Source: Pseudomonadota bacterium
GTDB taxonomy: Bacteria > Pseudomonadota > Alphaproteobacteria > Rhizobiales > JAKPQE01
Assembly: GCA_029572955.1 (NCBI GenBank)
Contig: JAKPQE010000067.1
Coordinates: forward strand, 1-57,287
Length of the DNA stretch: 57,287 nt
Direction of reading: 5' to 3'
The notes beneath the pieces are model-generated. The model was not told where the DNA came from, ran no database searches, and saw only the letters and a program-made list of their open reading frames with translations. Shown piece by piece: positions 1 through 57,287 of this stretch; position 1 is the first letter of the stretch; each line of letters starts with the position of its first letter. The position numbers and the translations under genes are program-made.

Positions 1-917
1 CCGAGGTGAAGGCGCTCGCCACCGAGACCGCCGAGGCGACCTCGGAGATCGAGACGACGCTCGCCGCACTCAACGAGCAGACTTCGGTGCTGGCGACGCG
101 CTGCGCCGAATCGGTGAGCTGCGCGACGACCGTGGAGGCCGGCAGCGCCGAGCTCGGCACGGCGATCACCGGCGCCGCCGCGGCGATGCGCACGGTCGCC
201 GAGGAGATCAACGGGATCGCCGCCTCGACCGGCGAGATCCAGGACCAGGCCGACAACCTGATGTCGGTCGTCAAGGACATGTCGACCCGCATCCTCGCGT
301 CGAGCGACGATCTCGATTCGGCGCGCAAGCGCGTCGACGAGCTGCAGATGACCGGCGAGGCGCTGATCAACCAGACCAACCAGTGCGGCATGGAGACCGG
401 CGATACCGCGACGATCAACGTCGTGCGCGACACGGCGGCGGAGATCTCGGCGCTCTTCGAGCGCGCCATCGAGAAGGGCGAGATCAGCGAGGACGCGCTT
501 TTCGACGAGCGCTACCAGCCGGTCGCCGGCAGCGACCCGCAGCAGCACATGTCCCGTTTCACCGCGTTCACCGACCGGGTGCTGACCGACCTGCAGGAAG
601 AGATCCTGAGGCGCCACCAGCAGGTCGTCTTCTGCGCGGCGGTCGACCGCAACGGCTATCTGCCGACCCACAACAAGAAATTCTCGCAGCCGCAGCGGGC
701 CGGCGATCCGGTCTGGAATGCCGGCAACTCGCGCAACCGACGCATCTTCAACGATCGCGTCGGCCTCAAGGCGGGCAGCAACACCGAGGATTTCGTGATC
801 CAGATCTATCGGCGCGACATGGGCGGCGGCAGCTACGTCGTCATGAAGGACATCGCCGCGCCGATCCACGTGCGCGGCCGCCACTGGGGCGGCTTCCGCC
901 TCGGCATCAAGGCCTGA
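1..917 (+). CDS. Methyl-accepting chemotaxis protein, 3' part (5' end outside window)
   Basis: Open reading frame running in from the left edge (first full codon at 3) to TGA at 917. The first residues (EVKALATETAEATSEI) are the C-terminal half of the conserved MCP signalling hairpin that contacts CheA and CheW. After about 90 residues of coiled coil comes a C-terminal soluble domain (roughly residues 170-303) with GYLPTHN, a run of NSRNRR, RRDMGGG and a late GRHWGGFR. This tail looks like the cytoplasmic sensory domain found at the end of some proteobacterial chemoreceptors. Which ligand it binds is not visible. The transmembrane and N-terminal parts lie outside the window. Confidence 0.85.
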   Translation, partial: EVKALATETAEATSEIETTLAALNEQTSVLATRCAESVSCATTVEAGSAELGTAITGAAAAMRTVAEEINGIAASTGEIQDQADNLMSVVKDMSTRILASSDDLDSARKRVDELQMTGEALINQTNQCGMETGDTATINVVRDTAAEISALFERAIEKGEISEDALFDERYQPVAGSDPQQHMSRFTAFTDRVLTDLQEEILRRHQQVVFCAAVDRNGYLPTHNKKFSQPQRAGDPVWNAGNSRNRRIFNDRVGLKAGSNTEDFVIQIYRRDMGGGSYVVMKDIAAPIHVRGRHWGGFRLGIKA

Positions 918-926
918 TCGCCCGGC

Positions 927-1859
927 CTATCGCCGCTCGAACACCACGGCATTGACGACGCGCGAGCCGCCGGGCAGGTCGATCACGGTCTTGCCGAAGC
1001 GGCCGAAGACCTGCGTCGACGGTCCGCCGTCGAGATTGATCGCCCGCTCGCAGGCAAAGCCGCCGGGCGAGGTGTCGGCGAGCACCTCGGCAAAATCATA
1101 AAGCGAGATGGCGCTGGTCACGACGACGACGGCGATCTCGCCCTCGGCCGTCGCGCAGACCGCCGAGCGGCGGGCGCGCGGCCCGTCCTGGCGGCGGATG
1201 CCCGGCTGTCCGCCCGGATCGACGAGCAGCGGGCCGACCTGCAGCGCCTCGACGGCGCCGGACCAGGCCTTGCGGTCCTTGGCCCAGGCGATGCCGATGC
1301 CCTTGCCGGTGTCGAACAGCACGCCGGAGCCGCCGCGGTAGCCGGAAAGGCGGCTGCCATCGGCGATGACGAGACCGGTCGGCACCAGCGTGCGGCCGTT
1401 CGGCGTGTCGCGATAGTCGAAGTAGCCGCCATTGACGGCGAGCCCCTCGCCCTTGCCGAGCGCCGCATCGACCCGGAAGCCGTCCGGCTCGAAGGCCGGC
1501 GCGACCCGCAGGCGCCAGCGCGCCGGATCGAAGATCGTGGCAAAGAGGCGATGGTTCTGGTCGCCGTATTCGACCCGGAGATCGAGGCTGCGGGCGCCGG
1601 GGCCGAGGTCCTTCCAGGGCGCCTCGGCCGCCGCCAGCACGATTGCGCCGGCAAGGCTGTCGAGGTCGGCGAGCGCCGGCCCGGCGGGCGGTTCGCCGGC
1701 CGCGCCGAGGAACGTGGCGCCGAGCAGCGCGAGGATCGCGCCGACCTTACCCGAGGTGAGCGTAGCCGCTGCCCGCCGCGATGTGGTATCGCCAGAAGGA
1801 CGGCCGGACCGGGACGTCCGGCGCGCCGCGCAGGCAAGCTTGGAGAGGGACCGAATCAT
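927..1859 (-). CDS. Phosphodiester glycosidase family (DUF2233/NAGPA-like) exported protein
   Basis: Predicted 310 aa. The NGGYFD motif (about residues 143-148) and NLDGGPSTQ (about 275-283) are hallmarks of the phosphodiester glycosidase family, whose mammalian member uncovers mannose 6-phosphate. The bacterial substrate is unknown. A hydrophobic stretch near residues 40-54 (GAILALLGATFLGAAG) looks like a signal peptide core. The start is uncertain: the ATG at 1859 is the only usable start near this segment but leaves a long basic leader and overlaps the ATG of the divergent dehydrogenase by 2 bases. It converges on the chemoreceptor with a 9-base gap. Confidence 0.75.
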   Translation of the reverse strand: MIRSLSKLACAARRTSRSGRPSGDTTSRRAAATLTSGKVGAILALLGATFLGAAGEPPAGPALADLDSLAGAIVLAAAEAPWKDLGPGARSLDLRVEYGDQNHRLFATIFDPARWRLRVAPAFEPDGFRVDAALGKGEGLAVNGGYFDYRDTPNGRTLVPTGLVIADGSRLSGYRGGSGVLFDTGKGIGIAWAKDRKAWSGAVEALQVGPLLVDPGGQPGIRRQDGPRARRSAVCATAEGEIAVVVVTSAISLYDFAEVLADTSPGGFACERAINLDGGPSTQVFGRFGKTVIDLPGGSRVVNAVVFERR

Positions 1860-2727
1860 GAGCGACACTCTAGCCGGCAAGACGCTGTTCATCACCGGGG
1901 CGAGCCGCGGAATCGGACTTGCCATCGGTCTCGCCGCGGCGCGCGACGGCGCCAATGTGGCGATCGCGGCCAAGACCGCCGAGCCGCACCCCAAGCTTCC
2001 CGGCACGATCCACACGGCGGCGGCCGAAATCGAGGCGGCCGGCGGCAAGGCCCTGCCCCTCCTCGTCGACGTGCGCGACGACGAGGCGGTCGCCGAGGCG
2101 CTCGCCAGGACGGCCGATACGTTCGGCGGCATCGACATCGTCGTCAACAATGCGAGCGCGATCCAGCTCACCGATTCCCAGAAGACCGACATGAAGCGCT
2201 TCGATCTGATGCATCAGATCAACACCCGCGGCACCTTCATGACCTCGAAATTCGCGGTGCCCTATCTCGAGAAGTCGGCGAACCCGCACATCCTGATGCT
2301 GTCGCCGCCGCTCGACATGTCGGAGCGCTGGTTCGCGCCGCACACGGCCTATTCGATCGCCAAATACGGCATGAGCCTTTGCGTGCTCGGTCTTGCCGGC
2401 GAGTTGCGGGCGCGCGGCATCGCCGTCAACGCGCTCTGGCCGCGCACGACGATCGCCACCGCCGCCGTCAAGAACCTGCTCGGCGGCGACATGCTGATGC
2501 AGGCGAGCCGGACGCCGGAGATCATCGCCGATGCGGCCCACCTCGTGTTCCTGAAGCCGTCGCGCCAGTTCACCGGCAACTTCCTCATCGACGACACCTT
2601 CCTTGCCGAGAACGGCGTCACCGATTTCGACGGCTACCGGGTCGATCCGAGCCAGACCCTCGCCCAGGACTTCTTCGTGCCGGCGGATTCGGTGCCGCCG
2701 GCCTCGCTCCGGCCGGTCGGCAAGTAG
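1858..2727 (+). CDS. Short-chain dehydrogenase, HSDL2-like
   Basis: 289 aa NAD(P)-dependent SDR oxidoreductase. The Rossmann motif TGASRGIG is at residues 13-20, NNAS at 97-100 and the catalytic YSIAK at 165-169, with a serine in LMLSPP just upstream. The blocks SPPLDMSERWFAPHTAY, NALWPRTTIATAAVKN and FTGNFLIDD resemble the hydroxysteroid dehydrogenase-like 2 subgroup, which bacterial fatty-acid and lipid gene sets often carry. There is no sterol carrier domain at the C-terminus. The natural substrate cannot be read from sequence. A purine-rich stretch (GGAGAGGGA) precedes the ATG. Confidence 0.88.
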   Translation: MSDTLAGKTLFITGASRGIGLAIGLAAARDGANVAIAAKTAEPHPKLPGTIHTAAAEIEAAGGKALPLLVDVRDDEAVAEALARTADTFGGIDIVVNNASAIQLTDSQKTDMKRFDLMHQINTRGTFMTSKFAVPYLEKSANPHILMLSPPLDMSERWFAPHTAYSIAKYGMSLCVLGLAGELRARGIAVNALWPRTTIATAAVKNLLGGDMLMQASRTPEIIADAAHLVFLKPSRQFTGNFLIDDTFLAENGVTDFDGYRVDPSQTLAQDFFVPADSVPPASLRPVGK

Positions 2728-2730
2728 CGC

Positions 2731-3753
2731 TCAGACGCCGAGGCGGCCGCGCAGCATGATCGAGGGGCGCAGGGCACCGACGACGGTGCCGCGCCAGTTG
2801 GTCAGCCTGGGCTGCATCAGGTTCTCGACGAGCCGCTGATCGTCGCCGGCAAGGCGCAGGAAGCGGGCAAGGAGCGCCGCCGTCACCACCTCGGCGGCGC
2901 GCGGGGCGCCGTCGTCGCACTTGATGGCAAAGCCGAGGCCGAGTTCCGGGAAGGCGCCGCCATAGACGCCTTCGGCGCCGACCTTGACGAGGGCGCGCGG
3001 GCCGAGCGCCGACATCACCGTGGTGCAGAAGCGGCCGGTGCCGGCGACGAGGAACGGCTCGGCGGCACAGGCGGCGCAGAGCCGCGCCACCGCCTCGGCG
3101 CGCGGCGCCGACAACCCCTCGCCGCTGCCGAAACGGGCAAAGCCGAGCGCCAGGGCGCGCAGCGGCAGGGCCCAGTTCGGCGCCGAACAGCCGTCGACGG
3201 CGCGCAGATCCTCCTCGACCGGCGCCCCGGTCAGATCGGCGAGCACGGCGGCGACGGCGATCTGCACGGCATGGTCGGGGTCGACATAGTGGTGATGGTC
3301 GACGCCCATGTGGCAGGCGAGGCAGACGAAGCCGGCATGCTTGCCCGAGCAGTTGTTGTGGAGCTGGCCGGGGGTCCGGCCCTCGCGGCCGAGGGCTGCG
3401 ACATCCTCGGGCCGGCGCGGCCAGTGCGCGCCGCATTCGAGCGCCGTCTCGTCACGGCCGGCGGCCGCCAGCATGCCGGCCGCGACCTCCAGATGACGCG
3501 GCTCGCCATTGTGCGAGGCGCAGGCGAGCGCCAGTTCGCGATTGCCGAAGCCATAGGCGTCGGCCGCGCCGCTCTCGACCAGCGGGATCGCCTGGAACGG
3601 CTTGATCGCCGAGCGCGGGAAGACCGGCGTCTCGACGTCGCCGACGGCGAACTGCAGGCCGCCGGTGGCATCGACGACGGCGACGGCGCCACGGTGGACG
3701 CTTTCGACGAGGCGGCCGCGTGTCACCTCGACCAGAACGGGATCGGAACTCAT
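2731..3753 (-). CDS. L-asparaginase, Rhizobium etli type II family
   Basis: 340 aa, predicted to hydrolyse L-asparagine to aspartate and ammonia. It belongs to the R. etli family (PF06089), unrelated to E. coli-type asparaginases. The family's key residues fall at the numbering I recall for the R. etli enzyme: Ser48 and Lys51 in RSAIKPF, Cys135 and Lys138 in NCSGKHAG, and Cys189 in DGCSAPN; Cys135, Lys138 and Cys189 are the proposed metal ligands. No signal peptide is seen, so it is probably cytoplasmic. Its stop lies 3 bases from the stop of the convergent SDR gene, and its start is 22 bases from the stop of the exported protein upstream on the same strand. Confidence 0.9.
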   Translation of the reverse strand: MSSDPVLVEVTRGRLVESVHRGAVAVVDATGGLQFAVGDVETPVFPRSAIKPFQAIPLVESGAADAYGFGNRELALACASHNGEPRHLEVAAGMLAAAGRDETALECGAHWPRRPEDVAALGREGRTPGQLHNNCSGKHAGFVCLACHMGVDHHHYVDPDHAVQIAVAAVLADLTGAPVEEDLRAVDGCSAPNWALPLRALALGFARFGSGEGLSAPRAEAVARLCAACAAEPFLVAGTGRFCTTVMSALGPRALVKVGAEGVYGGAFPELGLGFAIKCDDGAPRAAEVVTAALLARFLRLAGDDQRLVENLMQPRLTNWRGTVVGALRPSIMLRGRLGV

Positions 3754-3778
3754 CGGCGATGTCCTCGTTTCTGCCGCC

Positions 3779-5230
3779 TCATGGCCGGCCCGCGGCGGGC
3801 GCGCCGGGCGGCGCCAGTCCGGTCACGGCGAGGACGTCGTCGCTGGCCGGGCCACCGGCGCCGGCCATGGCACCGTCCTCGGAATGACCGACCGAGAGAT
3901 ATAGCGTCAGCCCGTCCGGGGAAAACACGATGCCGGCGGGCTTTGCCGAGGCATCGCGCAGCGACAGCAGCTTGATGCAGCCGTCGCTGGCGAGGTCGCG
4001 GTCGGCACCATCGGGCAGGCAGGCGAAGACATCGCCATTGCCGCGTCCCTCGGCGACATAGAGGATGCCGGTGCCGGGCTGGAAGGCGACGTCGTCGGGG
4101 GAGTTGAAGTCGTCGTCGCCGGCAAGGAGCCGCGAGACGCGGACGGTGAAGGCCGAGGCCTCGTCGCCGGCGATGCGCGGCGAGCGGTCGACGGCGCAAA
4201 GGACCTCGCCATACGCGCCGGCGTCGGCGCGCCCGGAATTGGCCCAGCAGATCCTTGCGCCGGGGCCCTCGAACAGCGGATCGACGTCCATGTCGGACGG
4301 GCGATACCAGGCCGTCGCGCCGAGACCGTCGGCATCGAAGCGGGCGCTCGCCGGGTCGACCTCGATCCAGCCGGCATTGCCGAGGCCGCAGCCCTGGCCG
4401 AACTGGATCCGATCGGCAAAGCAGGAGACCTGCAGGGCATAGCTGCGCCCGGCGACGAGGGGCGAGCGGTCGAGGCCGGCGATGCGGCCGCCGGGATGAG
4501 CCTGCGCGGGCACGAACTTGTAGATGGTGCCGCCGTCGCGGTCGACGCCGATCTCGCCCGGGGTCGCGTCGTCGCCGGCATAGAGCACGCCGCTGTCGAG
4601 CAGCGCGGCGCCGGCCCAGGCGATCACCGGCAGGGCCGGACGGCGGGCAACGCCGGCCGGGTCGCTGACGCGGCCGCTCTCGCGGTCGAGCACCGCGGCC
4701 CCGGTCAGGGCCAGCGGGTCGAGGATTTCCCAGGCGGCGCCGTCACCGGCGATGCCGCGCTCGCCGACGAGGAGGGTGCCCCAGGCGGTGGCACGGGCAA
4801 CGCCGCAATGCTCGAGCCCGGAAAGGATCGTCTCGACCTTGCCGTCGGCAAGGGCGATGCGCTCCAGCGAGGCGGTGGCGGGGGCGCCGGCGGGGGCGAA
4901 GCCGTCGCCCGCGGTCCCGGCGTCGATGCAGCCGACGAGATGGGTCGGGGCGTCGGGCGGGAACGGCACCATCTCGTCGGAGCGGTCGGCGGCGGCGCGC
5001 GTCACATAGGCCGGCACGAGGCTGCGCGCGGCGAGAAGCTGGTCGGCGGCGGACTGTTCGGGCGCGCGGCGGATCGGGTCGGCCCCGGCGGAGGCGGCGA
5101 GCGGTCCGTCGATGCCGAACAGCGCGGCGCTGCGGCCGGCGAGTTGCAGCTCGACGAGCGCGCCGAAATCCTCGGCGGATGCCGGGATCGCGGCAACGGC
5201 GCATATGACGGCGACAGCGAAACGGCGCAT
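3779..5230 (-). CDS. Exported PhoX-like (DUF839-type) protein
   Basis: 483 aa. The N-terminus [19 protein letters not shown] is a clear Sec-type signal peptide with probable cleavage after ASA (residue 19), so the product should be periplasmic. The C-terminal part ([20 protein letters not shown], then [17 protein letters not shown]) reads like beta-propeller blades of the PhoX/DUF839 group. PhoX phosphatases normally use a twin-arginine signal, which is not obvious here, so phosphatase activity is not assured. Start chosen as the ATG directly in front of the signal peptide; the frame is open upstream to 5485 but without signal features. Several Cys residues could form disulphides. Confidence 0.7.
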
Positions 5231-5444
5231 GAATGGCCCTCCCCGCGCCGCAGCAGATCGCGGCCGCATGGCAAAAACAAGGCCCGAAGCCTCGCCTGCG
5301 GCGGCCTCCTTGACTATCATCCAGCAAGATTCGCCGGGCGGCCCCGGCCCATCGCCGGATCGGGCACGGCCCGCCCCGCGATCGATGGCAGCCCCTTTGC
5401 GGCCGCGGCGCCGGCAGAGAAGGCCGGCCGAGAAGGAGAGCCAG

Positions 5445-5765
5445 ATGCTGACCACCACGACCAACACCATCGAGGGGCGCACCATCCGCGCCTACAAGGG
5501 CCTCGTCATGGGCGAGGCGATCCTCGGCGCCAACATCTTCCGCGACCTCTTTGCCGGCATCCGCGACATCGTCGGCGGCCGCTCGGGCGCCTACGAGAAG
5601 GAACTGGCCAAGGCGCGGCGCATCGCCCTCGACGAGATGTGCGCCGATGCCGAGGCGCTCGGCGCCAACGCGGTGATCGGCATCGACCTCGATTACGAGA
5701 CGGTCGGCGCCAACGGCTCGATGCTGATGGTCACGGCGACCGGAACGGCGGTGGTCTACGAATGA
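5445..5765 (+). CDS. YbjQ/UPF0145 family heavy-metal-binding-domain protein
   Basis: 106 aa. Matches the YbjQ family in length and pattern: a beta-rich start ([21 protein letters not shown]), central helix ([25 protein letters not shown]) and a C-terminal strand ending GTAVVYE. The family is annotated as a putative heavy-metal-binding domain and its function is unsettled. A strong ribosome binding site (AAGGAGAG) lies 5-6 bases before the ATG. The stop overlaps the ATG of the next gene (ATGA), so the two are translationally coupled. Divergent from the PhoX-like gene. Confidence 0.85.
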
Positions 5766-6328
5766 CCGCGGCCCGCTCCCCCGCCGGCGCGCTCGCCGCC
5801 CTCGCCGCGGCGCTGGCCCTCGCCGGCTGCGTCACCGGCGGCAGCGCACCGGCCGTGACGCTGATGGCGATGTCCGAGGCCGGCGTCGGCCCGATCAACG
5901 GTGCGACGCCCTATTCCGACAAGGCGATCGCCGGCGCGCTCGACGGTTTCGAGGTGCGGCCGGTGCAGGCGACGGTCAATGGCGAGGTGAAGTGGATCCT
6001 CGCCGGCTTCTACGATGGTTTCCAGACGCTGCGCTTCGTGCCGGACGGCAGCCGGCGCCAGGTTGCCGAGGTGCAGGTGGTCAGCGACCTCATCCGCGGC
6101 CCCGGCGGCGAGCGGGTCGGCATGTCCTTCGCCGAGAGCGGCGGACGCCGGCTCGACTGCAAGCCCGGCCACGACGAGTGGAGCGGCATGGCGGTGTGCA
6201 GCGACGCGGCCCGGCGCATGCGCTACGTCTACGCGGTCGAGGCCTATCGCGGGCCGGACGGCGTGCTGCCGGACGCCGCGACCCTCGCCGAGGCGCGGCT
6301 CGTGCGCATGGTCTGGCACGCGCCCTGA
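5762..6328 (+). CDS. DUF1131 (YfeY-like, RpoE-regulated) lipoprotein
   Basis: 188 aa. The N-terminus has a hydrophobic stretch ending in LALAGC, a lipobox with the acylated Cys about residue 22. The mature part resembles E. coli YfeY (DUF1131): [20 protein letters not shown] near the start, [10 protein letters not shown] in the middle, and [14 protein letters not shown] before a final RLVRMVWH. YfeY is a sigma-E-regulated lipoprotein of unknown role; whether this copy is stress-regulated cannot be seen. Overlaps the upstream YbjQ gene by 4 bases. Converges with the autoinducer synthase gene, 11 bases between stops. Confidence 0.82.
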
Positions 6329-6339
6329 GGCGCCCGCCG

Positions 6340-7623
6340 TCAGTTCGAGCGCGATTCCGGCCCGTTCCGCGTCGTCCCGCCCGGGACCGAACGAACCCTC
6401 GCGCGGGACGCAAGGCCGATGGTCGAGCCCTTGCGACGGATGTCGTCGCAGGCGGCGATGGTGCGGTCGAGGTCGGTGGCCGTCAGGCTGCAGTTCAGCG
6501 TGAAGCGGATGAGCGAGGCACCCTTCGGCGTCGCCGGCGGGCAGAAGACGCTGCCGAAGATGCCGCGCTTGGCCAGTGCCTCGCGGAAGAACACCGTGTC
6601 CTCGAAGCCGCCGGTGATGATGGCGACGATCTGGCGGTCGCTGCGGGTGACGTCGTAGCCGACGTCGGCGAGCCCGTCGCGCAGGAAGCGCTGGTTCACC
6701 GCCAGCTGCTCGCGCCGCCAGGGCTCGTCACGGATGATGTCGAGCGTCTTGTCGAAACCGGCGATCTCGTAGCCGAGCACCGACGTCGAGAAGATCATCG
6801 GAAAGGCTTCGTAGCGGAAGAATTCCATATTGCAGGCCGAGCCGACGACCATGCCGCCGCGCGCCGCCACCGCCTTGGACAGGCCGACGGTGCGGAAATG
6901 CACCCGATCCTCGAGGCCGAGCTCGACGACGATGCCGGCCCCGCCCGGGCCCTGGCAGCCGAAGGAATGGGTCTCGTCGACGATGATCGCGCAGCCGCCC
7001 GCCTCCGCCGCCGCGACGATGTCGACGAGCGGCGCGACGTGACCGTCGGTGCTGTAGAGGGCGTCGACCGCGACGATGCCGGGGCCGAAGTGGCGGATCT
7101 TGCGGGCGAGATCGCCAGCGTCGTTGTGGCGGAACGGAATGGCGCGGGCGCGCGCCGCCGAAACACCCTCCCACAGCGAGGCATGGGCACGATGGTCGAG
7201 ATAGACGACGACATCCTTGCCGGCGAAGGCCTGCATGAGGCCGGTGTTGGCGTTGTAGCCCGACATCGCCAGCACCGCGTCCTCGGCGCGCAGCAGCTCG
7301 GCGAAACGGTGCTCGAAGGCGCGGTGGGCGTCGTTGCGGTCGTGCACGAAGACGCGCGAAATGGCATCGCCGTGACCATGCGCCAGGAGTTCCTCGGCCT
7401 TGGCCCTGGCGATGCGGGGGTCGCCGGCGAGCGAGAGGTAGTCGTTCGACCGCATGACCACGCCGTCGGGGCCCGGCTGGTCCCATCCGAGGGTGACATG
7501 CGAGATGTGACGGCCGGCAAAACGGTCCAGCGGGCCGCTCACCGCAGCCTCGATAAAGTCCGGATTCGGCGCCGCCCCGTGTTTTTTCAGGTGTTGACAC
7601 GGCGCCGCTTTTGCCGATTGCAT
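6340..7623 (-). CDS. cqsA: Alpha-hydroxyketone quorum-sensing autoinducer synthase (CqsA/LqsA type)
   Basis: 427 aa PLP-dependent alpha-oxoamine synthase-fold enzyme expected to join an acyl-CoA to an amino-acid-derived substrate, giving the precursor of a CAI-1/LAI-1-like autoinducer. Family-specific matches to Vibrio CqsA: SNDYLSLA (59-66), SLWEG (149-153), GPGIVAVDALYST (180-192), the PLP-contacting DETHS (216-220), the Schiff-base lysine Lys250 in VGLSKAVAARGG, and GIFGSVFCPPAT (354-365). GIFGSVFCPPAT and SLWEG separate it from KBL, BioF and HemA relatives. The C-terminal ~25 residues extend beyond Vibrio CqsA (~390 aa). Start ATG at 7623 has GGGGAG 8 bases upstream (7632-7637). Divergent from the sensor kinase gene. 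Confidence 0.9.
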   Translation of the reverse strand: MQSAKAAPCQHLKKHGAAPNPDFIEAAVSGPLDRFAGRHISHVTLGWDQPGPDGVVMRSNDYLSLAGDPRIARAKAEELLAHGHGDAISRVFVHDRNDAHRAFEHRFAELLRAEDAVLAMSGYNANTGLMQAFAGKDVVVYLDHRAHASLWEGVSAARARAIPFRHNDAGDLARKIRHFGPGIVAVDALYSTDGHVAPLVDIVAAAEAGGCAIIVDETHSFGCQGPGGAGIVVELGLEDRVHFRTVGLSKAVAARGGMVVGSACNMEFFRYEAFPMIFSTSVLGYEIAGFDKTLDIIRDEPWRREQLAVNQRFLRDGLADVGYDVTRSDRQIVAIITGGFEDTVFFREALAKRGIFGSVFCPPATPKGASLIRFTLNCSLTATDLDRTIAACDDIRRKGSTIGLASRARVRSVPGGTTRNGPESRSN

Positions 7624-7775
7624 TGGCCACGCTCCCCGTTTTCGGTCCTGTCCGGGCGGGATTGTGGATTAAAAAAAAGGTGCTGTCTCAACTATTCGAG
7701 AGATATCCTCAGGTTTTATCGAAGGTCCTATTCCGGTCTCTTCGAGACATTTACGGTGCGCTTGGAAATAACTTC
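7624..7775. promoter_or_regulatory. Divergent intergenic region between cqsA and lqsS
   Basis: 152 bases carrying the promoters of both the synthase and the kinase/regulator operon, if the kinase starts at 7776. It turns AT-rich from about 7660 (TTAAAAAAAAGG). An inverted repeat GTCTC-TTC-GAGAC lies at 7736-7748, and the core TTCGAGA is repeated directly at 7695-7701 and 7741-7747. No convincing sigma-70 -35/-10 pair could be picked by eye. The region remains open in the kinase frame, so a longer N-terminus is possible. Confidence 0.45.
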
Positions 7776-9005
7776 ATGATTCACTCCTACATAAGAGATT
7801 TCGAACGCATCCGAATTAAACTCGGCGTACTTGCCGTATTCGGCGTGTTCGGATATTTTGTTTATTATTATTTTTGGGGATTTGCCTTTCCACAGCAGTA
7901 CGAGAATTTCTATCTACGATTGATCGGAACCGTCGCTTCCATCTTTGTCGTGCTGAACGAGACGGTCATAAAAGTCATCAACAAAACATACATCGTCTTT
8001 TCCTATTTTTACCTGCTTTACTGCCTGCCTTTCTTCTTTTGCTTCATGTTCCTGCATAATATCGATTCGTCCGTCTGGATGGGATCGATGATCTGCGCGA
8101 TCATGTACTTGGCTTTTGTTGTCGATGCAGCCAACCTCGCGATCATGTTCTTGATCGGCGGCGGCGGCGCCGTGCTCGCCTTTTTCGGCACCACCACCCC
8201 GCCGGTCGACACCGAGGCGATCTTCGAGGCCCTGCCGGTCGTGGCCTTCGCGCTGTTCGGCGGCGTGGCCACGAAGTATGCCGAGGAGCGCACCATCGAG
8301 GCCAATCGCGACCGCGCCATGGCGCTTGCCCATTCCATCGCGCACGAGCTGCGCACGCCGTTGTTCGGCATGAAGCTCGAGCTCGACGCGCTCAACACCG
8401 AGATCAACGAAGGGCTCGAGGCCGGCGAGGAGACAATCCCGCGGCGCACGCTGGTGCCGGTGCTCGGCCGCATCCGCCGTCACACCTCGAAGGCCTCGAA
8501 CATCGTCGAGCTGCTTCTCCACAACGCCCGTGACGAGGAGATCGACAGCCGCGGCTTCGGCACCCACGACATGGCCGAGACCGTGGCCGAGGCGCTCGGC
8601 CGCTACCCGTTGAGCGAAGCCGAGCGCAAGCGCATCTCGGTGCGCAAGGTCGCCGATTTCAACTATCACGGCTCCGATATCCTGATGGGCAATGTGATCG
8701 CCAATCTCATCGGCAACGCGCTCCGGGCCACCAACCAGAACGGCGGCTCGATCAATGTCGAGATCGACGGCGACTCCACGCCGCCGCAGGTGCGGGTGCG
8801 GGACGGCGGCACCGGCATCCAGCGCTACGACCAGCGCAAGGTGTTCGACCGCTTCTATTCCGGCCGCGAGGGCGGCGCCGGCCTCGGCCTGGCGTTCTGC
8901 CGGCGCGTCGTCACGAGCTTCGGCGGCACCATCACGCTGCAGTCCGAGCCAGGTATCTTCACCGAGTTCGTCATTCGTCTCCCGAGATCCGAGAAGTCTT
9001 CATGA
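7776..9005 (+). CDS. lqsS: CqsS/LqsS-type membrane sensor histidine kinase
   Basis: 409 aa. The N-terminal ~165 residues are a multi-helix membrane sensor resembling Vibrio CqsS: FPQQYENFYLRL (38-49), CLPFFFCFMFL (83-93) and an acidic VVDAAN (115-120). The kinase core follows: H-box AHELRTP with phospho-acceptor His190, N-box around 306-320 (NVIANLIGNALRATN), G1 VRDGGTGI, G2 GGAGLGLAFCRRV. Unlike CqsS there is no C-terminal receiver domain, as in Legionella LqsS. Start chosen at ATG 7776, with GGAA 8 bases upstream and matching the CqsS N-terminus; the frame is open to 7611. Overlaps lqsR by 4 bases. The DNA encoding the sensor is about 44% GC, far below the rest. Confidence 0.88.
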   Translation: MIHSYIRDFERIRIKLGVLAVFGVFGYFVYYYFWGFAFPQQYENFYLRLIGTVASIFVVLNETVIKVINKTYIVFSYFYLLYCLPFFFCFMFLHNIDSSVWMGSMICAIMYLAFVVDAANLAIMFLIGGGGAVLAFFGTTTPPVDTEAIFEALPVVAFALFGGVATKYAEERTIEANRDRAMALAHSIAHELRTPLFGMKLELDALNTEINEGLEAGEETIPRRTLVPVLGRIRRHTSKASNIVELLLHNARDEEIDSRGFGTHDMAETVAEALGRYPLSEAERKRISVRKVADFNYHGSDILMGNVIANLIGNALRATNQNGGSINVEIDGDSTPPQVRVRDGGTGIQRYDQRKVFDRFYSGREGGAGLGLAFCRRVVTSFGGTITLQSEPGIFTEFVIRLPRSEKSS

Positions 9006-10033
9006 GCCTCGTATTCGACAGGAATGTGCTGCTCAACCATCCCTGCAGCACGCTCCTCCTGGACGACGACGCCGATGTCGTCGAAACCTTGCGCAATTTC
9101 CTCGGCGGCCGCACCGCGTGCCTCGGCTATACCTCGCCGCAGCTGGCACTCGGCCGCCTCGCCAATACCGGCCAGAGCGCCGCCGATCTCAGCCGGTTCA
9201 TCGGCCATTACGGCGACCGGCCGGAGGACCAGAGCGCCGACAAGGCCGACCGGCTGTTGCTGCTGCGCTATTCGGAGGTGCTGCGCTACGCCACCTCGCC
9301 GTCGCGCTACGACATGATCTCGGTGGTCATTTCCGACTACGACATGCCGGAGATGACCGGCATCGACTTCTTCCGCCAGATCAAGCACCTCAAGGTCAAG
9401 AAGGTGCTGCTGACCGGCAAGGCCGACGAGAAGGTGGCGGTCGAGGCGTTCAACGAGGACATCATCGACGGCTTCCTGCTGAAGCAGGACCCGCGCATCC
9501 CCGACCGGCTGCCGGCCATGGTCCTTGCCCAGCACAACGCCTTCATCCGCGAGAATTCCCGCATTCTCGTCGAGATGCTGCGCGCCTCGCAGGACAACAC
9601 CTTCGAGCATGACGGCATCGACGCCATCCTCGACCAGGTGCGCAAGAACTTCAGTTTCATGGAATACTATTTCATCACCGAGCCGCGCGGCTTCATCCTC
9701 AGGAACGCTGCCGGCAAGACCAAGATGCTGCGGCTCGAGACGAAGAAGACGCTCGGCGAGATCGCCGACATCTTCGAGGACCAGTTCGGCCGCTCGCCGA
9801 TGTCGGATGCGGTCAGGGCCGCCGCGGTGCTGCCGGAAAACGTCGGCGGGCCGGGCTGGGTGCACCGGCTCTACGACGATTTCGAGACGCATCTGGTGCC
9901 GTGCCGGATCACCGGCGACTGGGCCTGGGCGCTGACCGACTTTTCCCAGGAAGACGAGATGCTGTCGACGTCGTCGTGGTCGGCGCATCGCTCGGCGGTG
10001 CTCGAGCGGCCGATCAATCCGCGCGTCAACTGA
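9002..10033 (+). CDS. lqsR: LqsR-type response regulator with inserted receiver and non-HTH output domain
   Basis: 343 aa. The receiver domain has the acidic pocket Asp21-Asp23 (LLLDDDAD), phospho-acceptor Asp112 in VVISDYDMPEMTG, Thr138 and Lys161. About 65 residues separate the acidic pair region from the phospho-acceptor strand, far more than in a normal receiver, as in Legionella LqsR. The C-terminal ~150 residues (FMEYYFITEPRGFIL onward) show no helix-turn-helix, GGDEF or HPt that I recognise. ATG overlaps the kinase stop (ATGA), so it is coupled to the kinase and is its probable partner. Converges on malQ with a 24-base gap. Confidence 0.82.
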   Translation: MSLVFDRNVLLNHPCSTLLLDDDADVVETLRNFLGGRTACLGYTSPQLALGRLANTGQSAADLSRFIGHYGDRPEDQSADKADRLLLLRYSEVLRYATSPSRYDMISVVISDYDMPEMTGIDFFRQIKHLKVKKVLLTGKADEKVAVEAFNEDIIDGFLLKQDPRIPDRLPAMVLAQHNAFIRENSRILVEMLRASQDNTFEHDGIDAILDQVRKNFSFMEYYFITEPRGFILRNAAGKTKMLRLETKKTLGEIADIFEDQFGRSPMSDAVRAAAVLPENVGGPGWVHRLYDDFETHLVPCRITGDWAWALTDFSQEDEMLSTSSWSAHRSAVLERPINPRVN

Positions 10034-10057
10034 GGGACGGCGGCCGGGCGGGCGGCA

Positions 10058-11929
10058 TCACTCGCCGGCGCCGCTGCGTCCCTCGGTCATCGCCGTGCAC
10101 AGGCGGTCGAAGCGGTCGACATCCGCGATCTCCTCCAGCGACACCGGCAGGCGGCGGCGCCAGTTCGGATGCTCGTCGACGGTGCCGGGCAGGTTCGGCT
10201 GCTCGACGAGGCCGAGCGCGTCCTCGATACCGGCGGCGACAGCCGCCGCCGGGCTCGATGCCAGCCGGCGGTGCAGGGCAAGGCTCAGTTCCTCGCGATC
10301 GTCGCGCTCGCTGGCGGCGAGGTCGACGCCGGCCATGCCGGTGAGGCGCCAGAGGTCGTGGTCGCGTTCAGTGCGCTCGGCAGCGATCGCCTCGGGATCG
10401 TGGCGGCCGATGCGCTCGCGCCATTCGATGTCGCGAAAGCCCATGAAGCCGCGCAGGGTCGGCAGGTCGTGGGTCGTCAGGGTCGCGATCGCGTCGCGGG
10501 GGTATTTCTCCGGCGTGCGGAAATCGCCGCCCCATTCGCGCTCGAACCAGGTCACCCGGTAGCCGAGCACGTTGCGCCGGGCCATCGCCTCGCGCAGGCC
10601 CTCGGGCACGTTGCCGAGATCCTCGCCGACGACGACGCTGCGCGCGGCGCGGGATTCGCGCGCCGTCACCGCGAGGAGGTCGTCGAGCGGGAAGCGGACA
10701 TAGGTGCCGGGCAGGCCCTCGGGGATCCAGAAGGTGCGCACGAAGCCGAGCACGTGGTCGATGCGGATCATGCCGGCGCGGGTCATGGCGCTTTTCAGCA
10801 TCGCCGCGAAGGGGGCATAGCCGGTGCGCTTCAGGGCATGCGGATTGAACGGGGCAAGGCCCCAGTTCTGGCCGTTGGAATCGAAAGCGTCGGGCGGCGC
10901 GCCGAGCGACACGCCGCGGCCGAACATCTCCGGCTCGGCCCAGAAGTCGGCGCCGTGGCCGGCAACTCCGACGGCGATGTCGAGATAGAGGCCGAGGCGC
11001 ATGCCGGCGGCGCGGGCACGGGCCTGGGCCGCGGCGAGCTGCTCGTCGGCGAGCCACTGCAGATATTCGTGGAAGGCGACGCGGCGGGCGTTCTCGCCGG
11101 CGAAGCGCGCGACCTCGCCGGAACGCGGATCGCGATACGCCTGCGGCCAGCACGGCCAGCCGGCGGCGTCCGGGCGCTCGCAGGTGAAATGCTCGGAGAG
11201 CACGTCGAAGACGGCGCGCCGGCGCAGCCCCTCGCCACGGCTCTGGCGGAACGCCTCGAAGGCGGCGCGGCGGGCGCCGCCGCCCGTCTCGAACGCCTCG
11301 AACAGCGCCTCGTAGAGCGGCCATTTGAGCGCGGCGACGGCGGCGTAATCGATCAGCTCGCCGTCCCGCAGGGCGGCGAAGGCCGCGGCACTGGCCTCGA
11401 GGGCGCGACGGGCCGGCTCGCTCGTTTCGAATTCCGGCACCTTGTCGACGGCGATGTGGAAGATGTTGAGCCCCTGCCGGCTCGACGGCGAATAGGGGCT
11501 GACCCATTCGGGCCGCGCCGGAAAGAGCGCGTGCACCGGGTTGATGCCGAGGAAATCGGCGCCCTTCGCCGCGGCGATCTCGGCCATGCGGGCAAGGTTC
11601 TCGAAGTCGCCGACGGCCTGGTCGCGATCGGAGACGAGGCCGTAGAGCGGCGCGGTGAAGCCCCAGGGCAGCGGCCCGCCGGCCGTCGCCTCGGCGACGG
11701 AGAAGCAGGCACCGGCGTCTTCGGCGAGGTCCGGGTCGCCGGCCTGGAGCGGTGCGGCCAGCGCCTCGGCGATCTCGGCCGGCGTTTCGGCGGCAACGCC
11801 CATCGCGGCGAGCACGGCGCGGACGGTCTCGTCCGGCACCGGATGATGGCGGCCGGCGCTGTCGTAGTAGCTGCGCTCGATGCCATACTTGTCGGCAAGG
11901 AGGTCGAGCGCGGCGGGCTGATCGGTCAT
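10058..11929 (-). CDS. malQ: 4-alpha-glucanotransferase (amylomaltase)
   Basis: 623 aa GH77 enzyme moving alpha-1,4-glucan segments between maltooligosaccharides and glucose. Recognisable blocks: GINPVHALFPARPEWVSPYS near the N-terminal third, IDHVLGFVRTFWIPEG with the catalytic Asp, VVGEDLGNVPEGLREAM with the acid/base Glu, and TTHDLPTLRGF with the transition-state Asp. Start ATG 11929 overlaps the glgX stop (ATGA), and TTTCTG precedes it, so translation is probably coupled to glgX. It is the last gene of the glgC-glgA-glgX-malQ operon and probably recycles the short chains released by the debranching enzyme. Confidence 0.93.
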   Translation of the reverse strand: MTDQPAALDLLADKYGIERSYYDSAGRHHPVPDETVRAVLAAMGVAAETPAEIAEALAAPLQAGDPDLAEDAGACFSVAEATAGGPLPWGFTAPLYGLVSDRDQAVGDFENLARMAEIAAAKGADFLGINPVHALFPARPEWVSPYSPSSRQGLNIFHIAVDKVPEFETSEPARRALEASAAAFAALRDGELIDYAAVAALKWPLYEALFEAFETGGGARRAAFEAFRQSRGEGLRRRAVFDVLSEHFTCERPDAAGWPCWPQAYRDPRSGEVARFAGENARRVAFHEYLQWLADEQLAAAQARARAAGMRLGLYLDIAVGVAGHGADFWAEPEMFGRGVSLGAPPDAFDSNGQNWGLAPFNPHALKRTGYAPFAAMLKSAMTRAGMIRIDHVLGFVRTFWIPEGLPGTYVRFPLDDLLAVTARESRAARSVVVGEDLGNVPEGLREAMARRNVLGYRVTWFEREWGGDFRTPEKYPRDAIATLTTHDLPTLRGFMGFRDIEWRERIGRHDPEAIAAERTERDHDLWRLTGMAGVDLAASERDDREELSLALHRRLASSPAAAVAAGIEDALGLVEQPNLPGTVDEHPNWRRRLPVSLEEIADVDRFDRLCTAMTEGRSGAGE

Positions 11930-14076
11930 TTCTGTTTCCCGTTGGGGAAGCCGGCCGCGGTCTCGACGAACACGGCGAGCGAGCGCGGCTCCATGGCGAG
12001 CGAAGCGCGCGAGCCGAGGGGAACGGCGATGGCCGGAGCGCCGTCGGCGGTGGTGGTGTCGATTTCCATCTTCCAGACGTGGCCGGGGCTCGCCGCCGGC
12101 ATGACGAAACGGGTCGCCTCGGCACTGGCGTTGACGACGATCATCACCGGGCTCTCGACGATGTCGTAGGCCGGGGCGTCGGCCGCCGTGCGCAGCACCA
12201 CGGCGAGACAGCGCAGGCCCGGATTGCTCCAGCCGTCGCGGCCCATCTCGCGGCCGTCCGGGGCGATCCACTGGATGTCCTTGATGTCCTCGCCGGCGCG
12301 GCAGTTGCCATGCAGGAAGCGGGACTGGCGGACCGCCTTGTTGTCGCGCCGGAAAGCGGCGAGGCGGCGCACGAAGGCGAGGAAGTCGGCGTCGGTATGG
12401 AGGCCGCCCCAGTCGACCCAGCCGGTCGAATTGTCCTGGGCGTAGGCGTTGTTGTTGCCGCCCTGGCCGTTGCCGATCTCGTCGCCGGCATGGATCATCG
12501 GGGTGCCCTGCGACAAGAGCAGCGTCGCCATCAGATTGCGGCGCTGGCGATTGCGCACGGCGCGGATCTCGGGGTCCGTCGTCGGCCCCTCGACGCCGTA
12601 ATTGGCGCTGAAATTCTCCGAATGGCCGTCGCGGTTTTCCTCGCCATTGGCCTCGTTGTGCTTGGTCGCGAAGGCGACCGAGTCGGCGAGCGTCAGGCCG
12701 TCATGGGCGGCGACGAAATTGATCGAGGCCCAGGGCCGGCGGCCGTTGCGATCGAAGAAGTCGGCCGAGCCGGCGATGCGGGTGGCGAATTCCGGCGCCA
12801 TGCCGCCGTCGCCGCGCCAGAAGCGGCGCACCGTGTCGCGATAGCGGTCGTTCCATTCGGCCTGGCCGGGCGGGAAGCCGCCGAGGCGATAGCCGCCATA
12901 GCCGACGTCCCAGGGCTCCATGATCAGCTTGACGCGGGCGAGCACCGGATCCTGGCGCAGGGCGTCGAGGAAGCCGGCGCCGGGGTCGAAGTCGGAATGC
13001 TCGCGGGCAAGGGCGCTCGCCAGATCGAAGCGGAAGCCGTCGACATGGCCGACCTCGACCCAGTAGCGCAGGGAATCGAGGACGAGGCGCTGGACGTGCG
13101 GCTGCGACAGGTCGAGCGTGTTGCCGCAGCCGGAATAGTCCGTGTAGTAGCGCGGCGCCATCGGATCGAGCCGGTAATAGCTGCGATTGTCGATGCCGCG
13201 GAACGACAGCGTCGGCCCGTACTGATTGCCCTCGGCGGTGTGGTTGTAGACGACGTCGAGGATGACCTCGATGCCGCCGGCGTGCAGGCTGCGCACCATG
13301 TGCTGGAAATCGGCGAGGCCGCCGCCGGTGAGGAAGCGGATGTCGGGCGCGAAATAGCCGAGGGTGTTGTAGCCCCACAGGTTGACGAGGCCCTTGTCGA
13401 CGAGGAAGCGCTCGTCGGCATAGGCGTGGATCGGCAACAGCTCGACGGCGGTGATGCCGAGCTTGACCATGTGATCGATCATCTGCGGCGAGGCGATGCC
13501 GGTGAAATGGCCACGGGCGACCTGGGCGACGTCCTGACGCTGCATGGTCGAGGCGCGCACGCCGGCCTCGTAGATGACGGTCTCGGACCACGGCGTCTCG
13601 GGCGGGCGGTCGTGGCCCCAGCTGAACAGCGGATCGACGACGACGCATTTCGGCATGGCGAAGGCGCTGTCGCGGCGGTCGAAGGAGAGGTCCTCGCGGC
13701 CGCTGTCGCGGCGGTAGCCGTGCAGCGAATCGCTCCATTTCAGCCGGCCGGAAAAGCCCTTGGCGTAAGGGTCGATCAGCAGCTTGTTGGGATTGAAGCG
13801 GTCGCCGGCCTCCGGATCGTAGGGGCCGTGGACGCGATAGCCGTAGAGCGTGCCGGGGCGGATGCGCGGCAGATAGCCGTGCCAGATGTCCGAGGTGCGC
13901 TCGGGCAGCGCCTTGCGGGCGATCTCGCGGCCGGTGCGGCGGGAGAACAGGCACAGCTCGACGCAGGTGGCGTTGGCCGAGAAGATGGCGAAATTCGTCC
14001 CCTCGCCATCGAACGTGGCGCCGAGCGGATAGGGCTGGCCGGGCTTGACCTCGAGACGGGCGGATGACGACAACAT
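11926..14076 (-). CDS. glgX: Glycogen debranching enzyme GlgX
   Basis: 716 aa GH13 debranching enzyme hydrolysing alpha-1,6 branches of glycogen. An N-terminal CBM48 region (PYPLGATFDGEGTNFAIFSA) precedes the catalytic barrel, with DVVYNHTAEG, VDGFRFDLASAL (nucleophile Asp), LIMEPWDVGYGGYRLG (acid/base Glu) and FVAAHDGLTLADSV (third Asp). Length is normal for GlgX. It lies 48 bases after glgA and overlaps malQ by 4 bases. The glgA-glgX gap holds a small inverted repeat (separate entry). Confidence 0.94.
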   Translation of the reverse strand: MLSSSARLEVKPGQPYPLGATFDGEGTNFAIFSANATCVELCLFSRRTGREIARKALPERTSDIWHGYLPRIRPGTLYGYRVHGPYDPEAGDRFNPNKLLIDPYAKGFSGRLKWSDSLHGYRRDSGREDLSFDRRDSAFAMPKCVVVDPLFSWGHDRPPETPWSETVIYEAGVRASTMQRQDVAQVARGHFTGIASPQMIDHMVKLGITAVELLPIHAYADERFLVDKGLVNLWGYNTLGYFAPDIRFLTGGGLADFQHMVRSLHAGGIEVILDVVYNHTAEGNQYGPTLSFRGIDNRSYYRLDPMAPRYYTDYSGCGNTLDLSQPHVQRLVLDSLRYWVEVGHVDGFRFDLASALAREHSDFDPGAGFLDALRQDPVLARVKLIMEPWDVGYGGYRLGGFPPGQAEWNDRYRDTVRRFWRGDGGMAPEFATRIAGSADFFDRNGRRPWASINFVAAHDGLTLADSVAFATKHNEANGEENRDGHSENFSANYGVEGPTTDPEIRAVRNRQRRNLMATLLLSQGTPMIHAGDEIGNGQGGNNNAYAQDNSTGWVDWGGLHTDADFLAFVRRLAAFRRDNKAVRQSRFLHGNCRAGEDIKDIQWIAPDGREMGRDGWSNPGLRCLAVVLRTAADAPAYDIVESPVMIVVNASAEATRFVMPAASPGHVWKMEIDTTTADGAPAIAVPLGSRASLAMEPRSLAVFVETAAGFPNGKQK

Positions 14077-14093
14077 GGAACCGATCTAGAGCG

Positions 14094-14111
14094 TTTTCCG
14101 CGTCCGGAAAA
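14094..14111. repeat. Inverted repeat in the glgA-glgX gap
   Basis: TTTTCC and GGAAAA arms around a 6-base GCGTCC loop, embedded in AGAGCG...TCGC. It resembles the short palindromic elements beginning GAGCGTTTTCC that recur between genes in Hyphomicrobiales genomes. It could act as an mRNA hairpin that tunes glgX relative to glgA, but the stem is short and not followed by a T-run on the minus strand. Confidence 0.4.
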
Positions 14112-14124
14112 TCGCTAATCGCGT

Positions 14125-15723
14125 TCAACCGCCGTTTTTTCCAGAGGTGGGGCTTTTGCGCGACTTGCGGGCGGCCGTCGCCGGTTTCGCCTTCGGCGCG
14201 GCGGTGGCGGCCCTCGGCCTTGCCGGCTTTTTCGGCGCGGCGGACTTCTCTGCCGGCGCCTCCGGCTGCGCCGGCGCCCCGGCCCCCTCGCCCGGCAGCG
14301 ACCGGTAGAGATCGAGGTAGCGCTCGGCCGAGGCGTGCCAGCCGACCGGCTGGGCCATGGCGTTGACCTGCAGGCGGCGCCAGACCTCGGGGGCGCCGTA
14401 CCACAGCGCGATCGCCCGCTCGACGGCGAAGCGCAGGCGGTCGGCATTGACCGGGTAGAAGACGAAGCCGGTGCCGATATTGCGGGCGAGCGCGGCGTCG
14501 TTGGCGTCGATCACCGTGTCGGCGAGGCCGCCGGTGCGCGCGACGATCGGCAGCGTGCCGTAGCGCAGGCCGTAGAGCTGGGTGAGGCCGCAGGGCTCGA
14601 AGCGCGACGGGATGATGATCGCGTCGGCACCCGCCTGGGCGAGATGGGAGAGCGATTCGTCGTAGCCGATACGCACCCCGACGCGGCCGGGATGGCCGGC
14701 GGCGGCGTCCATATAGGCGCGCTGCAGGTCGGGATCGCCCGAGCCGAGGAGGACGAGCTGGCCGCCGCGCTCGATGAGCTCGGGCAGGACGGCGAGCAGG
14801 ATGTCGAGGCCCTTCTGGTAGGCGAGACGGCTGATCACCGTGAAGACCGGCCGGGACGGGTCGACGTCGAGACCGAAGGCGGCCTGCAGCGCCGCCTTGT
14901 CGGCCGCCTTGCCGGAGAGGTCGCGCGGCGAGTAGGTGGCCGGGATCAGCCTGTCGGTGCGCGGGTTCCAGACGGTGTCGTCGATGCCGTTGAGGATACC
15001 GGCGAAGTCCTTGGCGCGGGCCGAGACCGCGCCCTCGAGGCCCATGCCGAACTCGCCGGTGCGCAGCTCCTGGGCATAGGTCGGGCTGACCGTCGTCACC
15101 CGGTCGGAATAGACGATGCCGGATTTGAGCAGCGACAGGGCGCCCCAGTATTCCATGCCGTCGGCGGTGTAGAAGCGCGACGGGATGCCGAGCGTGTCGA
15201 GTTCGGTGGTCGGCACCACGCCCTGATAGGCCATGTTGTGGATGGTGAAGACGGTGCGGGCGCAGGGCACCGTGGCGAGCCGGATGTAGAACGGCGCAAG
15301 GCCGGCCTGCCAGTCGTGGGCATGGACGACATCGGGCCGCCAGCCGGCGACGCCCTCGCAGCCGATCCGCGCCGCGATGCCCGACAGGGTGGCGAAGCGG
15401 ACGTGGTTGTCCGGCCAGTCCTGGCCGTCGGGCATGTGGTAGGGCGAGCCCGGCCGGTCGAAGAGATGCGGCGCGTCGAGGGCGATGACGTCGAGGCCGG
15501 ACGCCTCGCCGGCGAGCAGGGTGACGTCGCCGCCGCGCTCCCTAAAGCGGCCGACGACCCGCGTGCCGCCGAGCGCTCCGGCCACTTCCGGGTAGTTCGG
15601 CAGGAGTACCCGCACCTCGGCGCCGAGGCGGCCGAGCGCCTGCGGCAGGGCACCGACGACATCGGCCAATCCGCCGGTCTTGATCAGCGGATAGCACTCG
15701 GAAGCAACGAACAGGACGCGCAA
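14125..15723 (-). CDS. glgA: Glycogen synthase (ADP-glucose)
   Basis: 532 aa GT5 enzyme extending alpha-1,4-glucan from ADP-glucose. KTGGLADVVGALP (from Lys15) binds ADP-glucose, and the C-terminal half has the IIPSRFEPCGLTQLYG motif. About 55 extra residues at the C-terminus are rich in Ala, Pro and Lys (EKSAAPKKPARPRAA region), beyond the usual ~480 aa, and look disordered. The start is a TTG at 15723, giving MRVLFVASEC, with GAGGA about 9 bases upstream inside the end of glgC. Only 5 bases separate the glgC stop from this start. Confidence 0.94.
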   Translation of the reverse strand: MRVLFVASECYPLIKTGGLADVVGALPQALGRLGAEVRVLLPNYPEVAGALGGTRVVGRFRERGGDVTLLAGEASGLDVIALDAPHLFDRPGSPYHMPDGQDWPDNHVRFATLSGIAARIGCEGVAGWRPDVVHAHDWQAGLAPFYIRLATVPCARTVFTIHNMAYQGVVPTTELDTLGIPSRFYTADGMEYWGALSLLKSGIVYSDRVTTVSPTYAQELRTGEFGMGLEGAVSARAKDFAGILNGIDDTVWNPRTDRLIPATYSPRDLSGKAADKAALQAAFGLDVDPSRPVFTVISRLAYQKGLDILLAVLPELIERGGQLVLLGSGDPDLQRAYMDAAAGHPGRVGVRIGYDESLSHLAQAGADAIIIPSRFEPCGLTQLYGLRYGTLPIVARTGGLADTVIDANDAALARNIGTGFVFYPVNADRLRFAVERAIALWYGAPEVWRRLQVNAMAQPVGWHASAERYLDLYRSLPGEGAGAPAQPEAPAEKSAAPKKPARPRAATAAPKAKPATAARKSRKSPTSGKNGG

Positions 15724-15728
15724 CTATT

Positions 15729-16997
15729 TCAATCCTCGAGAGCGTCGATCATCGACTGCGTGATCAGCACCACGCCGCCCTCCGAATAGCGGAAGCGCTT
15801 GGCGTCGAGTTCCGGATCCTCGCCGACGACGAGGCCGGGCGGGATGTTGACGCCGCGATCGACCACCACCCGCTTCAGCCGGGCGCCGCGGTTGATCGTG
15901 ACATAGGGCAAGGCGACGACATGTTCGAGCGAGGAATAGGAATGAGCCCGCACGCCGGTGAACAGCAGCGACTTGTCGATCCGCGCACCGGAGATGATGC
16001 AGTTGCCCGAGATCAGCGAGGAAATCGCCTGTCCGCGGCGGCCGTCCTCGTCGTGGATGAACTTGGCCGGCGGGGTGACCTCGGCATAGGTCCAGATCGG
16101 CCAGTTCTGATCGTAGATGTCGAGTTCGGGAACGAAGTCGGTGAGATCGATGTTGGCCTGCCAGAAGGCGTCGATGGTGCCGACGTCGCGCCAGTAGGGC
16201 GCGGCCTCGACGCCGGAGCGCACGCAGGAATCGGAGAAGTGATGGGCGATCGCCTTGCCGTGCTTGACGATGTAGGGGATGAGGTCCTTGCCGAAATCGT
16301 GGCTGGAATCCTCCTGGCCCTCGTCGCGGCGCAACAGGTCGTAGAGGAACGGGGCGTCGAACACGTAGATGCCCATCGAGGCGAGCGCGACGTCGGGCTT
16401 GCCGGGCATCGGCGGCGGATCGGCGGGCTTCTCGACGAAATCGATGATGCGCGACCACTCGTCGACCTTCATGACGCCGAAGCCGGTCGCTTCCATGCGC
16501 GGCACCTCGATGCAGGCGACCGTGACGTCGGCGCCGCTGGCGACGTGCTGCTCGAGCATCAGCTCGTAGTCCATCTTGTAGATGTGGTCGCCGGCGAGGA
16601 TGACGATGAGGTCCGGGCCGTAGCTCTCGATGATGTCGAGGTTCTGGGCGACGGCGTCGGCGGTGCCGACATACCACTTGTCCTCGGAGACGCGCTGCGA
16701 GGCCGGCAGGATGTCGAAGATCTCGTTACGCTCGGGCCGCAGGAAGTTCCAGCCGCGCTGCAGGTGGCGGATCAGGCTGTGCGCCTTGTACTGGGTCGCC
16801 ACGGTGATGCGGCGGATACCCGAATTGATCGCATTGGAGAGGGCGAAGTCGATGATGCGGCTCTTGCCGCCGAAATAGACCGCCGGCTTGGCGCGTGTAT
16901 CGGTCAATTCCTTGAGCCGGCTGCCGCGGCCGCCGGCGAGCACGAATGCCAGCGCGTTGCGGCCGAGGCGGCGCTGGGAAGACTGGCGCATAGACAT
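15729..16997 (-). CDS. glgC: Glucose-1-phosphate adenylyltransferase
   Basis: 422 aa. Makes ADP-glucose from ATP and glucose 1-phosphate, the committed step of glycogen synthesis and the first gene of the operon. The nucleotide-binding [20 protein letters not shown] lies near residue 20, followed by [13 protein letters not shown] and the GDHIYKMDY block. A left-handed beta-helix C-terminal part ends at [11 protein letters not shown]. Start chosen at the ATG at 16997 behind AAAGGA with 7 bases of spacing; the frame is open upstream but without a matching ribosome binding site. Allosteric control by sugar phosphates is known for the family but cannot be assigned here. Confidence 0.95.
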
Positions 16998-17029
16998 GGA
17001 TTTTTCCTTTCCCATCAGAACGACTGGGA

Positions 17030-17047
17030 ATCGTCGATATCGACGAT
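17030..17047. promoter_or_regulatory. 18-base perfect palindrome upstream of glgC
   Basis: ATCGTCGATATCGACGAT is a perfect inverted repeat 33 bases upstream of the glgC start, inside the presumed promoter of the glgC-glgA-glgX-malQ operon. Its symmetry and place fit an operator for a dimeric regulator. No specific regulator can be named. The motif is GC-moderate and could also arise by chance from the CG/GC-rich background. Confidence 0.4.
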
Positions 17048-17127
17048 AACGCATTGGCGTGAAATTGACATTGGGCGTTCGGTCGCGTGCCGGCGGGGCT
17101 CGCCCGAAACCGGCCCGAAACGCCAGA

Positions 17128-17151
17128 AGGGCCGACGCACGGGCCGGCCCT
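17128..17151 (-). terminator. Possible terminator hairpin after the chemoreceptor gene
   Basis: AGGGCCG and CGGCCCT arms (7 bp, extendable) separated by 10 bases, lying 36 bases past the minus-strand chemoreceptor stop at 17188 and before the glgC promoter. There is only a weak T-rich tail on the minus strand, so intrinsic termination is uncertain. Confidence 0.4.
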
Positions 17152-17187
17152 CCTCTCTGTCGATGCTGAGCCGACGAACCGTCGGCA

Positions 17188-18561
17188 TCATGCGGCGGCC
17201 ACGATGTCGTCGCGGCGTTCCGGGCCGCCATAGGTCGGATCGCTGCCGAAGCGGCGATCGAGCGGCCCGCGGCGCAGGCTGAGCAGGAATTCGCGGACCT
17301 CGTGGGCAAGGAATTCCGACTGCTCGCCGAGGCTCTCGGCCGCGCCCAGAACGGTGCCGGCGATCTCGCCGGTCTCCTGGCTGTGCACGGAGACGTCGTG
17401 GATGTTGACGGTCACCTCGCGGGCGCCGGCGAAGGCCTGCTCGACATTGTGGGCGATTTCCTCGGTGGCCTCGCTCTGGGTGTCGATATTGGCGACGACC
17501 TCGCTGGTGATGGCGTTGATCTCGTCGATGGTCGAGGCGATCGCGGCCATCGCGCCGACGGCGGCGTCGGTCGCCTCGCGCACGCTCGCGACATGCTCGG
17601 AGATCTCCCCGGTCGCCTTGGCGGTCTGGCCAGCGAGCGCCTTCACCTCGCTGGCGACGACGGCAAAGCCGCGCCCCGCCTCGCCGGCCCGCGCCGCCTC
17701 GATGGTGGCGTTGAGGGCCAAGAGGTTGGTCTGCTCGGCGATGGCATTGATGAGGTCGAGGACCTCGCCGATCCGGGTCGCAGCAGCGTCGAGGCTGCGT
17801 ACCGTCTCGTCGGTGCGCTGGACGTGGTCGACGGCCCGGCGGGCGATATCGGCCGACATCGACACCTTGGAGGAGATATCCTGCGAGGCCGTGGCGAGGT
17901 TGGCGGCGGAGCGGGCGACATCCTGAACGTTGGTGGTCGCCTCCTCGGCGGCGGCGGCGACGGTGGTCGCCTTCTCCGAGGTGCTGCGCGCGCCGGCATC
18001 GACGGAATTGGCGAGCTGGTTCATCTGCACGGCGGAGGCGGAGATCTTGTCGACGACGCCGCGGATAGCGTTCTCGAAGCGCAGGGTCGACTGGTTGACG
18101 TCGCCGATGCGGCCCTGCACGACGACCATCGCCTCGTTGATGATGTTGGCGCCGGTCAGCAAGGCACCGTCCAGCCCCTCGGGCAGGATGCGGCGGAAGT
18201 ATTTGTGATTGCGCACGGCGCTCATCACCGCGGTGGTCTCGCGGATATAGGCGTCGATGCGGTCGACCATGTCGTTGACCGAATATTGCAGGTCGGCGAG
18301 CTCGCCACCGTCGACGACACGGCAGATGCGGCTCTCGAAATCGCCGCGGATGATGTCGCGGCAGAGTTCGTCGGCGACGGCGACCGCCGCCTTGGCCTTC
18401 AGCGCGAACACCGCGACGAGGACGCCGGCGATGGCGGCAGCGACAGCGAGCCCGGCGGCGACAGAGGCAAAACCGACAAGCACCGCGACGGCGGCACCAA
18501 GGCCGAGGATCGCGGCAGCGATGCCGGCGACGAAGGCCTTAGAGAGAGAAGATGAGTTCAT
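17188..18561 (-). CDS. Methyl-accepting chemotaxis protein with membrane hairpin only
   Basis: 457 aa. Two adjacent hydrophobic segments (about residues 8-50) form a membrane hairpin with essentially no periplasmic domain. They are followed by a HAMP-like linker and a long coiled coil with the MCP signalling tip ([20 protein letters not shown], then [19 protein letters not shown]). The C-terminus has [11 protein letters not shown] and a basic tail. Start ATG 18561 lies 23 bases inside the upstream PAS gene, so the pair is translated from one mRNA. With no sensor of its own, it probably takes its signal from the PAS protein. Confidence 0.9.
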
Positions 18562-19060
18562 CGTAGGACCGGGCTTTCGAGCGGATGATGTCGGTGAGCA
18601 TCTTGGAAGAGCGCGCGAGGCCTTCCTTCTTGTTCGCCACGGCGTTTTCCTCGGCCAGCAGCGAGGCATAGAGCGGCTCGATGACGTTCGAGACGACCTC
18701 GCGGCGCGGCACGCGGCGGTTCGAGTGGTAGCCGACGACGTTCTGGTCGGCATCCATCGACGGCGTGACGTGGGCGAAGACCCAGTAGAAGCTGCCGTCG
18801 CGGGCGAGGTTCTTGACGTAGGCGAAGACCTCGTTGCGCTCGGCGAGCGTATCCCAGAGCAGCTTGAACACCGCGCGCGGCATGTCGGGATGCCGGATGA
18901 TCGAATGCGGCTGGCCGAGAAGCTCGGCCTCCGAATAGCCGGCGAGGCGGGCAAAGGTGCGGTTGGCGTAGGTGATCCGGCCCTTCAGGTCGGTCTTGGA
19001 GACGATGATCTCGCTCCTGTCGAAAAATTGCTCGACATTGGTGGGTGCGGGTGCGTGCAA
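18539..19060 (-). CDS. PAS domain protein, Aer-like sensor
   Basis: 173 aa soluble PAS protein. [28 protein letters not shown] and [17 protein letters not shown] followed by [17 protein letters not shown] match the N-terminal FAD-binding PAS of the aerotaxis receptor Aer. FAD binding is inferred from that likeness. The C-terminal ~45 residues are helical. Start is a TTG at 19060 with GAGGGG 5 bases upstream. It overlaps the chemoreceptor gene by 23 bases. Confidence 0.82.
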
Positions 19061-19416
19061 AATGTCCCCTCACAATTTGCGGACCGGAAAAGGGAATTCT
19101 CGGACAGAGGATTTGCCGGGAAAGCTTGATGCCGGGTAAACGGCGCGCCGGCCGTGCCGTGGCCGGTCCGGGTCCGGGGTGCGACAAAGCGGCCGATTCC
19201 GCGACGTTTCCCGGTGCGGTGCAGCACCGGCGGCGGCGCAACCGCCAACGGGTGTTGTATTCGGCGGGCTTTACGGGCATGACGACGCTGGCCGGGGCGA
19301 CACGGTTCTGTGCGGCGCAAAACGACTGCTTGGAATGTCTATCGGCTGAACACTTGCCGGGGTCGGTGGCGCAACCTATTCTGCCGGCGAGTGAAGACAG
19401 GATTGGGGGAAGCGCT

Positions 19417-20433
19417 TTGGGAGTTGTCGTCCCGCTCGGTGAGAAGTCGTCCGGAGAGACCGGCATCGACAGGCTGGTGGCGCTCGTCGCCGGCGATATG
19501 CAAAGGGTCAACGAGACGATCCTGAGCCGCACCGGCTCGGACGTCCAGATGATCCCCGAGGTCGCGAACCATCTCATCTCTTCCGGCGGCAAGCGGCTGA
19601 GGCCGATGCTGACGATCGCCGCCGCCCAGATGTGCGGCTATACCGGCGTCGGCCACGTCAAGCTCGCCGCCTCCGTCGAGTTCATGCACACCGCCACGCT
19701 GCTGCACGACGACGTCGTCGACGAGAGCGAGCTCAGGCGCGGCAGGCTCGCCGCCCGCATGCTGTGGGGCAACGAGGCGAGCGTGCTCGTCGGCGACTTC
19801 CTGCTCGGCCAGGCGTTCCGGATGATGGTCGAGGTCGGCTCGCTGCAGGCGCTCGGCATCCTCTCCGACGCCGCCGCGATCATCGCCGAAGGCGAGGTCA
19901 TGCAGCTCGCCGCGGCCAAGAACACGGCGACCACCGAAGACGAGTATCTCGCCGTGATTCGCGCCAAGACCGCCGCGCTCTTCGCCGCCGCGGCCGAGGT
20001 CGGCCCGGTCATCGCCGAGCGGCCGAAGGCCGAGTGCGCCGCCTTCCGCTCCTACGGCACCAATCTCGGCGTCGTTTTCCAGCTGGTCGACGACGCGCTC
20101 GACTATGGCGGCATGGAAGCCAAGCTCGGCAAGAAGGTCGGCGACGACTTCCGCGAGGGCAAGATCACCCTGCCGGTGGTGCTGTCCTACCGGCGCGGCT
20201 CGGACGAGGACCGTGCCTTCTGGCAGCGCGCCCTGCAGGACGGCCAGAACGGCGATGCCGACCTCGAACACGCCATCGAACTGATCCGCAAGCACCGGGC
20301 GATCGAGGACACCATCGAGCGGGCCCGGCACTACGGCGCGATCGCGCGCGACGCCCTCGCGCCGTTCCCCGACTCGGCGCACAAGCAGGCGCTCCTCGAG
20401 GTCGTCGACTTCTGCATTGATCGGGCTCATTGA
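19417..20433 (+). CDS. ispB: Octaprenyl (polyprenyl) diphosphate synthase
   Basis: 338 aa trans-prenyltransferase making the long isoprenoid side chain of ubiquinone. The first Asp-rich motif is LLHDDVVDE, the second QLVDDALDYGG; GGKRLRPML is the substrate-binding block and GDDFREGKITLPV is typical of the IspB group. Start is a TTG at 19417 with GGGGGA 6 bases upstream; the frame is open further upstream without other support. Product length (C40, C45 or C50) is inferred from family only; alphaproteobacteria usually make C50. UbiA, which uses this product, is encoded at 45.2 kb. Confidence 0.9.
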   Translation: MGVVVPLGEKSSGETGIDRLVALVAGDMQRVNETILSRTGSDVQMIPEVANHLISSGGKRLRPMLTIAAAQMCGYTGVGHVKLAASVEFMHTATLLHDDVVDESELRRGRLAARMLWGNEASVLVGDFLLGQAFRMMVEVGSLQALGILSDAAAIIAEGEVMQLAAAKNTATTEDEYLAVIRAKTAALFAAAAEVGPVIAERPKAECAAFRSYGTNLGVVFQLVDDALDYGGMEAKLGKKVGDDFREGKITLPVVLSYRRGSDEDRAFWQRALQDGQNGDADLEHAIELIRKHRAIEDTIERARHYGAIARDALAPFPDSAHKQALLEVVDFCIDRAH

Positions 20434-20540
20434 ACCGGGACCTGCCCTTTCCCCAATATGCCGACCGACGAAGGGCGCATCCGCCTCGAAAAAATATCGA
20501 TATTCGGGTGCGTGGTTTTCGCGCATGCGCTATTTGACGT

Positions 20541-20552
20541 TGCAGTGCAACA
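20541..20552 (+). promoter_or_regulatory. PhaR/AniA-like operator upstream of ppdK
   Basis: TGCAGTGCAACA, within the hairpin GTTGC-AGT-GCAAC (20539-20551), lies 108 bases upstream of the ppdK start and overlaps a possible -35 box TTGACG (20534-20539). Phasin and PHB-linked promoters of rhizobia carry TGC-N3-GCA sites bound by PhaR (AniA), and I recall ppdK being a PhaR target in Sinorhizobium. The site differs from my recollection of that consensus at one base. Not verified here. Confidence 0.4.
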
Positions 20553-20659
20553 TGCATGAGGGCTAAGCATTTCCTGACCGCTCGCGACAGGATCGCGGGC
20601 CATTCGAAGCGGCGGCAACGGACGATGGCTCGTCCGCGGAACGCTGGGGGAGAAATCAG

Positions 20660-23319
<2,660 letters not shown>

Positions 23320-23323
<4 letters not shown>

Positions 23324-24264
23324 GCGGACGGGTCGCGAGCCTCACCGAGATCCGCGCGGGCGGCAAACGTGCCGTCGCCCGCGCCCTTTCGGCCATCGAG
23401 ACCGATGCCGGCAGCGCCGACCTCGCCCGCCTGCTCGACGAGGCCTTTCTCGCCGACCGCGCCCATGTGCTCGGCCTCACCGGGCCGCCGGGCGTCGGCA
23501 AGTCGACTCTCACCGACCAGCTGATCCGGCGCTGGCGGGCCGCCGGCGAGACCGTCGCGGTGATCGCCGTCGACCCGTCGTCGCGCAAGACCGGCGGCGC
23601 CCTTCTCGGCGACCGCACCCGGCTCACCACCGATCCGGAAGACCAGGGCGTGTTCGTGCGCTCGATGGCGGCGCGCGACCGGCTCGGCGGCCTTTCCGAC
23701 CATGCCGTGGCGGCAATCGTGCTGATGCGGGCGCTCTACGACCACGTCCTCGTCGAGACCGTCGGCATCGGCCAGTCGGAAGCCGACATCGTGCTCGTCG
23801 CCGACACGGTGCTCCTGTGCATCCAGCCGGCCTCGGGCGATTCCCTGCAATTCATGAAAGCCGGCGTGATGGAACTGCCCGACGTCGTCGCCGTCACCAA
23901 GGCCGACATGGGCACGGCGGCGAAGCGCGCCGCCGGCGACGTCGAGGGCGCGCTGACGCTGTTTCGCCGCGACCCCGGCGCCTTCGTGCCGCCGGTCGTC
24001 CTCGTCTCCGCCACCAAGGGGGAAGGGCTCGACGAACTCGCCGACGCGGTCGCCGCGCATCGCGCCCATGCGGCCGAGACCGGCAGCGGCGCCACGCGCC
24101 GGGCGGCGCAGGCGCGGGCCTGGATCGCCGAGAGCCTGAAGACCCGTTTCGGCACGGAAGGCCTCGGGCGGGTCGATATCGACGCGGCGCTCGCCGCCGC
24201 GCCCGGCCCGTTCTCGGCCGAGCTCACGCTTTCGGAAGGCCTCCTGCGGCGCCTCTCGGACTGA
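23320..24264 (+). CDS. meaB: Methylmalonyl-CoA mutase-associated GTPase MeaB
   Basis: 314 aa G3E-family GTPase (MeaB/ArgK) that protects and loads the adenosylcobalamin cofactor of methylmalonyl-CoA mutase. P-loop GPPGVGKS at 55-62, then VIAVDPSS, the switch-region ETVGIGQSEAD and the guanine-specificity TKAD. The start is a GTG overlapping the ppdK stop by 4 bases, giving coupled translation. The mutase itself is not in the window, so the pairing with ppdK suggests a shared role in C3 and gluconeogenic flux. Confidence 0.92.
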
Positions 24265-24576
24265 GACGGCGAGCGCCGCGCAGCGCGCCTTCGGCGCCTC
24301 GTTCAACAGACGATGACGCCCCTGTCGGCGGTCGCGCCGCCGCGGCCGTGAAATCGCCTCGTCCCTCTCCCACCCGCGTCGCTTGCAGAACGACTTTGCG
24401 CATTAACGGCTTCGCAAGGTTAATCGGCGACAACCATAGCCGTGGGGGGCGTCTTGCCACCCGAGCGTATCGCTGCCGGACCGGTTCGTCCGGACGCGGA
24501 TCGGGTCCTTGAGTAGACGACAGCGACGAGCCGTTCGATGGCTCCATGTCGGGTATTGCGTAGGAGTTGCGTTCGT
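24265..24576. other. Intergenic stretch between meaB and the SleB-type gene
   Basis: 312 bases without a gene that I can support. A GCGCC-TTC-GGCGC hairpin (about 24288-24300) lies 23 bases after the meaB stop and may help end the transcript, though no T-run follows. Two TTAA words (about 24402 and 24420) lie in an AT-richer patch that is probably the promoter of the downstream gene. Confidence 0.4.
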
Positions 24577-25743
24577 ATGGTTCGCGTACGACCGTCGTCG
24601 AGACGACAGCCGTCGACATCGGCAGTCGCCCCCTATCTTCTCGCCATCGCCATGTTCTTCAGCGGCTCGGAACGCATCGCGCTGCAGGACGTCGGCAGCC
24701 TCGTCGGCCTCGACGGTCCGGCCGCGGAGCGCTGGCGCACTTTCCTCGTCGCCACGCCGGAGATTTCCGAACACCGGCCGAGCTACAGCTTCCAGACCCC
24801 GGCCCTGCCGGCCGATATCGCCCTGCCCCGCCTGCTCGGCGCCGGCGGCGCCGTCGCCGCGACGAGCGCCGTCGATCCGGTCGTCACCGGCTCGATCGCG
24901 CCGCACGCGACGCCCGCCTATCCCGTCGTCAACCGGTCCGCCAAGGGCGACCTGATGATGACCCGCACCCTGCCGCGCAGCAACGGCTACAACCTGCCGG
25001 TCGCCGGTGCCGTCTTCGACATGTCGAGCCTCACCGACGGGCCCGACACCAGCGTTCTGCCGCCGCTCGCCTTCGCCGGCTCGATCGCCATCGAGCGCGA
25101 GAACGTCATGCTCGCCTCCTCGAGCTTCGGTGCGCCGGTGGCGCTCGTCACCGCCGTCGCGGCGGCCGACGACGCCAGGGCGGACGACCGCCCGACGCAG
25201 ATGGCGTTCGTCGCCATCCCGAAGAAGAAGCCCGAATTCCGGCCGATGCCCGGCTATCTGATGGCGCTCGCCGCCGTCGACGCGGTGCCGGCCGAAAGCG
25301 CGGCGCAGCAGGCGATCTCCAACCTCACCGTCTCGGAGAAGGAGCGCACCTGCCTTGCCACCGCCGTCTATTTCGAGGCGCGCGGCGAGCCGGTCGAAGG
25401 CCAGGTCGCGGTCGCCCAGGTGATCCTCAACCGGGTCGCCAACGTCCACTATCCGAACAGCATCTGCGGCGTCGTCTACCAGAACAAGAGCTGGCGCAAC
25501 CGCTGCCAGTTCTCCTTCGCCTGCGACGGCTACAAGGACCGCATCCGCGACGCCGACGCCTGGCAGATCGCCCAGGACGTCGCCGACCGCGTTCTCGACG
25601 GCAACGCCTACATCAACGATGTCGGCAGCGCGACGCATTACCACGCGACCTATGTGCGGCCGCGCTGGGCCCGGACCTTCCTGCGGCTCGACAAGATCGG
25701 CCAGCACATCTTCTATCGCGGTCGCAACGGTGGCTGGAGCTGA
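24577..25743 (+). CDS. SleB-type cell wall hydrolase (Hydrolase_2 family)
   Basis: 388 aa. A single N-terminal hydrophobic segment (AVAPYLLAIAMFFSG, after a basic MVRVRPSSRR) looks like an uncleaved signal or membrane anchor. A ~200-residue low-complexity region follows. The C-terminal ~125 residues form the hydrolase domain: ERTCLATAVYFEARGEP with the catalytic Glu, VILNRVAN, then CQFSFACDG and ATHYHATYVRPRWA. It probably cuts peptidoglycan glycan strands. Start chosen at ATG 24577 with AGGAG 10 bases upstream; an in-frame ATG at 24538 is possible. Confidence 0.85.
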   Translation: MVRVRPSSRRQPSTSAVAPYLLAIAMFFSGSERIALQDVGSLVGLDGPAAERWRTFLVATPEISEHRPSYSFQTPALPADIALPRLLGAGGAVAATSAVDPVVTGSIAPHATPAYPVVNRSAKGDLMMTRTLPRSNGYNLPVAGAVFDMSSLTDGPDTSVLPPLAFAGSIAIERENVMLASSSFGAPVALVTAVAAADDARADDRPTQMAFVAIPKKKPEFRPMPGYLMALAAVDAVPAESAAQQAISNLTVSEKERTCLATAVYFEARGEPVEGQVAVAQVILNRVANVHYPNSICGVVYQNKSWRNRCQFSFACDGYKDRIRDADAWQIAQDVADRVLDGNAYINDVGSATHYHATYVRPRWARTFLRLDKIGQHIFYRGRNGGWS

Positions 25744-25872
25744 GCGGCAATCCCGCCTGGACGAGACGACGGCGCGGCCCCCGGTCGCGCCGTTTTCGTT
25801 TGCCGTTGCCGCATGCCGGCGGCTCTGCTATTGCCGCGCCCTTCCAACGGCCCGGACGGCATGAGGACCGCC

Positions 25873-26322
25873 ATGAACGCAGCACTCGTGATCTCCGAAA
25901 TCGGCGACGACGACGTCGCGGCGGTCGTCGACCTGTGGACGCGGGCGGGCCTGACTCGGCCCTGGAACGACCCGCAGGCCGACATCGCCTTTGCCCGTGC
26001 CTCGGCCGAGGCGACGATCCTCGTCGGGCGCGAGACCGCGGGCGGGCCGATCGTCGCCTCGGTGATGGTCGGCCATGACGGCCATCGCGGCACCGTCTAC
26101 TACGTCTCGGTCGATCCCGACCGGCAGGGCGCCGGGCTCGGGCGGGCGATCATGGCGGCGGCCGAGGACTGGCTGAAGGCGCGCGGCGTCTGGAAGCTCA
26201 ATCTGATGGTGCGGACCGACAATGCCGCGGTCGCCGAGTTCTATCGCTCGCTCGGCTACACGCTCGAGGAACGGCTCAACTTCGCGCGCTGGATCGACCC
26301 GTCGAAGAAGCCGTCGGCCTGA
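25873..26322 (+). CDS. GNAT family acetyltransferase, YpeA-like
   Basis: 149 aa. Acetyl-CoA-binding motif A is seen in YYVSVDPDRQGAGLGRAIMAAAEDWL, and motif B region in VRTDNAAVAEFYRSLGYTLEE. Resembles the YpeA subgroup of uncharacterised acetyltransferases; the substrate is unknown. Start ATG 25873 has GAGGA with 5 bases of spacing; an upstream in-frame ATG at 25861 is less well placed. Confidence 0.88.
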   Translation: MNAALVISEIGDDDVAAVVDLWTRAGLTRPWNDPQADIAFARASAEATILVGRETAGGPIVASVMVGHDGHRGTVYYVSVDPDRQGAGLGRAIMAAAEDWLKARGVWKLNLMVRTDNAAVAEFYRSLGYTLEERLNFARWIDPSKKPSA

Positions 26323-26326
26323 GACC

Positions 26327-27103
26327 TCAGAAGAGATCGAACTGGCCGCCGTCCTTCTTGCCCTTGTCCTTGCCCCGGCCCCGGCGCGGCGGCACCTCGG
26401 CGGTGATCGGCGCGACACCCGGCTCGGGCGCCGGCGGGGCGACGCGCTCGTGCAATTCCGGCCGGTCGTTGGCGACGCGATTGACGGCGAGCGAGACCGG
26501 CACCGGCTCGAACAGGCGATCGTCGGCCGGTCGCAGCATCTTCGTCGCCTCCTCGGCCGAGACGCCGACCGTGTCGAGCCAGGCGGCGAAATCCTCGGGC
26601 AGGATCACCGCCGGCATGCGGTCGTGGATCGGCCGCAGCCGCCGGTTCGCCGGGGTCGTCAGGATCGTCGCGGTATCGAGCTCGCTGCCGTTCGGGTCGG
26701 TATAGGTCTCCATCAGTCCGGCGAAGGCGACGAGATGGCCGTCCTTCGGCGCGCACCAGTAGGGCTGCTTGCGGGTGCCTGCTCCCGGCCCCCATTCGTA
26801 GAAGCCATTGGCCGGAACGAGACAGCGGCGATGGCGCATGGCGGCGCGGAAGGTGGGCTTTTGCGCCGCCGTCTCGGAGCGGGCGTTGACGAGCAGCGGG
26901 AAATCCTTCGGATCCTTGACCCAGGACGGCAACAGGCCCCAGCGGGCAAGCAGGAAATGGCGCCCGTCGGCCTCGCCGGTGACGACCGCGATCGGCTGGG
27001 TCGGGGCGATATTGTAGCGCGGCGGAAAATTCGGCCGCTCGCCATAGCCGAAGAGCGCGCGGACATCGTCCGGCGGCGCGGTGAGACTGTATCTTCCGCA
27101 CAT
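26327..27103 (-). CDS. SOS response-associated peptidase (SRAP, YedK/HMCES family)
   Basis: 258 aa. Begins MCGRYSL; Cys2, exposed after Met removal, is the residue that in YedK/HMCES crosslinks to abasic sites in single-stranded DNA. Family blocks present: RYNIAPTQ, ARWGLLPSW, NARSET, RRCLVPANGFYEW and HDRMP. A Lys/Arg-rich C-terminal tail (RRGRGKDKGKKDGG) is added. Start ATG 27103 behind AGGAG with 6 bases of spacing is fixed by the need for Cys2. Converges with the acetyltransferase gene, 4 bases between stops. Confidence 0.93.
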   Translation of the reverse strand: MCGRYSLTAPPDDVRALFGYGERPNFPPRYNIAPTQPIAVVTGEADGRHFLLARWGLLPSWVKDPKDFPLLVNARSETAAQKPTFRAAMRHRRCLVPANGFYEWGPGAGTRKQPYWCAPKDGHLVAFAGLMETYTDPNGSELDTATILTTPANRRLRPIHDRMPAVILPEDFAAWLDTVGVSAEEATKMLRPADDRLFEPVPVSLAVNRVANDRPELHERVAPPAPEPGVAPITAEVPPRRGRGKDKGKKDGGQFDLF

Positions 27104-27193
27104 GATGCGCTCCTTTCGGCATGACCATCGCGTCAAGGTTTTTGAAACGACACTCCGCTAGTCTAGCAACGGGTAGGGACCGGGTGACAATCG

Positions 27194-27727
27194 ATGGCGG
27201 ATGGCTGGATGATCGACGGCGGGACGGGGAACGCGGACGGGCGGCTGACGCCGGCCGCGCTCATTGCCGCCAACATCAATCCGAGCACCTTTCTCGCCAC
27301 TGATTACCTCAACCATTTCAACGAGATCATCATGCTCCTCGAAATGCTGCCGGCGATGCCGGAATGCGCCGAGGACATTCTCGCCTGGGAACCGAAGAGC
27401 TATCAGCAGCATTTTCGCGATTCCAATTTCAAGGAAAAGGCGCTGGCGATCGAGGCCTTCGAGGCGGTGCGGCCGGCGGTTCGGGCCGATTTCGACGACG
27501 TCGTCGCCGAGATCGACGCGCGGGTGACGAACGTCCAGGCCCTGCTTGCCGAAGCCGGCGAGACCCCTGACCTCGACGAGCAGATCGCCATTCTCGTGTC
27601 GACCGAACTGCGCCCGCTGATCGACCGGGCAAGCGGCATCATCAACAATGCCGATGGCGTCGACCATGCCGCCGACCACACGCCGCAGCCGAGCGCGCAG
27701 GACGCCGTCGACGAACTGTTTTCCTGA
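27194..27727 (+). CDS. Conserved hypothetical protein with a CheZ/FliM-like C-terminal peptide
   Basis: 177 aa, acidic and mostly helical, no signal or membrane segment. I do not recognise the main domain, although the block TFLATDYLNHFNEIIMLLEM looks like one conserved in alphaproteobacteria. The last residues, SAQDAVDELFS, resemble the CheY-binding peptides at the end of CheZ and the start of FliM (SQDEIDALL type), preceded by a flexible linker. A link to chemotaxis is therefore possible but is inference. The start codon follows a GGGTGACA stretch without a strong ribosome binding site. Confidence 0.65.
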   Translation: MADGWMIDGGTGNADGRLTPAALIAANINPSTFLATDYLNHFNEIIMLLEMLPAMPECAEDILAWEPKSYQQHFRDSNFKEKALAIEAFEAVRPAVRADFDDVVAEIDARVTNVQALLAEAGETPDLDEQIAILVSTELRPLIDRASGIINNADGVDHAADHTPQPSAQDAVDELFS

Positions 27728-27751
27728 CATGCGCCTGCCCGGGATCGCGCG

Positions 27752-28204
27752 ATGACCGGCACCGGCAGCTTCCGCGATCCTGGCGTCCACGCTCCGCGTC
27801 TCGGCGCGAGCGTGGTGCTGTGGCGCGGCGGGACGGTGCTGCTCGTCAAGCGCGGCAAGGAACCGCTCGTCGGCCACTGGAGCCTGCCCGGCGGCCATGT
27901 CGAGCCGGGCGAGCCGCTCGAGGCGGCGGCGCGGCGCGAGCTTTTCGAGGAAACCCGGCTCGTTGCCGAGGCGCTGACCTTTGCCGAGTTTCACGAAATC
28001 ATCCGCCACGACGCAACCGGCCGGCTGCTGCGCCATTTCGTCGTCGCGGTGTTTGCCGGGATGCTCGATGCCGGCGAGCCGATCGCCGGCGACGATGCGG
28101 CCGACGCCGCCTTCTTCGACCTCGAACGGCTCGATGGGCTCGAAATGACGCCGGGCACGCGCGACGTCGTCGGCCGCAGCCGCGCCTTGCTCGCCGCCGG
28201 CTGA
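27752..28204 (+). CDS. NUDIX hydrolase
   Basis: 150 aa. A complete Nudix box spans residues 48-70: G48, E54, and RELFEET (62-68), with the order Gx5Ex7REUxEE intact, so it should hydrolyse a nucleoside diphosphate derivative. The exact substrate (ADP-ribose, NADH, oxidised nucleotide) cannot be told. It lies 24 bases after the upstream hypothetical gene and may be co-transcribed with it. GATCGCGCG precedes the ATG, a poor ribosome binding site. Confidence 0.9.
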   Translation: MTGTGSFRDPGVHAPRLGASVVLWRGGTVLLVKRGKEPLVGHWSLPGGHVEPGEPLEAAARRELFEETRLVAEALTFAEFHEIIRHDATGRLLRHFVVAVFAGMLDAGEPIAGDDAADAAFFDLERLDGLEMTPGTRDVVGRSRALLAAG

Positions 28205-28321
28205 TCGCCCGCGCCGCCGGCCTTGCCTCGCGCCGGCCGACCGCCTACCTAGGTCCCGACACTCGACAAGGACTCGCGGGCGCCGGCATCGACCGGCGCG
28301 GGGCGCGAAAGGAGGGGCGGC

Positions 28322-29194
28322 GTGACCACCGGCAGATATGCAAGGCTCGATGACCGCGGCATCGTCGCCGTCTCCGGCGCGGAGGCCGCGCATTTCCTGC
28401 AAGGGCTGCAGACCGCCAATATCGACCGGGTCGTCGAGACCGGCGCCGGCTTCGGCGCGCTCCTGACGCCGCAGGGCAAGATCCTCTTCGATTTCCTCGT
28501 CGCCCATCGCGACGGCACGTTCTTCTTCGACCTGCCGAAGGCGAGCGCCGCGGACTTCGCCAGGCGCCTCGGCTTCTACAAGCTGCGCGCCAAGGTCGAC
28601 ATCGCGCCGCGCCCCGATCTCGCCGTCGTCGTCGGCTGGGGCGCACCGGCGCCGGGGCTCGCGGCGGAAGCGACGATCGCCGATCCGCGCCACGGCGCGC
28701 TCGGCTGGCGCGCCTATGCCGGCGCGGTGCCCGACGCCCTTGCCGGCTACGAGACCACCGACGCCGCCGCCTGGCATGCCCACCGCATCGGCCTCGGTGT
28801 GCCCGAGGCCGGGCAGGATTTCGACTATGGCGAGGTCTTTCCGCACGACGTCGACATGGATTGCCTTGCCGGCCTCGACTTCAAGAAGGGCTGCTATGTC
28901 GGCCAGGAAGTCGTGTCGCGCATGCAGCACCGCTCGACGGCGCGCCGCCGCGTCGTTCTCGCCTCCGCCACCGACGCCCTGCCGATCGCCGGCACCGAGA
29001 TCACCGCGGGGGGCAAAGCGGTCGGCACGCTCGGCTCTTCGGCCGGCACGAGCGGACTTGCCCTCGTGCGCCTCGACCGGGCCAAGGCGGCGATGGATGC
29101 CGGCGCGCCGATCGTTGCGGCGGGCGTCGCGCTCGAGCTCACGCTGCCGGCCTTTGCGAGCTTTTCCTGGCCGAGCGAGGCGGACGGCGAATGA
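28322..29194 (+). CDS. ygfZ: YgfZ/GcvT domain folate-binding protein
   Basis: 290 aa. Contains the family signature KGCYVGQE (Lys189-Cys191...Glu196) near the start of the C-terminal third, and LQGLQTANID and LTPQGKILFDFLV at the N-terminus. YgfZ uses tetrahydrofolate to support assembly or repair of certain Fe-S enzymes. Start is a GTG at 28322 with AAGGAGG and 6 bases of spacing. Stop overlaps the next gene's ATG (ATGA). Confidence 0.9.
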   Translation: MTTGRYARLDDRGIVAVSGAEAAHFLQGLQTANIDRVVETGAGFGALLTPQGKILFDFLVAHRDGTFFFDLPKASAADFARRLGFYKLRAKVDIAPRPDLAVVVGWGAPAPGLAAEATIADPRHGALGWRAYAGAVPDALAGYETTDAAAWHAHRIGLGVPEAGQDFDYGEVFPHDVDMDCLAGLDFKKGCYVGQEVVSRMQHRSTARRRVVLASATDALPIAGTEITAGGKAVGTLGSSAGTSGLALVRLDRAKAAMDAGAPIVAAGVALELTLPAFASFSWPSEADGE

Positions 29195-29796
29195 GCCCGC
29201 GCAAGCCGCCCTTCCGCGCCTGGCAGAGAATGCTTTCCGGCCGGCGCCTCGACCTGCTCGATCCCTCGCCGCTCGACGTCGAGATCGACGACATCGCCCT
29301 CGGCCTGTCGCGGGTGGCGCGCTGGAACGGCCAGACGCGCGGCGACCATGCCTATTCGGTGGCGCAGCATTCGCTGCTCGTCGAATGGGCGGCGGGCACC
29401 ATCGAGCCGGGGCTCGAGACGCGCTGGCGGCTCGCCGCGCTGCTGCACGACGCTGCCGAATATGTCATCGGCGACATGATCAGTCCGTTCAAGGCGGTGG
29501 TCGGCGGCGACTACAAGGCGGTGGAAAAGCGCCTCGCCGGCGCGATCCACCTGCATTGCCAGCTGCCGGCCGAGGCGCCGGACGAGATCGTCGGCCTCAT
29601 CAAGAAGGCCGACCGGGTCGCGGCCTATTTCGAAGCGACCGAGCTTGCCGGCTTTTCGAGCGAGGAAGCGGCCAAATTCTTCGGCCGGCCGCGCGGCTTC
29701 CATCGCGACGAGGAGGCGCTTTCGCGGCTGCTCGCGCCGATCACGGCGCGCCAGGCGGAAGAAAGTTTTCTCGAACGGTTCAAACAACTGACATAA
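29191..29796 (+). CDS. HD domain hydrolase (YfbR-like)
   Basis: 201 aa metal-dependent phosphohydrolase. The metal ligands show as the His in SVAQHSLLV, HD in LLHDAAEYVIGD, and a later Asp in KKADRVAAYFEATE. Closest in layout to YfbR-type 5'-deoxynucleotidases. Coupled to ygfZ through an ATGA overlap. Whether it acts on deoxynucleoside monophosphates is inferred from family. Confidence 0.87.
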   Translation: MSPRKPPFRAWQRMLSGRRLDLLDPSPLDVEIDDIALGLSRVARWNGQTRGDHAYSVAQHSLLVEWAAGTIEPGLETRWRLAALLHDAAEYVIGDMISPFKAVVGGDYKAVEKRLAGAIHLHCQLPAEAPDEIVGLIKKADRVAAYFEATELAGFSSEEAAKFFGRPRGFHRDEEALSRLLAPITARQAEESFLERFKQLT

Positions 29797-29887
29797 TCGC
29801 CCGGCAGATGACGGGTGGCGCCATCTCGCCTATTGCTTTCATCCAGCGCCGCTACGCGATTCGCTTTCGCCGGAGCCTCGTCCGACC

Positions 29888-30406
29888 ATGATCCATGTCT
29901 GCTCCCTCGCGCTTGTCCCCGAGACGGTCGAGAAGACCGGCGCGCGGCGCCTCATCACGCTGATCAACGAGGGCACGCCGGTGCCGCGGCCGACCGCGAT
30001 CGCCGCCGAGGATCACCTGTTCCTCGGCATGAACGACGTCAACGCGCCGCTGCAGGGGATGATTCCGCCGAGCGCCGAGCATGTCGGCCGGCTGCTCGAC
30101 TTCATCGACCGCCACGGTGCCGGGGATCCGCTGGTCATCCATTGCTGGGCCGGCATCAGCCGCTCGACCGCGGCTGCCTTCATCGCCGCCTGCCACCTCG
30201 CGCCGGAGCGGCCGGAGATCGACTTCGCACGGACGATCCGCGCCCGCTCGGCGACCGCCAGCCCGAACCCGATGCTGGTGGCGATCGCCGACAAGCTGCT
30301 CGATCGCGGCGGCCGGATGGTCCAGGCCGTCCGGGCCATCGGGCGCGGTCGCGACGCCTTCGAGGGCGTACCGTTCCATCTGCCGCTCGCGGCGGAGGCG
30401 CCATGA
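29888..30406 (+). CDS. Protein tyrosine phosphatase-like protein
   Basis: 172 aa. The catalytic P-loop HCWAGISRS is at residues 85-93 (nucleophile Cys86, Arg92), matching HCx5R, so the active site is intact. An upstream Asp (LGMNDVNAP, near residue 50) could be the general acid. It is a small dual-specificity-like phosphatase; its substrate is unknown. The stop overlaps the ATG of the NadQ gene by 4 bases, so the two are co-translated, which hints at a link to NAD regulation that I cannot explain. Confidence 0.85.
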   Translation: MIHVCSLALVPETVEKTGARRLITLINEGTPVPRPTAIAAEDHLFLGMNDVNAPLQGMIPPSAEHVGRLLDFIDRHGAGDPLVIHCWAGISRSTAAAFIAACHLAPERPEIDFARTIRARSATASPNPMLVAIADKLLDRGGRMVQAVRAIGRGRDAFEGVPFHLPLAAEAP

Positions 30407-31395
30407 GTGGACTGCCCCGCACGGCCATCGAGATCGGCCTCAACGCGGCGATCGTCGCCGTCGACCGCCTGACCCCGCTCATTCTCGTCACCGCGCCCGA
30501 CGGGCGCACCGACGCGCTCGAAGCCCTGCCGTTCGGCCCCTTCGACCCGATCGCCCATCGCACGCTGGAAATCGGCCTCAGGTCCTGGGTGGAGGAGCAG
30601 ACAGCCCTGCCGCTCGGCCATGTCGAACAGCTCTACACCTTCGGCGACCGCGGCCGCCACGCCACGCGCGGCGACACCGGTCCGCACGCGCTCTCGGTCG
30701 GCTATCTGGCGCTCACCCGGCTCAGCCCCGATTCGGAGGAAACGCTGTCGCATCTCGGCGCGCAGTGGCGACCCTGGTACTGCTTCTTTCCCTGGGAAGA
30801 CTGGCGCGCCGGACGTCCCGCCGTTCTCGACGAGGTGATCCTGCCGCTGCTGCGCGAATGGGCGACCGCCCGGCCCGACGGCAAGGCACCGGCGCGGGCG
30901 CTGCCGCGCGAGGTGCGGCTGCGGCTCGCCTTCGGCGAGGACGAGGCGCCGTGGGACGAGGAGCGCACCCTCGACCGCTACGAGCTGCTTTACGAAGCCG
31001 GGCTTCTGGAAGAGGCGCGACGCGACGGGCGCTCCTCGGCGCTCGCCCGCGGCAAGCTGCCCGCCCTCGGCCGGCCGATGCGCTACGACCATCGCCGCAT
31101 CGTCGCCACCGCCATCAGCCGGCTGCGCGCCAAGCTGAAATACCGCCCGGTGGTGTTCGAGCTGATGCCGGAGGAATTCACGCTGACCGAGCTGCAACAG
31201 ACCGTCGAGGCGATTTCCGGCCGGCACCTGCACAAGCAGAACTTCCGCCGCCTCGTCGAGAATGCCGAACTCGTCGAGCCGACCGGGGCGCTCACCGCGC
31301 GCACCGGCGGACGGCCGGCCGCGCTCTTCCGCTTCCGCCGCGACATCCTGCAGGAGCGCCCGGCCCCGGGCCTCAGGGTCGGCGGACGGGCGTAA
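30403..31395 (+). CDS. nadQ: NadQ-type NAD biosynthesis transcriptional regulator
   Basis: 330 aa. N-terminal Nudix-fold domain whose Nudix box region (LPFGPFDPIAHRTLEIGL) lacks the catalytic Glu pattern, so it is a ligand sensor rather than a hydrolase. The C-terminal winged helix (VVFELMPEEFTLTELQQTVEAI, then HLHKQNFRRLVENAELVE) matches the NrtR/NadQ (COG4111) architecture. NadQ is known in Hyphomicrobiales as a regulator of nadABC. Its stop lies 3 bases from the stop of the convergent nadC gene, and the nadA promoter carries two matching palindromes. Confidence 0.82.
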   Translation: MSGLPRTAIEIGLNAAIVAVDRLTPLILVTAPDGRTDALEALPFGPFDPIAHRTLEIGLRSWVEEQTALPLGHVEQLYTFGDRGRHATRGDTGPHALSVGYLALTRLSPDSEETLSHLGAQWRPWYCFFPWEDWRAGRPAVLDEVILPLLREWATARPDGKAPARALPREVRLRLAFGEDEAPWDEERTLDRYELLYEAGLLEEARRDGRSSALARGKLPALGRPMRYDHRRIVATAISRLRAKLKYRPVVFELMPEEFTLTELQQTVEAISGRHLHKQNFRRLVENAELVEPTGALTARTGGRPAALFRFRRDILQERPAPGLRVGGRA

Positions 31396-31398
31396 CGC

Positions 31399-32253
31399 CT
31401 ATCCCAGGAAATCCAGTCCGAGATCGAGCACCGGCGCCGAATGGGTGATGGCGCCGACCGAGATGCGTTCGACGCCGGTCTCGGCGATGGCGGCGACGGT
31501 CTCGAGGGAAACGCCGCCCGAGGCCTCGGTGACGGCGCGGCCGGCGACGATGGCGACGGCCTCGCGCAGCATCGCCGGCGCCATGTTGTCGAGCAGCACG
31601 GCATCCGGGCCGGCGGTCATCGCCTCGCGCAGCTGGTCGAGGGTGTCGACCTCGACCTCGACCTTGACGAGATGGCCGGCGAAGGCGCGGGCCCGCTCGA
31701 TGGCGAGCGCCACGCCGCCACAGGCGGCGATGTGGTTGTCCTTGATGAGGACGGCGTCGTCGAGGCCGAAGCGGTGATTGGCGCCGCCGCCGCAGCGCAC
31801 GGCATGCTTCTCGAAGGCGCGAAGGCCCGGTGTCGTCTTGCGGGTGCAGACGATCCTCGCGCCGGTATGGGCGACCTTTGCGGCATAGGCAGCGGTCAGC
31901 GTCGCGACGCCGGACAGATGGCCGAGAAAGTTGAGGGCGACGCGCTCGGCCGAGAGGATGGCGCGGGCCGGCCCCTCGATGCGGGCGACCACGGTGCCGG
32001 GATCGAGGCGATCGCCGTCGGCGGCCTCGGCGAGGAAGGCGACGGCGGGGTCGATCTGGCGGAAGGCGCTCTCGGCGAAGGCGAGTCCGGCGAGGCGGCC
32101 GGGCTTGCGCGCCGCGATGACGGCCTTCGACATCGTCTCGGCGGGAATGGTGGCGAGCGTCGTGATATCGCCGGCGCGGCCGAGATCCTCCAGCAGCGCC
32201 GCCTCGACGGCGCGCTCGACGAGAAGCCGGGGGAGCGGGGCGACGCCGCTCAT
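31399..32253 (-). CDS. nadC: Nicotinate-nucleotide diphosphorylase (carboxylating)
   Basis: 284 aa quinolinate phosphoribosyltransferase making nicotinate mononucleotide from quinolinate and PRPP, the third step of the aspartate route to NAD. Active-site blocks [30 protein letters not shown] and IKDNHI are all present, as is [10 protein letters not shown]. The ATG overlaps the nadB stop by 4 bases. Last gene of nadA-nadB-nadC. Confidence 0.96.
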
Positions 32254-33887
32254 CGACCCGCCTCGGCAGGGCGCTTCGGAGCGCCGGCGACGATCTCGGG
32301 CACCAGCGTCTCGACATCGCGCATGGTCACGAAGCTGCGCCGGGCGAGTTCCGGATCGGTCAGCGGGAAGTCGCTGCGATAGTGGCCGCCGCGGCTCTCG
32401 GTGCGCTTGAACGCCGAGACGGCGACGAGTTTGGCCGCGGTCAGCGTGTTGCGCAGCGAGGCGTTGCGGGTGCGGCCCTCGAGGCGCTGGATGGTGGCGA
32501 GCGCGGTCGAAAGGCTCTCGGCGCTCCTGACGACGCCGACATGGGCGGTCATGGTGCGGCGCAGCTCCTGCTCGATGGCGCTGTCGGGCGCCTCCTCGGG
32601 GATGACCTCGCCGTCGTCGGCGATCTCGGCCCAGGGCACGAGCTGGGGCACCGGCATCAGGCCCTTGATGTCCTCGGCGATGCGGCCGGCGAAGACGACG
32701 GCCTCGAGCAGCGAGTTGGAGGCGAGGCGATTGGCGCCGTGGGCACCGGTCGAGGCAACCTCGCCGGCGGCCCAGAGCCCGTCGAGCGAGGTGCGGCCGT
32801 TGGCGTCGGTGAGGATGCCGCCCATGTGGTAATGGGCCGCCGGAGCGACCGGGATCGGGTTTGTCCGCGGGTCGATGCCGGCCGACATGCAGGCCTCGAA
32901 GACGGTCGGAAAGCGTGTCGGGAAGCGGTCGCCGACGGCCTTCCGGCAGTCGAGGAAGGCGCCGTGGCCGGCGACGTTCTGGGCATGGACGGCGCGGGCG
33001 ACGACGTCGCGCGGGGCGAGCTCGGCGTCCGGATGGATCACCGGCATGAAGCGCTCGCCCTTGGCGTCGATGAGCACCGCGCCCTCGCCGCGCAGCGCCT
33101 CGGTGGCGAGCGGGGCCGGATCGCGGCCGACGGCGATCGCGGTCGGATGGAACTGCACGAATTCGCAATCGGCGACGACCGCGCCGGCGGCGGCGGCCAT
33201 GCCGAGGCCGGCGCCGCGCGCTTCGTGCGGATTGGTGGTGACCGAATAGAGGTGGCCGAGGCCGCCGGTGGCGATGACGACGGTGCGGGCCGGCAGCATC
33301 ACGGTGCGGCGGGCGCGACCGCGCAAGGGCCGGGCGACGATGCCGGTGACGTGCTTGCCGGCGGTGACGAGCGCCTCGGCGGCATAGCCCTCGAGCACGC
33401 GGATCGACGGCGTCTTGCGCACGGTGGCGATCAGCGCAGCCATGATGGCAGCGCCCGCCTGGTCGCCGCTGACATGGACGATGCGGCGCGTCGAGTGGGC
33501 CGCTTCCTGGCCGACGGCGAGGCGGCCCTCGAGGTCGCGGTCGAAGGGCACGCCGTAGCGCAGGAGGTCCTCGATGCGGGCCGGCGCCTCGCGGGCCATC
33601 ATCTCGGCGATCTTCTTTTCGACGAGGCCGGCGCCGGCGGCGATGGTATCGGCGGCGTGGTGCTCGGGCGTGTCGCCCTCGGCGACGGCGGCGGCGATGC
33701 CGCCCTGCGCCCAGGTCGAGGAGGCGCCCTCGCCGATCGGCGCGGCGGCGAGCACGGTGACCGGCCGCGGCGCCAGTTCGAGCGCGCAGAACAGACCGGC
33801 AAGGCCGCCGCCGACGAGCACGACATCGTCGATGCCGGCCTCCGACTGGGGCGTTACGACATAGGGGCTGGCGCTGCGGTGAGGCAT
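32250..33887 (-). CDS. nadB: L-aspartate oxidase
   Basis: 545 aa FAD flavoprotein oxidising aspartate to iminoaspartate. The dinucleotide-binding [14 protein letters not shown] is near residue 30, followed by [12 protein letters not shown], and [13 protein letters not shown] and [19 protein letters not shown] are the conserved flavoenzyme blocks. Start is the ATG at 33887 with AAGGA 8 bases upstream. It lies 133 bases after the nadA stop and overlaps nadC. Confidence 0.96.
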
Positions 33888-34020
33888 CGGGGCCGTCCTT
33901 TCATCGCGCCGTCGGAAGGCCGGCTCCGGCGGTGGTCTCGGAAGTCTTCGCCGCGACGGCCCGGCACGGCGTCTCTCGGGCCGTGCCGGGCCGTCCGGCA
34001 TCCATGGGCGAGAATGGCCC

Positions 34021-35118
34021 TCAGTTCTTCAGGTTGACCATCCGCTCGACGGCGGCGCGCGCCGGGGCGATGACGGCCGGGTCGATCGTGACCTCGCTGC
34101 GCATGTAGACGAGCGAGTCGAGGATCTTCGGCAGGGTGATGCGCTTCATGTGCGGGCACAGGTTGCACGGCCGCACGAAATGGACGCCCGGCGTCTCGGC
34201 GGCGACGTTATCGGCCATCGAGCACTCGGTGACGAGCACCACCTTCTCCGGCGCGTTCTTCTTCACCCAGTCGATCATGTGGGCGGTCGAGCCGGTGAAA
34301 TCGGCCTCGGCGATGACGTCGGGCGGGCACTCCGGATGGGCGATGATGCGCACTGCCGGGTCGTCCTCGCGATAGGCGTGCAGCTCCTTGCCGGTGAAGC
34401 GCTCGTGCACCTCGCAATGGCCCTTCCAGGTGAGAATCTCGACGTCGGTCTTGGTGGCGACGTACTTGGCCAGATACTCATCCGGGATCAGCAGCACGCG
34501 GGGCGCGCCGAGGGATTCGACGACCTTCACGGCGTTCGAGGAGGTGCAGCAGATGTCGCACTCGGCCTTCACGGCGGCCGAGGTGTTGACATAGGTGACG
34601 ATCGGCACGCCCGGATATCTGGCGCGCAGGCCGCGCACGTCTTCCGGCGTGATCGACTCGGCGAGCGAGCAGCCGGCCTTCATGTCGGGCATGAGGACGA
34701 TCTTGTCCGGGTTCATCAGCTTCGAGGTCTCGGCCATGAAGTGGACGCCGCCCTGGACGATCACCTTCGCGTCGACCGCGGCCGCCTCGCGGGCGAGCTG
34801 CAGGCTGTCGCCGACGATATCGGCAACGCAGTGATAGATCTCCGGCGTCATGTAGTTGTGCGCCAGGATGACGGCGTTGCGAACCTTCTTCAGGTCGTTG
34901 ATGGCCTTGACGTAGGGCGCATGGAAAGGCCACTCGATCGCCGGTACGACATCCTTCACCCGCTCGTAGAGGTGCTGGGTCGCCTCGGCGACTTCCGGCG
35001 TGAATTCGAGGTTCGGCATATCGAGCATGGGGAAGCCACGGGCTGCCATGTCGGCGCGCCGCTTCGCCTCGGTCTCGTTGCGGTCGGTGGTGAACCCGAT
35101 CGAATTCATCATCGTCAT
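34021..35118 (-). CDS. nadA: Quinolinate synthase
   Basis: 365 aa. Condenses iminoaspartate with dihydroxyacetone phosphate to quinolinate using a [4Fe-4S] cluster. The likely cluster ligands are Cys150 ([10 protein letters not shown]), Cys235 (WKGHCEVH) and the Cys318-x2-Cys321 pair ([10 protein letters not shown]). Other family blocks: [20 protein letters not shown] and [15 protein letters not shown]. First gene of the operon and the one facing both NadQ-type palindromes. Confidence 0.96.
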
Positions 35119-35137
35119 GGCCGCGTCCTTTCCACGA

Positions 35138-35158
35138 TTATGCTCAACGTGAGCATAT
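35138..35158. promoter_or_regulatory. Candidate NadQ operator 1
   Basis: Perfect inverted repeat TATGCTC-N5-GAGCATA, centred 30 bases upstream of the nadA start. It shares its half-site with the second palindrome upstream and fits the position of a repressor site controlling nadABC. Assignment to NadQ rests on the linked nadQ gene. Confidence 0.7.
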
Positions 35159-35213
35159 ACAGGACAAGAGAAAACCGGCGTCCAGCCGGTCGCGAGCCCC
35201 GGTTCCCCGGCGC

Positions 35214-35234
35214 TTATGCTTTATCCGAGCATAA
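35214..35234. promoter_or_regulatory. Candidate NadQ operator 2
   Basis: Inverted repeat TTATGCT-N7-AGCATAA, the same half-site as operator 1, with centres 76 bases apart (about seven helical turns). Two sites on the same face would allow cooperative binding or DNA looping. It lies between the divergent nadA and MFS transporter genes. Confidence 0.65.
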
Positions 35235-35408
35235 TATAGGGCGGCTGTAAAGCGTTTTGAAGGGCTGCGACGACTCGACGGGACAGCGAGGCTTACCATT
35301 TATTTCTTGCGCGCCGGCCTCGCTCTCCGGCATGTGGCGGTGGGGCGTTTCAGCGCATCCCGCGCCGGAACTCCCGCACCCGCCGCGACGGGCCAACCCG
35401 GTGATCCG

Positions 35409-36635
35409 ATGACGACAGAACGGCAAGGCATTTCCTGGCTGAAGCCCACGGTCACCATGGTGATCCTCGTCGGCTGCGCGATCTCGATGCTGACCTACGG
35501 ACCGCGCTCGGCGCTCGGCCTCTTCCTTCAGCCGATGACCGAGGCGCGCGGCTGGTCGCGCGAGGTGTTCGCGCTCTCGATCGCCATCCAGAACATCATG
35601 TGGGGCATCGGCCAGCCGATCGCCGGGGCGATCGCCGACCGCTACGGCACGGCCCGGGTGCTGGCCGGCGGCGGCGTCATCTACGCGGCCGGCCTCTACA
35701 TCATGGCCCATGCCGAGGCGCCGCTGTGGCTGCACGTCTCGGCCGGCGTGCTCATCGGCCTCGGCATCGCGGCAAGCTCGTTCTCGATCGTCATCACCGC
35801 CTTTGCCCGCACCGTCTCGCCGGGCAAGCGCACCGTCGCCTTCGGCATCGGCACCGCCGCCGGCTCGCTCGGCCAGTTCGTCTTCGCCCCGCTCGGCCAG
35901 GGCCTCATCGAGGGCTTCGGCTGGACCCAGGCCCTCGTCATCCTCGGCGCGATGATGTTCCTCGTGCCGCTGCTCGCGCCGGTGCTCGCCGGCCGCTCGC
36001 ACGCCCCGGCGGCGAACGAGGCGCAGCAGTCGTTCCGCGAGGCGCTTTCGGAGGCCTTCGGCCACCGCTCCTACGTGCTGCTCGTCCTCGGCTTTTTCGT
36101 CTGCGGCTTCCACGTCGCCTTCATCACCACGCATCTGCCGCCCTACATCGCCGATGTCGGCATCGACCCGAAATGGGGCGCCTGGGCGATCGCGGTGATC
36201 GGCCTCTTCAACGTCATCGGCTCGCTGATGTCGGGCGTCTTCTCGGCGAGCTGGTCGAAACCCTACCTCCTGTCGTTCATCTATTTCGCCCGCGCCATCG
36301 TCATCACGATCTTCGTCATGACGCCGCCGAGCGCCGCCTCGATCCTCGTCTTCGGCGCCGCCATGGGCCTCCTATGGCTGTCCACCGTGCCGCCGACCAC
36401 CGGCCTCATCACGGTGATGTTCGGCGTTCGCTACATGGGCACGCTCTACGGCTTCGTGTTCCTGTCGCATCAGGTCGGCGCCTTCATCGGCGTCTGGCTC
36501 GGCGGCCTGCTCTACGACGCGACCGGCTCCTACGACGCGGTGTGGTGGGTGTCGGTGGCGCTCGGCGTCGCCGCGGCGATCATCCACTGGCCGATCAGCG
36601 AGCGGCCGGTGGCGCGGCTCGAAAACGCCGGCTGA
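35409..36635 (+). CDS. MFS transporter
   Basis: 408 aa, with about 12 hydrophobic helices. MFS markers include the loop 2-3 motif in [17 protein letters not shown] and an N-terminal first helix [15 protein letters not shown]. Resembles the OFA-type or general organic-anion branch, but the substrate cannot be told. Start ATG 35409 is preceded by a weak GGTGA; the frame is open to 35307. It shares the divergent region with nadA that contains the NadQ-type sites. Confidence 0.85.
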
Positions 36636-36786
36636 GACGGCTTTTGCCAGCCTCGCCTGTTTCCCCCTGCCGACGGACGCTTTAAGGTCCGGGGCGACGG
36701 GCGCGGCCGATCGGCCGGCAAGATCACGGTGCAACCTTTCCGGCCGGGTCGCGAGGCGACCGGGCCGGCAACAGACGGATCATTCG

Positions 36787-37779
36787 ATGTCGGACAGCTT
36801 CAAGGCCATCCTCGTTTCGCGCGACGAAGAAAAGAAGCAGTCGGTGGCGCTCACCGACCTCACCCTCGCCGACCTGATGGAAGGCGACGTCGTCGTCCGG
36901 GTCAGCCATTCGACGGTCAACTACAAGGACGGCCTCGCCGTCACCGGCCGGGCGCCGGTGGTGCGGCGCTGGCCGATGATCCCGGGCATCGATTTCTGCG
37001 GCATCGTCGAGAGCTCCGAGCATCCCGGCTACAAGGCCGGCGATGCCGTCATCCTCAACGGCTGGGGCTGTGGCGAGACCCATTTCGGCGGCTACACCGA
37101 GAAGGCGCGGGTCAAGGGCGACTGGCTGGTCAAGCTGCCGGCCGGCATCTCCGCCGCCGAGGCAATGGCGGTCGGCACCGCCGGCTACACGGCGATGCTC
37201 TGCGTGATGGCGCTCGAGCGCCACGGCGTCACCCCCGACAAGGGTCCGGTGATCGTCACGGGCGCGGCCGGCGGCGTCGGCTCGGTCGCCGTCGCGATCC
37301 TTTCCAAGCTCGGCTACGAGGTCGCCGCCTCGACCGGCCGCGTCGAGGAGGCCGACTATCTGAAGGGCCTCGGCGCCACCGAGATCATTGCCCGCGACGA
37401 GCTCTCCGGCCCGGCCAAGCCGCTCAACAAGGAGCGCTTCGCCGGTGGCGTCGACGCGGTCGGCAGCCACACCCTCGCCAACGTCCTGTCGATGACCAAA
37501 TATGGCGGCACGGTCGCGGCCTGCGGCCTTGCCGGCGGCATGGACCTGCCGACCTCGGTCGCGCCGTTCATCCTGCGCGGCGTGACGCTCGCCGGCATCG
37601 ATTCGGTGATGTGCCCGCGGCCGCTGCGCGAGGAAGCCTGGGCGCGCATCGCCACCGATCTCGACAAGGGCAAGCTCGCCGCGATGACGCACGAGATCGC
37701 GCTCGCCGATGTGCCGACCGTTGCCAGCGACATTCTCGAGGGCAAGGTGCGCGGCCGCATCGTCGTCAAGGTCGCCTGA
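36787..37779 (+). CDS. acuI: Acrylyl-CoA reductase (YhdH/AcuI family)
   Basis: 330 aa zinc-free medium-chain reductase. [19 protein letters not shown] and [10 protein letters not shown] start the catalytic domain, and [16 protein letters not shown] binds [14 protein letters not shown] and [15 protein letters not shown] are typical of the AcuI/YhdH group that reduces acryloyl-CoA to propionyl-CoA. This would feed the methylmalonyl-CoA route that MeaB supports. GACGGATCATTCG precedes the ATG without a clear ribosome binding site. Confidence 0.88.
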
Positions 37780-37806
37780 GGATGCGCCAGACGGGCCCGG
37801 GTCAAC

Positions 37807-38044
37807 CCTCTCCCCGGAAGGGGAGAGGATAGATCGCCTTGTGTCTCCCGGCGTCGCCGGGAGCCATAGGCGATCTTGGTGAGGGGAGATGGCGGCACCG
37901 CATGCCTGTCCCCCTGGCCCGCTCGACCAGCCTATCGCCTCTTTACTTTCGACAAGGAAACACCCCCTCACCCAGCCTGTGCTAACGATTTGTCGTGAAA
38001 CGACAAATCGAAGCTGCGGCATCCCTCTCCCTCGAGGGAGAGGG
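37807..38044. repeat. Block of intergenic palindromic repeats
   Basis: Between acuI and the amidotransferase gene lie at least five inverted repeats. These are CCTCTCCCC/GGGGAGAGG (37807-37828); a nested cruciform with outer AGATCGCC/GGCGATCT (37831-37876) and inner CTCCCGGCG/CGCCGGGAG (37845-37863); GGTGAGGGG/CCCCTCACC (37878-37972); CGATTTGTCGT/ACGACAAATCG with a GAA loop (37986-38010); and an unbroken 22-base palindrome (38023-38044). The stretch 37780-38094 holds no gene. This looks like a mobile REP/RIME-type element of the kind common in Hyphomicrobiales, and may also act as a terminator between the convergent genes. Confidence 0.75.
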
Positions 38045-38094
38045 ACATGGCCCATGTGCCTCGGGCACCACGGGCCCTTCCGGTCGCCCTTCCC

Positions 38095-38793
38095 TCACAC
38101 CAGATCGAGCCAGGCGAGCGTGATCGCCTCGCCGGTCGCCTTGGTGCGGGCCCAGGCGTCGCGATTGCCGGCCTCGAGCGCGACACGCCAGCCCGGCACC
38201 TGCTCGTCGAGATGCCAGGCGTGGCCGTCGGCCCAGCGCTCCATGATCTCCGGCGTCGCCTCGAAATGGAACTGCAGGCCATAGACGGCGCGGCCGGTGC
38301 GGAACGCCTGGATCGGCGTCATGTCGCTCGCGGCGAGGTGCACGGCGCCCTGCGGCAGCGTCACCGTGTCGGTGTGGAAGTGGAGCAGCGGCACGCCGGC
38401 GCCGATCGCCGAGACGACGGGATCGCCGCGGCCGGCCTCGGTCGGGCGGACCTCGTGATAGCCGAACTCGATCGGCCGGGAAAGGACGTTGCGGCCGCCA
38501 TGGCCGCGGGCGGCGAGCTGGCAGCCGAGGCAGATGCCGAGCACCGCCTTGTCGGCCTCGCCGAAGCGGCGGGTGAGATCGGCGAGCTGCGGCAGATAGG
38601 GGTAGTCCTCGTCGTCGACGGCCGACTGGGCGCCGCCGAGGACGATCATGCCGTCATGCCCGGCGGCCGCGGTCGGCAGCGGCTGGCCGAGATGGGCGGC
38701 GACCATGTCGAGTTCGACGCCGCGCGCGGCGAGCAGCGGCTCGATCAGGCCGAGCGGCGAGTCTTCCCAGTTCTCGACGACGAGCAGGCGCAT
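38095..38793 (-). CDS. Class I glutamine amidotransferase-like protein
   Basis: 232 aa. Class I triad visible: Cys88 in GICLGCQ, His176 and Glu178 in LQFHFEATPE. Looks like a stand-alone GATase1 of the GMP-synthase-like group, which releases ammonia from glutamine or acts on gamma-glutamyl compounds. The partner enzyme is unknown. Start ATG 38793 follows GGAGTGGAGCG. Convergent with acuI across the repeat block. Confidence 0.87.
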   Translation of the reverse strand: MRLLVVENWEDSPLGLIEPLLAARGVELDMVAAHLGQPLPTAAAGHDGMIVLGGAQSAVDDEDYPYLPQLADLTRRFGEADKAVLGICLGCQLAARGHGGRNVLSRPIEFGYHEVRPTEAGRGDPVVSAIGAGVPLLHFHTDTVTLPQGAVHLAASDMTPIQAFRTGRAVYGLQFHFEATPEIMERWADGHAWHLDEQVPGWRVALEAGNRDAWARTKATGEAITLAWLDLV

Positions 38794-38854
38794 CGCTCCA
38801 CTCCAAAGGCACCGGGGAACGGGCACCGGCCGGCGCCCGCGAGACGTCCAGGGT

Positions 38855-41737
38855 CTACTGCGCGGCGACGTTGGCCTGGGCCTGGATCAGCTTGGCGGCA
38901 TCGTCGGCGGTCATCGGCCGGCCGAACAGGAAGCCCTGGGCGTATTCGCAGCCGAACTGATAGAGCTCGAGGGCATCGGACTCGCTCTCGGCGCCTTCGG
39001 CGACGACCTCCATGCCGAGATCGTGGGCGAGCGCCACGATCGAGCGCAGGATCACCGGGCGATGGCCGTTGCGCTCGCCATGGACGAAGGAGCGGTCGAC
39101 CTTGATGGTGTCGAACGGGAAGCGCTGCAGATAGGACAGCGAGGAATAGCCGGTGCCGAAATCGTCGAGGGCGAGGCTGGCGCCGAGATCGCGCACCCGG
39201 GCCAGCACCTGGGCGGCATATTCCGGGTTCTCCATGACGAGGGATTCGGTGATCTCGAGCTTCAGCGTGCCGCGCGCGACATGGGAGCGCGACAGCACCG
39301 CCTTGATGTCGTTGATGAGGTCGTGGCGCAGGAGCTGGCGGCTCGACACGTTGACCGAGACGAAGACCGGATGCTCGGGCGGCAGCACCTGCTGCCAGGC
39401 GGCGAGCTGGCGCGTCGCCCGTTCGAGCACGAACAGGCCGAGCGGGATGATGAGGCCGGAGCGCTCGGCGACCGGGATGAACTCGTTCGGGCCGATGCGG
39501 CCGCGGCGCGGATGATCCCAGCGCAGCAGCGCCTCGAAGCCGGCGATCGACTGGTCGGCGAGCGAGACGATCGGCTGGTAGAGCACGGTCATCTCGTTGC
39601 GCTCGAGCGCCCGGCGCAGTTCCGATTCGATGGCGAGCTGGTCGGTGGCGTGGTGGCGCAGCGCCGGCCGATAGGCCTCGATGCGGTCGCCGCCGAGGCG
39701 CTTGGCGTGCTGCATCGCGATCTCGGCGTCCTTGACCATGTCCTCGATGCGGCGCAGCTGCGGGTCCATCATCGCGATGCCGATCGAGGCGGTGAGGAAG
39801 ATCTCGCGCTCGGCGAAGGTGATGGCGGCGCGCAGGGCCCGGCGCAGCGAATCGGCGAAAGCCGCGATGCGCTCGGGCTCCTTCTCGGAAATGAGGATGA
39901 GGCCGAAGCGGTCGCCCTCGATGCGGGCCAGCGTGTCCTGCGGCTTCAAGAGGCGGGCGAGACGGCGGGCAACCGTCAGGAGGATCGAATCGCCGACCGA
40001 GATGCCGACGCTGTCGTTCACTTCCTTGAAGCGGTCGATGTCGATGAAGAAGATCGACGGGCGGGCGGCGCCCTCGGCGCGGGCCCGGGTGACGGCGGCA
40101 TCGAGCCGGTCGAGGAACAGCTCGCGATTGGGCAGGCCGGTGAGGTTGTCGTGCACGGCGTCGTGCAGCAGGCGCTCCTGCCGGGTCTTGGCGTCGGTGA
40201 CGTCGACGAGGGTGCCGCCGCGGATGACCTCGCCGTCGGAGCCGAGCACCGGGCGGGCGCGCAGCTCGAACCAGCGGTAGTGGCCGTCCTCGGCGCGCAG
40301 GCGGAATTCCTGGGCGATGCGGCCGCGGCGCTGGTCGACCACGGTGTCGAGGGTGGCGCGGAAGCGGTCGCGGTCGCCGGGATGGAGGATGCCGAGCCAG
40401 TCGCGGGCCGGACCCTCGAGGGTGCCGCGCTTGAGGCCGAGCGCCTCCTCGGCCTCGGCGCTCGTGAAGATGCGGTCGCGCGAGACGTCCCAGTCCCAGA
40501 CGATGTCGCCCGAGCCGATGAGGGCGAGCGCCTTGCGCTCGGTATCGCTGACGAGCCCTTCGGCGATGGCACCGCCGGCAAAGGCGTGCTGCATCACCGT
40601 GAAGCCGAGCAGCAGCACGATGAGGACGAGGCCTCCGGCAAGGGCGGGCGAGACGAGATCGGTCAGGAAGGCACCGCTGACCGCGAGCCAGCCGGCGCCC
40701 ATCCAGGCAAGAAAGATGATCCAGGTCGGGATCAGCATGATCGCCCGGTCGTAGCCGTGGGTCGACAGCCACAGGATGACGGCGAAGCCGACGACGCCGA
40801 CGAGGCCGATCGAGACGCGGGCGATGCCGGCGGCGATCGGCGCGTCGAAGACGGCCAGCACCATCAGCGCGACGAGGCCGGCGAGCCAGGCGATGGCGAC
40901 ATGGCTGAAGCGGACGTGCCAGCGGTAGAGATTGAGATAGGCGAAGAGGAAAATCAGGAAGGTCGCCGCGAGCGCCGCCTCGGCGCCGGCGCGATAGGTC
41001 TGGTCGTCACCGGGCGAGAGATGGAAGATCTTGTTCCAGAATCCGAATTCGATGCCGAGATAGGCCAGCACCGCCCAGGCGAGCAGCGCGATGGCCGGGA
41101 ACATGCCCGAGCCCTTGACGACGAACAGGATGGTCAGGAACAGCGCCAGGAGGCCGGCGATGCCAATGACGATGCCTTTGTAGAGCGTCGTCGAGTTGAC
41201 GTAGTCCTTGTAGGCGTTCGGCTCCCAGAGATAGAGCTGGGGCAGTTCGGGCGTGCGCAATTCGGCGACGAAGGTGACGACGGCACCGGGATCGAGGGTG
41301 ATGCGGAAGACGTCGGCTTCCTGGCTCGGCTGGCGTTCCGGCGCAAAGCCCTGGCTCGGCGTGATCGCGGCGATGCGCAGGGCGCCGAGGTCGGGCCAGA
41401 TGATGCGCGAGCCGGCGAGGCGGAAGTGCGGCGCCACCAGGAGGCGGTCGATCTGCTCGTCGCCATTGTTGGCGAGCGCGAAGACGACCCAGCTCGGATT
41501 GCCTTCCTCGGTGCGGGCGCGCACCTCGATGCGGCGCACGATGCCGTCGGCGCCCGGCGCGGTGGACACCTGCAGGCGGTCGCCGGCATCGGCATAGTGA
41601 TCGACGACGTTGGTCAGATCGAGCGCTTCGACGTCGAGCTGGACCGCCACCGGCTCGAGCGCGCGCGCAGGCGCGACCGCGGCAGCGATCGTGAGCAAGA
41701 ACAGCAGAAAGGCGCCGAGACGACGACAGATACGCAA
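38855..41737 (-). CDS. Membrane GGDEF-EAL protein with degenerate GGDEF site
   Basis: 960 aa. A signal-peptide-like N-terminus ([20 protein letters not shown]), a periplasmic beta-rich domain (to about residue 180), then about seven membrane helices, as in 7TMR-DISM receptors. Then a PAS-like region ([11 protein letters not shown], then [16 protein letters not shown]), GGDEF and EAL domains. The GGDEF signature reads EGDRF, lacking the Gly and Glu needed for cyclase activity. The EAL part keeps [30 protein letters not shown] and EGAES, so it is probably a c-di-GMP phosphodiesterase. The start is a TTG at 41737 with GGGAG 6 bases upstream. Confidence 0.9.
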
Positions 41738-41813
41738 ACGGATCTCCCGACTTCAAGCAGGCATTGGTACTGGCAAGGGGCCGACGGCTCAAGCACTTTT
41801 CGCCGGCGCGGGT

Positions 41814-42410
41814 CTATCGGCCGAGATCCTCGGCAAGGCAGGCATAGAGCAGGTGGTCCTGCCATTCGCCGTCGATGCACAGATACCGCCGCGCATAGCC
41901 TTCGCGCACGAATCCGACCTTTTCGAGGAGCGCCTGCGAGGCGGCGTTGCCGGGCAGGCAGGCCGCCTCGATACGATGCAGGCCGAGACGGCCGAAGGCG
42001 AAGGGCTGGAGGGCGCGGACGGCGGCGCTCATCAGCCCCCGGCCGGCGAAGCGGCTGCCCATCCAGTAGCCGAGCGTCGCGGCCTGAACGACGCCGCGCC
42101 GCACATTGGACAGGTTGATGCCGCCGACGAGTTCGCTGCCGTCGCTCGCCAGGATCAGGAAGGGATAGCCGGTGTCCTCGCGAATGTCCCGATTGTAGCG
42201 CCGGATGCGGCGGCGGAAGGCGCCGCGCGTGAGGTCGTCGACCGGCCAGACCGGCTCCCACGGCTTGAGGAAGACGCGGCTGTCGGCGCGCAACGCCGTC
42301 CAGGCGGCGAAATCGTCCATGGTCGGCACGCGCAGGAGGACGCCCTCGCCATGGAGCACCGGCACGTCGCCGGCTCCGGCCAACGACCTGAGGAGGGCGA
42401 GCGCGCTCAT
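41814..42410 (-). CDS. GNAT acetyltransferase, RimJ/RimL-like
   Basis: 198 aa. Acetyl-CoA site in LGYWMGSRFAGRGLMSAAVRAL, then GLHRIEAACLPGNAASQALLEKVGFVREG, typical of RimJ-like N-terminal acetyltransferases of ribosomal proteins. A ribosomal target is inferred only. Start ATG 42410 lies 13 bases after the M16 protease stop, so it is probably in the same operon as thrC and the protease. Confidence 0.9.
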   Translation of the reverse strand: MSALALLRSLAGAGDVPVLHGEGVLLRVPTMDDFAAWTALRADSRVFLKPWEPVWPVDDLTRGAFRRRIRRYNRDIREDTGYPFLILASDGSELVGGINLSNVRRGVVQAATLGYWMGSRFAGRGLMSAAVRALQPFAFGRLGLHRIEAACLPGNAASQALLEKVGFVREGYARRYLCIDGEWQDHLLYACLAEDLGR

Positions 42411-42423
42411 CTCGCGGAACGCC

Positions 42424-43695
42424 TCAGGCACCGGCCGCGGCAAGCATGTCGGCGATGCCGGACAGCGGCGCCAGATCGCCGAGCGGGCCGACGGCGGCAA
42501 GGGTCGGCGCCTTGGCACCGAACAGCTCGGCGGCCATGGCGCGCAGGTCGGCGGCGGTGACGGCATCGATGCGGGCGACGGTCTCGGCGACCGGGATGGC
42601 GCGGCCGAAGACGAGCTGCTGGCGGGCGTTGCGGCCGGCGCAGGCGACCGGGCTCTCGAGGCCCATCATCAGGCCGGCGCGCATCTGCGCCTTGGCCCGG
42701 GCGACCTCGGCATCGCCGATATCGGCGCCGGCGCGGGCGAGTTCGGCGACCAGCGCCTCGATCATCTCGGGCACGTCCTCGCCGGCGGTCGCGGTGTGGA
42801 CCATGAAGAGGCCGGCGTCCGAATAACTCGAATGGTGGCTGTAGATCGAATAGCAGAGGCCGCGCTTCTCGCGGATCTCCTGGAAGAGGCGCGAGGACAT
42901 GCCGCCGCCGAGCACCGAGGACAGCACCTGGACGACGTAGAAATCCGCGGCGTGATAGGAGCGCCCGGGGAAGCCGAGAACGATCTGGGCTTCCATCAGG
43001 TCGCGTTCCTCGCGCCGCTCGCCGCCGCGATAGGCGGCCGGCACGGGCTGGGTCGCGGCCGCGCCGGGAAGATCGCCGAAGAGGCCCCGCGCCTGCTCGA
43101 GGAGCGCGTCGTGGGAAACGGCGCCGGCGGCCGAGACGACCATGCGCGGCGCCCGGTAATGGGCATCGAGGAAGCCGCGGATCGCCGCCTCGTCGAAGGA
43201 GGACACCGTCGCCTCGGTGCCGAGGATCGGCCGGCCGAGCGGCTGGTCGGCGAAGGCGGCCTCGGAGAGTAGGTCGAAGACGATGTCGTCGGGCGTGTCG
43301 CTCGCCGCGCCGATCTCCTGCAGCACGACGTGGCGCTCGCGGGCGATCTCCTCCCTGTCGAACACCGAGTTCCTGAGGATGTCGGCGAGAATATCGAGGG
43401 CGAGCGGCACGTCGTCCTTCAGCACGCGGGCATGATAGGCGGTGGTCTCGACGTCGGTCGCGGCGTTGAGATCGCCGCCGACCTGCTCGATCTCCTCGAC
43501 GATGCGCTGGGCCGAGCGGGTCTTCGTTCCCTTGAAGGCCATGTGCTCGAGGAAATGGGCGATGCCGTTCTCCTCGATGCGCTCCTTGCGCGAGCCGGCG
43601 CCGACCCAGACGCCGAGGGCGGCGCTTTCCAGATGCGGCATGGTCTGGCTCACCACGGTGAGGCCGTTGTCGAGCCTGGTGACTTCGATCGTCAT
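42424..43695 (-). CDS. M16 family metallopeptidase
   Basis: 423 aa. The zinc motif HFLEH is at residues 47-51 (His47, Glu50, His51), which is the HxxEH of M16 (mitochondrial-processing-peptidase-like) enzymes. A second half with GFPGRSYHAADFYVVQVLSSVLGGGMSS matches the non-catalytic half. Start ATG 43695 chosen on the family N-terminus; a GTG at 43707 is possible. The gene overlaps neither neighbour but starts 4 bases after the thrC stop. Targets are unknown; oligopeptide turnover is likely. Confidence 0.92.
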   Translation of the reverse strand: MTIEVTRLDNGLTVVSQTMPHLESAALGVWVGAGSRKERIEENGIAHFLEHMAFKGTKTRSAQRIVEEIEQVGGDLNAATDVETTAYHARVLKDDVPLALDILADILRNSVFDREEIARERHVVLQEIGAASDTPDDIVFDLLSEAAFADQPLGRPILGTEATVSSFDEAAIRGFLDAHYRAPRMVVSAAGAVSHDALLEQARGLFGDLPGAAATQPVPAAYRGGERREERDLMEAQIVLGFPGRSYHAADFYVVQVLSSVLGGGMSSRLFQEIREKRGLCYSIYSHHSSYSDAGLFMVHTATAGEDVPEMIEALVAELARAGADIGDAEVARAKAQMRAGLMMGLESPVACAGRNARQQLVFGRAIPVAETVARIDAVTAADLRAMAAELFGAKAPTLAAVGPLGDLAPLSGIADMLAAAGA

Positions 43696-43699
43696 GGCC

Positions 43700-45106
43700 T
43701 CAGGCACCCGCCGCGACGGCCCGGGCGCGGGCCTCGATATGCGCCTCGACGGCGGTCTGGTCGTTGTCGAGGACCGAGAACACCTCCTCGCGCTCCATCA
43801 GGTCGCCGAGCCAGTCGGGCAGCGCCGGATACTGGCCGCTGGCGGCGACGACGGCGTCGGGGAACTTCGCCGGATGGGCGGTCGCAAGGGTGATCATCGG
43901 CACGCCGGCAATGGCGTGGCGGCGGGCGACGGCGAGGCCGACCGCGGTGTGCGGGTCGGCGAGATAGCCGGCCTCGCGCCAGATCGCGGCGATGGTCGCG
44001 GCGACCTCTTGCTCCGAAGAGCGGTCGGCGGTGAACACCTCGCGGATCTCGGCGAGCGCCGCGGGCTCGATCTCGAAGGCGCCGGACTGCGACAGGCGCT
44101 GCATGGCGCGCACCACCGCTTCGGGGTCACGGCCGCCGGCCTCGAACAGCAGCCGCTCGAAATTCGACGACACCTGGATGTCCATCGACGGGCTCGTCGT
44201 CGCGACGACGCCGCGGGTCTCGTAGCGGCCGGTCTCCAGCGTGCGCGCGAGGATGTCGTTGACGTTGGTGGCGATCACCAGGCGGGCGATCGGCAGGCCC
44301 ATCCTGAGCGCGACATAGCCGGCGAAGATGTCGCCGAAATTGCCGGTCGGCACGGTGAAGGCGACGGGCCGGCGCGGCGCGCCGAGGGCGACGGCGGCGG
44401 TGAAGTAGTAGACGATCTGGGCGACGATGCGGGCCCAGTTGATCGAGTTGACGCCGGAGAGGTGCAGCCGGTCGCGGAAGGCGTGATGGTTGAACATCGC
44501 CTTCACCTGGGCCTGGCAGTCGTCGAAATTGCCCTTCAGCGCCAGCGCGTGGACGTTCGGATCGCCGAGGGTCGTCATCTGCCGGCGCTGCACCGGGCTC
44601 ACCCGCTCGTGCGGATGGAGGATGAAGACGTCGGTCGCGGCGCGGCCGCGGAAGGCCTCCATGGCGGCGCCGCCGGTGTCGCCCGAGGTGGCGCCGACGA
44701 TGGTGGCGCGGGCGCCGCGGGCGGCCAGAACATGGTCCATCAGCCGGGCGAGCAGCTGCATCGCCACGTCCTTGAAGGCGAGCGTCGGCCCGTGGAACAG
44801 CTCGAGCAGCCAGTCGTTCGGGCCAACCTGGACGAGCGGGGTCACCGCCGGGTGGCGGAAGGTCGCGTAGGCCTCGTCGATCATCCGCTTCAGGTCGGCA
44901 TCGGCGATCTCGCCGCCGACGAAGGGCTGGATGACCCGGAACGCCACCTCGGCATAGGGCCGGCCGGCAAGGTCGGCGATCTCCTCGGGGGCGAGCTGCG
45001 GCCAGCTCTCGGGCACGTAGAGCCCGCCGTCGCGGGCCAGTGCGGCAAGGAGGACGTCGGCGAAGCCGAGCTTTGGCGCGTTGCCGCGCGTGCTGACATA
45101 CTTCAA
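43700..45106 (-). CDS. thrC: Threonine synthase
   Basis: 468 aa PLP enzyme converting O-phosphohomoserine to threonine. Starts MKYVSTRG, as usual for the family, from a TTG at 45106 with AAAGG 9 bases upstream. The PLP lysine is in HGPTLAFKDVAMQL, and GATSGDTGGAAMEAF is the phosphate-binding block. Size is normal. First gene of a thrC - M16 protease - GNAT run, an arrangement I recall from alphaproteobacteria. Confidence 0.96.
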   Translation of the reverse strand: MKYVSTRGNAPKLGFADVLLAALARDGGLYVPESWPQLAPEEIADLAGRPYAEVAFRVIQPFVGGEIADADLKRMIDEAYATFRHPAVTPLVQVGPNDWLLELFHGPTLAFKDVAMQLLARLMDHVLAARGARATIVGATSGDTGGAAMEAFRGRAATDVFILHPHERVSPVQRRQMTTLGDPNVHALALKGNFDDCQAQVKAMFNHHAFRDRLHLSGVNSINWARIVAQIVYYFTAAVALGAPRRPVAFTVPTGNFGDIFAGYVALRMGLPIARLVIATNVNDILARTLETGRYETRGVVATTSPSMDIQVSSNFERLLFEAGGRDPEAVVRAMQRLSQSGAFEIEPAALAEIREVFTADRSSEQEVAATIAAIWREAGYLADPHTAVGLAVARRHAIAGVPMITLATAHPAKFPDAVVAASGQYPALPDWLGDLMEREEVFSVLDNDQTAVEAHIEARARAVAAGA

Positions 45107-45241
45107 GGCTGTGGACCTTTCGAAACGAGCCGGGCGGAAACTAGCCCCGAAGGCCGCCCGCGACAAGACGAGCGCGGCGGCATCTTGACCTTTCCGGAGC
45201 TTTCCGCGACCACAGGCATGTCGAGCGGTGAGGAGACGGGC

Positions 45242-46183
45242 ATGCAGACGGCAGATATTCCGGGCGCTGTCGCCGATGCGGTGCGCGGCAACTGGGTCGA
45301 CCGATACCTGCCGGCGGGGTTTCGGCCCTATGCGCGGCTCGCCCGGCTCGACCGGCCGATCGGCTGGTGGCTGCTCCTGTGGCCGTGCTGGTGGTCGGCG
45401 GCGCTCGCTGCCGGGCCGGCCGGATCGCCGCTGCCGAACATCTGGCACCTCGTGCTTTTCCTCGTCGGCGCGGTCGCCATGCGTGGCGCCGGCTGCACCT
45501 ACAACGACATCGTCGACCGCGACTTCGACGCGAAGGTGGCGCGCACCGCCTCGCGGCCGATCCCGAGCGGCCAGGTGAGCGTCGGCCGGGCGAAGACCTT
45601 CCTCGTTGCCCAGCTCGTCGTCGGCCTCGTCGTCCTGTTGCAGTTCAACGCCTTCACCATCGGCCTCGGCTTCCTGTCGTTGCCGGTGGTCGCCATCTAC
45701 CCGTTCATGAAGCGCATCACGTCGTGGCCGCAGTTCACCCTCGGCCTCGCCTTTTCCTGGGGCGCGCTGATGGGCTGGGCGGCGACCTTCGGGCGGCTCT
45801 ACGCGGCGGCCTTCCTCATCTATCTCGGCGGGGTCCTGTGGACGATCGGCTACGACACGATCTACGCCCATCAGGACAAGGAAGACGACGCCGTCATCGG
45901 CGTGCGCTCGACGGCGCGGCTCTTCGGCACCAACACCAAGCCGATCGTCGCGGCCTTCTATGCCGGCGCGCTCGCGCTCTTCGCGGCGGCCGGCTATCTC
46001 GCGGAAGTGGTCGGGGTGTTCTACGTCGCCCTGGCACTCGGGGCGGCGCATTTCGGCTGGCAGATCCGGCGCCTCGATATCGACGACGCCGACAATTGCC
46101 TCACGCTCTTCAAATCCAACCGCATGTTCGGCTGGATCGTCTTCCTCGGGCTCGTCGGGGATTCGCTGACCCGCGCGATGTGA
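45242..46183 (+). CDS. ubiA: 4-hydroxybenzoate polyprenyltransferase
   Basis: 313 aa membrane prenyltransferase attaching the polyprenyl chain to 4-hydroxybenzoate in ubiquinone synthesis. First Asp motif NDIVDRDFD at residues 88-96, and the second YAHQDKEDD. The remaining sequence is hydrophobic helices such as LVLFLVGAVAM. Start ATG 45242 has GAGGAG with 6 bases of spacing; an ATG at 45218 is possible. Its prenyl donor is made by IspB at 19.4 kb. Confidence 0.95.
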   Translation: MQTADIPGAVADAVRGNWVDRYLPAGFRPYARLARLDRPIGWWLLLWPCWWSAALAAGPAGSPLPNIWHLVLFLVGAVAMRGAGCTYNDIVDRDFDAKVARTASRPIPSGQVSVGRAKTFLVAQLVVGLVVLLQFNAFTIGLGFLSLPVVAIYPFMKRITSWPQFTLGLAFSWGALMGWAATFGRLYAAAFLIYLGGVLWTIGYDTIYAHQDKEDDAVIGVRSTARLFGTNTKPIVAAFYAGALALFAAAGYLAEVVGVFYVALALGAAHFGWQIRRLDIDDADNCLTLFKSNRMFGWIVFLGLVGDSLTRAM

Positions 46184-46207
46184 CGGATCAGGCGCGGGAC
46201 CTTAGTA

Positions 46208-46795
46208 TCAGGCGCGGGCGATCAGTTCCTCGCCGACGCAGATTTCCGGCGGGCGGCGCAGGCCGACCTTGCGGCGCACGAGGAAGCGCGGCCGACGATC
46301 GGCGATGAGCGCATAGTAGCGGCGGCGGGCCGGACGACCGGTCGAGACGCCGCCGAAACGGCCGGCGACGACCGAGGTGGTGCCGGCCTCGTCGACGGTG
46401 AGCAGCGGCAGGCCGAGCTCGCGGCCCCAGATGCGCCAGTCCGAGATGATCTCGTCCATGTCGGTGGCGATCATCAGCGGCACGGCGAGAGCCGGGTCGC
46501 TGTGCATCAGTTCGAGGACGATTTCCGGCTCGGTACCCTCCTCGGGCACGCGAAAACGGATCGCGATGCCGCGATAGTCCGACAGCGGCACGTTGATGCG
46601 GACCGGGATGCCGCCGACCTCGCGGTACATGACCACCGAGACGCGGTCGATCTCGACATCGATGCGCTTGGCGGCCCGCGCGTCCGGACCCTGTTCGGGT
46701 ACCCGGAACCGCGCGGGCAGATCGGTCGGATCGACCCGCATCGCGGGTTCGGTCCAGGCAGGTTCCATCCCGCCAATGATTGCTTGACGCCTCAC
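46208..46795 (-). CDS. DUF6101-like conserved hypothetical protein
   Basis: 195 aa soluble protein. I recognise it only as a conserved alphaproteobacterial hypothetical; DUF6101 is my recollection and not certain. Features: RIDVEIDRVSVVMYREVGGIPVRINVPL and a C-terminal RRYYALIADRRPRFLVRRKVG, basic. No signal or membrane segment. The start is a GTG at 46795 with GGGAG 8 bases upstream; an ATG at 46768 has no spacing to a ribosome binding site. Converges with ubiA with 24 bases between them. Confidence 0.6.
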   Translation of the reverse strand: MRRQAIIGGMEPAWTEPAMRVDPTDLPARFRVPEQGPDARAAKRIDVEIDRVSVVMYREVGGIPVRINVPLSDYRGIAIRFRVPEEGTEPEIVLELMHSDPALAVPLMIATDMDEIISDWRIWGRELGLPLLTVDEAGTTSVVAGRFGGVSTGRPARRRYYALIADRRPRFLVRRKVGLRRPPEICVGEELIARA

Positions 46796-47104
46796 GTATT
46801 CGTCTCCCTCGCCGACCCGTCGTTTGTTTTTTGGGTCCCGCGTTATGACGAGAGAATGCCACGGACTACTTGGTTCCGACTTAAGAGACTGGGTTAAATT
46901 TTCCTGATTTTCGAAAGGGTTATTGAAGCGTAAGCGTAGTAATCCATTAACCTCGCGATATCTGCCGCAAACGACTTCGGCGCGGCGGAGCCCGGCGACG
47001 GCGGCGCCGATCGGGCGACTGGAAATCGCCGAAAGCGGTTCCCACTTGTCCGGACGATGCTCTAAAGAGAACAGAGGCAGCCGAGACGCGAGGACGACCG
47101 CACG
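46796..47104. other. Divergent intergenic region between the DUF6101-like gene and pmbA
   Basis: 309 bases without a gene. The middle (about 46870-46955) is AT-rich, with TTAAG, GGTTAAATTTTCC and CCATTAACC, and is the likely promoter zone for both flanking genes. The GCGTAAGCGTAG at about 46928-46939 contains a short tandem duplication. From 47026 the text GAAAGCGGTTCCCACTTGTC... resembles a repeat motif common upstream of Hyphomicrobiales genes. Confidence 0.4.
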
Positions 47105-48451
47105 ATGACCGAACCCTTCGACCAGTCGGAACTGATGGCCAAGGCGGAAGCCCTGGTGGCGGCGGCGCGGGCCGCCGGAGCCGATGCCGCCGACGCCGTG
47201 GCGCTGCGGTCGGTGTCGCTCGCCGTCGAGGTCCGGCTCGGCAAGGTCGAGGAGACGGAACGGGCGGAAGGCGACAGCATCGGGCTGCGCGTGTTCGTCG
47301 GTCGCCGGCCGGCGACGGTCTCGACCAACACCGCCGAGGACCCGCGGGCGCTTGCCGAGCGCGCCGTGGCGATGGCGAAGGTCGCCCCGGAGGACGCCTA
47401 TGCCGGCCTTGCCGACCCGGCGCTCCTCATCGACAAGATCCCCGACCTCGACCTCGTCGACAACTCGGCACCCGACGCGCAGGACCTCACCGAAGCGGCG
47501 CTCGCCGCCGAGGAAGCCGCGCTCGCCGTCGCCGGCGTCAGCAATTCGGGCGGCGCCTCGGCGAGCTGGCGGCTCGGCGGCATGGTGCTCGCCACCTCGA
47601 GCGGTTTCGCCGGCCGGTTCCTCGCCTCGGCGCACGGCATCTCGGCGACGGCGCTCGCCGGCAGCGGCACGGCGATGGAGCGCGACTACGACTATTCGAG
47701 CGCCCGCCACCGCGGCGACCTCGCCGATCCGGCGGCGATCGGGCGGCTGGCCGGCGAGCGCGCCGTCAAGCGCCTCGATCCGCGCAAGGTGCAGAGCCGG
47801 ACGGCGACCGTGGTCTTCGAGCCGCGCACCGCCGGCAGCCTCGTCTCGCATCTCGCCTCGGCGGCGAACGGCGCTTCGGTGGCGCGCGGCACCAGCTTCC
47901 TGAAGGACCGGCGCGGCGGGAAGGTGTTCCGCGACGGCGTCACCATCGTCGACGATCCGCTGCGCCGGCGCGGCCTGCGCTCGGCGCCGTTCGACGGCGA
48001 AGGCGTCGCCGGCCACGCGATGGAGATCGTCGCGGACGGCGTTCTCGCCGAATGGCTGCTCGACAGCGCCACCGCCCGCGAGCTGCAGCTTTCGACCAAC
48101 GGCCGGGCCCGGCGCGGCACCGCCGGGGCGCCCTCGCCCGGCACCTCGAACCTCTATATGAAGCCGGGGCGGCGTTCGCCGGCCGAGATCATCGGCGAGA
48201 TCGAGGCCGGTCTCTACGTCACCGACCTCATCGGCCATGGCGTCGACCTCGTCACCGGCGACTACAGCCGGGGCGTTGCCGGCTTCTGGATCGAGAACGG
48301 CGAGATCACCTATGCGGTCAGCGAGATCACCGTGGCGGGCAACCTTGCCGACATGTTCGCGCGGCTCGAGCCGGCGAGCGACCTCGAGTTCCGCTACGGC
48401 GTCGACGCGCCGACCATCGCCATCGAGGGGATGACCATTGCCGGGCAGTGA
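47105..48451 (+). CDS. pmbA: TldD/PmbA family metallopeptidase (PmbA-like)
   Basis: 448 aa. Family blocks: RLGKVEETERAEGDSIGLRVFVG and TNTAEDPR in the N-terminal part, then DYDYSSARH, VVFEPRTAGSLVSHLASA, GTSNLYMKPG and a late IENGEITYAVSEITVAGNL. PmbA and TldD form a zinc protease pair acting on small peptides such as microcin precursors. TldD is not in the window. ATG at 47105 follows a weak GACGACCGCACG. Overlaps the next gene by 14 bases. Confidence 0.92.
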   Translation: MTEPFDQSELMAKAEALVAAARAAGADAADAVALRSVSLAVEVRLGKVEETERAEGDSIGLRVFVGRRPATVSTNTAEDPRALAERAVAMAKVAPEDAYAGLADPALLIDKIPDLDLVDNSAPDAQDLTEAALAAEEAALAVAGVSNSGGASASWRLGGMVLATSSGFAGRFLASAHGISATALAGSGTAMERDYDYSSARHRGDLADPAAIGRLAGERAVKRLDPRKVQSRTATVVFEPRTAGSLVSHLASAANGASVARGTSFLKDRRGGKVFRDGVTIVDDPLRRRGLRSAPFDGEGVAGHAMEIVADGVLAEWLLDSATARELQLSTNGRARRGTAGAPSPGTSNLYMKPGRRSPAEIIGEIEAGLYVTDLIGHGVDLVTGDYSRGVAGFWIENGEITYAVSEITVAGNLADMFARLEPASDLEFRYGVDAPTIAIEGMTIAGQ

Positions 48452-49271
48452 CGCCGAGATGATCGCAGCACGCGACGCGGCCCGGTTCGCCGACGACGCC
48501 CGTCTCGTCCGCGACGCCATCGTCGAGGCCGGGGCGCTGGCGCTCGACTTCTACGAAAAGGGCGCGCGGAGCTGGACCAAGGGCAACCAGTCGCCGGTGA
48601 CCGAGGCCGACATCGCCGTCGACGAACTCCTGAAGGACCGGCTGCTCTCGGCGCGGCCCGACTATGGCTGGCTCTCCGAGGAGATCGCCGATACGCCGGA
48701 GCGGCTCGGCAAGCGCCGGCTGTTCGTCGTCGACCCGATCGACGGCACCCGCGCCTTCGTCGAGCGCGTGCCGCAATGGACGATCAGCATCGCCATCGTC
48801 GAGGACGGCCGACCGATCGTCGGCGCGCTCTTGACGCCGACCACCGGCCAGCACTTCTGCGCCGAGGCCGGCGGCGGGGCGCGGCTCAACGGCCAGCCGA
48901 TCCGCATCTCGACGCGCAGCGATCTCCTCGGCGCGCGCCTCGCCGGGCCGAAGAAATTCATGTCGGACGCCCGGCTGAAGCTTGCCGGCGCCGTCAACGT
49001 GCCGTGGATCTACTCGCTGGCGCTGCGCTTTGCCCGGGTCGCGGCGGGCGAGCTCGACGGCGCCTTCGCGCGGTCGGGCGCCCACGACTGGGACCTTGCG
49101 GCGGCCGATCTTTTGGTGCACGAAGCGGGCGGGCGGCTGTCGACGCTGGCCGGCGAGAAGCCGCGCTACAACCTGCCCGAACCGCGGCACGGCGTTCTCG
49201 TCGCCGCCGGTCCGGGACTGCACGGCGAGCTGAGCCGCCGGATGACCGACGATTTGCCGACTGGGGCCTGA
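48438..49271 (+). CDS. Inositol-monophosphatase / CysQ-like phosphatase
   Basis: 277 aa, lithium-sensitive-type phosphatase fold. The metal sites are Glu81-Glu82 (WLSEEI), Asp99-Pro-Ile-Asp102-Gly-Thr (DPIDGTR) and a later HDWDLAAADLL. The enzyme may hydrolyse 3'-phosphoadenosine 5'-phosphate (CysQ) or inositol phosphates; sequence does not separate the two. The start is a TTG at 48438 with GAGGGG and 7 bases of spacing, inside the end of pmbA, so translation is coupled. Confidence 0.88.
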   Translation: MPGSDAEMIAARDAARFADDARLVRDAIVEAGALALDFYEKGARSWTKGNQSPVTEADIAVDELLKDRLLSARPDYGWLSEEIADTPERLGKRRLFVVDPIDGTRAFVERVPQWTISIAIVEDGRPIVGALLTPTTGQHFCAEAGGGARLNGQPIRISTRSDLLGARLAGPKKFMSDARLKLAGAVNVPWIYSLALRFARVAAGELDGAFARSGAHDWDLAAADLLVHEAGGRLSTLAGEKPRYNLPEPRHGVLVAAGPGLHGELSRRMTDDLPTGA

Positions 49272-49462
49272 CCGTCTTCTCCAATAGAGATTGCGTCGGC
49301 GATGCGGAATCTGGCTCGACATGGCGTTTTGTCAGGGCGTATTGCTAGTCCCAAACACGGCGGAGGCGACGCCGGGCCGGACGACGACGACCGGCACCGA
49401 CTTGCCGCACCCGCCCGCCAAGTCCGGCAAACCGGACGGCGGTATGAACCGGAGGTTCGATC

Positions 49463-49711
49463 TTGACTGCGCAAGCCCCCGACAAGCAGCTCCTGCACCT
49501 CGTCTTCGGCGGCGAACTGACGACGCTCGACAAGCTGCATTTCCGCGATCTCGACCATCTCGATTTCGTCGGCGTCTTTCCGAGCTACGCCAAGGCGTTC
49601 GACGCCTGGAAGGCCAAGGCCCATTCCACCGTCGACAACGCGAACATGCGCTATTTCATCGTTCACCTGCACCGTCTGCTCGATCCGGACCATCCCGAGC
49701 TGACGGCCTGA
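49463..49711 (+). CDS. DUF4170 family protein
   Basis: 82 aa. The stretches HLVFGGELTTL, FRDLDHLDFVGVFPSY and KAFDAWKAKAHSTVDNANMRYFI match DUF4170, a small alphaproteobacterial domain with no known function, usually placed near lipid A and LPS genes as it is here. Start TTG 49463 has GGAGG 7 bases upstream. Unlikely to be structural. Confidence 0.78.
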   Translation: MTAQAPDKQLLHLVFGGELTTLDKLHFRDLDHLDFVGVFPSYAKAFDAWKAKAHSTVDNANMRYFIVHLHRLLDPDHPELTA

Positions 49712-49748
49712 GGCCGGCGCGGCCGGCTGCGTCAATAACGCGCCGGCC
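49712..49748. terminator. Strong hairpin after the DUF4170 gene
   Basis: Perfect 10-base arms GGCCGGCGCG and CGCGCCGGCC around a 17-base loop, starting right after the TGA at 49711. No T-run follows directly, but TATTTTTTG appears at about 49784. It could be a rho-independent-like terminator or an mRNA stabiliser between DUF4170 and the envelope operon. Confidence 0.4.
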
Positions 49749-49847
49749 ATCGGCCCGCCGAGACATGACAAGTCGCCCAATCTGGTATTTTTTGTCGTCG
49801 AAATTGAATTCTGATGGGAGAGCCGCGTTCGGTACGCGGGTGAGGGA

Positions 49848-50534
49848 ATGCTGAAGCGGCTCGGTCGAACGCGATTCGTGCAGACGATCATCGGGTCGGG
49901 CCTCGCGTTCGCGCTGAAGTTCGTCTGGTGGACCAGCCGCTACATCCGTGAGCCGGCCGACCTCTATGGCGTGCTCGACCCGCACATGCCGATCATCGTC
50001 ACTTTCTGGCACGGACAGCATTTCATGGTTCCCTTCGCCCGCCGGCCCGATCTCGACATCCGGGTGCTGATCTCGCGCCACGGCGACGGCGAGATCAACG
50101 CCATCGCCGCCCGGAAGATCGGCATGGGTGTGGTGCGCGGTTCGGGCAGCCACAAGGGCAAGTCGAAGGGCGGCGCCTCGGGCTTCCTCGCCATGCTGAA
50201 GCTGCTCGACGAGGGCGTCTCGGTGTCGATGACGGCGGACGTGCCGAAGCGCGGCCGCGTCGCCGGCGACGGCATCGTGCTGCTGGCCAAGCATTCCGGC
50301 CGGCCGGTCGTTCCGGTCTGCTTCTCGACCAGTCCGCGCATCGATCTCGACACCTGGGACAAGGCGAGCATCAACCTGCCGTTCGGGCGGGCGGTGTTCG
50401 TTGCCGGCGAGCCGATCTATGTCGCGGCCGACGCCGACGACGCGGTGATCGAGGCCAAGCGGCGCGAGGTCGCGGCGGCCCTCGACCGGGTCACCGAGCG
50501 GGCCCGCGCGATCGCCGACGGCAGAAAGGCCTGA
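49848..50534 (+). CDS. DUF374 lysophospholipid acyltransferase-like protein
   Basis: 228 aa. Resembles the LPLAT superfamily: a single hydrophobic N-terminal segment (FVQTIIGSGLAFALKFVWW) and the DUF374 core with FWHGQHF (residues 53-59) in place of the classical HX4D, followed by SRHGDGEINA and RGSGSHKGKSKGG. It usually stands in front of waaA in alphaproteobacteria and is thought to take part in lipid A or Kdo-lipid acylation; the exact substrate is unproven. GGTGAGGGA is next to the ATG. First gene of the waaA-lpxK group. Confidence 0.83.
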   Translation: MLKRLGRTRFVQTIIGSGLAFALKFVWWTSRYIREPADLYGVLDPHMPIIVTFWHGQHFMVPFARRPDLDIRVLISRHGDGEINAIAARKIGMGVVRGSGSHKGKSKGGASGFLAMLKLLDEGVSVSMTADVPKRGRVAGDGIVLLAKHSGRPVVPVCFSTSPRIDLDTWDKASINLPFGRAVFVAGEPIYVAADADDAVIEAKRREVAAALDRVTERARAIADGRKA

Positions 50535-50538
50535 GGCG

Positions 50539-51840
50539 ATGCGCAACAGCATGATCCTCAGCGCCTACCGGACCGCGGGCCGCGTGCTCGCCCCGACGGC
50601 CGGGCTGATCCTTGCCCGACGCATCCAGCGCGGCAAGGAAGACCCGGAGCGGCGCGGCGAGCGGCTCGGCCGGGCGTCCTGCGAGCGCGCCGAGGGGCCG
50701 CTCGTCTGGGTGCACGCGGCGAGCGTCGGCGAGACCATCGCCGTGCTGCCGCTGATCGACCGGATCAGGGCGCAGGGGCCGAGCGTGCTGCTGACCACCG
50801 GCACCAAGACCTCGGCCAAGCTCGCCGCCGAGCGCGTCGGCGACGGCGTCGTCCATCAATACGTGCCGCTCGACTTCGCGCCCTTCGTCGAGCGCTTCCT
50901 CGATCATTGGCGGCCGGACATCGCGGTCTTCGTCGAATCGGAGATCTGGCCCTCGATTACCGCGGCGCTGCGCGAGCGGCGCATCCCGCAGCTGCTCGTC
51001 AACGGCCGCATGTCGGAGCGCTCGTTCCGGCGCTGGCAGAAGAGCCGGCGGATCATCGAGGAACTGCTCGGCGGGCTGTCGCTGTGCCTCGCCCAGAGCC
51101 CGGCCGACGGCGATCGCTTCCTCGCCCTCGGCGCGCCGCGGGTGTCGGTCACCGGCAACATCAAATACGACGCGCCGCCGCCCGGCGCCGATGCGGAAAC
51201 GCTGAAGGCGCTCGGCGCCGAGATCGGCGCGCGCCACATCTGGCTCGCCGCCAGCACCCATGCCGGCGAGGAGACGACGATCCTGCGCGTCCACCGGGCA
51301 CTGCGCAAACACCTGCCCTCGCTGCTCACGATCATCGCACCGCGCCATCCGCATCGCGGCGGCGAGGTCGCCGGCGCGGCCGGCGAACTCGGCCTCGTCG
51401 CAGGCCTGCGCAGCCAGGCGGCGGCGATCGCCAAGACCACCGACATCTACGTCGCCGACACGATCGGCGAACTCGGCCTGTTCTACCGGCTGGCGCCGCT
51501 CGCCTTCGTCGGCGGTTCGCTCGTTCCCCATGGCGGGCAGAATCCGATCGAGCCGATGAAACTCTCCACGGTGGTGCTGCACGGCCCGCACGTGCATAAT
51601 TTCGACGAGATCTACCGAATACTCGACGGATCGGGGGGAGCGATCATGGTGGACACGCCCGAGGCGCTGGCGCGCGCGGCCGGCAGCCTGCTCATCCATC
51701 CGGACGAGCGCAAGCGGCGCGGAACCGCCGGCATCGAGGGTCTGCAGCCGCTGCTCGGCGCGCTGGAGCGCACCGTCGAATCGCTGCAACCGTTCCTGAC
51801 GCCGCTGGCGCTGCAGACACGGCTCGAGGGATGGGGCTGA
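50539..51840 (+). CDS. waaA: 3-deoxy-D-manno-octulosonic acid (Kdo) transferase
   Basis: 433 aa GT30 enzyme adding Kdo to lipid IVA. The N-terminal block RGERLGRASCERAEGPLVWVHAASVGE and the EIWPS motif of the acceptor side are present, and the C-terminal CMP-Kdo half has GGSLVPHGGQNPIEP. It lies 4 bases after the DUF374 gene and is followed by lpxK with a 1-base gap. Confidence 0.95.
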   Translation: MRNSMILSAYRTAGRVLAPTAGLILARRIQRGKEDPERRGERLGRASCERAEGPLVWVHAASVGETIAVLPLIDRIRAQGPSVLLTTGTKTSAKLAAERVGDGVVHQYVPLDFAPFVERFLDHWRPDIAVFVESEIWPSITAALRERRIPQLLVNGRMSERSFRRWQKSRRIIEELLGGLSLCLAQSPADGDRFLALGAPRVSVTGNIKYDAPPPGADAETLKALGAEIGARHIWLAASTHAGEETTILRVHRALRKHLPSLLTIIAPRHPHRGGEVAGAAGELGLVAGLRSQAAAIAKTTDIYVADTIGELGLFYRLAPLAFVGGSLVPHGGQNPIEPMKLSTVVLHGPHVHNFDEIYRILDGSGGAIMVDTPEALARAAGSLLIHPDERKRRGTAGIEGLQPLLGALERTVESLQPFLTPLALQTRLEGWG

Positions 51841-51841
51841 A

Positions 51842-52867
51842 ATGAAGGCACCCGATTTCTGGTGGCGGCGCGACGCGGCGGCGACGGCGCTTTCGTTCCT
51901 GTTGTCGCCGATCGCGGCGATCGTCGGGCGCGTCGCCGGCATGCGCATGCTGAAGGCCGGCGCGACGGTCCCGGTGCCGGTCGTCTGCGTCGGCAACTTC
52001 ATCGCCGGCGGCGCCGGCAAGACGCCGCTCGCCATGGCGCTCGCCGAGCTGGCCATCGCCGAGCTCGGACGCAAGCCGGCCTTCCTGACGCGCGGCTATC
52101 GCGGCCGGCTCCGCGGTCCCGTCCTCGTCGATCCGGAGCGCCACAGCACCGCCGATGTCGGCGACGAACCGCTGCTGCTCGCCCGCATCGCGCCGACCAT
52201 CAAGTCGTCGGACCGTGTCGCCGGGGCGCGGCTCGCGGTCGAACTCGGCGCCGACCTCATCATCATGGACGACGGCTTCCAGAACGCCTCGCTCGAGAAG
52301 GACGCCAGCATCGTCGTCGTCGATGCCGGACGCGGCCTCGGCAACGGCCGGGTGATGCCGGCCGGGCCGCTGCGCGCGCCACTCGCCACACAGATGCGGC
52401 GCGCCTCGGCGGTCGTCGTCGTCGGTGCCGGCGATGCCGGTTCGGTCGCCGCCCAGGCGGCGGCGCGGCGCGGCAAGCCGGTGATCCGCGCCGAGGTGGC
52501 GCCGGTGTCGCCGCCCGACATCGCCGACCGGCGGCTCGTCGCCTTTGCCGGCATCGGCCGGCCGGAGAAATTCTTCGCCACGGTGCGCGGCCTCGGCGGC
52601 AAGCTCATCGAGGCCTACGGCTTTGCCGACCACCACCGCTTCACCGACGCCGAGATCGGCGCGCTGGCGCAGGTCGCCGACCGCGGGCTGACGCCGGTCA
52701 CCACCGAGAAGGACCATCTGCGCCTCGTCGAGGCCGGCCGGCTCGGCAAGGGCTTTGCCGAACGCACCCTGACCGTTCCCGTCCGCCTCACCTTCGAGGA
52801 CCCGCGCCGCGCGGTGACGATCCTCGAGGAGGCGATCGCAGCGGCGAAACCGCGCGCGGCGCACTAG
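51842..52867 (+). CDS. lpxK: Tetraacyldisaccharide 4'-kinase
   Basis: 341 aa. Phosphorylates the 4' position of the lipid A disaccharide. P-loop GNFIAGGAGKTP at residues 51-62, and the MDDGFQN and TTEKDHLRL blocks typical of LpxK. Starts 1 base after the waaA stop, so translation is coupled. Confidence 0.95.
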   Translation: MKAPDFWWRRDAAATALSFLLSPIAAIVGRVAGMRMLKAGATVPVPVVCVGNFIAGGAGKTPLAMALAELAIAELGRKPAFLTRGYRGRLRGPVLVDPERHSTADVGDEPLLLARIAPTIKSSDRVAGARLAVELGADLIIMDDGFQNASLEKDASIVVVDAGRGLGNGRVMPAGPLRAPLATQMRRASAVVVVGAGDAGSVAAQAAARRGKPVIRAEVAPVSPPDIADRRLVAFAGIGRPEKFFATVRGLGGKLIEAYGFADHHRFTDAEIGALAQVADRGLTPVTTEKDHLRLVEAGRLGKGFAERTLTVPVRLTFEDPRRAVTILEEAIAAAKPRAAH

Positions 52868-52876
52868 GCCATCGCG

Positions 52877-53998
52877 ATGACGCGACACGACGCACCGTCG
52901 CGGGTCATGCATGTGATCACCGGCCTCGGCACCGGCGGTGCCGAACGCCAGCTGGTGGCGTTGGCGCTGGCGACGCGCGCGAATGGCCGGCCGGCGCCGG
53001 TCGTCGTCAGCCTCACCCCCGGCGGCGCCAACCGCAAACGCCTCGAGGCCGCCGGCATTTCGGTCTTCGACCTCGGCATGCGGCGTGGCCTGCCCGATCC
53101 CCTCGCCCTTTTCCGGCTCGTCCGGCTGATCCGGCGGCTGCGGCCCGGCGTCGTCCAGAGCTGGATGTACCACGCCGATCTCGTCGCCCTCGCCGCGCTC
53201 CTCCTTTCCGGCCGACGCGGCCGGACGGCGCTTTTCTGGGGCGTGCGCTGCTCCGACATGGACCTTTCCGCGCATGGCCGGGTGTTCGCGGCGGTGGTGC
53301 GCCTCGCCGCCCGCCTCTCCGGCATGCCGGACGGCGTCGTCGCCAATTCGGAACGCGGCCGGCAGGTGCACGAAGCGCTCGGCTACCGGCCGAAGGTCTG
53401 GCACGTCGTCGACAACGGCATCGACGTCGAGCGCTTCCGTCCCGATCCGGAGACGCGGCGACGGGTCCGGGCCGAACTCGGGATTGCCGAGGAAGCGCCG
53501 CTCGCCATCGCCGTCGCCCGGGTCGACCCGATGAAGGACTATCCGACGCTCGCGGCCGCCCTTGCCGACGTGCCGGAACTCACCTGCCTCGTTGCCGGCC
53601 TCGGCACCGAACATCTCGCCGGCCCGACCAACATGCGCCGGCTCGGCGAGCGCCAGGACATCGAGCAGTTGCTGGCCGCCGCCGACCTGATGGTCTCCAG
53701 CTCGGCCTATGGCGAGGGTTTTTCCAATGCGATCGCCGAGGCGATGGCGACCGGGCTCGCCGTCGTCGCCACCGATGTCGGCGACAATGCCCGGCTCGTC
53801 GGCGATGCCGGCACCATCGTGCCGCCACGCGACGCGACCGCCCTCGCCGCGGCGCTCGCGGCGTTCGCCAGGGACCGCCAGGCGCTCGCGGCCGCCGGCA
53901 AGGTGGCGCGGGCGCGCATTGCCGACAACTTCACCGTCGGGCACCTCGTGCGCCGCTTCGACGCGCTGCACGATGCGGCAGCAGCGGAAAAGGCCTGA
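52877..53998 (+). CDS. Glycosyltransferase family 4
   Basis: 373 aa GT-B glycosyltransferase. N-terminal GLGTGGAERQL is the acceptor-side loop, and the donor-binding C-terminal part has NGIDVERFRPD, AVARVDPMKDYPTL and YGEGFSNAIAEAMATGLAVVATDVG. The GE-rich motif EGFSNAIAEAMA fits a GT4 retaining enzyme. Donor and acceptor sugars are unknown, but its place after lpxK and before sugar-nucleotide genes suggests LPS core or O-chain assembly. Confidence 0.9.
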   Translation: MTRHDAPSRVMHVITGLGTGGAERQLVALALATRANGRPAPVVVSLTPGGANRKRLEAAGISVFDLGMRRGLPDPLALFRLVRLIRRLRPGVVQSWMYHADLVALAALLLSGRRGRTALFWGVRCSDMDLSAHGRVFAAVVRLAARLSGMPDGVVANSERGRQVHEALGYRPKVWHVVDNGIDVERFRPDPETRRRVRAELGIAEEAPLAIAVARVDPMKDYPTLAAALADVPELTCLVAGLGTEHLAGPTNMRRLGERQDIEQLLAAADLMVSSSAYGEGFSNAIAEAMATGLAVVATDVGDNARLVGDAGTIVPPRDATALAAALAAFARDRQALAAAGKVARARIADNFTVGHLVRRFDALHDAAAAEKA

Positions 53999-54023
53999 CG
54001 GCCGGGCGGGCGCTGGTGTAATA

Positions 54024-54036
54024 CCAAGGGCCTTGG
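54024..54036. repeat. Short palindrome in the gap after the glycosyltransferase
   Basis: CCAAGG-G-CCTTGG at 54024-54036, inside a 139-base gap between the GT4 and methyltransferase genes. It resembles an intergenic repeat motif (AATACCAAGG..CCTTGG) seen in Hyphomicrobiales, but I cannot confirm family membership. Confidence 0.3.
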
Positions 54037-54137
54037 ATTGTGACCCATCCGACCGGGTCGATTTTTCGCCGTGGCACGAAGCGTCCGAGCGTGGCGGTAC
54101 GCCGCGACGCCGACCCGTCGAGCCCTCAGGTGACACG

Positions 54138-55019
54138 ATGACTTCGAGCCTCGATCCGATCCTTGCCGCGCTGAAGCGGCTGCCCCTGCCGGTCATCGCG
54201 GCGCGTGCCGCGCGCCGCCTCGGCTTTCGACCGCGCTGGCTGCGGAGCGTCGACTTCCGCTACGCGCCGGACGCTTCACGGCCGCTGAAGGCGCCGGAGA
54301 TCCTGCTGAACGCGATGGAGAGCGCCGGGCTTGCCCGCGCCGCCCTCGTCGACCGGCTGGCCGGCGCGACCCTCCTCGAAATCGGCTGCGGCCCCTATGC
54401 CGGCTTTGCCCCGTTCGCCATCGCCCACGGCGCCGAGCGCTATATCGGCATCGATCCGGGCCTCGATATCGACATGCTGACCGGCTCGGCGGCGGGACGC
54501 GACTATCTCGCGCGCGGCCTTGCCGCCGCCGGCGCCGACAAGGCGACCGACGTCGCGGCGGCCCTCGGCCGGATGGAGCTGAAGACCGCCGGCATCGCCG
54601 ATGCCCTGCCTGAAGGCCGCAAGGTCGACGTCTCGGTCTCGATCTCCTGCCTCGAGCACATCCACGACTTTGCCGCGGCGGCGCGGGCGATGGCGGCCGC
54701 CTCGAAGCCCGACACCGTCCACGTCCATCTCGTCAATTTCTCCAGCCACCTTTCCAAGGCAAAGCCCTTCCACGACCTCTACGAGGGGCCGTACGCGGAT
54801 TTCGCCCGCAAATGGAACGGCAACATCAACGGCCTGCGCGCGCCCGACCTCGAACGCGCCCTCGCCGATGCCGGCCTCGCCCTCCGCGTCGTCGTGCTCG
54901 ACAGCCGGCCCGAGGCCCTGCCGGCGGCGATGCACGAGAGCTGGACCGGGGCCTACGACCGCGACACGCTCGCCGTGCGCACGGCGCTTTTCACCTCGCT
55001 TTCGCCCGGCGGGGCGTGA
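54138..55019 (+). CDS. Class I SAM-dependent methyltransferase-like protein
   Basis: 293 aa. Motif I LLEIGCGPYAGFAP near residue 80, then an acidic end of strand 2 (IGIDPG) and SISCLEHIHDF as motif post-I/II, all fitting a class I methyltransferase. Long variable N-terminus without a signal peptide. Place in the envelope block suggests sugar or lipid methylation. The ATG at 54138 follows CAGGTGACACG, a modest ribosome binding site. Confidence 0.8.
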   Translation: MTSSLDPILAALKRLPLPVIAARAARRLGFRPRWLRSVDFRYAPDASRPLKAPEILLNAMESAGLARAALVDRLAGATLLEIGCGPYAGFAPFAIAHGAERYIGIDPGLDIDMLTGSAAGRDYLARGLAAAGADKATDVAAALGRMELKTAGIADALPEGRKVDVSVSISCLEHIHDFAAAARAMAAASKPDTVHVHLVNFSSHLSKAKPFHDLYEGPYADFARKWNGNINGLRAPDLERALADAGLALRVVVLDSRPEALPAAMHESWTGAYDRDTLAVRTALFTSLSPGGA

Positions 55020-56275
<1,256 letters not shown>

Positions 56276-56285
56276 GCCGGCGGCG

Positions 56286-56876
56286 ATGACCGACACGCCC
56301 GCCCGCGCCGAAATCTTCGTCCACGAGAGCGCCTATGTGGACGAGCCCTCGACCATCGGGGCGGGCACGAAGATCTGGCATTTCTGCCATGTGCTGCCGC
56401 GTGTCGTCATCGGCGAGAACTGCGTGCTCGGCCAGAACGTCGTCGTCGGGCCGGACGTTACCATCGGCGACCGCTGCAAGATCCAGAACAATGTCAGCGT
56501 CTACAAAGGCGTGACGCTGGAGGACGGGGTCTTCTGCGGCCCGTCCTGCGTCTTCACCAATGTCGACAACCCGCGCGCCGAGATCGAACGCAAGGCCGAG
56601 TTCCTGCCGACCCTCGTGAAGCGCGGCGCGACCATCGGCGCCAACGCGACGATCGTTTGCGGCACGACGCTCGGTGCCTGGTCGTTCATCGCGGCGGGCG
56701 CCGTCGTCACGAAGGATGTGGCCGACTACGCGCTGATGGCCGGCGTGCCGGCGCGGCGCATCGGCTGGATGAGCAAGGCGGGCGGGCGGCTCGGCCCCGA
56801 CCTCAGGTGCCCGATCGAGGGCACGCAGTATCGCGAGACGGCCGAGGCAACGCTCGAGCCGGTCGGCGACGAATAG
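56286..56876 (+). CDS. Left-handed beta-helix N-acetyltransferase, WbpD-like
   Basis: 196 aa. Hexapeptide repeats throughout (e.g. [22 protein letters not shown], then [15 protein letters not shown]) form a left-handed beta-helix, as in WbpD/WlbB, which acetylates the 3-amino group of UDP-2-acetamido-3-amino-2,3-dideoxyglucuronate. It lies between the WbpB-like and WbpE-like genes, as expected for that pathway. The C-terminal extension holds [11 protein letters not shown]. Confidence 0.88.
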
Positions 56877-56890
56877 CGGACGGTATCCAG

Positions 56891-57287
56891 GTGGAATTCG
56901 TCGATCTCAAAGCGCAGCGCGACCGCCTCGGCGGGCGCATCGAAATCGCCATCGCGCGGGTGCTCGACCATGGCCGCTTCATCCTCGGCCCCGAGGTCGC
57001 GGCCTTCGAGAAGGGCCTTTGCGACTTCTCGGGCGCGGCCAACGCCGTCACCTGCGCCAACGGCACCGACGCCCTTGCCCTCATCATGATGGCCGAGGGG
57101 ATCGGCCCGGGCGATGCCGTCTTCGTGCCGAGCTTCACCTTCGTCGCGACCGCCGACCCGCAGGGTGCGACCGGCGTCTTCACGGTCCTCTTCCCCACCG
57201 GCACCCACATCCCGATCCTCGAATACACGACGCGCGCCGCGCCGGCCGAGAGTGCCTTCGACCGGGTCGACATCACCTACCAGTACG
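56891..57287 (+). CDS. DegT/DnrJ/EryC1-type aminotransferase, WbpE-like (3' end missing, tail does not match)
   Basis: 132 codons to the window end. Residues 1-88 match WbpE closely: EFVDLKAQRDRL, VLDHGRFILGPEV, CANGTDALALI and PSFTFVATA, all N-terminal blocks of PLP sugar aminotransferases. After residue 88 (about 57155 on) the sequence, starting DPQGATGVFTVLFP, no longer resembles the family, although the frame stays open. Start is a GTG at 56891 (VEFVDL). The tail may be a contig-end chimera. It should transfer the 3-amino group in the WbpB-D-E route. Confidence 0.7.
   Translation, partial: MEFVDLKAQRDRLGGRIEIAIARVLDHGRFILGPEVAAFEKGLCDFSGAANAVTCANGTDALALIMMAEGIGPGDAVFVPSFTFVATADPQGATGVFTVLFPTGTHIPILEYTTRAAPAESAFDRVDITYQY

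Follow-up and report, generated by a model that had tools for sequence, protein, structure and literature searches.

Gene content and layout of the locus

The window, the whole stretch of 57,287 nucleotides analysed here, comes from an alphaproteobacterium of the order Rhizobiales and carries at 6340-10033 adjacent genes for a synthase, a sensor kinase and a response regulator, as in an Lqs-type cluster. The original prediction of a complete cassette is borne out: all three reading frames are open and uninterrupted, the synthase gene is divergent, and the kinase and regulator genes overlap. The features are:

6340-7623, minus strand: CqsA/LqsA-type PLP-dependent synthase, 427 aa; codon of the PLP lysine K250 at 6874-6876
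7624-7775, unstranded: divergent intergenic region of 152 bp separating the synthase and kinase starts
7776-9005, plus strand: CqsS/LqsS-type sensor histidine kinase, 409 aa, without a receiver domain; membrane part at about residues 1-172, phospho-acceptor His190
9002-10033, plus strand: LqsR-type response regulator, 343 aa; phospho-acceptor Asp112

The regulator ATG at 9002 overlaps the kinase TGA (9003-9005). The kinase frame is readable from 7611; an alignment of its relatives supports the ATG at 7776 as the start, and it is this start that leaves 152 bp between the divergent genes. Scanning 7500-7900, which spans the divergent region, for promoters and terminators returned nothing above shuffled sequences. 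Two inverted repeats, listed without a chance estimate, lie within the synthase gene at 7567-7608.

Family membership of the three proteins

The synthase carries all the motifs ascribed to it from the outset, namely PLP Lys250, DETHS at 216-220 and GIFGSVFCPPAT, and its residues H147, D216, H219 and K250 are invariant in 29/29 aligned rows. Its best NCBIfam model is that of the alpha-hydroxyketone synthases, NF005526, whose cut-off of 428 bits it passes marginally, scoring 428.6 as a protein and 428.3 when searched in six frames; the runner-up is bioF at 248.2 bits. The nearest relative of the enzyme (locus L039) falls below the same cut-off, at 403.6. Among solved structures, the top matches are CqsA (3hqt/3kki, E 1.1e-80), followed by 2wk7 and 2wk8, which are also CqsA, and then by serine palmitoyltransferase (SPT) at 3.9e-46. 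The phylogeny called for by the original prediction places the window enzyme with CqsA/LqsA and away from KBL, ALAS and SPT: a 100/100 branch splits the 32 rows of the CqsA/LqsA clade from the 27 others, 10 of which have an NCBIfam label (6 SPT, 1 KBL and 1 ALAS above cut-off; 2 with bioF as best model, below cut-off). As no row of the tree exceeds the BioF cut-off, placement relative to BioF relies on the bioF model, which scores far below NF005526. An identity as KBL, ALAS, BioF or SPT is thus rejected on the scores and the tree. A scan of named genomes with the synthase yielded 12 loci, all distant (28-34% identity), of which five were labelled, three above an SPT cut-off and two as bioF-best below cut-off.

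The sensor groups with CqsS-type sensors even from its membrane part alone, again as anticipated. A profile of this part, built from eight sensors of the order, matches all 16 sensors outside the build set (24/24 with it), V. campbellii CqsS at 1.7e-30, while the window segment by itself matches the latter at 1.6e-8. At E <=0.1, 26 of the 1459 locus ORFs were matched, and each was assigned as sensor within its locus, either by its score or by the layout of the locus. The top NCBIfam kinase model, LuxN, spans the kinase core only and scores 98.6 bits against a cut-off of 1550. The relationship to CqsS is carried by the membrane part by itself, and a generic sensor kinase is rejected on this ground.

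It had been claimed that the ligand-facing sensor differs from both the Vibrio and the Legionella models, and this holds in part. The W104, S107 and F162 of CqsS (V. cholerae numbering), which are tied to the signal head group (PMC3376566), are retained as W, S and F. By contrast, the Vibrio gatekeeper (F160/F166) and tail (C170/F175) residues are not found, the F160/F166/F175-type positions being V, G and T in the window sensor, nearer the LqsS pattern (PMC3376566). In the alignment column map, the tail position falls at residue 175 in V. campbellii, in agreement with published V. harveyi numbering. Since the gatekeeper and tail residues vary over the 24 sensors, and reportedly differ in LqsS, they mark a Vibrio subgroup and not the family; the idea of a uniquely different sensor pocket was abandoned for the same family-wide variation.

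In the regulator, the receiver is the sole domain named by Pfam and NCBIfam, and its residues D21, D22, D112, T138 and K161 are invariant in 19/19 rows; the protein shares just 20-27% identity with its relatives. Alone, it matches residues 99-236 of PDB 6sy9, which we take to be LqsR (E 2.7e-18). The family profile of 19 relatives matches 6sy9 end to end (residues 21-356, E 1.1e-94), so that, by sequence comparison, the regulator appears related to LqsR beyond the receiver domain.

Distribution, linkage and rival explanations

The synthase occurs in 8/397 sampled genomes of the order and the sensor in 9/394, the genome of the window being counted in both; the nine include all eight synthase genomes. 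In all seven relatives of the order with the synthase (7/7), the three genes lie side by side, and the synthase-sensor linkage persists across different gene orders. In genome G144 (locus L044), the synthase and kinase genes are convergent and the regulator is divergent from the kinase. A unique gene order for the window was abandoned as a claim, since locus L088 is arranged identically.

The sequences show directly which genes are present, which families they belong to, that their catalytic residues are intact, and that they are linked and co-occur. The cassette is very probably an Lqs-type alpha-hydroxyketone quorum-sensing system. This uncultured alphaproteobacterium should thus be equipped to make, sense and answer an alpha-hydroxyketone-type signal. 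By analogy with known systems, which provide the presumed chemistry, ligand, switch direction and output, the synthase would use PLP chemistry to couple a small amino substrate, which for CqsA is SAM or 2-aminobutyrate, with an acyl-CoA, giving an amino- or enamino-ketone that would then be converted to the alpha-hydroxyketone. The membrane domain of the sensor would read this signal and toggle the protein between kinase and phosphatase, and the coupled regulator would accept phosphate on Asp112 and act via its C-terminal domain.

The main alternative, which we consider rather unlikely, is that enzymes of this synthase branch now use a different amino substrate or chain length, yielding a chemically new quorum-sensing signal that is read by a sensor which diverged alongside. 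In the tree, the synthases of the order form their own branch, with the 24 other sampled members as its sister group, and this branch is marked by five substitutions, three of them near PLP-site motifs (T218, G247 and T280); at the level of sequence, the novelty of the system is this distinct, order-specific branch with its clade-marking substitutions. The departure of the sensor from Vibrio at the tail and gatekeeper positions points the same way, but it says little, because these positions are variable across the whole sensor family. With the head-group residues retained, a new signal may be regarded as possible, but not as the default. Much less plausible is a synthase making a membrane or storage lipid of the sphingoid-base type, with the kinase-regulator pair as an unrelated neighbour. 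SPT and the synthase do belong to the same fold family, and in seven other genomes of the class, eight of the nine synthase genes are without a CqsS-type sensor in the stretch fetched, so that an enzyme of this family does not by itself imply quorum sensing. Nevertheless, the synthase clade is split from SPT at 100/100, and within the order sample sensor and synthase co-occur in eight genomes and remain linked despite rearrangement. Least probable of all is a decayed or listener-only remnant: the ninth sensor genome (G129) has just the sensor and regulator, which shows that such a pair can exist without a synthase, but the three window genes are open and their catalytic residues intact. Counting against the quorum-sensing cassette itself are the margin of only 0.6 bit over the NF005526 cut-off, which the nearest relative misses, the three substitutions near PLP-site motifs, the synthase genes without a CqsS-type sensor elsewhere in the class, and the low identity of the regulator.

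Comparison with known systems

The Lqs system of Legionella pneumophila (LqsA/LqsS/LqsR, LAI-1) shares with the window the three-gene cluster, the separate LqsR-type regulator and the non-hybrid sensor. It differs by an hdeD gene, which is absent between the window genes, and by a Ser in LqsS, according to its published description, where the window sensor has W at the CqsS-W104 position (PMC3376566). Compared with the Vibrio Cqs system (CqsA/CqsS, CAI-1 type signals), the synthase is 38-41% identical over 88-89% aligned, and the membrane domain of CqsS is homologous, with the head-group W, S and F in common. However, the Vibrio sensors compared are longer and end in a C-terminal receiver that the window kinase lacks, and the Vibrio loci examined yielded no LqsR-type gene.

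We read the "R." of R. vannielii ATCC 17100 as Rhodomicrobium. The synthase of this strain is listed in a figure legend (Fig. 7 of PMC3566124), which puts an alphaproteobacterial member in print, lqsA/cqsA-like genes are described as adjoining their sensor gene (PMC3566124), and Lqs/Cqs-like genes and clusters are reported in alphaproteobacteria (PMC3566124, PMC10653808). The rarity outside Vibrio and Legionella was thus overstated. The same source describes a betaproteobacterial counterpart to this alphaproteobacterial cassette, the Jqs system of Janthinobacterium/Duganella sp. HH01, in which synthase, sensor and regulator (JqsA/JqsS/JqsR) are likewise clustered. The jqsA deletion mutant HH02, which has violacein as its read-out, is reported to have responded to both cqsA and lqsA (PMC3566124). 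As jqsA reportedly failed to complement Vibrio cqsA mutants (PMC3566124), a Vibrio cqsA reporter could miss a true system.

With its full set of cassette genes, this separate branch in the alphaproteobacteria offers a place to study co-divergence of synthase and sensor pocket beyond Vibrio and Legionella. To our knowledge, alpha-hydroxyketone signal structures are settled only for these two genera. It also raises the question of what an Lqs-type system contributes to a cell already having luxI and luxR. The reported absence of luxI/luxR stands for the window, whose proteins were partly scanned for LuxR domains, but not for the genome; it therefore says little about the cell, in which a LuxI-family gene adjoins a LuxR-type gene on another contig (C155).

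Cassette architecture and family assignment

The interval 6340-10033 is well supported as a genuine Lqs-type cassette, of a kind already known, and the set of synthase, sensor and regulator put forward in the original prediction was recovered there with all three ORFs intact and matched to their families:

6340-7623, minus strand: CqsA/LqsA-type synthase, 427 aa, intact ORF
7776-9005, plus strand: CqsS/LqsS-type sensor kinase, 409 aa, intact; start taken at the ATG aligning with relatives
9002-10033, plus strand: LqsR-type response regulator, 343 aa, intact ORF
One flank of the cassette: YbjQ and DUF1131 family proteins
Other flank of the cassette: 4-alpha-glucanotransferase (malQ)
Beyond malQ: glgX, glgA and glgC, names assigned from our own reading of the sequence

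The synthase and kinase genes are divergent, with 152 bp between their starts, and the ATG of the regulator overlaps the TGA of the kinase. GC content over the kinase and regulator (7501-10000) is 0.49-0.66, lower than the 0.68-0.77 of positions 3001-7500 and the 0.70-0.74 of positions 10001-12500; it also descends to 0.63 near 19000. The source genome, from an alphaproteobacterium, comprises 3.76 Mb in 182 contigs, and elsewhere in it (G000:C155, locus L046:5884-7539) a LuxI-family gene adjoins a LuxR-type gene.

The regulator alone matches PDB entry 6sy9, which we take to be LqsR, at 2.7e-18, and a profile of 19 relatives aligns to residues 21-356 of that entry (1.1e-94), with D21, D22, D112, T138 and K161 invariant in 19 of 19 regulator rows. 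The output domain of LqsR is described in one paper as diguanylate cyclase-like and degenerate, with no activity detected in vitro (PMC10653808). The same paper reports lqs clusters from Alpha-, Beta- and Gammaproteobacteria; among 6,937 genomes it counts 310 with PhcX/LqsR orthologues, including 16 from Alphaproteobacteria. R. vannielii ATCC 17100 is named among carriers of such a synthase in another (PMC3566124). A literature search, with most subscription journals outside its scope, found no study devoted to an alphaproteobacterial cassette; in two papers that it brought up, Alphaproteobacteria are named in the references alone.

A distinct branch of synthases

The synthase scores 428.6 against NCBIfam NF005526, a margin of 0.6 bit over the cut-off of 428, the runner-up model being bioF (248.2); among solved structures it is closest to CqsA entries (E about 1e-80), with serine palmitoyltransferase next (3.9e-46). 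In a 59-row tree, where CqsA is represented by five Vibrio-type or Vibrio-named rows and neither LqsA nor V. cholerae CqsA is included, a 100/100 branch splits 32 CqsA-like rows from 27 others. As had been predicted, the window synthase falls on the CqsA-like side; the KBL, ALAS and SPT rows lie on the other. Ten of the 27 outside rows are labelled: six SPT, one KBL and one ALAS above cut-off, and two nearest bioF, below it. The tree omits the near-copies L083 and L085 and the unfetched phylum matches G976, G1043 and G856.

The cassette belongs to a distinct branch of Lqs-type systems. The eight sequences from the source's order cluster (99/96), with locus L039 as the partner of the window synthase (100/99), and the remaining 24 CqsA-like rows also cluster (97/91); because both groups hold together, the order branch is sister to the other 24 rows, given a root outside. 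Five columns carry an identical residue in at least seven of the eight order rows, with another residue found in 75% or more of the remaining 24 rows: 88 (V in the order, I in the window synthase itself), 189, 218 (T for S), 247 (G for S) and 280 (T for S). Position 218 sits between Asp216 and His219, 247 is three residues ahead of the PLP lysine (Lys250), and 280 falls within the conserved IFS(S/T) stretch. We take the residue equivalent to 247 to touch the PLP phosphate in related enzymes, where the IFS(S/T) stretch is presumably close to the cofactor. From sequence, these substitutions offer a lead, short of proof, to possibly changed substrate use.

The sensor kinase and its ligand pocket

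A membrane-part profile, built from the eight sensors of the order, matches 24 of 24 aligned sensors (these eight included). Among 1459 locus ORFs it picks out 26 with E no higher than 0.1, each taken as the sensor ORF of its own locus by score or locus annotation. V. campbellii CqsS matches the profile at 1.7e-30 and is found by the membrane part of the window sensor alone at 1.6e-8, E-values that apply to the small set searched. The CqsS group in the kinase tree is not clean: the plasmid kinase L055, with a long branch and a likeness confined to the kinase core, falls inside it.

In V. cholerae numbering, the window sensor carries W104, S107, V160, F162, G166 and T170. In PMC3376566, W104/S107 are associated with the C3 group of the signal and F160/F162/F166 with its head group; for LqsS the residues stated are I/F/A and T/L. 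PMC3285556 shows Phe at 170 restricting the tail to C8. T170 therefore suggests that the window sensor is not limited to a C8 tail. Its nearest relative, L039, has Phe at 170, so the two sensors may differ in tail preference.

Distribution and linkage

Counting the source genome each time, the synthase (E up to 1e-75) is present in 8/397 sampled genomes of the order, 8/385 of the class and 16/398 of the phylum, and the sensor (E up to 1e-40) in 9/394 order genomes, namely all eight with a synthase plus genome G129. All three genes occur together in each of the seven order relatives. Gene arrangement varies between loci: L088 matches the window, the regulator and synthase are convergent in L039, and in L040-L045 the kinase is convergent with the synthase and divergent from the regulator. 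G129, whose top synthase-like match is a 29% paralogue, carries sensor and regulator and is possibly a listener; the pair lies without a synthase at 4562-7019 of L114 (G129:C6), and the genus is that of G095, which has the full cassette. No synthase was found in G001, of the same family and 84% complete (best match 29%), nor any of the three cassette genes at its malQ locus.

Outside the order, 12 phylum loci were fetched, from 12 of the 15 genomes with a synthase; a CqsS-type sensor lies near the synthase in all 12 and an LqsR-type regulator in seven, L090 stopping at a contig edge. Seven other genomes of the class hold nine synthase genes, just one of which (L080, without LqsR) has a CqsS-type sensor within the fetched stretch. 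Alphaproteobacterial CqsA-like synthases without such a sensor in the stretch are those of L048, L082, L083, L085, L081, L084 and L087. In the last three, a histidine kinase of another kind, perhaps a different sensor, starts divergently next to the synthase and does not match the membrane-part profile; in the kinase tree, four kinases of this other kind separate from the remainder at 100/100.

Locus L086 (G681:C86) holds a tandem pair of CqsA-like synthases at 5524-10514. Genes of HlyD and AcrB type lie upstream of them, and no sensor of CqsS type was found in the stretch. The second synthase is the C-terminal portion of an ORF of 1191 aa that resembles MMPL-type transporters at its N-terminal end, and is thus fused to a possible exporter. 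Two plasmid loci, L052 (Polaromonas sp. JS666 plasmid 1) and L054 (Rhodanobacter), each carry a CqsS-type gene paired with an LqsR-type gene, and the stretch contains no synthase; the L052 pair is separated by a few genes from the brxC of a BREX system.
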